DNA of 29,856 nucleotides from a virus: IMG/VR virus record IMGVR_UViG_3300029448_005993, positions 9,880-39,735 of that record; one strand, given 5' to 3'. This document shows, in pieces, positions 1-29,856 of this stretch (its first letter is position 1; each line of letters begins with the position of its first letter). Under the pieces are notes generated by a model. It saw nothing but the letters and a program-made list of their open reading frames with translations. It did no database searches and had not been told where the DNA came from. The translations under genes were made by a program, and so were the position numbers.

Positions 1-527
1 TCGCCATCTAACCAAAGGTCTTTACCTTCAAGAATATCGGTGATTTCATTTTCACTCAGAAAACCAGTATATACCTTTTTCATCATCTTGTCAACAAGTT
101 TTTTCTCAAAAGAGACTTGAGCAAACATTTCTGCACCTTTACCAACTGCAATGCCAGAATAGTTATGGAACATAAATGCAGAGTGATCAGAAACTTCAAA
201 TGATTGTGCTTGCAAGAAAACCATAGTGGCAGCAGACATACAAGCACCTTCTACAGATACAGTAATTACTGCATCAGATTCTTGAATACAACGCATCAAC
301 TGAATAGCAGTAAACAAATCGCCACCATAAGAGTTGATATGAATAGTCACAATATCTGACTTGCTACCATTACGCAACAACTCAAACCAATCAGTATATT
401 GATCAGCAGGACCGATGTCGCCAGTCAGATATAAATCATGCTTTGATACAATTTGTTTGTTGGCAAAAATGGTTTTATTTTTTTGACCCATACCCAGTAA
501 CTCATCCAGTCCCATTGGTTCTATCAT
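1..527 (-). CDS. ClpP-like serine protease, C-terminus outside window
   Basis: This is an ATP-dependent Clp-type serine protease subunit, of the ClpP/crotonase fold. Translation from the ATG at 527 gives the ClpP-like strand HINSYGGD at about residues 63-70, the nucleophile motif EGACMSAA with Ser98, and the catalytic His in MFHNYSG (His121). The acidic member of the triad is not assigned. The reading frame is open to the window edge, so about 175 residues are visible and the C-terminus is missing. The start lies just below the stop of the neighbouring small gene (530). Phage ClpP-like proteins may act in capsid maturation or in proteolysis of host or phage proteins; which applies here cannot be told from the sequence. 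The family call is firm, the role open. Confidence 0.85.
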   Translation of the reverse strand, partial: MIEPMGLDELLGMGQKNKTIFANKQIVSKHDLYLTGDIGPADQYTDWFELLRNGSKSDIVTIHINSYGGDLFTAIQLMRCIQESDAVITVSVEGACMSAATMVFLQAQSFEVSDHSAFMFHNYSGIAVGKGAEMFAQVSFEKKLVDKMMKKVYTGFLSENEITDILEGKDLWLDG

Positions 528-529
528 AG

Positions 530-847
530 TCAAACTTCCTTATAACCAAGATCAGCACGTCGCTTAGATTCTGCTGTATCTGTTTTATTACGTGAAGACA
601 TGTGTTTGCGTTCACAGTCTTTACAGACATGATAGTATGCATAGTAAGAGTTACCCTTAGCAGTCTTCTCTACTATTTGAATGACACTATCAAATTTATC
701 TATACACTCATTAAGTGAGCAGTCAGTATTAACAAATCGAATATCACCTTTCACTGGTGTAAGTTTCTGTGGTGTCAGTTCTTTGCCTGTCTTGGTTTCA
801 CCCATTAAGGGTGGATTGCTCTTCTTCATATTGTTTGATCGTTTCAT
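530..847 (-). CDS. Small Cys-containing hypothetical protein
   Basis: I do not recognise this protein of about 105 residues. It is rich in Lys, Arg and Ser and has one CxxC pair (HVCKDCERKH) and an upstream C-x5-C (TDCSLNEC), which could bind zinc or be redox active. The frame extends further upstream, but the ATG at 847 is preferred because GGAG sits about 7 bases ahead of it. An internal ATG at 805 would instead give an 8-base overlap with the upstream nuclease gene. With the start at 847 the overlap is about 50 bases. It is co-transcribed with the PD-(D/E)XK nuclease upstream and the ClpP-like gene downstream. Confidence 0.6.
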   Translation of the reverse strand: MKRSNNMKKSNPPLMGETKTGKELTPQKLTPVKGDIRFVNTDCSLNECIDKFDSVIQIVEKTAKGNSYYAYYHVCKDCERKHMSSRNKTDTAESKRRADLGYKEV

Positions 848-1490
848 GGAGCTTCTCCGTCCAATCGTCACGTTGTTCTACAAATACAAGAGGATGATCG
901 TCGTCAACAGACATGATAGTAACAAGTTGCGTAATAGGCATGCCAGTACGTTCTTCCCACATAACAGCATATGCTGCTTCTTGCATGAAATAATTATAAC
1001 ACCGACTACGAGTCTTACGTTTCTTAGATGTTTTGAAGTCAATAATCGACAACTGACCATCAAACTCAGCAACACAGTCTACTCGACCTGCTACACGTAA
1101 GTGGTTAGAATACAAAGGTTGCTCTTGAGCATAAACTCTACCAACACGTTTATCAATGATGCTTTTGATCTGATAAAAGTTATCTAAGACGTTAGGAAAG
1201 TATCCAGCATCATAGTCGGGTTTATTGTCAATGTAATCTTCTACAATCTGGTGGACAGCAGAACCACGAGTTGTAGCTTGAAGCGATACACGATCTGCTT
1301 CTTCATCACCTACACGACGACGCCATGCAGCAATACCATCTCGAGACAAGATAGACAACACTGTAGTGATAGAAGGATACTTCTTTTTATCATCTACAAA
1401 GTATTTCCGACCTGCCTCGGTGTCTTCAGAAAGTAGGTCATCATAATCAAAATGAACTTTGACGTGTTCGAACGTTTTATGGGATACCAT
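798..1490 (-). CDS. PD-(D/E)XK exonuclease, Cas4/RecB-like
   Basis: A 230-residue single-domain nuclease of the PD-(D/E)XK superfamily. Visible motifs in order are a RecB/Cas4-type G-x3-H (GSAVH, residues 76-80), a glutamate-containing strand near 123, GRVDCVAEF (135-143) with the metal-binding Asp138, the core IIDFKTSKK (149-157) with Asp151 and Lys153, and the Gln/Tyr helix YFMQEAAYAV near 167-176. The Cas4 Fe-S cysteines are not evident. Proteins of this type in T4-like marine phages are thought to be recombination or repair exonucleases; here that is by family. It is the first gene behind a sigma70-like promoter at 1521-1549, which suggests early expression. Confidence 0.85.
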   Translation of the reverse strand: MVSHKTFEHVKVHFDYDDLLSEDTEAGRKYFVDDKKKYPSITTVLSILSRDGIAAWRRRVGDEEADRVSLQATTRGSAVHQIVEDYIDNKPDYDAGYFPNVLDNFYQIKSIIDKRVGRVYAQEQPLYSNHLRVAGRVDCVAEFDGQLSIIDFKTSKKRKTRSRCYNYFMQEAAYAVMWEERTGMPITQLVTIMSVDDDHPLVFVEQRDDWTEKLHETIKQYEEEQSTLNG

Positions 1491-1520
1491 TATCCATCAC
1501 TTTCACATAGTTATATAATC

Positions 1521-1549
1521 AGTATACTAAAACAAAATTGAAAAGTCAA
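1521..1549 (-). promoter_or_regulatory. sigma70-type promoter for the exonuclease-ClpP operon
   Basis: On the minus strand TTGACT (1549-1544) and TATACT (1526-1521) are separated by exactly 17 bases. They lie 30-60 bases upstream of the nuclease start in the only non-coding gap here. The -35 box is embedded in AAGCTTGAC, a context shared with the promoters near 9488 and 13180. Confidence 0.7.
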
Positions 1550-1552
1550 GCT

Positions 1553-2071
1553 TTATTTTATGACATTAAAATCAAAAACTATGCTACATCTATTGTAATC
1601 ATTTTTAGGGACAAGTTCATTTGGCATGTTACTGATTGAGTGTCGAATTTTACCATTGAAAACAATCATACTGTTTTCTACTGCCGGTAAAATAAACTTA
1701 TCTTCAACATTGGTGCCATATATAGGGTGCTCACTGCGGACAAAATAGCAGAATGTCAAATCACTTGTATGTTCATGCATTCCGTATGTGCCATTTTCTA
1801 CAGTAAGGTTTGCCCAATTCCTCTCTAATTCTAAATTGAGTTGCATACAGGTTTTCATATAGTTATAGAGGGTCGCCCAATGATCCCAATGAGCAAAGTG
1901 TTTAACTCTGCTATAAAGGTCTGATGGAGTTTGAAGTGGAGGAAAACCATTAGCGACGTACCCCTGTGAAACCAATTCTTTAACATCATGAAAGCATGCT
2001 CTTCTATCCTGCTCAGAAAGAACATTCTCAAAAATCATAAATCCTTTATCATCAAGGACTAACTTTTTCAT
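1553..2071 (-). CDS. Putative 2OG-Fe(II) oxygenase
   Basis: This 172-residue protein resembles the small phage 2-oxoglutarate/Fe(II)-dependent oxygenases common in T4-like marine phages. Visible features are the His-rich strand GMHEHTSDLTFCYFVR, matching the usual metal-binding H-x-H then hydrophobic strand, a C-terminal RHSISNMP carrying the distal His, and NRCSIVFDFN carrying the Arg that binds the 2OG carboxylate. Its substrate (protein, nucleic acid or small molecule) is unknown. The start ATG overlaps the stop of the cupin gene by four bases (ATGA), so translation is coupled. It is the last gene of the coupled run that begins with GMP reductase. Confidence is moderate because the metal triad spacing is not fully canonical. 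Confidence 0.65.
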   Translation of the reverse strand: MKKLVLDDKGFMIFENVLSEQDRRACFHDVKELVSQGYVANGFPPLQTPSDLYSRVKHFAHWDHWATLYNYMKTCMQLNLELERNWANLTVENGTYGMHEHTSDLTFCYFVRSEHPIYGTNVEDKFILPAVENSMIVFNGKIRHSISNMPNELVPKNDYNRCSIVFDFNVIK

Positions 2072-2412
2072 TGTGAGTATCCTACAGTTTCTCTGACAAT
2101 ATCATTATGTGAAAATTCTGCCCAATAGACCTCAAAGGCCACGCAGTCTTCAATGCACTCAAACTGGTGATAGACACCAGGCTTTACTTTGGTCCACTCA
2201 CCAGGACCTACGATAGTCTCATCAACTAGATCATAATCATTTTGCCATACACGAATAAGCAGGTAACCAGATTCCACAAAGAATCCATTCCATTTGTATT
2301 CATGTTTGTGCTTAGAACACACTCCACCTTTCTTGGTGAAGATACGGTGAAACTCTAACGCACCGTTTGCTTCAATTAGTTCTGTCGAACCCCATACTTT
2401 ACCTGCAATCAT
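2068..2412 (-). CDS. Cupin-fold protein
   Basis: A single-domain cupin of 114 residues. Cupin motif 1 is seen as CSKHKHEYKWNGFFVESG, with the His pair and a following Glu. Motif 2 is PGVYHQFE, with the third His. The arrangement FHRIFTKKGGVCSKHKH and GPGEWTKVKPGVYHQFE resembles sugar-phosphate isomerase-like or metal-binding cupins, but the substrate cannot be deduced. It is translationally coupled on both sides: its start overlaps the upstream small gene (ATGA) and its stop overlaps the oxygenase start. Cupins and 2OG oxygenases share the double-stranded beta-helix fold, so the pair could act on one substrate; that is inference. Confidence 0.75.
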   Translation of the reverse strand: MIAGKVWGSTELIEANGALEFHRIFTKKGGVCSKHKHEYKWNGFFVESGYLLIRVWQNDYDLVDETIVGPGEWTKVKPGVYHQFECIEDCVAFEVYWAEFSHNDIVRETVGYSQ

Positions 2413-2597
2413 CTAATCGCCCATCCTAATTCTTCATCTGCTTCATCATCAAGATCAATTTTTTTATACTTACGAATATACTTATCATCTTCCTCAAGAG
2501 GATTTCGTTTACTACCTTTAGGTAAATCTCCGATAGTCATTTTCTTATGACGCCCATTCTTTTTGTTACGGGGGTCAAAACGAGAAAACTTAGCCAT
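2409..2597 (-). CDS. Small charged hypothetical protein
   Basis: I do not recognise this 62-residue protein. It has a basic N-terminal half (MAKFSRFDPRNKKNGRHKK) and an acidic C-terminal half (DLDDEADEELGW). No cysteines or membrane segment are present. Its stop overlaps the cupin start by four bases and its start lies 18 bases after the phoH stop, with GGAG about 12 bases ahead of the start, so it belongs to the same operon. Confidence 0.65.
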   Translation of the reverse strand: MAKFSRFDPRNKKNGRHKKMTIGDLPKGSKRNPLEEDDKYIRKYKKIDLDDEADEELGWAIR

Positions 2598-2615
2598 TAC
2601 TCTTCATATCTCCTT

Positions 2616-3299
2616 TTACTTAATGCCTAACATTTCTTTGGTCATAATATAGTCTCTCACAAAGTCGGAACGAACAATGTCTTCCCAACCAAATTCTACA
2701 GTTGTAAAATTCTTCAGCTGTTCAATGATATTCATGAACATGAGAATACCATTTTTGTCTTTATCTTTTTCAAAGTCTGACTGATAATAGTCACCACACA
2801 TCATAAATCTGCAATCACGTCCCACACGAGTAATTACAGAATCCAACTCATGAAAGTTTAGGTTCTGCATCTCATCAATGATAATGATAGAATTATTGAA
2901 TGTTGTACCACGTAAGTGTGATGTAGATTCAAAATGAATAGTGCTCGATTGAATTAGTTTTTCCCAACTATCGCTTTGATTAAAAAGTTCCGAACAAATA
3001 CCACGATAAGGTTTTGTGTAGGGGTCTTCTTTTTCTTGTTTAGTTCCGGGCAAAAATCCAGTTTCTCTACTAGGCACTACAGATCGAATAATTACAATTT
3101 GATCATAAGGTGATTCTTTATCAAGTGCTTCTTCTAATGCAAGAAAGAGTGCAATGAAAGTCTTGCCAGTTCCAGCAGAACCAGACAATACTACATTGTC
3201 TCCCCTCTCAAAAGAGTCAAACACCTTTTCTTGATTTTTTGTAATTGGATTAATCTCAGGGAGGTCTTCTAAACGAAACCGTAATTTGTTATTAGACAT
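2616..3299 (-). CDS. phoH: PhoH-like P-loop ATPase
   Basis: A 227-residue PhoH-family ATPase. Walker A is GSAGTGKT (residues 40-47) and Walker B is IIIIDEMQN (about 138-146). Between them lies the typical PhoH stretch IIRSVVPSRETGFLPG, followed by GTTFNNS. The sensor-like segment FMMCGDYYQSD follows Walker B. PhoH is very common in marine phages; in bacteria it is linked to the phosphate regulon and RNA metabolism, but its phage role is not settled. The start overlaps the stop of the FmdB-like gene (TAATG arrangement). Confidence 0.95.
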   Translation of the reverse strand: MSNNKLRFRLEDLPEINPITKNQEKVFDSFERGDNVVLSGSAGTGKTFIALFLALEEALDKESPYDQIVIIRSVVPSRETGFLPGTKQEKEDPYTKPYRGICSELFNQSDSWEKLIQSSTIHFESTSHLRGTTFNNSIIIIDEMQNLNFHELDSVITRVGRDCRFMMCGDYYQSDFEKDKDKNGILMFMNIIEQLKNFTTVEFGWEDIVRSDFVRDYIMTKEMLGIK

Positions 3300-3525
3300 T
3301 AATTTTTGCGTCTTTCCCTGAACCCTTTTTAACTTTCTTTAGTACATCTTGCCAACCTTCACCTGCCATTCGGTGTGTAGACATACGACCACTTACAGTT
3401 GCTGGCATTTTAAATATGTGAGAATATTCAGGATTACCATGTAGAAAGTCTTGAAAATCTTTATATGACATATTCACGTCCATAATCTCTTCTGTCATAT
3501 CATTTCTAATTGTATATACTGGCAT
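3292..3525 (-). CDS. FmdB-like small protein lacking zinc cysteines
   Basis: A 77-residue protein starting MPVYTIRNDMTEEIMDV, then MSYKDFQDFLHGNPEYSHIF. This matches the layout of the FmdB-like zinc-ribbon proteins that precede genes in many T4-like marine phages (short beta hairpin, then a helix, then a basic tail). Unlike cellular FmdB it has no CxxC pairs. The C-terminus is basic (VKKGSGKDAKINV). It sits between the bilin reductase and phoH, with overlaps on the phoH side. Function unknown. Confidence 0.6.
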   Translation of the reverse strand: MPVYTIRNDMTEEIMDVNMSYKDFQDFLHGNPEYSHIFKMPATVSGRMSTHRMAGEGWQDVLKKVKKGSGKDAKINV

Positions 3526-3526
3526 A

Positions 3527-4207
3527 TTAAACCTCAGGAAACAAACATTTGTCGATAAAAAGTCTCACATCATCTTCACCTAATCCAAGAGAAGTCATAG
3601 TTCTTGGAGTATGAGGATTTTGTTTTTGGTAGTATGCATATCTATTCTGTGCCTTAATACCTTCAAAAAGTCCATCCATAGAGTCATTAGTTCTTTCAAT
3701 ATAATCTAGGTAGTATTCTGCACCTTCATGAATCATTTTAGTAATCATTTCCATTTCAGATTCTTCTGATACATTACCTGCTGCTACCATATATGGACTA
3801 AAGATTTGCTGAGCCCATTCTGGCAGTGTTCTAGTTTTATTGTATCCATACTTAGCCATTGTATTACCGAACCAATTAATCATTTTATGATCTTTATCAA
3901 TAGTTGGACTAAAATCAAAAAAACATCCAGTGATCTTTTTCTGTCCAGCAATAACATCAAACCCAAAAACAGGACCATCACTACTCAGGTGTGGAAAAAT
4001 ACAAACATGCATCATCCAGAGTTTCTTTGTTTCTCTAGCATCCACCACATCTACATGCGCTCTACGATAAGCATTAGAAGTCCAGACACGATTAACCCAA
4101 CCGGGACGATTGAATTGATCCATCCCTTCTTCTTGAATTTCTGTACCTGTCTCTTCAAACTTATTCTCCAGAAATCTCTGGATTTCAATCAGATTGTCCC
4201 AAATCAT
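3527..4207 (-). CDS. pcyX: Ferredoxin-dependent bilin reductase, PcyX/PebS type
   Basis: This 226-residue protein belongs to the ferredoxin-dependent bilin reductases. The diagnostic core PVFGFDVIAGQKKITGCFFDFSPT (about residues 79-102, given here in parts: FGFDVIAG and CFFDFSPT) carries the Asp equivalent to the catalytic Asp of PcyA/PebS. The preceding strand RRAHVDVVDARETK and the segment HVCIFPH are also typical. The gene follows a heme oxygenase directly, with a 23-base overlap, so biliverdin is the expected substrate. Phage members are PebS of cyanophages and PcyX of uncultured marine phages; both reduce biliverdin to phycoerythrobilin. I prefer PcyX because the setting lacks photosynthesis genes, but a tree is needed to choose. 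Electron donor would be host or phage ferredoxin; none is seen here. Confidence 0.85.
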   Translation of the reverse strand: MIWDNLIEIQRFLENKFEETGTEIQEEGMDQFNRPGWVNRVWTSNAYRRAHVDVVDARETKKLWMMHVCIFPHLSSDGPVFGFDVIAGQKKITGCFFDFSPTIDKDHKMINWFGNTMAKYGYNKTRTLPEWAQQIFSPYMVAAGNVSEESEMEMITKMIHEGAEYYLDYIERTNDSMDGLFEGIKAQNRYAYYQKQNPHTPRTMTSLGLGEDDVRLFIDKCLFPEV

Positions 4208-4763
4208 TAAATAACATATCCAGTTCTAAAAAAATTTTGTGAGCATGGTCAAAGGCAACCATAGCCTCATCTGCCATATCATTATTTAGTTTTTCTTTTA
4301 GTTTCTCTTTCAACATATCTTGGTCTTCATCAAACTGGTAGAAGTTTGTAGGGAATTTATCACCAAGTCGTTTAGAGATAATTTGCCCGCCGGACAAATC
4401 TCCCATGTGTCGGACATAGACATGCGCCAGAATTTTACTTCGATTGTATCGAATAGACATAAGATAGTCCATATATTCCCGCACAGAATCTAGCAGCGGA
4501 GCAGCCTGCAGAGCAGGAGGAAACTCATCTTTAATTTCTTTATGATCTTTCCAGATTTTCTCTGCCCGTCGGATAGACTCAATACCTTCCAGAGCATCAG
4601 CTTGCCATGCAAGGTTCTCTAAAGTATTATAAACAAACCCCATATTGTAAAGATAAACATAATACTCAAATTGAGTAACTTTACCTGACACAAGCTTCTT
4701 AGCAAACTCAGAACGTTCTGCTGTCTTGTGATGGTTCATTGTCAATTCACGAAGTTTAAGCAT
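4185..4763 (-). CDS. ho1: Heme oxygenase, HO-1 type
   Basis: Heme oxygenase opens heme to biliverdin with release of CO and iron. The proximal heme ligand lies in HHKTAERSEF (the H-x2-AE motif near residues 12-16) and the distal-helix signature is MGDLSGGQ, very close to the family's GDLSGG. Length (about 192 residues) is slightly short of bacterial and cyanobacterial enzymes (about 210-240), as for other phage HOs. Two ATGs are possible, 4769 and 4763. AAGG lies 9 bases from 4763 but only 3 from 4769, so 4763 is chosen. The gene overlaps GMP reductase upstream and the bilin reductase downstream, so all three should be made from one message. Confidence 0.93.
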   Translation of the reverse strand: MLKLRELTMNHHKTAERSEFAKKLVSGKVTQFEYYVYLYNMGFVYNTLENLAWQADALEGIESIRRAEKIWKDHKEIKDEFPPALQAAPLLDSVREYMDYLMSIRYNRSKILAHVYVRHMGDLSGGQIISKRLGDKFPTNFYQFDEDQDMLKEKLKEKLNNDMADEAMVAFDHAHKIFLELDMLFNDLGQSD

Positions 4764-5865
4764 TTTCATATACCTTGTTATATTGATTGTTTACACGAAC
4801 AAAAGTTGCACACTTAGTAAGGTCTTTAATCTGCCTAGCACCGATATAGGTGCATGTGCTCCGTAAACCACCCAGAATATATTGAATAGTATTCGCTACT
4901 GCACCACGATATGGTACAAGGATATCCCGACCCTCCGATGCACGATAATCCTTCAGTCCACCAGCATGCCTTTCGTTTGCAGTATTGGATGACATACCAT
5001 AAAACTGACGAAACTCTTTACGTTCAATCTTTGGTTTATAAACCTCTTCATCTTTCATATAGTAGTATTCATTGTTGTGAATATACTTGTGAACAGGTTC
5101 ACCTCCGCCTTCGTCATGGCCTGCCAGCATGCCACCTAGCATCACAAAGTCTGCACCAGCAGCAAATGCCTTGGCTACATCTCCCGGAGAAGTGCAACCC
5201 CCGTCAGCAACAACATGACCGCCAAGCCCATGAGCGGCATCAGCGCACTCGATAACCGTCGATAGTTGCGGATACCCAACACCAGTAACAATCCGAGTAG
5301 TACAAACAGATCCAGGACCAATGCCCACTTTAACCACGTCAGCTCCATTTAGAATCAACTCCTGTGTCTGATCAGCAGTAACCACGTTACCTGCAATAAT
5401 GATGTTATTGACACCACAAAGTTCACGAATAGACTTAACAAAATGAACATACTTCTCCATGTAACCATTTGGAGTATCAATACAAATGATAGGAAATTTA
5501 TATTTGAGAAGACGTACTTTTTCATAATCTGTATCTTGCATACCTATAGTCAAGCATAGACTTTCTTTCATGCGATCTTTGTCATAAATGTCTGCATGTA
5601 GATGCAGTTTAGTAAGTTCATCAACACTATAACTTTTATTCATAGCAACCATCATATTCTCTTTTGAGAATGCTTTTGCCATTTCAGTAGTGCCAACACC
5701 ATCCATATTGGCAGCAATGATAGGAATAACTTCAAATGTTCTTTGAGAGTGTGGGAATTTAAACTGTCTGGTGAGTTTAACTTCTTTGCGGGATTCTAGA
5801 GTAGATCGTTTCGGTCGTAGAAGAACATCCGAATAGTCTAACTTAGTATCACTCTCAATATGCAT
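4756..5865 (-). CDS. guaC: GMP reductase
   Basis: A 369-residue IMPDH/GMPR-family TIM barrel. The active-site loop [17 protein letters not shown] has the catalytic Cys188 followed by TT, as in GMP reductases. The N-terminal [12 protein letters not shown] and AANMDGVGT, and [31 protein letters not shown], are family hallmarks. There is no CBS pair. Length fits GMPR (about 345-350 residues) better than IMPDH (about 490). It would convert GMP to IMP with NADPH and so divert guanine to adenine nucleotides. It is the first gene of the coupled bilin/PhoH operon and follows a structured-looking leader (5866-6084). An archaeal-type short IMPDH is the alternative, less likely by the loop. Confidence 0.88.
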
Positions 5866-6084
5866 TTGTTGTTATCTCTCTAAAATAATGGTGCCGGCAT
5901 AATAAAATGTATAGGTGGGATTAAGGATTACCCACAATGGACCACTGGCAAACTCCTGTCTACTCGACCCAAACCTACCTGCATCTGCTAAGACGGGCCG
6001 CTAAACCCCTTCGGTATTACCTTATCCGCATCTGCCACGGATTATTCAGTCACTATACTATTCCGACCGTCGTCGAAAACTTGT
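5866..6084 (-). ncRNA. GC-rich structured leader or ncRNA candidate
   Basis: This 219-base gap between tRNA-Pro and GMP reductase has no credible ORF and is clearly richer in G+C than the coding neighbours. Read on the minus strand it holds several perfect short stems: ATCCG/CGGAT (6042-6024), GGT/ACC (6021-6013) and GTGGG/CCCAC (5935-5915). The octamer GCAGATGC occurs twice (6035-6028 and 5988-5981). I could not match it to tmRNA, RNase P, SRP, 6S or purine riboswitch consensus. It may be a phage small RNA processed from the tRNA transcript, or a 5' leader controlling the GMP reductase operon. The last 45 bases before the start codon are AT-rich and look like ordinary leader with an AGAGAGA ribosome site. 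Confidence 0.4.
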
Positions 6085-6161
<77 letters not shown>

Positions 6162-6185
6162 TTACTGTTGATATAATAGATTTAT

Positions 6186-6208
6186 AATCTACTACATTTC
6201 AGTAGATT
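6186..6208. other. Perfect 8-bp stem-loop
   Basis: AATCTACT and AGTAGATT form a perfect stem around a 7-base loop in the gap between tRNA-Pro and the membrane protein at 6233. There is no U-run on either strand, so it is a weak terminator at best. A processing hairpin that protects or separates the tRNA from the upstream mRNA is equally possible. Confidence 0.45.
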
Positions 6209-6232
6209 TGTAAACAAATATCTTGTAAATGT

Positions 6233-6667
6233 TTATGCAAAATCTAAATCTATAGTTGCTTGTTCGAGAAACCCATCACCAGTAAAGTATGGTACTACTA
6301 CGTCATCATATCGTTCTTCGATTAGAGTAGAAGCATCACCAGTAATTTGCACTACACCTGCATCATTCCAAGTTGAAACTTTAACTTTCCAATCACCAGT
6401 CCAAATATTAGGTTCATCTGCCTTCACCCAATCCATAACAGAAGTAAGTGTAAGGTCGGCATCAATACCTTCATCATCCTCCACAAGGTATTTTACAGTA
6501 GCTTGTGGTTCCTCTAACCACTCTGCCTCAGAATAATAAGCAATAGTAGGTACTTCACTTTCGGTGGTATCTTCTTCAACATCTTTGAAGAATTGATCAT
6601 AAATGACCCACCCACCAATAATAGCAGTCAGAGTAAATCCTACTGCACCTAATCCAAGAAATAACAT
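6233..6667 (-). CDS. Membrane-anchored hypothetical protein
   Basis: I do not recognise this 144-residue protein. It starts with one hydrophobic helix (LFLGLGAVGFTLTAIIGGWVI, about residues 2-22), followed by an acidic linker (DVEEDTTESEVP) and a soluble, mostly beta-like acidic domain with several Trp (WLEEP, VMDWVKADE, WTGDWKVKVSTW). The topology suggests an N-terminal anchor with a periplasmic domain, or an uncleaved signal. AGGAG precedes the ATG by about 8 bases. It lies just downstream of the homing endonuclease. Confidence 0.65.
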   Translation of the reverse strand: MLFLGLGAVGFTLTAIIGGWVIYDQFFKDVEEDTTESEVPTIAYYSEAEWLEEPQATVKYLVEDDEGIDADLTLTSVMDWVKADEPNIWTGDWKVKVSTWNDAGVVQITGDASTLIEERYDDVVVPYFTGDGFLEQATIDLDFA

Positions 6668-6676
6668 TCTTTTCTC

Positions 6677-7300
6677 CTATATTATAAATGATTCACATTT
6701 TTTTAAACTATCTAATATAACAATATTACTATATTGTTTCATCAGTATATCTATCTTTTTTCTTTGAACAACAATAGCGTGTGGATTTTTTGGGTCCAAA
6801 TAAAGATTATGTTCTGGTAAGTAGAAGTCAGGAAAATAGTTTCTAGTCATACCCTTTTCATCTACCCACTCAATAGGTTCTGGTCTTATCCAGTTTACAT
6901 TCAGTTCATCTAATCTTTTTGCTAGAGCAAGTTCCCAAGAAGAGTCTAAAAGTATACCTTTATATTCTACAACACCCTTCTTCAGTCTTCTATGCTTAGA
7001 TTGCCTTGCCTTTTCAGAAATAAGTTTTTTTGTTTCTTCAGTATGCTTTTTACCTAACCAATGATGATTCACCGATCCTTTTATGTGGGCGTATTTACCG
7101 TTTTGGTGCGCCCTCTTTACACCTTCTCTTTGTTTTTTTCGTGATTCTTCAGTGATACCTGCTCTCATACGAGCAGTGTCCTTATTATACTGATCTCTCT
7201 TAGGATTATGGTCACACCACCTTGAATGATTTGCCATCCATCCTTTAGGTTTATCTGATATATCAAAACTTTCTTTACAATGCTTACAAGTGCTTATCAT
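6677..7300 (-). CDS. Homing endonuclease with NUMOD3 and PD-(D/E)XK/EDxHD-like domain
   Basis: A 207-residue free-standing phage homing endonuclease. The N-terminus has a zinc-finger-like CKHCKESF. Then NUMOD3-type DNA-binding repeats (NHHWLGKKHTEETKKLISEKAR, about residues 78-99, key parts GKKHTEETKK) appear. The C-terminal nuclease has SSWELALAKRL, then YFPDFYLPEHNLYLDPKNP, a Vsr-like or EDxHD-type active-site layout with Glu, Asp and Lys in order. Such enzymes copy themselves into sites lacking them. It lies directly next to the aberrant tRNA-Arg gene, with GGAGAA about 6 bases before the ATG. Its target site is unknown. Confidence 0.82.
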   Translation of the reverse strand: MISTCKHCKESFDISDKPKGWMANHSRWCDHNPKRDQYNKDTARMRAGITEESRKKQREGVKRAHQNGKYAHIKGSVNHHWLGKKHTEETKKLISEKARQSKHRRLKKGVVEYKGILLDSSWELALAKRLDELNVNWIRPEPIEWVDEKGMTRNYFPDFYLPEHNLYLDPKNPHAIVVQRKKIDILMKQYSNIVILDSLKKCESFII

Positions 7301-7319
7301 TTACTTCTCCAAAAAATAG

Positions 7320-7407
7320 TGGAGCACGCCGGAGGACTCGAACCTCTGCCTTCCAGCCCCTTCATTTACAGCATCCGTTTAGAAGACGGATAAGGGGGAC
7401 GGCGTGC
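7320..7407 (-). tRNA. Aberrant tRNA-Arg(TCT)-like gene without a normal D arm
   Basis: On the minus strand the acceptor GCACGCC/GGCGTGC pairs perfectly over 7 bp, the discriminator is T, and CCA is encoded (7322-7320). The T arm AGAGG-TTCGAGT-CCTCC has one mismatch at its base. The anticodon arm TCCGT-CTTCTAA-ACGGA is perfect and gives TCT (Arg, AGA codons). However only 10 bases separate the acceptor from the anticodon arm, too few for a D arm, and 26 bases separate the anticodon arm from the T arm. CCCCTT before and AAGGGG after the anticodon arm can pair. U73 is also unusual for tRNA-Arg. It may be a degenerate tRNA, a tRNA-like RNA, or a tRNA with a remodelled core. Confidence 0.6.
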
Positions 7408-7415
7408 GATACTAT

Positions 7416-7423
7416 TATTTATA
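7416..7423 (-). promoter_or_regulatory. T4-type late promoter ahead of the tRNA-Arg-like gene
   Basis: The minus strand reads TTTTTTATAAATAATAG. It contains the exact T4 late -10 element TATAAATA, 9 bases before the 5' end of the tRNA-like gene and about 120 bases before the homing endonuclease. Confidence 0.6.
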
Positions 7424-7464
7424 AAAAAGTAAACTTACACAGATGTTATATCCATTCACTATAT

Positions 7465-7980
7465 CTATTGTCCTGACAACATAGTGATAATAACCATCAC
7501 TGCTACTTTATCACCAATACGGTATTTCTTATCTACTACAGTGCTACCATATTGCCCTTGCCACTCATAGTAAATAGTATAATCCTTAACTACTGATTCT
7601 GTGCGATTAACATACCGTGTAGTACAAATCTCTTTGTTTTCATATCCAACAATACGAAGTTGTGGTGCACGGCCTGCTTCAGCTGCAACTACACCACCGA
7701 TAACAGCACCAGCGGCAGCACCTTCATCTTTATCAGTGATTGCCTTACCTGCCAATCCACCAAACAATGCACCAAAAAGAACTTCTAGTCCTGTAGCACC
7801 TTGACCTTGTACGTTCTCATAGACTGGTACTTGAGCCATGTTACAAGTTTCAACTGGCACGTTACGGGTAACTTGAGTCCAGTTTGGTTCAACTTCCGTG
7901 ATGATTGCTTTCTCAGCAGCGGCAGGGGCGGCGCATGCACCCAAGCCTACTACCAGAAGAGCGCCTAATAGGTTTTTCAT
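7465..7980 (-). CDS. Glycine-zipper (17 kDa antigen-like) exported protein
   Basis: A 171-residue exported protein with an N-terminal signal MKNLLGALLVVGLGAC. LGAC fits a lipobox with the lipidated Cys at 15, though a signal peptidase I site after AAA is possible. The centre has a glycine-zipper 2TM domain, GLEVLFGALFGGLAGKAITD then EGAAAGAVIGGVVAAEAG, as in the Rickettsia 17 kDa surface antigen family. A C-terminal part with Cys (ICTTRYVNRTE, YEWQGQYGS) follows, also typical of that family. It would sit in the host envelope. The stop of the next upstream gene abuts its start. Role may be envelope modification, lysis or superinfection exclusion; none is demonstrated. Confidence 0.75.
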   Translation of the reverse strand: MKNLLGALLVVGLGACAAPAAAEKAIITEVEPNWTQVTRNVPVETCNMAQVPVYENVQGQGATGLEVLFGALFGGLAGKAITDKDEGAAAGAVIGGVVAAEAGRAPQLRIVGYENKEICTTRYVNRTESVVKDYTIYYEWQGQYGSTVVDKKYRIGDKVAVMVIITMLSGQ

Positions 7981-8274
7981 TTAACTTTCCTCTGAAAATG
8001 TTGATGGACAAATCTCAGCAGTATATAGTCCACCTGATGCAACAGTACCAGCAATCGCACCAGCACCAGCACCAAACAATGCTTCAGCACCACCTACATC
8101 ACCATTAGACAGAACAACCATAGCCGCTGTCCCTGCTACTGCACCAAGCGCAGCATACTGTGGTGTACGTTCATTATAATACATTACATCAGTACACTGA
8201 CCGAGTGGGGCATTAAGAGTTGCACAACCAGTCAAACCAAGCATCGCAACAGATGCAATCATAATAGATTTCAT
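7981..8274 (-). CDS. Small glycine-zipper lipoprotein
   Basis: A 97-residue predicted lipoprotein. The signal MKSIMIASVAMLGLTGC ends in a classic lipobox LTGC, with Cys17 as the lipidated residue. The mature part has two short Gly/Ala-rich segments (YAALGAVAGTAAMVVL and EALFGAGAGAIAGTVASGG) that look like a glycine zipper, and three further Cys positions (QCTD, EICPS). It is organised back-to-back with the larger glycine-zipper protein at 7465-7980, so the two are likely made together and could interact. Its stop directly precedes that gene's ATG. Confidence 0.7.
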   Translation of the reverse strand: MKSIMIASVAMLGLTGCATLNAPLGQCTDVMYYNERTPQYAALGAVAGTAAMVVLSNGDVGGAEALFGAGAGAIAGTVASGGLYTAEICPSTFSEES

Positions 8275-8275
8275 T

Positions 8276-8866
8276 TTAAGCTCCTACAATAGAATAGTAA
8301 ATATCTTGCCAACCATTGACACGATTATCAAAGTCAAACTGCCGATTATGAGGCAAGTCAATTAGATAGGCATCTAATCCAAGTTCTTGACCCAAGACAG
8401 CATTTTTATACTTATCTTCCACCCAAACACAACCTGTGCCACGGTATTGTTCAAGTGCTTCATCTTTATCGGCACCAGTATCTAGGCATACCAGTTCATC
8501 AATCACAGTTTCGCCGAATAATGTTTGAAGATTCTGTAATCTTGCTTTATATGCATATTTGTTAAGAGACATAGAGGTGATTACACGCAGAACATATCCA
8601 GCTTCTTCGTGTAACTTTTTTACATATTTGACTGCATCTAGATGTGGGGTTAGATATGCCATGGCTGCAGAATTATTAAACTCTCGGCAAAGACCTTCCG
8701 CTGCTTGTTTGTTAATAAATCCATATCGTTTCCATACTGCGTATCCTGTTGTATCTTGTTCGGTGTATCCACGTTCTGCCATGAACTCCTTAAATCCAAA
8801 GAGCCAGTCGACGAGAACACCGTCACAATCAGTTAAAATTACTTTATCAGAAAGATTACTACTCAT
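8276..8866 (-). CDS. HAD-like 5'(deoxy)nucleotidase or phosphatase
   Basis: A 196-residue HAD-superfamily hydrolase. Motif I is TDCDGVLVD (Asp13 nucleophile, Asp15), motif II is RVITSMS with the Ser/Thr, and the acidic motif IV is VWVEDKYKNA. The cap insertion after motif I (WLFGFKEFMAERGY) resembles 5'-deoxyribonucleotidase-like phage proteins. It could hydrolyse nucleotides during host DNA turnover, which would fit the RNR, ThyX and GMP reductase also present, but substrate is unproven. The DUF1289 gene ends 3 bases ahead of its start. Confidence 0.8.
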   Translation of the reverse strand: MSSNLSDKVILTDCDGVLVDWLFGFKEFMAERGYTEQDTTGYAVWKRYGFINKQAAEGLCREFNNSAAMAYLTPHLDAVKYVKKLHEEAGYVLRVITSMSLNKYAYKARLQNLQTLFGETVIDELVCLDTGADKDEALEQYRGTGCVWVEDKYKNAVLGQELGLDAYLIDLPHNRQFDFDNRVNGWQDIYYSIVGA

Positions 8867-8868
8867 TT

Positions 8869-9036
8869 TTATTTCTCACGCTTTTTTCTTTTACCATAAC
8901 CTAATCGCTTCATAATGTCAAGCCTTTCTTTATCTGTATATCTTTTCCATTTAGCAATCTCTTCCTTGGTTCGCTCACAGCCTATACAGATGCCGTTCTC
9001 TAACTTACATATGGAAACGCATGGCGTTATGTACAT
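8869..9036 (-). CDS. DUF1289 family protein
   Basis: A 55-residue protein found by reading the minus strand from the ATG at 9036, preceded by GGAG about 5 bases upstream. It reads PCVSICKLENGICIGCERTKEEIAKW, here cited by parts: CVSICKL and CIGCERTKEEIAKW. The four cysteines and the Trp are the hallmark of DUF1289, a small family common in Proteobacteria. The tail is strongly basic (LGYGKRKKREK). The cysteines could bind iron-sulfur or zinc. Function is unknown. Presence in a phage suggests acquisition from a proteobacterial host. Confidence 0.85.
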   Translation of the reverse strand: MYITPCVSICKLENGICIGCERTKEEIAKWKRYTDKERLDIMKRLGYGKRKKREK

Positions 9037-9333
9037 AGGAACTCCTATTGATTGAAGGTGCGAAGCATTGGTTCACTGACTCCCTATAATATAACAATAC
9101 AGTCACCAATCTAAACTGTCCCCTTGCGGGTTAGATGTGTATGGGATACAACAGGTTCAAACGTCTCCCCAAAACCTCGCTATCGCTTCCTTCATCACGG
9201 GCTACTACCATCGGTAAGGATGTTAACGGTGGCTACTACCATCGGCCCTTTAGTTTTGCGGATGTTATCCCACTTCTCGTCATGGGAGTCAGACAACGCC
9301 CACTAGCCGCTATCAACGGCACGTCTTTATGTT
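9037..9333 (-). ncRNA. GC-rich structured RNA candidate downstream of tRNA-Leu
   Basis: About 300 bases without a credible gene separate tRNA-Leu from the DUF1289 gene. On the minus strand they contain several stems: GCCG-TTGATAG-CGGC, TCCCA/TGGGA around a 10-base loop, GGGC/GCCC enclosing the repeated block, AGGTT/AACCT, and a strong hairpin at 9136-9109 (ATCTAA, then CCC-GCAA-GGG with a GNRA tetraloop, then TTAGAT). A 15-base sequence is repeated at 9200 and 9231. Transcription could start at the promoter at 9488-9460 and run through tRNA-Leu. It did not match any RNA consensus I could recall (RNase P, tmRNA, 6S, group I intron core). Boundaries are approximate; the segment 9037-9100 is AT-richer and may be just leader. 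Confidence 0.45.
9200..9245. repeat. 15-base direct repeat in the RNA candidate
   Basis: GGCTACTACCATCGG occurs at 9200-9214 and exactly again at 9231-9245, 31 bases apart. The copies are the same orientation. They flank GTTAAC and fall inside the GGGC/GCCC pairing, so they may be equivalent loops or arms of a duplicated RNA module. Confidence 0.85.
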
Positions 9334-9419
9334 TGGTACTCCCTGCCGGAATCGAACCGGCACTTCCAAAGGAAAACAGATTTTAAGTCTGCAGCGTCTA
9401 CCTATTCCGCCAAGGGAGC
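9334..9419 (-). tRNA. tRNA-Leu(TAA)
   Basis: Type II tRNA of 86 bases including encoded CCA (9336-9334). The acceptor GCTCCCT/AGGGAGT has a G-U first pair, and the discriminator is A. The D region is TGGCGGAATAGGTAGACGC. The anticodon stem-loop TGCAGA-CTTAAAA-TCTG gives TAA. The long variable arm TTTTCCTTTGGAAGT and T arm GCCGGTTCGATTCCGGC are standard for tRNA-Leu. It reads TTA codons, which are frequent in AT-rich phage genes. Confidence 0.95.
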
Positions 9420-9432
9420 ATAACTAAAAGAC

Positions 9433-9525
9433 CTACATACATAGATCATCATATAAAAGACTATACCTTCTATGAACACTTTTGTCAAGCTTAAAGACCT
9501 TCCAAAAGATAAATTTCTTGAACAC
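9433..9525 (-). CDS. Possible 30-residue basic peptide
   Basis: A short frame begins at GTG (9525) just after AAGGAGAG, a strong ribosome site about 5 bases away. It encodes about 30 residues rich in Lys, Phe and Arg (start MFKKFIFWKVFKLD, end LLYDDLCM). It overlaps the promoter for tRNA-Leu (9460-9488). No homologue is recognised. The Shine-Dalgarno site is the only real support, so it may be chance. Confidence 0.3.
   Translation of the reverse strand: MFKKFIFWKVFKLDKSVHRRYSLLYDDLCM
9460..9488 (-). promoter_or_regulatory. sigma70-type promoter for tRNA-Leu
   Basis: Minus-strand TTGACA (9488-9483) and TATAGT (9465-9460) are separated by 17 bases and lie about 40 bases before tRNA-Leu. The -35 box sits in AAGCTTGACA, the same context as at 1549 and 13180. 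Confidence 0.65.
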
Positions 9526-9548
9526 TGTTTCTCTCCTTAGATAAGAAT

Positions 9549-9574
9549 GGGGCAGGAGTATATTCCCCCGCCCC
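9549..9574. other. GC-rich hairpin between gene blocks
   Basis: GGGGC (9549-9553) and GCCCC (9570-9574) pair perfectly, with possible further pairing inside (GG with CC). It lies in the gap after the coiled-coil gene ending at 9613. A U-run is missing, so it is only a possible terminator for that gene. Confidence 0.4.
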
Positions 9575-9612
9575 AAAAGACACTTGAATTATATACTATG
9601 ATTTGACTCTCG

Positions 9613-9780
9613 TCAAGTAAAAAGTTGATCCTCTAAATCTTTTATTGATCTACCCAGATAATCTCGTTTCAATTTCATTTTTCTTACTAAAGTATCTCTC
9701 CCTTGTTTTACGAGTTTTCTTTCATAATGTTCAAGTTCACGATAATCTTTTTTGAGACGGTCAATTTGAGAAACGAGCAT
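9613..9780 (-). CDS. Small coiled-coil hypothetical protein
   Basis: A 55-residue, highly charged, helical protein (MLVSQIDRLKKDYRELEHYER, later KMKLKRDYLGRSIKDLEDQ). Heptad-like spacing of Leu, Ile and Tyr suggests a short coiled coil. The frame has another ATG at 9789, but AAAGGA is about 9 bases from the ATG at 9780 and abuts the one at 9789, so 9780 is chosen. It follows the 143-residue protein ending at 9819. Confidence 0.6.
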   Translation of the reverse strand: MLVSQIDRLKKDYRELEHYERKLVKQGRDTLVRKMKLKRDYLGRSIKDLEDQLFT

Positions 9781-9818
9781 ATTATGCATTCCTTTATTGT
9801 TTAATATATCATAACAAA

Positions 9819-10250
9819 TCAGTCAGGAGGCATCAGATTTGGGTAGACCTCCTTGACTAAAGCAGATGAGATACCTTTGAAGGGGGTTTTATCTTTCATC
9901 TGCAATACAACTTTAGCATCTTCTGGATGAATACCCTCTAGAAGATTAATGAAAATAGTTTCTCTTTTGAGAGGTTTAATATTTCGTGCTTTTTGACCTA
10001 CAAAATACTCCATATCTCTACATTTTCTCAAGAGACTTGTAGGTGCATTGTGCGGTTCTGCTGCAGTGTATGGTGGTACACCGTCAGGCAACATAAGTTT
10101 TACATTAGGGTTATAGCATCCTTGGAGAATAGTCTTCAATCCAAATGATTCATGTTTTTTGAGAAGAGCAATTTTTTCTGCCTTTTTCTTTGCAGCACCC
10201 ACTTTTTGTAATACTTCAAAAATCTCTAATTTAATTTCATTCACCATCAT
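9819..10250 (-). CDS. Conserved T4-like phage protein, DUF6433-like
   Basis: A 143-residue protein of a type I recall from T4-like marine phages (DUF6433-like; name from memory). Recognisable parts are the N-terminal helix EIFEVLQKVGAAKKKAEK, then ILQGCYNPNVKLMLPDGVPPY, LRKCRDMEYFVGQ, and a C-terminal ISSALVKEVYPNLMP. No catalytic motif stands out. It overlaps the GIY-YIG gene by 14 bases and would be translated from the same message. Function unknown. Confidence 0.7.
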   Translation of the reverse strand: MMVNEIKLEIFEVLQKVGAAKKKAEKIALLKKHESFGLKTILQGCYNPNVKLMLPDGVPPYTAAEPHNAPTSLLRKCRDMEYFVGQKARNIKPLKRETIFINLLEGIHPEDAKVVLQMKDKTPFKGISSALVKEVYPNLMPPD

Positions 10251-10683
10251 TTTCTCTTTTCAAGTGTTTTGCATTAATCCGACATTGGATGTATTCATTA
10301 TAGTAATCATCTCTTAAAAGCACATCATATTCAAATTGATATTTTGCTTCATAGTAGGAGCATTCGCCTTTGGTCTTACAAAATCTTAAAATTTCTCTGT
10401 AGTATTTATCTACACCAATTTTTTGAACTTGCTCTTTTAGCAACTTATTTGATCCATAATATTTACGCCAATCCGATTCTTTGGTGATATATTTAGTTTT
10501 AGTTCCACCTGCTTTAGTCTTTACCTTAGTTTTCCTCCGGTTCCAGAGGAGTTTTTTTCCAATGTACTTTTGTAGCGTATCAAGGTTCTGAATGCGGTAG
10601 ACAAACCCGACAAACTCCTCTGGGGGTGTTTCTGGATTATATTCAGCGAATTCGTAATACCATCCAGTATAATGATTAGACAT
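10237..10683 (-). CDS. GIY-YIG-type endonuclease (T4-like)
   Basis: A 148-residue protein with a variant GIY-YIG core: GFVYRIQNLDTLQKYIGKKL supplies the first strands (VYR... and KYIGKK), then YYGSNKLLKEQ, a catalytic-type Glu in YEAKYQFEYDVL, and a terminal Asn in YIQCRINAKHLK. T4-like marine phages often carry this small nuclease, related to Seg-type homing or repair endonucleases. The frame can be extended to a TTG at 10701, but that lies inside the terminator hairpin, so ATG 10683 (MSNHYTGW) is chosen. The only ribosome-site candidate, GGGA, is within the 3' arm of that terminator stem. Confidence 0.75.
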   Translation of the reverse strand: MSNHYTGWYYEFAEYNPETPPEEFVGFVYRIQNLDTLQKYIGKKLLWNRRKTKVKTKAGGTKTKYITKESDWRKYYGSNKLLKEQVQKIGVDKYYREILRFCKTKGECSYYEAKYQFEYDVLLRDDYYNEYIQCRINAKHLKRENDGE

Positions 10684-10717
10684 AAAAAAATTCCCAGTCA
10701 ATTTATCAACTGGGAAT
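10684..10717 (-). terminator. Strong intrinsic terminator after the zinc-ribbon gene
   Basis: On the minus strand ATTCCCAGT and ACTGGGAAT form a perfect 9-bp stem with a 10-base loop, directly followed by seven T. It would end the RNR/zinc-ribbon transcript. The T-run abuts the ATG of the next gene at 10683, so read-through or a separate promoter is needed for that gene. Confidence 0.9.
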
Positions 10718-10724
10718 ATTTAGT

Positions 10725-10874
10725 TTAGTCGCAAAGACATGCTTCTTCATATTCTGAAATCTCATCATCCGTAAGTTCAGAACCACAATACGGACAATGA
10801 TTAGGTGGTTCATCATAGACTAGATGAACTACACTCTCTACTTCGCAGACATCGCAGATGATACGGTATTTCAT
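10725..10874 (-). CDS. Small zinc-ribbon protein
   Basis: A 49-residue protein starting MKYRIICDVCEVESVV, with a second pair HCPYCGSEL. The two CxxC knuckles are 18-20 residues apart and make a rubredoxin-like zinc ribbon. The tail is acidic and ends in EEACLCD with two more Cys. The start is set by GGAGAGAGG about 6 bases before the ATG at 10874; a longer frame upstream lacks support. It follows nrdJ by 11 bases and precedes a strong terminator, so it is the last gene of that transcript. It could serve as a thiol or metal partner of the RNR; this is only inference. Confidence 0.75.
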   Translation of the reverse strand: MKYRIICDVCEVESVVHLVYDEPPNHCPYCGSELTDDEISEYEEACLCD

Positions 10875-10885
10875 AGACCTCTCTC

Positions 10886-13102
10886 CTAAAAGTCGATTTC
10901 GCATGCACCACCAGCACATGCAGCAGCACCAAGAGTATCAACGTCAGTAAACTTCTTTTCTGATAATTCAGAAATCCATTCTACTTGCATGTAAGACCTC
11001 TTAATCTTTTCCCATTTGTGAATCAAATGAGCATCTTTTAAACAATATTCTGCTTGCTTTAAATCACCTTCAAGATATTTATCAGCGAATGAGGTAAATC
11101 TGCGCACCCAATCTTTCTTTAGAGTATTCTTAGAGTTTTCAGCAGAGATATCTTCACCATACCCCTGAGCGGTCATACATGCCATCCAAAGATCGTTGAA
11201 TGCCTGCAGACCATCTACAACGAGACCAGAGGCTAAAACACCCGCCACGCCATATTTTTCCACCATCTTTTCAGCGTCGATAACTTCAGTGTTTGGCGCC
11301 TGATTGAAATCTTTATCGCCAGAAGTAGACAAGAAAGAAATACCAGCAAAATTATCCCGATTGCTGTAAACATATCGAGCAACATCATCCCAGTCCTCCA
11401 CCAGAATAGTATTAGAAACGTTATGAGAAACTGTAGGGTCAGCACAAAGTTCAGGATTCTTACCAGCATTCACCCAGTGCTTTTGCGCCTTAGCAACTAA
11501 ATCAAGGTGTTTAGTGCCGATCAGTTCATCTTTCAGAATAGAACCCTGCTTTGGTGTAATTGGGAAAGAAACTACATAATCACTACCAGATGCAGACCAT
11601 ACAGAGTCCTCTACCATTTCCGGGTTTGTTTTAGCAATGAGTTGTGCAACTTCAGATTCTTTGTTCAACTGAATGTTGCGAATATATCTCTCAGCGTGTT
11701 CAGCGTGGATTCCACTTGCTGTCCCCAAGAGTACAGAAGCATTGCCAGAAGGCTTAACGCAAGTAGTCCGAGCAGCAGCATTAATCCCGAGAAGATTAGC
11801 AATTCTCTTATTAGTATCTTTAACAATCTCGGCACCTTTTTCCAGAATCTTTTCATCGAATAAAATCTCCGGGTTATTCATCCATCCAGTGATAGAAACA
11901 CCAAGCAATGCTTCACGGTCAAAGATATCCTTTGTTGTATCAGGTAAGAACTTAAAGTCAGTATATCCTGCTTGGAGTGTGCCAAGAATAGCAGCTGCTT
12001 CACATGCCTTGTAGAACGATTCTTCATCTACGCACTGACCACCATTAATCTCTGTAAGATTACATCCCTGCCAGCCAGACTGCCCGTCAATCTGTGGGAA
12101 CATACCAATCTCTACACAAGGATTAGTGGTGTGTTCAGTAGATTCTACAAATACAAATCCGGGTTCACCAAACTGCTTAATGCTGTCCATGATATTCATG
12201 AACTGCTCTTCACTTGTTTCTTTACGAACAATCACTGCAGAGTTATTAGACCTTGCTCTTTGCGGATTGTCATTAAACCAATTACCAGTCTTTGCATTCA
12301 TCATCTCTGTATCGTCTGGAGAGAATAAGCAGATAGTAGCAGAACGTCTCACACCACCAGATAATACGGCATCAGCACAATGCATGGCAATATCGTAGAC
12401 ATGAATAGGACGGAGCTGGACAGGTTCTTTAGTACCCATTACAACTCCTTGGATTAAATATTCAATACGGTCGAGTGCCTGTCGTAATCCGTCTGGGCCC
12501 GGTGCTTTGAATCCACCAGAGATTTTTGCACCTTTTGGGCGAATATTCGTAAGGTCGAAAAATACACGACGTCCTTCAAACTCAGGATGTACGCCACCAC
12601 CTACAAAGTAAGAGGACATAAGCACGTCTAGAGCAGAAGCCCAACCTTCAATACTATCTTCTACAATATAACCTTTTGCTTGCTTCTTGCGTTCTGCTAC
12701 AGCAGGGAGTTTATTTACGTGATGATGTTGCACAGAAAAACCTGCACCTGCACCACAAAGAAGAATATAGAAATACTCGCCAAAGAAAGAAGCACGATCG
12801 ACATAGGAAGAAGTGCAGTTATACATTTTCATCTGATGCTTCAGTAGTTGATCGCCGCCAAACTGCAGAGCACGTTGCGCACCAAGAACTCTTTTCTCTT
12901 TGTAAGAGTCTGATGCCTTTGTCATTTCATTTACCAGTTCTGTGGACATTCTATCTTTATAATATCCCTTGTGCATAGACATGACACGATCAACAGATTC
13001 ATTCCAACTTTCATACCTATTTTCTTCATCAATGTATCTGGAATATGCTTCGTAAAATTTAGTTTGAGACAAAAATTCTCTCATGTCTAGACTATTGGTC
13101 AT
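10886..13102 (-). CDS. nrdJ: Class II (cobalamin-dependent) ribonucleotide reductase, NrdJ
   Basis: A 738-residue monomeric adenosylcobalamin-dependent ribonucleoside-triphosphate reductase, of the Lactobacillus leichmannii type (about 739 residues). Visible landmarks are MYNCTSSYVD with the first redox Cys (about 96), ADAVLSGGVRRSATI (about 243-257), the radical-site NPCVEIG, the second redox Cys in QGCNLTEINGG, and the C-terminal shuttle cysteines CAGGACEIDF. It needs no NrdB partner and none is seen. It supplies dNTPs for replication and works with or without oxygen provided the host has B12. GTG at 13111 is possible but GAGG abuts it; ATG at 13102 has GAGG about 7 bases ahead. A sigma70-like promoter lies upstream. 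Confidence 0.95.
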   Translation of the reverse strand: MTNSLDMREFLSQTKFYEAYSRYIDEENRYESWNESVDRVMSMHKGYYKDRMSTELVNEMTKASDSYKEKRVLGAQRALQFGGDQLLKHQMKMYNCTSSYVDRASFFGEYFYILLCGAGAGFSVQHHHVNKLPAVAERKKQAKGYIVEDSIEGWASALDVLMSSYFVGGGVHPEFEGRRVFFDLTNIRPKGAKISGGFKAPGPDGLRQALDRIEYLIQGVVMGTKEPVQLRPIHVYDIAMHCADAVLSGGVRRSATICLFSPDDTEMMNAKTGNWFNDNPQRARSNNSAVIVRKETSEEQFMNIMDSIKQFGEPGFVFVESTEHTTNPCVEIGMFPQIDGQSGWQGCNLTEINGGQCVDEESFYKACEAAAILGTLQAGYTDFKFLPDTTKDIFDREALLGVSITGWMNNPEILFDEKILEKGAEIVKDTNKRIANLLGINAAARTTCVKPSGNASVLLGTASGIHAEHAERYIRNIQLNKESEVAQLIAKTNPEMVEDSVWSASGSDYVVSFPITPKQGSILKDELIGTKHLDLVAKAQKHWVNAGKNPELCADPTVSHNVSNTILVEDWDDVARYVYSNRDNFAGISFLSTSGDKDFNQAPNTEVIDAEKMVEKYGVAGVLASGLVVDGLQAFNDLWMACMTAQGYGEDISAENSKNTLKKDWVRRFTSFADKYLEGDLKQAEYCLKDAHLIHKWEKIKRSYMQVEWISELSEKKFTDVDTLGAAACAGGACEIDF

Positions 13103-13151
13103 AGAACGCACCTCTTAATTTGTATGTGATTTAGAAATTAGTATTCTACTT

Positions 13152-13180
13152 ATACTATCTTAAATCTTCGAAAAGATCAA
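13152..13180 (-). promoter_or_regulatory. sigma70-like promoter for nrdJ
   Basis: Minus-strand TTGATC (13180-13175) and TAGTAT (13157-13152) have a 17-base spacer in the gap upstream of nrdJ. The -35 box is again in AAGCTTGA. The -10 box is weaker than at the other promoters. Confidence 0.5.
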
Positions 13181-13182
13181 GC

Positions 13183-13635
13183 TTATTTTAGTTTCTCAAC
13201 TGCCCGTGAACCGAACCAGAACGAAATAATCGCAGCAAAAATAGACTGAGACTGTGGGTCCCAGATAACATCAGATATCTCTGCCATATTGTATCCTGCT
13301 TTCATCGCCTCCATTACGAGAACTGTCTTATAGAATAAAAAGAAACCAAAGAAGCAGTATGTGATAATTGGTCTCACACCTTTCTTGAGACCAGCAAAAA
13401 ATCCTGTTTCTTTAGAGATAGCAATATCATGCTCAATAAGACGTTTGTGTTCCTCATGGTCTGCCATGTCTTTGAGGTAGTCATGTTCTGCTGACTGCAT
13501 CTGCATTCTGATTTCAGCAGATGCTTTCATCTTAGCTAATTCGTGCTTCTGTTCTTGAGCTTTATTAATCGTCTCAAGAATCTTAGGAGCGAACGACGTA
13601 CCAAATCCTAGAACGGATCCAAGTAGTGCGAACAT
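13183..13635 (-). CDS. Holin-like 3-TM protein
   Basis: A 150-residue protein with an N-terminal Gly/Ala-rich hydrophobic segment (FALLGSVLGFGTSFAPKIL), a long charged helix (KAQEQKHELAKMKASAEIRM, then MADHEEHKRLIEHDI), and two C-terminal hydrophobic segments (PIITYCFFGFFLFYKTVLV and IFAAIISFWFGSRAV). This layout matches the GTA/phage 3-TM holin family seen in alphaproteobacterial gene transfer agents and marine phages. A lysis role is expected from the family. Its start abuts the stop of the upstream 250-residue protein. No endolysin is seen in this window. Confidence 0.75.
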   Translation of the reverse strand: MFALLGSVLGFGTSFAPKILETINKAQEQKHELAKMKASAEIRMQMQSAEHDYLKDMADHEEHKRLIEHDIAISKETGFFAGLKKGVRPIITYCFFGFFLFYKTVLVMEAMKAGYNMAEISDVIWDPQSQSIFAAIISFWFGSRAVEKLK

Positions 13636-14388
13636 TTAATATTCCTTCTTACGTCTCAGAAATGCTTTAAACTTCATATGTGTAGGAGGCATAGCAACAT
13701 CAGCAGTAGTTGTTCCTGCTGTTTCATTTTTCTCTTTAGTTTTCTTTTTCATTTTATTGATATATTCTCTATACACATTTGCCGCACTATCTTTACCCAT
13801 AACTCTTGCTCTTTGCTCCATTGCAATAGCGGCTTGAATTTTATGAGCATGACTTCTATCAGAGTTTTCAATTTTCTTGACAGAAGCCTCGGCATCATCA
13901 ACAGTGGCAAACTTTAAACCATGAATAGTGCCTTTAGGATTTTCATCTGTGTATAGGTCACTGTGCTTTTTACTATTTGCAGGCTGCCCTTTTTTACGAG
14001 GAATTCGTTTGTTTTCTTCAATAGAATATACCTCTAAAAGTGTAGAGATAGATTCTTTCTCATTCTCTTCAATATTCAGTTCATTTAGAACTAACTTTGT
14101 ATCAACACCGTAGTTTTCTCTGAGAAGTGCCAGTGCTGCCACATAAGAAGCAACCTTAGTCTTACCACCGGGAACTGCACCCAGTAGTTTCTTTAAATTA
14201 AAAATTAATCTATGGAAAAGAGTATACGCCTTTTGCTCTTCAGAGTTGAGCGTTTTCTTTTCTTTATTACGTTTACCATTCTCGTCAATGATACCAAGTT
14301 TGTACGCTTCCATATCCTTGAAAGGAGTCACTAACAACTTCAAGAATCGGTAGGTATATATGGTATCTGTGACTAAAGAAATACTCAT
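13636..14388 (-). CDS. Conserved T4-like marine phage protein
   Basis: A 250-residue protein. The N-terminus (TYRFLKLLVTPFKDMEAYKLGIID) is a pattern I associate with a conserved T4-like phage family of unknown role. The centre holds a helical region including LGAVPGGKTKVASYVAAL, and the C-terminal half is charged and helical with a Lys-rich segment (KMKKKTKEKNE). It is tightly linked, with a TAATG overlap to the 125-residue protein upstream and an abutting holin gene downstream. By position it is probably a late gene. It has no signal peptide or TM segment. Confidence 0.65.
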   Translation of the reverse strand: MSISLVTDTIYTYRFLKLLVTPFKDMEAYKLGIIDENGKRNKEKKTLNSEEQKAYTLFHRLIFNLKKLLGAVPGGKTKVASYVAALALLRENYGVDTKLVLNELNIEENEKESISTLLEVYSIEENKRIPRKKGQPANSKKHSDLYTDENPKGTIHGLKFATVDDAEASVKKIENSDRSHAHKIQAAIAMEQRARVMGKDSAANVYREYINKMKKKTKEKNETAGTTTADVAMPPTHMKFKAFLRRKKEY

Positions 14389-14765
14389 TAAATTTTCCGT
14401 AATACGCTAATTACATTTGTGTCCATATTAATACCTACCAAATCAGTAGGTTCAATATATTTTAAAAATACTAAAATAGGTTTAATGATCGGCCAATATT
14501 TGTAATCCAGTTTCAATGCCATCATTTTAACGCCAATCTCAATACCAAAAACATTACAAAATACAATAATATGATTCAGAAGTAATCTTTCTGATAACTC
14601 TCCATACTCTAGATATCGATTAATAATTCTTTTGATATACTTGATACGATCAAGATCAGCATAGAACTCATCAGTACTAGAGCACTGGGGATTGTTATAA
14701 TGTTTAGCAGCAACGATGAGATAATTCTCTTCTGTTACTTGCGTTTTTTCACTGAGGATTTTCAT
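14388..14765 (-). CDS. Conserved T4-like phage protein of unknown function
   Basis: A 125-residue, mainly helical protein. Recognisable segments are KHYNNPQCSSTDEFYADLDRI, RYLEYGELSERLLLNHIIVF and CNVFGIEIGVKMMALKL. I recall similar proteins in T4-like marine phages but no function. Its stop overlaps the start of the 250-residue gene (TAATG). The upstream gene ends three bases before its start. Confidence 0.65.
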   Translation of the reverse strand: MKILSEKTQVTEENYLIVAAKHYNNPQCSSTDEFYADLDRIKYIKRIINRYLEYGELSERLLLNHIIVFCNVFGIEIGVKMMALKLDYKYWPIIKPILVFLKYIEPTDLVGINMDTNVISVLRKI

Positions 14766-14767
14766 AT

Positions 14768-15142
14768 TTAAATTTGTGATTCAAGTTCCTCAATCATTTG
14801 CGCTTTAGTCATAGAAGTATCGAGATTAATTCCATGTTCTAAAGCAGCATGATCTGCAAGTTGCGATTTAGTCATGCTCGCATGATCATGGCTAACGGGG
14901 TCTGCTTCGATCAGAGGTTCCGCAGTGGGTGCTGCCTCTTCGATAACAGGGTCTGCTTCAATGATTGGGGCAGGTTCTTTAATGGGAGCAGGAGTTGCTT
15001 CCACATTATTTTTACTGTTCCAGTATTCAATCAACTGACGTTGAGAATGTCTGCGAGAAATAAGAAGTTCACCAGTTTTAGAGTTGATCCAACCCTTTTC
15101 TGAAGGGACTGCATTTTTTGCCCAAGAAGGAGGTTTTAACAT
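14768..15142 (-). CDS. Protein with C-terminal SAP/HeH-like motifs
   Basis: A 124-residue protein. The N-terminal part carries GWINSKTGELLISRRHSQRQ and a Trp-containing helix, a small module seen in phage structural proteins. The middle is a low-complexity Pro/Ala/Glu linker with near-repeats of EADPVIEEA. The C-terminal part, MTKSQLADHAALEHGI and MTKAQMIEELESQI, looks like a split SAP or HeH helix-extension-helix motif, which binds nucleic acid in other proteins. It may act in the virion or in DNA handling; there is no direct evidence. Confidence 0.65.
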   Translation of the reverse strand: MLKPPSWAKNAVPSEKGWINSKTGELLISRRHSQRQLIEYWNSKNNVEATPAPIKEPAPIIEADPVIEEAAPTAEPLIEADPVSHDHASMTKSQLADHAALEHGINLDTSMTKAQMIEELESQI

Positions 15143-15153
15143 AGTATTAATCC

Positions 15154-16620
15154 TTAACTATTCGTTTTCATTTGTTGCAATGCTTTAGTAATACCATCAA
15201 TAATATCTGCCTTAACAGGATTTACAAAAGATGTATCACCACTCTTCAGGTTATCACCCATTCTGCCGGGAGAAACTTTAAGTGCATCTTCAATGCCTTT
15301 CTTATTCTGAGTAGTAACCTTTTCGATGTCCATACCAACCTCAGTGTTATGCATATCTATAAACTCTTTTTCTCTCGGAGAACGGCCGCCGCCGATTTGT
15401 TTCTGGAAAGTATCAGAGGTAGCAGTATCTGGACCATGCTGTGCGGTAGAACCAGGAGCAGCTGCTTCTTCTACAGACTCTTTTCCTGTAAAAGTTCTTA
15501 CTAACTTCTTTTTGTTTTTACTAGATTGAAACTTCTTGTTAGCATAACGGCCGAACTTTACTGCCTGATTAAATTTTTTATCACCAGTTTTTTTATCTCC
15601 TGCAGTATCAGCATCTTTAGACTGACCCATTGCCTTTTGATAAGACTTCATGGCTGTCTTGTAAGAAACTTCCATCAGATCATCGTGGTTTTTCATTGCG
15701 TAGTTGTTTGCATCTTCTTCATCTTTGAACTTGGCAACGACCTTACCAGACTTGTTATAAACGCAGTACATCTCCATCTCGTCGTTGTACTTCACGTGAT
15801 CCTTTGGATCCATCTCCGTATGAGCAGCATCTTGTAAGTCTTTTTTAAGTTGCTTAGCCTGTCCAGCATGAGCTTTGCTAGCACCTTTTAGTGCTTTAAC
15901 GACTGCTTTAACTGTATCAGTGTCTTTATCGTCCAATGCTTCATCCACAGACTCTGTAGACTCAAACTTCATGTCTTTCTTACCACGAAGAGGATTAGGA
16001 CGTGCAGTCTTTCTTGCCTTTTCAGCAGCACGACGCTTCTTCAGTGACTTGAGATTAACAGTAGGTTCTTTGTCTGCTGCTCTCATACCAGAAGCTGCGC
16101 CATCAATCTCATTTACTTCATCGTCATCATCGTCTTTCATAGACTTCTTGATTGCCTTACGACGGTTCTTCAGGTAGTCATCAGAACTATCTACATCACC
16201 ATCATTGTCGATATCAGCATCTGCTTTACCTACAGGGTCAAGTTTCTTTGCTTCTGATTTAGACTTTGCTTTGTAGTGCTTGCCTTCAAATACAAAAGTA
16301 TCAGCACCTTCGGTTACAGCAGCAAGAGTTGCTTCCATGAATGCTTCTACTTGCTCATCAGCAATAGACTCTGGCACCCATGCAGCACGTTCTTCAGACA
16401 TTACCTTTTTCAAAACAAGGTTATGAAACTCATCATCCGACTTTACAGGACTTTGGTTTTTGCGCATGATTTTTTGATGCTCTGGACCACCTGTCATTTT
16501 CTTCTTCAGGTCGTGAAACTTTTTCTTTTGAGCATCAGTCATACGTTTACCATAATCAACAGACTTTACTTCATCCATCTGATTGTTCGCCATTTCCATT
16601 AAGGCAGTTCTCATTGACAT
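15154..16620 (-). CDS. Large Lys-rich internal or head-associated protein candidate
   Basis: A 488-residue protein, highly charged and Lys-rich. Its N-terminus MSMRTALMEMANN ends a short amphipathic segment in L-x-E, as in T4 prohead-cleaved proteins. An EF-hand or dockerin-like calcium loop, DADIDNDGDVDSSDDYL, lies near residues 135-151, a signature frequent in marine phage proteins. Further parts include YKAKSKSEAKKLDP and a module with EMYCVYNKSGKVVAKFKDEEDA that looks like a small beta-rich domain. The C-terminus is helical. No enzyme motif is seen. I infer an internal or core head protein from the N-terminus, composition and gene block. A late-promoter sequence lies 90 bases upstream. 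Confidence 0.6.
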   Translation of the reverse strand: MSMRTALMEMANNQMDEVKSVDYGKRMTDAQKKKFHDLKKKMTGGPEHQKIMRKNQSPVKSDDEFHNLVLKKVMSEERAAWVPESIADEQVEAFMEATLAAVTEGADTFVFEGKHYKAKSKSEAKKLDPVGKADADIDNDGDVDSSDDYLKNRRKAIKKSMKDDDDDEVNEIDGAASGMRAADKEPTVNLKSLKKRRAAEKARKTARPNPLRGKKDMKFESTESVDEALDDKDTDTVKAVVKALKGASKAHAGQAKQLKKDLQDAAHTEMDPKDHVKYNDEMEMYCVYNKSGKVVAKFKDEEDANNYAMKNHDDLMEVSYKTAMKSYQKAMGQSKDADTAGDKKTGDKKFNQAVKFGRYANKKFQSSKNKKKLVRTFTGKESVEEAAAPGSTAQHGPDTATSDTFQKQIGGGRSPREKEFIDMHNTEVGMDIEKVTTQNKKGIEDALKVSPGRMGDNLKSGDTSFVNPVKADIIDGITKALQQMKTNS

Positions 16621-16634
16621 TTTTTTATTCCTTA

Positions 16635-16922
16635 TTACTTATTGAACAGGTAGGTGATTACGGTGCCAAAACCACCTACCACGCCTGTAATGATTATCCA
16701 ACTGATTCTATTTATAATATTTACAGTTATCTGATTCTTTTGAACCACTTTTTCCATTTCACTAACTTTATCATAAAGATTGTAAATATCTTTTCTTAGA
16801 ATCTTGTGGTCTTCTTCTTGATTCACTAATCTCTCTTCTACTCTTGCCATCTGCACAAGCACTTCAGAAAGTTTATCAATCTTTGACTCAATACGATCCA
16901 TGCGTTCTGCATTAGTTGCCAT
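16635..16922 (-). CDS. Coiled-coil protein with C-terminal membrane anchor
   Basis: A 95-residue protein (MATNAERMDRIESK start) with a long coiled coil (IDKLSEVLVQMARVEERLVNQ, then LRKDIYNLYDKVSEMEKVV) and a single C-terminal hydrophobic helix (IISWIIITGVVGGFGTVITYL-like, residues about 70-92). The topology resembles haemolysin XhlA or small lysis-associated proteins. The start at 16922 overlaps the upstream stop as TAATG; longer readings of the frame have no support. A role with the holin is possible but not shown. Confidence 0.7.
   Translation of the reverse strand: MATNAERMDRIESKIDKLSEVLVQMARVEERLVNQEEDHKILRKDIYNLYDKVSEMEKVVQKNQITVNIINRISWIIITGVVGGFGTVITYLFNK
16709..16716 (-). promoter_or_regulatory. 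Possible late promoter inside the coiled-coil gene
   Basis: Exact TATAAATA on the minus strand, within the 3' part of the 16635-16922 gene and about 90 bases before the 488-residue protein. The distance is longer than usual for a T4 late promoter, so it may be chance. Confidence 0.35.
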
Positions 16923-17236
16923 TAGTCGTCTACCTTTGCTCCTGCTCTCCATTGGAAACATGACCAGTAACGAGCCTTTGTCTTAGGTCCCGGATTATCA
17001 CAATTGTGTCTTGCTCTAAAGTTTTTGCGACGATTAGGATCATCACGTTTAATTTCCATATTCGGATCGCCAAAGTTTACTTTGACCACATTACCTTTTT
17101 CATTCTTAACATACACAGAGAACTTCTTAGGTCCATCAGGTGTTCTAAATGGATCGTTCAATTTAACCTTTCGGCCCTGATACTCAGACCCCTCTACTAA
17201 TATCGGTTCATCTATGAAGCATCCAAATGATTTCAT
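16922..17236 (-). CDS. Conserved marine phage protein with CTS-like N-terminus
   Basis: A 104-residue basic protein. The first ten residues, MKSFGCFIDE, match the pattern of the T4 capsid-targeting sequence, with Glu at position 10. The C-terminal half RARHNCDNPGPKTKARYWSC is a strongly conserved block that I recall from many marine phage proteins, with two Cys and several Trp. It may bind metal or nucleic acid. Function unknown. It overlaps the next gene by TAATG. Confidence 0.65.
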   Translation of the reverse strand: MKSFGCFIDEPILVEGSEYQGRKVKLNDPFRTPDGPKKFSVYVKNEKGNVVKVNFGDPNMEIKRDDPNRRKNFRARHNCDNPGPKTKARYWSCFQWRAGAKVDD

Positions 17237-17239
17237 TTT

Positions 17240-18127
17240 CTATTTTCTCTCTTGTGATTTGGATTGTTGCTTCATTCTCTTTTCTCTTTGCTTTCTGAGA
17301 TAATCAACCGCATCATTTCTTTCTTTTCTTTTTGCTTCACGTTCTCGACGTGCCTTAGCGACTTGTGTAGGTCTAAATCTATCAATTGCTTTCTTTACAC
17401 CATACCCTGCTAATCCGGCAACAGTAGCAGCTGCTGCTCTATCTGCACCTGTAGATAGTTCATTCGTTTGACCGGGAGTCATCTTAGCATAGGACTTGCG
17501 AATATCATCAGTGCCTGCTTCAAGATATTCTTTTACTTGTTCATCATCATCTGGATTTACCAAATAATCTCTCAGACTATTCATGTCTTTAGAAGCAGTA
17601 GCAAGTTTATTAGTCCACCATGTAGGAAGAGAACTTTCGCCATCCATACCACTCAGATATTCCATAATCTCTTTGGCATCTTCCATTACAGTCTTACACA
17701 TTCTTTCGGAAGAATCTACATCTGTATGCCCATCTTCCTTTACAGATTCAAACTTCAAATCCATTTTATACTTTTTGGCAACACTGTAAGGATCACTAGA
17801 GAACTTTCCGTGCTTCTTACGGTATGCAAGAGCCTTCTTGTTAAGAGCCTTCAGTCTCTTTTGCGCACCCTTTGGTGTACGTCTATCACGGTACGAAGCA
17901 TCCTGCTTATCTGTGTACTTTTCATCTACCTTATCAGGAAGACCTTTGTGTTTTGTCTTAGCAAAATCCTCTAACTCTTTCTCAGACATAGACTTTGCCA
18001 AGTCTCTGACTGTATCAGAAACTTCATCTTCTGGTACATCACCTCGCTTGTATGCGAGTGCCAGTCCCATTAATTTTTGCTGTTGTTTAGATACAGCTTT
18101 TTCTTTTAGTTCTCTAAGGGTGATCAT
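17240..18127 (-). CDS. DUF3008-like internal protein candidate
   Basis: A 295-residue charged protein. The N-terminus MITLRELKE ends in L-x-E, as in T4 prohead protease sites. Next comes SKQQQKLMGLALAYKRGDV and DTVRDLAKSMSEKELEDFAKTKHKGLPDKV (parts cited: KQQQKLMGLA, MSEKELEDFAKTKH), which matches DUF3008, a short family of phage and bacterial proteins. A mid-domain has GMDGESSLPTWWTNKL. Gly/Ala-rich ATVAGLAGYGVKKAI near residue 238-252 may be a helix or membrane-active segment. The C-terminus is very basic. The start at 18127 is set by an ATGA overlap with the upstream gene and by AAGG. Confidence 0.65.
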   Translation of the reverse strand: MITLRELKEKAVSKQQQKLMGLALAYKRGDVPEDEVSDTVRDLAKSMSEKELEDFAKTKHKGLPDKVDEKYTDKQDASYRDRRTPKGAQKRLKALNKKALAYRKKHGKFSSDPYSVAKKYKMDLKFESVKEDGHTDVDSSERMCKTVMEDAKEIMEYLSGMDGESSLPTWWTNKLATASKDMNSLRDYLVNPDDDEQVKEYLEAGTDDIRKSYAKMTPGQTNELSTGADRAAAATVAGLAGYGVKKAIDRFRPTQVAKARREREAKRKERNDAVDYLRKQREKRMKQQSKSQERK

Positions 18128-19584
18128 TTCTTTACCTTTGCCCATAAATCTTTATCTGCTGTACGTCTAGTTTTTCCACCAGTAATAAATGAATTGACAC
18201 GAGCGAATGCCCATTGCTGAGGAGTTGTTCCCGGTCTATGACCAGTTCTCCATGCCGCCATACCACGATTATAAACTTGTTTTAGAATGCCGTATGAGAT
18301 ACCGGACTTTTCTGCCTTCTTCTCAAGACCTTCAATTTTCTTTTCTTCAATAGACTCGCCCCTTGCATTCTTAAAGTCCTGTGCTGTCGGAGCACCCTTT
18401 TCTCCGGGTTTGCGCATCGGACGACCTTCTTTGCGTTTCTTATGAATATTCGCCCAGAGACCATCACCTTCATTCTTTGGTTTTTCACCACGTTCTTTTT
18501 TAGAAATAGCAATAGCGGCTTGCTGTGCAGGAGAGATCGCTTCACCATACATCTGCTTGAACTTCTTTGTATACTTGGAAGGTTTAGTCTTTGCTTCTTT
18601 ATCTCCAGGAGCAGGTTTATATGCTGCTGGATTATCGTCATCCATCTTAGTTTGTTTTTTAAACTGCGCATCTCTCGCTGCCTTAGTAGACTTTGCTAAC
18701 CCAGTATGATACTTTGCAGGTTGAGTGCCTTTTTTATCTTTAATATCAGAATCTTGTCTGACTTCCTCTAATGGTTCAATATCTGTCAACCATTTACGTT
18801 TCTTCTTGCCATCCATTTCAACAATAACATAGTTAGAACCACAGTGAGTAATCGTAACTAATTCATCAGATTCTTTTACAAGAACTGACTGCCCAACATA
18901 AAAAAGCTCACCATTAATATAGTCTTCTCGTCTCTCGGAAACTGGTTCCAACTCAATATGTCTAGTAAATGTTTTATTTTCATTTAGGTTCATTCCTTTT
19001 CTTACAGCATTGAACAGTTCTTTTGCTAACTGATCCGATACACCTTTTGGAAGACCTTTAGAGAACGTAGTAAAATCATTGTTCTCTGCATTTTTTCTTT
19101 GCTTAGAGGCAGACATACCTGTAACGTCGTCTGAGTCTGGATCACGTTCACCAGCAGAAACAACTTTAATAGAGTCAAACTCATATTTGCCATGACGAGA
19201 ATCTACGCCATTATATTTGTCAAGAAGTTTTTGAAATTCTTTTACTCTATCATCACCAGCAACCATTACAACATTCTTATAACCTTGCTTGTACATATAC
19301 ATGGTTGCATCAAGAAAGTTTTTGACAGAGGTGTCCATGATAATGTTCCGAGCATGTTTTGGGAACATCTTACGCATGAACTTTACTTTTGTTTTATATT
19401 CTAATGGATTCTTCTTAGCATCAACCGATTGGGATGCAAAAATCTTATAGTCGTTCCCCCTAGAAATCGAGGCGACTTTATTTAAAAGTTTTTCATGTCC
19501 GGTAGTGGGTGGATTAAATCTACCGAATGCAAAGTATCCTACAGAAGATTTTTCTTCTAAATATAGTTTAAATCCACTAACCAT
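18124..19584 (-). CDS. NMNAT-like nucleotidyltransferase fused to a DUF5824-like domain
   Basis: A 486-residue multidomain protein. The N-terminus MVSGFKLYLEE is capsid-targeting-like. Residues about 15-170 form a cytidylyltransferase/NMNAT-fold domain: GYFAFGRFNPPTTGHEKLL supplies the (T/H)xGH motif, MVAGDDRVKEF the middle strand, and TGMSASKQR the position of the ISxTxxR motif. A small beta domain with YVIVEMDGKKKRKW follows. The C-terminus (ISYGILKQVYNRGMAAWRTGHRPGTT, parts cited) is a DUF5824-like phage domain. The fusion suggests that adenylyl- or cytidylyltransferase activity is carried by, or delivered with, the virion. The substrate (NMN, other nucleotide or protein) is unknown. Confidence 0.75.
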   Translation of the reverse strand: MVSGFKLYLEEKSSVGYFAFGRFNPPTTGHEKLLNKVASISRGNDYKIFASQSVDAKKNPLEYKTKVKFMRKMFPKHARNIIMDTSVKNFLDATMYMYKQGYKNVVMVAGDDRVKEFQKLLDKYNGVDSRHGKYEFDSIKVVSAGERDPDSDDVTGMSASKQRKNAENNDFTTFSKGLPKGVSDQLAKELFNAVRKGMNLNENKTFTRHIELEPVSERREDYINGELFYVGQSVLVKESDELVTITHCGSNYVIVEMDGKKKRKWLTDIEPLEEVRQDSDIKDKKGTQPAKYHTGLAKSTKAARDAQFKKQTKMDDDNPAAYKPAPGDKEAKTKPSKYTKKFKQMYGEAISPAQQAAIAISKKERGEKPKNEGDGLWANIHKKRKEGRPMRKPGEKGAPTAQDFKNARGESIEEKKIEGLEKKAEKSGISYGILKQVYNRGMAAWRTGHRPGTTPQQWAFARVNSFITGGKTRRTADKDLWAKVKK

Positions 19585-19587
19585 AAT

Positions 19588-19980
19588 TTATCCACGTCTT
19601 CTCTGTATGTCTAATTTACGTTTACTTGGTAATAATCTCTTTGAAATAAAACCAGTAATTCTTTTTGCTTTATCTAGTCTTTTTTCTGCACGCTGTTTTT
19701 GAGATACGCTCATATCTCTTTTAGTCTGACCACCATAGTATCTTTTGGTCAAGATATCCCTAGCAGACTTGCGACCTCTTTTTCTGAGTCGACTAAGAGA
19801 GGCAGGTCTTCTGAGAGCAATTTTTCTTTGCCTTTGAATTTGCTGCTTGCGGCGCCTAAAGTCAATAGACTTTTTTCTTCGAGCTGCAAAAGATAAAACT
19901 TCAGATACGGGTAAAGACTCCCCCCCACTAGGAGAGGAGATCTCAGATACAACAGAGAGGAAGTCTTTGAACCCGATCAT
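19588..19980 (-). CDS. Arginine/lysine-rich internal protein candidate
   Basis: A 130-residue, extremely basic protein. The N-terminus MIGFKDFLSVVSE is capsid-targeting-like with Glu at 13. The remainder has clusters such as ARRKKSIDFRRRKQQ, RRPASLSRLRKRGRKSARDI and ISKRLLPSKRKLDIQ. High positive charge suggests DNA binding or condensation in the head, as for T4 internal proteins. I recall similar sequences in other T4-like marine phages. It precedes the nucleotidyltransferase gene by three bases. Confidence 0.65.
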   Translation of the reverse strand: MIGFKDFLSVVSEISSPSGGESLPVSEVLSFAARRKKSIDFRRRKQQIQRQRKIALRRPASLSRLRKRGRKSARDILTKRYYGGQTKRDMSVSQKQRAEKRLDKAKRITGFISKRLLPSKRKLDIQRRRG

Positions 19981-19981
19981 T

Positions 19982-20623
19982 TTAGAACTTAAAGCCTACG
20001 CCAACTTTCAGACCATCAGCGGTAGTAGTCCAGTCATTAACGGTAGCATCGTCGTCATCGTCAACCACATCTACAGACCAACCGTATTCAGCGAATACAG
20101 ATGCACGGTCATTAAGTTCATGCTTGTAACCAAAACCGTAGTTTGCACCACCCCAGCCAAGGTCGATTTCACCAGCAGATGCAAGGTCCATCTCAGCGCC
20201 TACCCAAACGTATTCACCACCGATGATACCGGGAGTAACTGCTAATTCAGGTGTTACAGTAACATCACCCCAAGTATTACCATCGCCACGACCAATCAGG
20301 TCAGCACCGGAGGTAGCACCCCAAGCATAGTTTACACTTGTATCTAAAGAAGCGAATCCAAGGTCCATACCTGTACCAAGACTGATTTTATAATCATCAG
20401 CATCAGCTTCGCCACGGTCCTTCAGAGTAAAACCTGCATCTACACCAAAACCAGCAATGCCCAACTCTGCACCAAGTTTCCAGTCAGCGTTACCTTCCAA
20501 ATCGGTAGATACACTTACGGATGCGTTGGATGCAAGAAGGGAGGATTCTTCACTGGTTGTTTCCTGTGCGATTGCAGGAGCAGCTACTACAGTAGCCATG
20601 ATTGCGGAAATAAGATATTTCAT
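19982..20623 (-). CDS. Phage-encoded outer-membrane beta-barrel protein
   Basis: A 213-residue exported protein. The signal peptide MKYLISAIMATVVAAPAIA is followed by QETTSEE, a clear signal peptidase I site after AIA. The mature part alternates aromatic and hydrophobic strands with acidic loops: WKLGAELGIAGFGVDAGFTL, YKISLGTGMDLGFASLDTS, ANYGFGYKHEL, ASVFAEYGW. It ends VGVGFKF, a fit to the C-terminal Phe beta-signal for the BAM complex. It is acidic, with a VVDDDDDATVND loop. The expected location is the host outer membrane. It could mask the receptor, alter permeability or block superinfection; no direct evidence. Confidence 0.78.
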   Translation of the reverse strand: MKYLISAIMATVVAAPAIAQETTSEESSLLASNASVSVSTDLEGNADWKLGAELGIAGFGVDAGFTLKDRGEADADDYKISLGTGMDLGFASLDTSVNYAWGATSGADLIGRGDGNTWGDVTVTPELAVTPGIIGGEYVWVGAEMDLASAGEIDLGWGGANYGFGYKHELNDRASVFAEYGWSVDVVDDDDDATVNDWTTTADGLKVGVGFKF

Positions 20624-20635
20624 ATCGTTCCTCTA

Positions 20636-21856
20636 TTATTTACTCCAACCCTTTAAAATCGTTGGGTCAAAGTTGTTTGTTGAAAATTCATAACGATTTA
20701 CTAGTTTTACAGCATTGTCACCTAGTTTATCAATAGCGACGTAACCTTCAGGTTCAGTTGATCTAAACCCGTTGGTGGTTTGTAAAAAAGTCTTAACACG
20801 TTTAATACTATTCATTTTATTTATAAGGATAAGTTTCGCAGAAACAATAGCCTTTTGTAGATCAAACATCTTTTTAAGACTTCTTTTATTCTCCTTTGAG
20901 AAGAATTCCAGTGTTTTAGACAAAGCATCTCTTTGAGTCTGCTTTCCCTTTTCAGATTTTCTTTTGTCAATCTCTTTCTGATACTTGTTTTCAATCCAAT
21001 TAATAAGATTGCGAACATGTTGATCAGTGTCAGAAATGACAGTATTACTACGCACAAATGTATTATTGAATTGCTCAATCAATTGTGCGAGTTTCTGGTT
21101 TTGCTCTAATGTTCTCAGAGTAGAACCAGAAATTTCAGTGAAGAGTTTACCAGCACGGGATAGGTGTGCATTAACTCTATCAGTTTCTTTTCCAGACATA
21201 GTAGCAGTATTAGACAAGTCACGCAGCATTGCGTCCTGCTGCCATACTTTAGGTGTCTTCTTCAAAGCCTTCACGTTTACTCCATAGTTTGCTTTCATGC
21301 TTTCGAAGTCATCACCTGTGTATGTAGTATGCCAGACTACTCCGATCTCTGCTCTTGTAATTTCTTTGCTATCCGGTCCACCCTTCTCGACAGCATAGAC
21401 AATTGTATTAGGGTGAAACGTGATATAATCCACTCCAGCGATCTTTTGGGATTTAAGATCAGATTTTGTAAAAAGTAAATCACCTTGAATAACTCCTTTA
21501 ATGCCAATATTAGCAAAATGTTTTAGAGACAACTTTAGTTTGGTTGCCAAGTCACCAGAAGCATCGTCGTCAATATCTGCATCTGTCTTGTATACTTTAG
21601 GGTTCTTGTTAAAGATACCTTTTTTTGCTACAAAGAACTTTCCGTCTCTAGGGTCAGTTCCTGCAAAGATAGCAGGTGCGCCATCCCACTTTACACTAAC
21701 ATTACCTTTATCTACGCCAGCCAGCATATCACGCAGAGAACGCAGAGCATTAATTGCATTCCGTGTACCATTCACACCACCATAGAGAACCTTGTCCTCA
21801 ATATGGGTCATGTGTGTATTTTTCTGTTCGTTGATAAACTGCTTAAACGAAATCAT
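20636..21856 (-). CDS. DUF6267-like protein with a ligase-like KxDG motif
   Basis: A 406-residue protein. The N-terminus MISFKQFINE is a close match to the T4 capsid-targeting pattern, with Glu at position 10. SVKWDGAPAIFAG (about residues 54-66) has the KxDG motif of nucleotidyltransferase ligases, and it is followed by KFFVAKKGIF, a likely counterpart of the next motif, GVIQGDLLFT near 125, and EIGVVWHTTYTG near 180. The order K-x-D-G, then GD/GEL, then (E)GVV resembles ATP/NAD-dependent DNA or RNA ligases. I recall this family as DUF6267. The second half is helical. Ligase activity is an inference to test. Confidence 0.65.
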   Translation of the reverse strand: MISFKQFINEQKNTHMTHIEDKVLYGGVNGTRNAINALRSLRDMLAGVDKGNVSVKWDGAPAIFAGTDPRDGKFFVAKKGIFNKNPKVYKTDADIDDDASGDLATKLKLSLKHFANIGIKGVIQGDLLFTKSDLKSQKIAGVDYITFHPNTIVYAVEKGGPDSKEITRAEIGVVWHTTYTGDDFESMKANYGVNVKALKKTPKVWQQDAMLRDLSNTATMSGKETDRVNAHLSRAGKLFTEISGSTLRTLEQNQKLAQLIEQFNNTFVRSNTVISDTDQHVRNLINWIENKYQKEIDKRKSEKGKQTQRDALSKTLEFFSKENKRSLKKMFDLQKAIVSAKLILINKMNSIKRVKTFLQTTNGFRSTEPEGYVAIDKLGDNAVKLVNRYEFSTNNFDPTILKGWSK

Positions 21857-22164
21857 GACTTCATTATTCTTTCTGCTGTAGCAAAGGCATTCTTTGCATG
21901 TGGGTGTCTAGGATTGATAGTCACAGTCTCGCCAGCTGTTAGTGCGCCAAGGTCTACTGCTTTACCCAATCCATCTAGTGCTTTATGTAGAGGGTCTTTA
22001 GGATCGTATCCGTTACCTTCATAGCCCTTCTTGCCACGAACTTCAGACCAGCGCAAGTCACCAGAGCGATTTACACGCAGAACATCATATCCTTTAGTTC
22101 TAACAAACTGAAGGTAAAATCCCTTTTTCTTTTGTTCTGTGAAAAAAGTCTTGAAGGTCTGCAT
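21853..22164 (-). CDS. Small internal protein candidate with CTS-like N-terminus
   Basis: A 103-residue basic protein. The first ten residues, MQTFKTFFTE, fit the T4 capsid-targeting sequence with Glu at 10. The rest (FVRTKGYDVLRVNRSGDLRW, then GYEGNGYDPKDPLHKALDGL, then NPRHPHAKNAFATAERIM) shows no known enzyme motif. It overlaps the ligase-like gene by four bases (ATGA) and has a late promoter about 33 bases upstream, so it begins a late transcript. Confidence 0.65.
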   Translation of the reverse strand: MQTFKTFFTEQKKKGFYLQFVRTKGYDVLRVNRSGDLRWSEVRGKKGYEGNGYDPKDPLHKALDGLGKAVDLGALTAGETVTINPRHPHAKNAFATAERIMKS

Positions 22165-22197
22165 CAGTTATCCCATAAAATTAAGTTGTTTTAGATA

Positions 22198-22205
22198 TAT
22201 TTATA
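22198..22205 (-). promoter_or_regulatory. T4-type late promoter
   Basis: Exact TATAAATA on the minus strand, 33 bases upstream of the ATG at 22164. It lies in the short gap after the large protein at 22207, so it can drive the CTS-like gene run. Confidence 0.7.
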
Positions 22206-22206
22206 A

Positions 22207-23577
22207 TCATTCTAGTTTTAGATACGGTCCTGCAAAAGATGCTTTTGATGCAGAATATAAGTATATGTCGGTAATGACTTCATTTCTCTTCTCTTTTGAT
22301 AAAGAAAGCATACGATCAACTAACAATACTCCTAAGTATTTAGAGTATCTCCATTGTTCATCAGCAGACTCCCATAGTCTTTCAAAGTCTGCTTGTGTGT
22401 CAGGAAGATTTTTAGTCTTAACTCTCTTTGCTGCATCATAAAAATCTTTGTAGTATCTGGCATCTGGGTTTCTTGCAAGTCTAGCAGAGTCTCTACTTTC
22501 TGGTAACTTCTCCACACCATGCATCCCAAGAATATAATTCACAGGTCCAAGAGAAACTTTGCCTTGGTTAGCAAATGTCCCTTTACCTTCACCTTGCCAG
22601 CCTGTTAATGATCCAGAACCAAAACTTCTAAACTGAATCCTTCCCTTGGAATGTTCAAGATATACATCCATGCTATCAAGGATAGAGTTTTTATTAGCAG
22701 CAACTACTTGTTCACCGAGATATTCTACTTCAACCTTATCTGTATCACCAATATTATTTTCAGTCGCTTTTACATTACCAGAAATCTTTTTCAAAGAAAC
22801 ACCAATAATATCATGTGATTTATAATATTTTATCATTAAGGTATTGAATTGTTGTAAAGTTTTTACTTTAGTCAATTCATTTTTTACAACATCTTTCCCT
22901 GCTCGAGTAAACATATACATGTCAGCAGGTGACCATTTGTTAATGTTACCAAATGCCTTTTCATTTCGATTAAGTCTAGAAAAAGTGCCCTCAATCATAT
23001 CGACTGTAGAAGAACCTCTATGATACTCATACTTGCCTTTTAAAGCATATATCTTATGCAGGTAGTTTGCTCCGAGAATAGAAGACTCATGCCAATCTTT
23101 AGGTAGGTCCAGCATCTTTTCAAACTTTTCAGAAACATCACAATACTTCATTGCTTCTTTAAATTGTTGCTTGGTGATCGGTGTATCCAAAGGTATTTGC
23201 TTTTTAAACACATAACAAACCAAAGAAGCATAAAGGCATTGTGCAGATTCATTACGCTCTGTCTCGGCTGCACCAGCACCTGAACCTTTACCGCCACCAA
23301 AGTCGGGTGACTTAAATAATCCAGTCAGATTTATCTTTAGTCCAGATTTTGTTTTAAAAAGGTTTTTACCACGGTACTGTTTCTGTACCTCTGATATGCT
23401 ACCCTCTTCAAAAAGCATTTTTATCGTATCATCAAGATAATCTATGATAACTTCTTTACCAGTGCTGTTCAAAGATAATGGTTCTTTATTTTTTATCTTT
23501 GAGACTAAAACAGTCCAGCGAGGGGTTGTAGTCCCCGGAAGCATTTTTATCAGATCAGTAAATTGTAGAGCTGCCAT
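22207..23577 (-). CDS. Large phage protein of unknown function, nuclease-like motifs possible
   Basis: A 456-residue protein that I do not recognise beyond a likely marine phage family. Landmarks are GGGKGSGAGAAETERNESAQ (about 94-113) followed by LYASLVCYVFKK, then NINKWSPADMYMFTR (about 209-223), DIIGVSLKKISGNVKATE (about 255-272), and SFGSGSLTGWQGEGKGTF. The WSPADMY and GVSLKKI pair recalls motifs in some restriction-like nucleases, but I cannot identify a full PD-(D/E)XK site. It is preceded by a terminator fused to a late promoter, so it is a late, separately controlled gene. Confidence 0.6.
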   Translation of the reverse strand: MAALQFTDLIKMLPGTTTPRWTVLVSKIKNKEPLSLNSTGKEVIIDYLDDTIKMLFEEGSISEVQKQYRGKNLFKTKSGLKINLTGLFKSPDFGGGKGSGAGAAETERNESAQCLYASLVCYVFKKQIPLDTPITKQQFKEAMKYCDVSEKFEKMLDLPKDWHESSILGANYLHKIYALKGKYEYHRGSSTVDMIEGTFSRLNRNEKAFGNINKWSPADMYMFTRAGKDVVKNELTKVKTLQQFNTLMIKYYKSHDIIGVSLKKISGNVKATENNIGDTDKVEVEYLGEQVVAANKNSILDSMDVYLEHSKGRIQFRSFGSGSLTGWQGEGKGTFANQGKVSLGPVNYILGMHGVEKLPESRDSARLARNPDARYYKDFYDAAKRVKTKNLPDTQADFERLWESADEQWRYSKYLGVLLVDRMLSLSKEKRNEVITDIYLYSASKASFAGPYLKLE

Positions 23578-23599
23578 TTTTCCCTCACAGTTGATATAA

Positions 23600-23607
23600 T
23601 ATTTATA
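23600..23607 (-). promoter_or_regulatory. T4-type late promoter fused to terminator
   Basis: Exact TATAAATA on the minus strand, 22 bases upstream of the ATG at 23577. Its T-rich upstream side is the U-tract of the terminator at 23606-23635. Confidence 0.75.
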
Positions 23608-23635
23608 AAAAAAGAGGGGACGTAATGCCCCCTCT
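23606..23635 (-). terminator. Intrinsic terminator after the accessory operon
   Basis: On the minus strand AGAGGGG and CCCCTCT form a perfect 7-bp stem around a 9-base loop (GCATTACGT), directly followed by a run of seven T. It ends the transcript of the small genes 23668-24538. Confidence 0.88.
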
Positions 23636-23667
23636 AATTCATACCAAAAGGAGATTGCGCAGTAAAC

Positions 23668-23883
23668 CTACAACCCCAAGACTTTCTCAGCTTCACGTTT
23701 GTCTTTGGGGAGAGAACCACCACTACGCAGATGATCAACTACCTGTTCGAAATAGAATGCAGGGTCTTCATAACCTGCCTCATTTAATGCTTCTACAGCA
23801 GACTTGAAGAACAAAAGTGTTCCCATACCACTATTATCGTTAGAGGCAGCACGGTAAGACTTACCAGAACGTTGGTTACTCAC
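23668..23883 (-). CDS. Small hypothetical protein
   Basis: A 71-residue protein starting at GTG 23883, which overlaps the stop of the upstream gene (GTGA). Sequence MSNQRSGKSYRAASNDNSGM, then a helix FFKSAVEALNEAGYED, then YFEQVVDHLRSGG and KREAEKVLGL. No known family is recognised. It is the last gene before the terminator. Confidence 0.65.
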   Translation of the reverse strand: MSNQRSGKSYRAASNDNSGMGTLLFFKSAVEALNEAGYEDPAFYFEQVVDHLRSGGSLPKDKREAEKVLGL

Positions 23884-24053
23884 AGTTCAATCTCCGTATC
23901 AAAGTAGTGGTCCCAAAACAGTTTAGTTGCTGCTTCCAACTTTTCATCACTTAAAGCGATTTCATGATGATGAACGCCAAAATGCCTTTCACCAAACAAA
24001 CAAATGCGATTGATTAGATCATCCCATGTTACACGATTATTTTCTACAGTCAT
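23880..24053 (-). CDS. Small hypothetical protein
   Basis: A 57-residue protein in the coupled accessory run. It reads MTVENNRVTWDDLINRICLF, then GERHFGVHHHEIALSDEKLE and WDHYFDTEIEL. The HHH cluster could bind metal. It overlaps both neighbours: the upstream TM peptide (ATGA) and the downstream gene (GTGA). Not recognised. Confidence 0.6.
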   Translation of the reverse strand: MTVENNRVTWDDLINRICLFGERHFGVHHHEIALSDEKLEAATKLFWDHYFDTEIEL

Positions 24054-24151
24054 AATGCTGCTCCTACAATAATGAAACCAAGTGCTACTGCCATACAGAA
24101 CAGAAACATAGTCTTAGGCACCCATGGGTGCTTGTCTTTTTGTTCTAACAT
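24050..24151 (-). CDS. 33-residue single-pass membrane peptide
   Basis: A short peptide, MLEQKDKHPWVPKTM followed by the hydrophobic helix FLFCMAVALGFIIVGAAL. It starts in a TAATG overlap with the upstream gene and ends in an ATGA overlap with the downstream gene, which supports real translation. A membrane role is likely; nothing more can be said. Confidence 0.6.
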   Translation of the reverse strand: MLEQKDKHPWVPKTMFLFCMAVALGFIIVGAAL

Positions 24152-24369
24152 TAGACGACTTCCATTTCTGTGATACGATAGTTCTTTTTCAAAGACTTCA
24201 TCAGAATTTCAACAGACATATCACCAGCATCAGATTCATCCAATGCTTCAGCAGTTTTATCAAAGTGATCAATCAGATACTCTTCTGCTTCAGATAAAGT
24301 GGAAAGAGTTTTCACTTCAAGCCACTTGTCATTGTGAGAAAGGCAGTGCTCAACGATAAAGTGCATCAT
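24151..24369 (-). CDS. Small acidic hypothetical protein
   Basis: A 72-residue protein, MMHFIVEHCLSHNDKW then EVKTLSTLSEAEEYLIDHFD and an acidic region ALDESDAGDMSVEIL. The ATG at 24369 is chosen because AAGGAG lies 9 bases ahead, inside the end of the upstream gene. It resembles the 62-residue protein at 25217 in having a helix of the STLSEAEEYL/TLEKAENRAEE kind, a small-phage-protein pattern. Function unknown. Confidence 0.6.
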   Translation of the reverse strand: MMHFIVEHCLSHNDKWLEVKTLSTLSEAEEYLIDHFDKTAEALDESDAGDMSVEILMKSLKKNYRITEMEVV

Positions 24370-24373
24370 AATA

Positions 24374-24538
24374 TTATTCTCCTTGTTCCAGAATTTCCCA
24401 CTCTTCAGCTGCAGAGGGGTACAGATCAACTACGTCACGAATGAACTCCATAGCTGCATCCAGAGTGGCGAAACCACGTCCGCCGATCAGGTCGATACCG
24501 AAGTCGGCATCAGAAAACTTAACAGTAAACTTTAACAT
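24374..24538 (-). CDS. Small acidic hypothetical protein
   Basis: A 54-residue protein, MLKFTVKFSDADFGIDLIGG then RGFATLDAAMEFIRDVVDL. The short beta strand then helix layout is shared with neighbouring small proteins that have a (T/S)LDxAxxFI segment. It is the first gene after a sigma70-like promoter (24570-24598) and ends just before the Shine-Dalgarno of the next gene. Function unknown. Confidence 0.6.
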   Translation of the reverse strand: MLKFTVKFSDADFGIDLIGGRGFATLDAAMEFIRDVVDLYPSAAEEWEILEQGE

Positions 24539-24569
24539 TTTTAACTCTCTTTCATCAACTTACATACTT

Positions 24570-24598
24570 AATATAGGGTCTAACTGGTCAAAAGTCAA
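24570..24598 (-). promoter_or_regulatory. sigma70-type promoter for the small accessory genes
   Basis: Minus-strand TTGACT (24598-24593) and TATATT (24575-24570) with a 17-base spacer, about 30 bases before the ATG at 24538. It lies in the about 100-base gap after the peroxiredoxin gene, which holds no gene. Confidence 0.6.
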
Positions 24599-24641
24599 TA
24601 CCTATTTTGTATTTTTTTGAAAGTATCTTGTTAAATTTTAT

Positions 24642-25205
24642 CTATTTAGATTTTAGATATTCTAAAATAATTTCTGGTGAGGTATTACCGTATGGATCAA
24701 AGTCCTCTCCAACATTATTAATTCCCGGTTCTTCAAACCACTTTTCGATCTTACCATCATTCACAACAGCAGCATACCGCCAAGAACGATTACCAAAACC
24801 AAGATGATCCTTACATACCAGCATACCCATACGCTGTGTAAACTCTCCATTACCATCCGGAATAAATTTGAGATTCTCAATGCCCTGAGAAAGCATCCAT
24901 TGACGCATGACAAAAGAATCATTCACAGAAACAACGTAAACTTCATCTACATTATTAGATTTGATCTCATCATAAAGAGATACGAATGCGGGAACTTGAT
25001 ATGTAGAGCAAATTGGAGTGAATGCACCTGGAAGTGAAAAAATCACTACACGTTTATTTTCAAAGATTTCTTTTGATACAACATCTTTCCATTCATAGGG
25101 ATTCTCATCCCCGTTGTTTTCATCATAGTATACGATAGGTTTACCGTCTGTGCGCACACGGTATTTAAAAACCACATTACTTGGAACTACAATACCTTCT
25201 TTCAT
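24642..25205 (-). CDS. Peroxiredoxin (Prx5/type II-like)
   Basis: A 187-residue thiol peroxidase. The peroxidatic site PGAFTPICSTYQVP (Cys66) and the downstream Arg in NRSWRYAAVVNDG match the Prx5/type II family, which reduces hydrogen peroxide and alkyl hydroperoxides. VYVVSVNDSFVMRQW and FIPDGNGEFTQRMGM complete the thioredoxin-like fold. A second Cys (MLVCKDH) could be resolving. Length is normal. No phage-encoded reductant is evident, so host glutaredoxin or thioredoxin would serve. Phage peroxiredoxins may protect infected cells from oxidative stress in surface waters; this is inference. Confidence 0.9.
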   Translation of the reverse strand: MKEGIVVPSNVVFKYRVRTDGKPIVYYDENNGDENPYEWKDVVSKEIFENKRVVIFSLPGAFTPICSTYQVPAFVSLYDEIKSNNVDEVYVVSVNDSFVMRQWMLSQGIENLKFIPDGNGEFTQRMGMLVCKDHLGFGNRSWRYAAVVNDGKIEKWFEEPGINNVGEDFDPYGNTSPEIILEYLKSK

Positions 25206-25216
25206 TTCATAATCTC

Positions 25217-25405
25217 CTATACTAAAAGTGCAATTTCTTCTGCACGATTCTCAGCCTTTTCTAATGTTGGAATGTTTTTTGATTCTAAAAATACTGTGCC
25301 ATCATCTTCCTCTGCGATTAACTCATAACCAGAACCGTTCTTATATACTCGAACCATTCCACCATTATCCTGAATCCAATATTCAGAAATTAAAATCTTG
25401 CTCAT
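25217..25405 (-). CDS. Small hypothetical protein
   Basis: A 62-residue protein: beta-like MSKILISEYWIQDNGGMVRV, KNGSGYELIAEEDDGTV, then helix TLEKAENRAEEIALLV. It overlaps the DUF454 gene start-to-stop by four bases. Not recognised. Confidence 0.6.
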   Translation of the reverse strand: MSKILISEYWIQDNGGMVRVYKNGSGYELIAEEDDGTVFLESKNIPTLEKAENRAEEIALLV

Positions 25406-25812
25406 TTAAACCATCCAATCTTTAATCCATCTTTTTTTCTACGATTATATTCCCACTCATCACTAGGGTATCGAGTCGCCCAGAAAACTACGACGGCCAT
25501 ACAAACACCAATACCGAATGTAAGAATCCAATTACCTGTGAATAACAGAGTAACTGCCAAACTAATCATCATAGTAACTACCATACCGATCTTTGCTGAC
25601 AATGGGAAAATCATTTTATCATACCAGTTATTCACAACTTTACCAAACCTTGGATGTTCCATAATCCATTTTCTAAAACGTGGTGAACTTTGAGCAAAAA
25701 ACCATGCTGCAATGATCATAAAAATAGTAGTAGGTAGACCGGGGACATACACCCCGATAAACCCAATACCAACGAATAAGAATCCCAAAAGTAAATAAAA
25801 ATATCTAGTCAT
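25402..25812 (-). CDS. DUF454 (YbaN-like) inner membrane protein
   Basis: A 136-residue membrane protein of the DUF454 family. The signature GFIGVYVPGLPTTIFMIIAAW and FFAQSSPRFRKWIMEHPRFG is close to YbaN. Three to four hydrophobic helices are seen: residues about 4-20, 28-45 and a pair near 75-112. The C-terminus is basic. Cellular members are inner-membrane proteins of unknown function. It probably came from a proteobacterial host. It overlaps thyX by eight bases and the next gene by ATGA. Confidence 0.85.
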   Translation of the reverse strand: MTRYFYLLLGFLFVGIGFIGVYVPGLPTTIFMIIAAWFFAQSSPRFRKWIMEHPRFGKVVNNWYDKMIFPLSAKIGMVVTMMISLAVTLLFTGNWILTFGIGVCMAVVVFWATRYPSDEWEYNRRKKDGLKIGWFK

Positions 25813-26500
25813 GTGGCAATTCCTTAAACCAAGGTTTCAAGAATGGTAGATGTTCTTTTAGAATATTTGCGCATTTGTAAGCAATCTCACGATGTTCTTT
25901 TTGTGTGCCATTACCACAACGCAGCTCACAATAGTGAATCCAAGAACGAACACTACCTTTCATGTACATACGAGACTGCATGTTACCTTCGGGAAGTACT
26001 GCACGTGCTTGCTCCTTGGCAATACCTTTTTGAATTGCTTCTTTGTAAATACGATCTGCATGTGTGACCATAAATTTTTGTTGTGCGTCCCACCATGCTT
26101 GCAATCCAACATCATTTGTTTCAATAGAGTTTTGACGGTTCTTTGTATCCTGCAACCGTGCTTCACGCATATACACAGCAAGGTCTTTAGTCGGATCAGC
26201 ATACCGTTGACTAAACTCTTGGAATGAAAATGAACGGTGCCGTAAAATCTGACGAGCAATATCTCGTGTTGTATTAATTTCAAGAACCATATCAACCATT
26301 TCAAATGGAGACCAGTGTTTATTATCAATTAGATATTTCAACAATTTGGGATTAGTTTCTTTATTGTGCTGATTGGATGGATTAGAAATCCTTGCGCAGT
26401 ATCCAATAATATCTTCAGCAGACATTTTTGCACCAGTTCCATCTTGGTAAGCATTAATCAGTGAAGAAGTAATTGCTACAGGAAGTACAGTTTGGTTCAT
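25805..26500 (-). CDS. thyX: FAD-dependent thymidylate synthase ThyX
   Basis: A 231-residue flavin-dependent thymidylate synthase. The diagnostic motif RHRSFSFQEFSQRY (residues 87-100) fits the ThyX signature RHR-x7-S. The FAD and dUMP contacts around CARISNPSNQ and the later RAVLPEGNMQSRMYMKGSVR are typical; family length is about 220-250. It makes dTMP from dUMP using CH2H4folate and NADPH. It overlaps the helicase start by four bases and lies in the replication operon, so dTMP and DNA synthesis are co-expressed. Confidence 0.96.
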   Translation of the reverse strand: MNQTVLPVAITSSLINAYQDGTGAKMSAEDIIGYCARISNPSNQHNKETNPKLLKYLIDNKHWSPFEMVDMVLEINTTRDIARQILRHRSFSFQEFSQRYADPTKDLAVYMREARLQDTKNRQNSIETNDVGLQAWWDAQQKFMVTHADRIYKEAIQKGIAKEQARAVLPEGNMQSRMYMKGSVRSWIHYCELRCGNGTQKEHREIAYKCANILKEHLPFLKPWFKELPHD

Positions 26501-27867
26501 ATCTTAAAGTCCTTAAATTTATCACCAGAGGGAGTTTTGTCGAATACTGGAATGCCATCATCAATAAGAGTTTGATCGGTACCTTCTACATCATAAAGTC
26601 TCATCTTTGATCTATCTATACCAACCACAAAACGTTTATTCTTGTTAGGGTCATTATAACGGTTCTTCAACTGCTTTACCATAATCTGACCAGATTGCTC
26701 AAGTTCTTCATTCGATACCAAAGCAAACATCAGGTCGGCCGTAGCAGGAAGACCAAATGACTCTGAAGTATCTTCAAGACCCGGATCAGAGTTACTATAT
26801 CCAGAGCGTGTAGTCTGAGTAGCAGAAACAACAGGAACAGCAAACTCTACAGCAAGACCACGCAACTCTTCAGCAATTGCTTTAATATAAGTGTAAGAGT
26901 TAATTGCTCCACCCATAGACTTCATACGAGATGAAGAACAGATGTTCAGATAGTCAATAAAAATAATGTCAGGAATGAAAGAACGTTTTAGTTTCAACTC
27001 TTTAAGTAATGCTCTAAAGTGTCCAACATGAGCAGAACCTGTAGGATATTCTTTGACAATTAGTTTACCTACAGTTTTCTTGGCAAGGTTATTCACCTTC
27101 TCAGTAAACATAGTCTTTGGAAGTTTATCCAGCTGATCAATAGGAATATCTAATAGGTTAGCATCAATACGTTCAGCAATGCGTTCCTCTGCCATTTCCA
27201 TAGTAATATAAAGAACATTCTTGCCTTGCAGCATCGCATTTGCACCAACATGACACATGAACAGTGACTTACCTACGCCTGTACCTGCTAGTGCAATATT
27301 TAGTGTCTTATCAGGCAGACCACCTTTGGTGATCTTGTTCATCAGTTCAATATCAAAAGGCAACTTTTCTTCGATGCGATTGTAGAAGTCAAACCGATCC
27401 TCTGCATTGTCAATATAGTCGTGTCCGATATTGGTATCAAATGCTACGCCCAATGCCTCTGATAGAATCTCAGGAATAGCATTCTTAGTCATCTTCTCAT
27501 TCTTACCGTCAAGAATGTTGATAGATTCCATAATAGCAATATGCAAGGCACGTTCTTGACACCAGTTCTCTGTCTTCTCTAAAAGAAATTCTGGATCAAT
27601 ATCTACAGGAGAAAAAATCTCTGGAAGCAGAGCAGAAACCTCGGTGAACATATCGTCTGAGATTTTCTCATTCTGTTCAAGGTCAATTCGGAATGCTTCC
27701 AGAGTTGGCAATGTGTTATGCTTATCTACAAATGCAGCAATCTGCCGAAAGATAAGTTTCAGTGGTCCTTCAAAGTAATTAGGTTTTAGAAAAGGAATGA
27801 CTTTTCGGAGATATTCTTCATTAGTTAAGAGTGATCGAAGTATTGTCCGATTTAGGTTTTCCGTCAT
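26497..27867 (-). CDS. 41: DnaB-like replicative helicase, T4 gp41 type
   Basis: A 456-residue hexameric 5'-3' helicase of the DnaB/gp41 family (T4 gp41 is about 475 residues). The N-terminal domain is helical; the RecA-like core has Walker A AGTGVGKS (194-201), Walker B IIFIDYLNI and the motif VSATQTTRSG. It also has NRYNDPNKNKRFVVGID near the C-terminus, typical of this family. It unwinds the leading fork and would load with a primase not seen here. It overlaps the gene upstream by 47 bases and thyX by four. Confidence 0.93.
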   Translation of the reverse strand: MTENLNRTILRSLLTNEEYLRKVIPFLKPNYFEGPLKLIFRQIAAFVDKHNTLPTLEAFRIDLEQNEKISDDMFTEVSALLPEIFSPVDIDPEFLLEKTENWCQERALHIAIMESINILDGKNEKMTKNAIPEILSEALGVAFDTNIGHDYIDNAEDRFDFYNRIEEKLPFDIELMNKITKGGLPDKTLNIALAGTGVGKSLFMCHVGANAMLQGKNVLYITMEMAEERIAERIDANLLDIPIDQLDKLPKTMFTEKVNNLAKKTVGKLIVKEYPTGSAHVGHFRALLKELKLKRSFIPDIIFIDYLNICSSSRMKSMGGAINSYTYIKAIAEELRGLAVEFAVPVVSATQTTRSGYSNSDPGLEDTSESFGLPATADLMFALVSNEELEQSGQIMVKQLKNRYNDPNKNKRFVVGIDRSKMRLYDVEGTDQTLIDDGIPVFDKTPSGDKFKDFKI

Positions 27868-28171
27868 CTAGTACTGCCTTTCCTTCATCAAGTGCTTTAG
27901 TAAAAGTTTCAATTAGGATATCTCCTGCCAATTTCTGAAGTTCAGGATCATTAATATCAATCTCCTTGTCGGCAGAGCTAAAAATATCAAAATCAAAAGT
28001 AAACAAACCTTCATTGGTGCCATCATCAGCATCCTCTATGTTCATTTCACCGAAAATAAGAACAATATCTTTATATGGACCTTCTTGTAAAACTTGAACA
28101 CCCCAATCTACAACCTTACCATTGACTTGGGCGGTAGAAACACCTACCACCCGCCAATCTTGAAACTCCAT
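27821..28171 (-). CDS. Conserved protein between uvsX and gp41
   Basis: A 116-residue acidic protein. It reads MEFQDWRVVGVSTAQVNGKV then WGVQVLQEGPYKDIVLIFGE, MNIEDADDGTNEGLFTFDF and a C-terminal helical segment. The position between UvsX and the helicase is conserved in many T4-like marine phages. Start at 28171 (MEFQ) was chosen over an in-frame ATG upstream because AGAG and the uvsX stop are close. Function unknown, probably replication or recombination related by context. Confidence 0.65.
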   Translation of the reverse strand: MEFQDWRVVGVSTAQVNGKVVDWGVQVLQEGPYKDIVLIFGEMNIEDADDGTNEGLFTFDFDIFSSADKEIDINDPELQKLAGDILIETFTKALDEGKAVLDDGKPKSDNTSITLN

Positions 28172-28175
28172 TAAA

Positions 28176-29225
28176 CTACTCTTCGAGTTCATCTACATCT
28201 ACCACTTCAATATTGTTTTTACCCCCAATTTTAAAGTTGTTTTCAACAAACTCTTTAAATTGAGTGGATGCAAGTATACTACTCCAGAAGTCTTTCGTCA
28301 AGTCTTTTGCTCGATGTTTTTGGTCCTCGACTTCTCCTGTTTCGGGGTCGACTTTTGAATACCATCCCTGAGACGGTTTAGTAACGAACTGTCCCGCCAG
28401 AGCCACATCAAGTAGACCGGAATAAGCATCGACGCCACCTTCCCAAGTAACCGAGATAGGAATGATTGATTTTTCACGGACATATCTAGATTTCTCCACG
28501 TTAATTACAAAGTCATATCCGACGATAGAAGTTCCTTCTTTATTCTGTCGACGACCCAGAATCCAGATGTCATCAGCAGAGTAGTAAAGACCTGTACCAC
28601 CCGATACAACTTTCTTTGAAAACATTTCTTGTGTATCATAAGTATGGGCAATAGCGATAAACGGAATATCTTTCATACTTAAATGAGGTGTAGCAATACG
28701 GAAAACAGACTTTAGTTGTTTTGCTCGAGTCATATCTGCTACTGCCTTTTCATTTAGCGCATCTTCAACCTCTTTCTTAGAAGCAAGGTTGCCAAGCGAA
28801 TCGACGACAATAATGACTTTATCACCCTTTTCGATATTCTCAAGTTGAGTGGTAAGATCAAACTTCAACTCTTCAATGTTCGTAATGGGGCAGTGTAGCA
28901 CACGTTCCATATCAATGTCAAACATATCAAAGTAAGACTGAGGCGAACCAAACTCAGAATCGTAGAACAGCATCACTGCATCCTCATGCTGTTGCATATA
29001 AGCAGCTGCAATCTTTAGAGAGAAACTGGTCTTAAAGTGTTTAGAAGGTCCAGCAAGAATAGTGACACCGGGAGAAAGTCCCCCATCTACAGAACCAGAC
29101 AATGCTACATTAAGCATAGGGACATCTGTAGGTGACATTTCTTTTTTGCCATAATATTTTGATTTAGTAATAATCTCAGAATCTAGTTTAGAATTCTTTT
29201 TGAGTTTATCCATAATTGAAGGCAT
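28176..29225 (-). CDS. uvsX: UvsX RecA-like recombinase
   Basis: A 349-residue RecA/UvsX-family strand-exchange protein (T4 UvsX is about 391). Walker A is the variant AGPSKHFKTSFSLKIA near residue 58. Walker B is VIIVVDSLGNLAS. The MFYDSEFGSP-like stretch (VMLFYDSEFGSPQSYF) and IAIAHTYDTQEMF follow the expected order. The C-terminus is acidic (EVVDVDELEE), as in UvsX. It works with UvsY, single-strand binding protein and gp41 in recombination-dependent replication. It lies third in a run led by a sigma70-type promoter at 29395-29423. Confidence 0.95.
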   Translation of the reverse strand: MPSIMDKLKKNSKLDSEIITKSKYYGKKEMSPTDVPMLNVALSGSVDGGLSPGVTILAGPSKHFKTSFSLKIAAAYMQQHEDAVMLFYDSEFGSPQSYFDMFDIDMERVLHCPITNIEELKFDLTTQLENIEKGDKVIIVVDSLGNLASKKEVEDALNEKAVADMTRAKQLKSVFRIATPHLSMKDIPFIAIAHTYDTQEMFSKKVVSGGTGLYYSADDIWILGRRQNKEGTSIVGYDFVINVEKSRYVREKSIIPISVTWEGGVDAYSGLLDVALAGQFVTKPSQGWYSKVDPETGEVEDQKHRAKDLTKDFWSSILASTQFKEFVENNFKIGGKNNIEVVDVDELEE

Positions 29226-29228
29226 TGA

Positions 29229-29363
29229 CTATTTTCCTTGTTTGTTGTATGCTTTCCACTGGCGGCGTTTAGACTTATTCTTAGGTTTAGAGTTGGGTGA
29301 TTTACCAATTGATGTGCGGGCGTGCGAGGAAGAATGTCCCTGCTTTACACCTTTAACAGCCAT
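29229..29363 (-). CDS. Small basic protein upstream of uvsX
   Basis: A 44-residue very basic protein: MAVKGVKQGHSSSHARTSIG then KSPNSKPKNKSKRRQWKAYN. GGAG sits about 7 bases ahead of the ATG at 29363. It is disordered-looking and may bind nucleic acid. It is the first gene of the early replication operon. Function unknown. Confidence 0.65.
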   Translation of the reverse strand: MAVKGVKQGHSSSHARTSIGKSPNSKPKNKSKRRQWKAYNKQGK

Positions 29364-29394
29364 AAAGTATTCTCCTTGTATAAGTTAGAAGGGT

Positions 29395-29423
29395 ATTATA
29401 CACTATTATGCTCTGATTGTCAA
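29395..29423 (-). promoter_or_regulatory. Near-perfect sigma70 promoter for the replication operon
   Basis: Minus-strand TTGACA (29423-29418) and TATAAT (29400-29395), both consensus, with a 17-base spacer. It lies 32 bases before the small basic gene and upstream of uvsX, gp41 and thyX, so it is a strong early promoter candidate. Confidence 0.9.
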
Positions 29424-29432
29424 CCTTTTTTT

Positions 29433-29440
29433 TATAAATA
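29433..29440 (+). promoter_or_regulatory. T4-type late promoter, plus strand
   Basis: Exact TATAAATA on the plus strand, preceded by a T-run and followed 30 bases later by an ATG at 29471. It is the only clear plus-strand promoter in the window and sits next to the divergent early promoter. Confidence 0.75.
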
Positions 29441-29470
29441 GATTTACTATTATCAAAAAGGGCAAACACC

Positions 29471-29856
29471 ATGTTTAAAAGAATGTTTGCTGCTTTTATC
29501 ATGACATTAGCGACTACAGCAGCATATGCGCAAGATGAGACAACCACAACCTCTGACGTTGATCCTATTGTCACAGAAAACTATAATGAGAGCACCGTAG
29601 ATTCGACAAGTGAGTCTACAACTACCGTTATTTCTCCTCCCCCTTCTGCTATTTCTCCTAGTATTAATAATGCAAACTCTGACTTGTGTACAGTTGGAGT
29701 TTCTGGTGCAGTACAAACACAGATCTTAGGTATCTCTGCAGGATCCACCGTAAGGGATATGAACTGTGAAAAACTAAAAAACGCCAAGACCTTGTATGAT
29801 ATGGGAATGAAAGTTGCAGCAGTTTCTGTTATGTGTCAAGACCCTAGAATTTTTAC
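29471..29856 (+). CDS. Secreted protein, C-terminus outside window
   Basis: The only plus-strand gene. It begins MFKRMFAAFIMTLATTAAYA, a signal peptide with a cleavage site after residue 20, then QDETTTTSDV and a Ser/Thr/Pro-rich low-complexity linker to about residue 70. Next is SDLCTVGVSGAVQTQILGIS, RDMNCEKLKNAKTLYDMGMK, and VMCQDPRIF, a conserved block with three Cys that I recall from secreted proteins of marine T4-like phages. It runs off the window, so full length is unknown. AAAAGGG lies ahead of the ATG and a late promoter upstream, so late expression is expected. It would act in the periplasm or envelope. Confidence 0.75.
   Translation, partial: MFKRMFAAFIMTLATTAAYAQDETTTTSDVDPIVTENYNESTVDSTSESTTTVISPPPSAISPSINNANSDLCTVGVSGAVQTQILGISAGSTVRDMNCEKLKNAKTLYDMGMKVAAVSVMCQDPRIF

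Follow-up and report, generated by a model that had tools for sequence, protein, structure and literature searches.

In an ordinary tRNA the chain runs from the acceptor through positions 8 and 9 to the D strand 10-13, the D loop 14-21 and the D strand 22-25, and then through the anticodon arm, the variable loop and the T arm. Strand 22-25 runs into the anticodon stem, and strand 10-13 runs into A14-R15-Y-Y-G18-G19-A20. tRNA-Sec (RF01852) and the allo-tRNAs have 8/4 or 9/3 acceptor and T arms and retain a normal D hairpin. D-armless tRNAs, such as the metazoan mitochondrial tRNA-Ser(AGY) and the engineered E. coli mini-HisT (PMC11551756), have no D hairpin between the acceptor and anticodon arms, and they lose both the D arm and the T-loop contact. 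Algae and archaea have circularly permuted tRNA genes (PMC3978253) with a rearranged order of segments, but these genes shuffle their ends and are processed to a normal tRNA. Phage tRNA genes also have known companions: free-standing endonucleases, SegB of T4 and T6 among others, lie beside them (PMC13096335), and T4 SegB is needed for the preferred inheritance of its tRNA region (PMC2330249, as quoted in PMC13096335).

The DNA analysed here, called the window throughout, covers 29.9 kb of a 39.7-kb virus record, and its UvsX-like recombinase (66% identical to that of Phage C48C1) relates the phage to T4. Its minus strand from 7407 to 7320 holds a tRNA-Arg(TCT) gene of 88 nt, encoded CCA included, in the order GCACGCC-GTCCCCCTTA-TCCGT-CTTCTAA-ACGGA-TGCTGTAAATGAAGGGGCTGGAAGGC-AGAGG-TTCGAGT-CCTCC-GGCGTGC-T-CCA. 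We believe, judging from sequence comparison, that this is very probably a working arginine isoacceptor made by the phage, whose D arm is rewired to give a strand-order isomer of the cloverleaf, and that it reads AGA and probably AGG as well.

A first-pass annotation of this DNA took the acceptor, the anticodon arm, the T arm and the CCA to be intact, and all of them are there, with one refinement in the T arm. The acceptor strand GCACGCC (7401-7407) forms seven pairs with GGCGTGC (7324-7330), which together with T73 and the CCA occupies 7320-7330. The anticodon stem TCCGT/ACGGA has five pairs plus A26-T44, its 5' strand lying with A26 at 7386-7391 and its 3' strand with T44 at 7373-7378; the loop is CTTCTAA (7379-7385), with the anticodon TCT at 7383-7381. 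In the T arm, AGAGG-TTCGAGT-CCTCC (7331-7347), the fifth pair A49-C65 fails. C65 (7331) pairs with G8 (7400) instead, which adds an eighth pair to the acceptor and leaves 4 bp in the T stem, so the gene has an 8/4 acceptor/T arm. To our knowledge T73 is an unusual discriminator base for a bacterial tRNA-Arg; it is found in 46 of 152 family members.

The gap between acceptor and anticodon stem is exactly 10 nt (7400-7391) and the gap between anticodon stem and T stem is 26 nt (7373-7348), just as first reported. Taken literally, the earlier conclusion that a D arm has no room here is correct, but it is better read as a relocation, with the D stem and the D-loop motif both present and split across the anticodon arm. 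The relocated D stem, H2, is formed by CCCCTT (7392-7397) and AAGGGG (7357-7362), whose potential to pair had been pointed out and which do make six Watson-Crick pairs across the anticodon arm. The GGA at 7352-7354 is the equivalent of D-loop G18, G19 and A20, and GGA recurs in the variable (V) regions of the family. A further stem, H3, joins GCT (7370-7372) to GGC (7348-7350) in the variable arm, and the window copy likely forms a pseudoknot of this stem with H2. All 24 of the 24 pairs in the model are Watson-Crick. None as good occurred among 60 dinucleotide-shuffled windows, which yielded 1 candidate of this kind in total. The minimum-energy fold of the window RNA prefers an alternative 3' hairpin at -33.6 kcal/mol, versus -32.5 kcal/mol for the rewired model.

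Standard tools do not see this gene. ARAGORN and the Rfam tRNA models at curated thresholds report only tRNA-Pro and tRNA-Leu in the window, and when the thresholds are relaxed Rfam's closest model is tRNA-Sec, scoring 27.7 bits against a cut-off of 47. The 8-bp acceptor, 4-bp T stem and long variable region of the window's subtype do resemble tRNA-Sec and the allo-tRNAs. However, the gene lacks the 6-bp D hairpin of tRNA-Sec or any other, its score is below threshold, its anticodon is TCT and not UCA, and the anticodons of its family are those of arginine. It does not pass the cloverleaf models (RF00005) either, having no D hairpin between the acceptor and anticodon arms. This lack is shared with the D-armless tRNAs, but the family keeps a covarying D stem and a conserved GGA, and would keep the contact with the T loop as well, in another chain order and in an RNA of normal or greater length. 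Nor is the gene circularly permuted: it runs from the acceptor 5' strand to the CCA with normal ends, and it is the mature RNA itself that would have the new order. What it does have is the outfit of an adaptor tRNA: an acceptor of 7-8 bp, a 7-nt anticodon loop, a T arm and a CCA end, with helices conserved across the family. The gene is also recovered by covariance models of the two subtypes described below, neither of which included the window in its training: the type A model scores it at 35.4 bits (E=7.9e-8) and the type B model at 73.1 bits (E=8.7e-19).

The family has at least about 150 non-redundant members in phage contigs, cultured phages and a few bacterial genomes, and ARAGORN overlaps just 4 of them, so nearly all are missed. 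We collected it with three patterns. The first, run on IMG/VR, asked for an Arg(TCT) anticodon loop with a T arm 26-44 nt further on and gave at least 120 candidates that could be parsed; among the matches listed, 71 of 120 passed our structural criteria and 67 were retained after 4 were dropped on inspection. The other 49 of the 120 listed failed; many of these are normal tRNAs whose D loop contains CTTCTAA. The second pattern, also on IMG/VR, left the anticodon free and looked for GTAAYTGGA shortly before a T arm. It gave 123 candidates, 117 of them with a good anticodon stem, and 115 of these 117 have an arginine anticodon (TCT 61, ACG 42, CCT 6, TCG 6), as expected of arginine isoacceptors. 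The third was modelled on the window's own subtype and added about 40 members, with TCT or CCT anticodons throughout. CCCCTT…CTTCTAA…AAGGGG used as the sole pattern produced 5 matches, all by chance.

Although the first pattern did not ask for it, GGA is present in the V region of all 67 of the TCT members among the matches listed, and its last base would serve as the A20 that an arginine isoacceptor carries beside G18 and G19. In E. coli the main identity elements of tRNA-Arg are A20 and the anticodon, which may explain why the family is restricted to arginine. Two type A genes have apparent isoleucine anticodons, GAT in L158 and TAT in L303, and keep the GGA; these could possibly be changes of identity or signs of a wider family. 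CCA is encoded in 106 of 152 members. We found no description of this architecture in the open-access literature, a body that does not take in most subscription journals or bioRxiv.

The two subtypes differ in their arms. Type A has a 7/5 acceptor/T arm, U8, and a connector of 7-8 nt bearing a 3-nt strand that pairs with a V-region strand directly before TA(A/G)-Y(Y)-GGA. The D-loop motif A14-R15-Y-G18-G19-A20 thus sits in the variable region, 3' of the relocated strand. Type B, to which the window gene belongs, has an 8/4 acceptor/T arm and a relocated helix of 5-6 bp, with GGA 1-2 bases after the helix. Its 8-65 pair is G8-C65, but C8-G65 in L062 and T8-A65 in L068. Type B also has an extra stem in which the two ends of the V region pair (TAGC/GCTG, GGCG/TGCC, TACT/AGTG and CGAC/GTCG, for example); its mean score is 7.9, where shuffled partners give 5.5 and reach no more than 6.8 in 500 shuffles. 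This stem and the relocated helix together make a pseudoknot.

The covariation is strong, which is what the first-pass annotation had proposed to look for in relatives. Among 116 non-redundant type A sequences the first and second relocated pairs are Watson-Crick in 100% and 99%; the second uses four pair types, where shuffles average 36% and reach at most 52%. The third pair holds in 58%, and in 78% of a set picked by anticodon only. Standard pairs make up 97.7% in type A against 37-45% for slid controls, and 99.1% in type B against 40-52%, the type B counts coming from a 20-member subset since the MAFFT alignment of all members is one base out of register. In neither type did any of 500 shuffles match the covariation score, and RNAalifold places the relocated helix unaided in both. 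When members are folded singly, this helix comes out in just 13 of 116 sequences of type A and 15 of 34 of type B; weak recovery of this sort is common for D stems that are held by tertiary contacts. The tertiary pair R15:Y48 (Levitt) was scored in 45 type A sequences without selection for it and is A-T in 40, G-C in 4 and G-G in 1; in the aligned type A subset the counts are A-U 38, G-C 2 and other 1. The equivalents of A14 and R15 are not obvious in type B, and the case for conserved tertiary contacts is therefore best made from type A.

These data bear on whether the gene is a decaying pseudogene, or one interrupted by an insertion or small intron in the D arm or variable region. The shortening before the anticodon arm and the lengthening after it do look like the result of deletion and insertion. 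However, all of the helices covary throughout a large family, the V-region GGA is invariant, and every pair in the window copy is Watson-Crick. We consider decay or interruption extremely improbable. The idea of a remodelled remnant, raised in the first-pass annotation, is refuted.

The structural logic of the working isoacceptor is simple. In the rewired order the acceptor would be followed by a connector, the equivalent of 22-25, the anticodon arm, a linker, the equivalent of 10-13, a D-loop motif ending in G18-G19-A20, and the T arm. The connector strand of type A runs into the anticodon stem and its V-region strand runs into TA(A/G)-Y-GGA, as their counterparts do in ordinary tRNA, so the equivalent of 10-21 would have moved across the anticodon arm while its spatial neighbours are kept. 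Stacking of the D helix on the anticodon stem and docking of the GG in the T loop would both remain possible, and A20 and C35 of the anticodon, both read by arginyl-tRNA synthetase, would be retained. If so, the RNA should keep its L shape and be charged by the host synthetase. U8, the covariation of R15 with Y48 and the GGA suggest that the usual core and elbow are kept. The RNA probably folds to the normal tRNA shape with its chain connected in a different order. Compared with the canonical phage tRNA-Arg(UCU) (RF00005), it has the same acceptor, anticodon and T arms, CCA, TTCGA T loop, G18-G19-A20, U8 (in type A only), genomic site and likely decoding role. It differs in having its D strands on opposite sides of the anticodon arm, with the D-loop motif after the 3' strand in the V region, and in escaping the tRNA finders.

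The genomic site supports this reading. The local order is a 171-aa gene, the rewired tRNA, a 207-aa endonuclease and a 144-aa gene. Close relatives (L003-L006, L008, L009, L011, L012 and L014) have a normal tRNA-Arg(TCT) between the same two proteins, and within L003-L014 the endonuclease is absent between the flanking genes. The rewired gene therefore takes the place of an ordinary arginine tRNA. The canonical tRNA-Arg genes at this site in L008 and L011 are clearly different from those in L001-L006 and L014, which makes it a hot spot of tRNA replacement. We found no second tRNA-Arg in the virus record, and AGA, with 93 occurrences in 25 window ORFs, is the second arginine codon after CGT (118). 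Just upstream of the tRNA is a motif like a T4-type late promoter, TATAAATA (7416-7423, minus strand). Motifs of this kind number 6 in the window against 2.3 expected, and the TATAAATA leader also precedes tRNA-Arg(TCT) in L423, L424, L428 and L432. Elsewhere in the window a manA RNA motif (Rfam RF01745, 58.6 bits; 5905-6077, minus strand) lies directly after tRNA-Pro and ahead of a gene for a phage IMP dehydrogenase. The regions 4185-5865 and 10886-13111 carry phage-borne genes for heme oxygenase, IMP dehydrogenase and a B12-type ribonucleotide reductase-like protein.

Cultured phages carry the rewired tRNA without a named annotation. We checked FelixO1, Felixounavirus VpaE1_ev78, Av-05, AhSzw-1, Vibrio phage PG07, Salmonella phage Arash and Acinetobacter phage Abraxas directly. 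The gene of FelixO1 is at 25,951-26,028, that of VpaE1_ev78 is annotated 'tRNA' with no amino acid given, and AhSzw-1 has two in tandem, CCT and TCT. With one type B pair as query, BLAST found matches in 343 phage records, the majority from Vibrio and only some of them checked. The type A pattern matched 92 stretches in 84,980 prokaryote genomes, of which about 11 are real, and these include tRNA arrays of Bradyrhizobium; the Bradyrhizobium copy had no match in plasmids. An ordinary tRNA gene lies within 20 bp of 51 of 133 rewired genes, and a canonical Arg gene with the same anticodon is present at just 7 of 147 loci, which are partial. The FelixO1 stretch examined has 25 ordinary tRNAs with ACG as the sole Arg among them, so the reading of AGA would fall to the rewired Arg(TCT). 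The Av-05 cluster has no Arg tRNA besides the rewired one, and in the array L413 a rewired ACG gene stands with ordinary Arg TCT, CCT and TCG. In single cases the gene directly after a rewired tRNA is one for RNA repair (RtcB ligase, PNKP phosphatase or RlaP).

The odd shape and the homing endonuclease nearby could be taken to mean a decoy or a regulatory tRNA-like RNA outside translation, and a decoy had been suggested at the outset. Such an RNA would hardly need arginine-specific identity elements, a canonical anticodon loop and CCA, nor would it be expected to complement the canonical tRNA set in FelixO1 and L413 or to replace a canonical orthologue at the same site. We think it very unlikely. 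The decoy is not needed and is without direct support, though an extra role may remain. The alternative suggestion, a functional tRNA of novel shape, draws strong support from the large covarying family, its arginine anticodons and the replacement of canonical tRNA-Arg(TCT) in relatives.

The neighbour (6677-7300, minus strand) starts 19 nt 3' of the tRNA. It has a NUMOD3 motif and matches to endonuclease PHROGs, and both its nuclease motif family and its absence from close relatives fit a free-standing homing endonuclease. T4 SegB may serve as a precedent for the pair, but by our reading the C-terminal part here is EDxHD-like and not GIY-YIG, and this endonuclease family is tied to tRNA-Arg(TCT). 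In Felixounaviruses L402 (1494-1575) and L403 (1494-1571) an endonuclease VII-type gene, a second kind adjoining rewired tRNAs, starts about 15-20 bp 3' of the tRNA. Two T-even phages, Escherichia phage ELT1 (L027) and Enterobacter phage UFV01 (L028), have distant homologues of the window endonuclease in the reverse arrangement, with the endonuclease gene ending where a canonical tRNA-Arg(TCT) begins. L433 (1330-1440) has a tRNA-Arg(TCT)-like gene, upstream of another homologue, with its anticodon loop apparently split by an insertion of about 50 nt (CTT...CTAA), perhaps an intron remnant.

One could argue that homing endonucleases aimed at canonical tRNA-Arg genes no longer find their cleavage site in rewired DNA, so that the rewired gene serves as an uncleavable rescue copy in a selfish cassette. 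The close spacing in the window suggests this, as does the tight linkage of rewired genes to the endonuclease in L213, L229, L253, L260, L275 and L278, and SegB sets an example of free-standing endonucleases driving tRNA-region inheritance (PMC2330249, as quoted in PMC13096335). Among loci picked for rewired tRNAs, a biased set, close homologues of the endonuclease lie directly 3' of the rewired gene in 10 of 11 cases. However, a search from the endonuclease without asking for a tRNA overturned the idea that the linkage is specific to rewired genes: of 26 loci, 12 have a rewired tRNA-Arg(TCT) directly upstream, about 12 have a canonical one nearby (mostly directly upstream) and 2 have neither. 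The closest homologues (53-68% identical) are mostly beside canonical genes, several with the TATAAATA leader. Most rewired tRNAs have no neighbour of this family, and across endonuclease domains downstream the enrichment is weak (HNH_3 5 and SegE 4 of 99 rewired, GIY-YIG/SegE 2 of 89 canonical). Rewiring is thus not required for the two to live together, and the even split lowers the rescue copy to an improbable explanation. The endonuclease remains relevant, as first noted, but its family accompanies normal and rewired tRNA-Arg(TCT) alike. The cassette of promoter, tRNA and endonuclease carries either kind, which argues that the two are interchangeable.

A further reason for the rewiring, compatible with a role in translation, would be anti-defence. 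The altered elbow and core might make the tRNA a poor substrate for nucleases or sensors of the host or of rivals while arginine supply is kept. Colicin D is specific for arginine tRNA. We know of no defence system that reads the D arm of tRNA-Arg, and the anticodon loop, the usual cut site, is canonical in the rewired tRNA. For the idea are the limitation of the family to arginine anticodons across unrelated phages, the proposal that colicin D is among the host enzymes that select phage tRNA variants (PMC10264068), and how common tRNA-cleaving phage defences are (PMC11555353, PMC12409363, PMC13096335). The arginine limit could also reflect a single origin and the need for A20. We regard anti-defence as possible but doubtful. 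The rewired form may exist to evade arginine-tRNA nucleases, to evade homing endonucleases, or as a neutral alternative spread by exchange.

The boldest version of our proposal, which we hold only tentatively, is a widespread non-mitochondrial topological isomer of tRNA, pseudoknotted in one subtype, that would keep the L shape and arginine identity and go unseen by host or rival factors specific for canonical tRNA-Arg, serving translation and immune evasion at once. If this is a conserved natural class, a tRNA does not need the usual chain order to build its L shape, and tRNA genes have been missed in phages as well studied as FelixO1. The family would then be a test of which parts of a tRNA are read by the synthetase, the ribosome, RNase P, modification enzymes and phage-defence nucleases, and rewired tRNAs may serve as orthogonal tRNA scaffolds.
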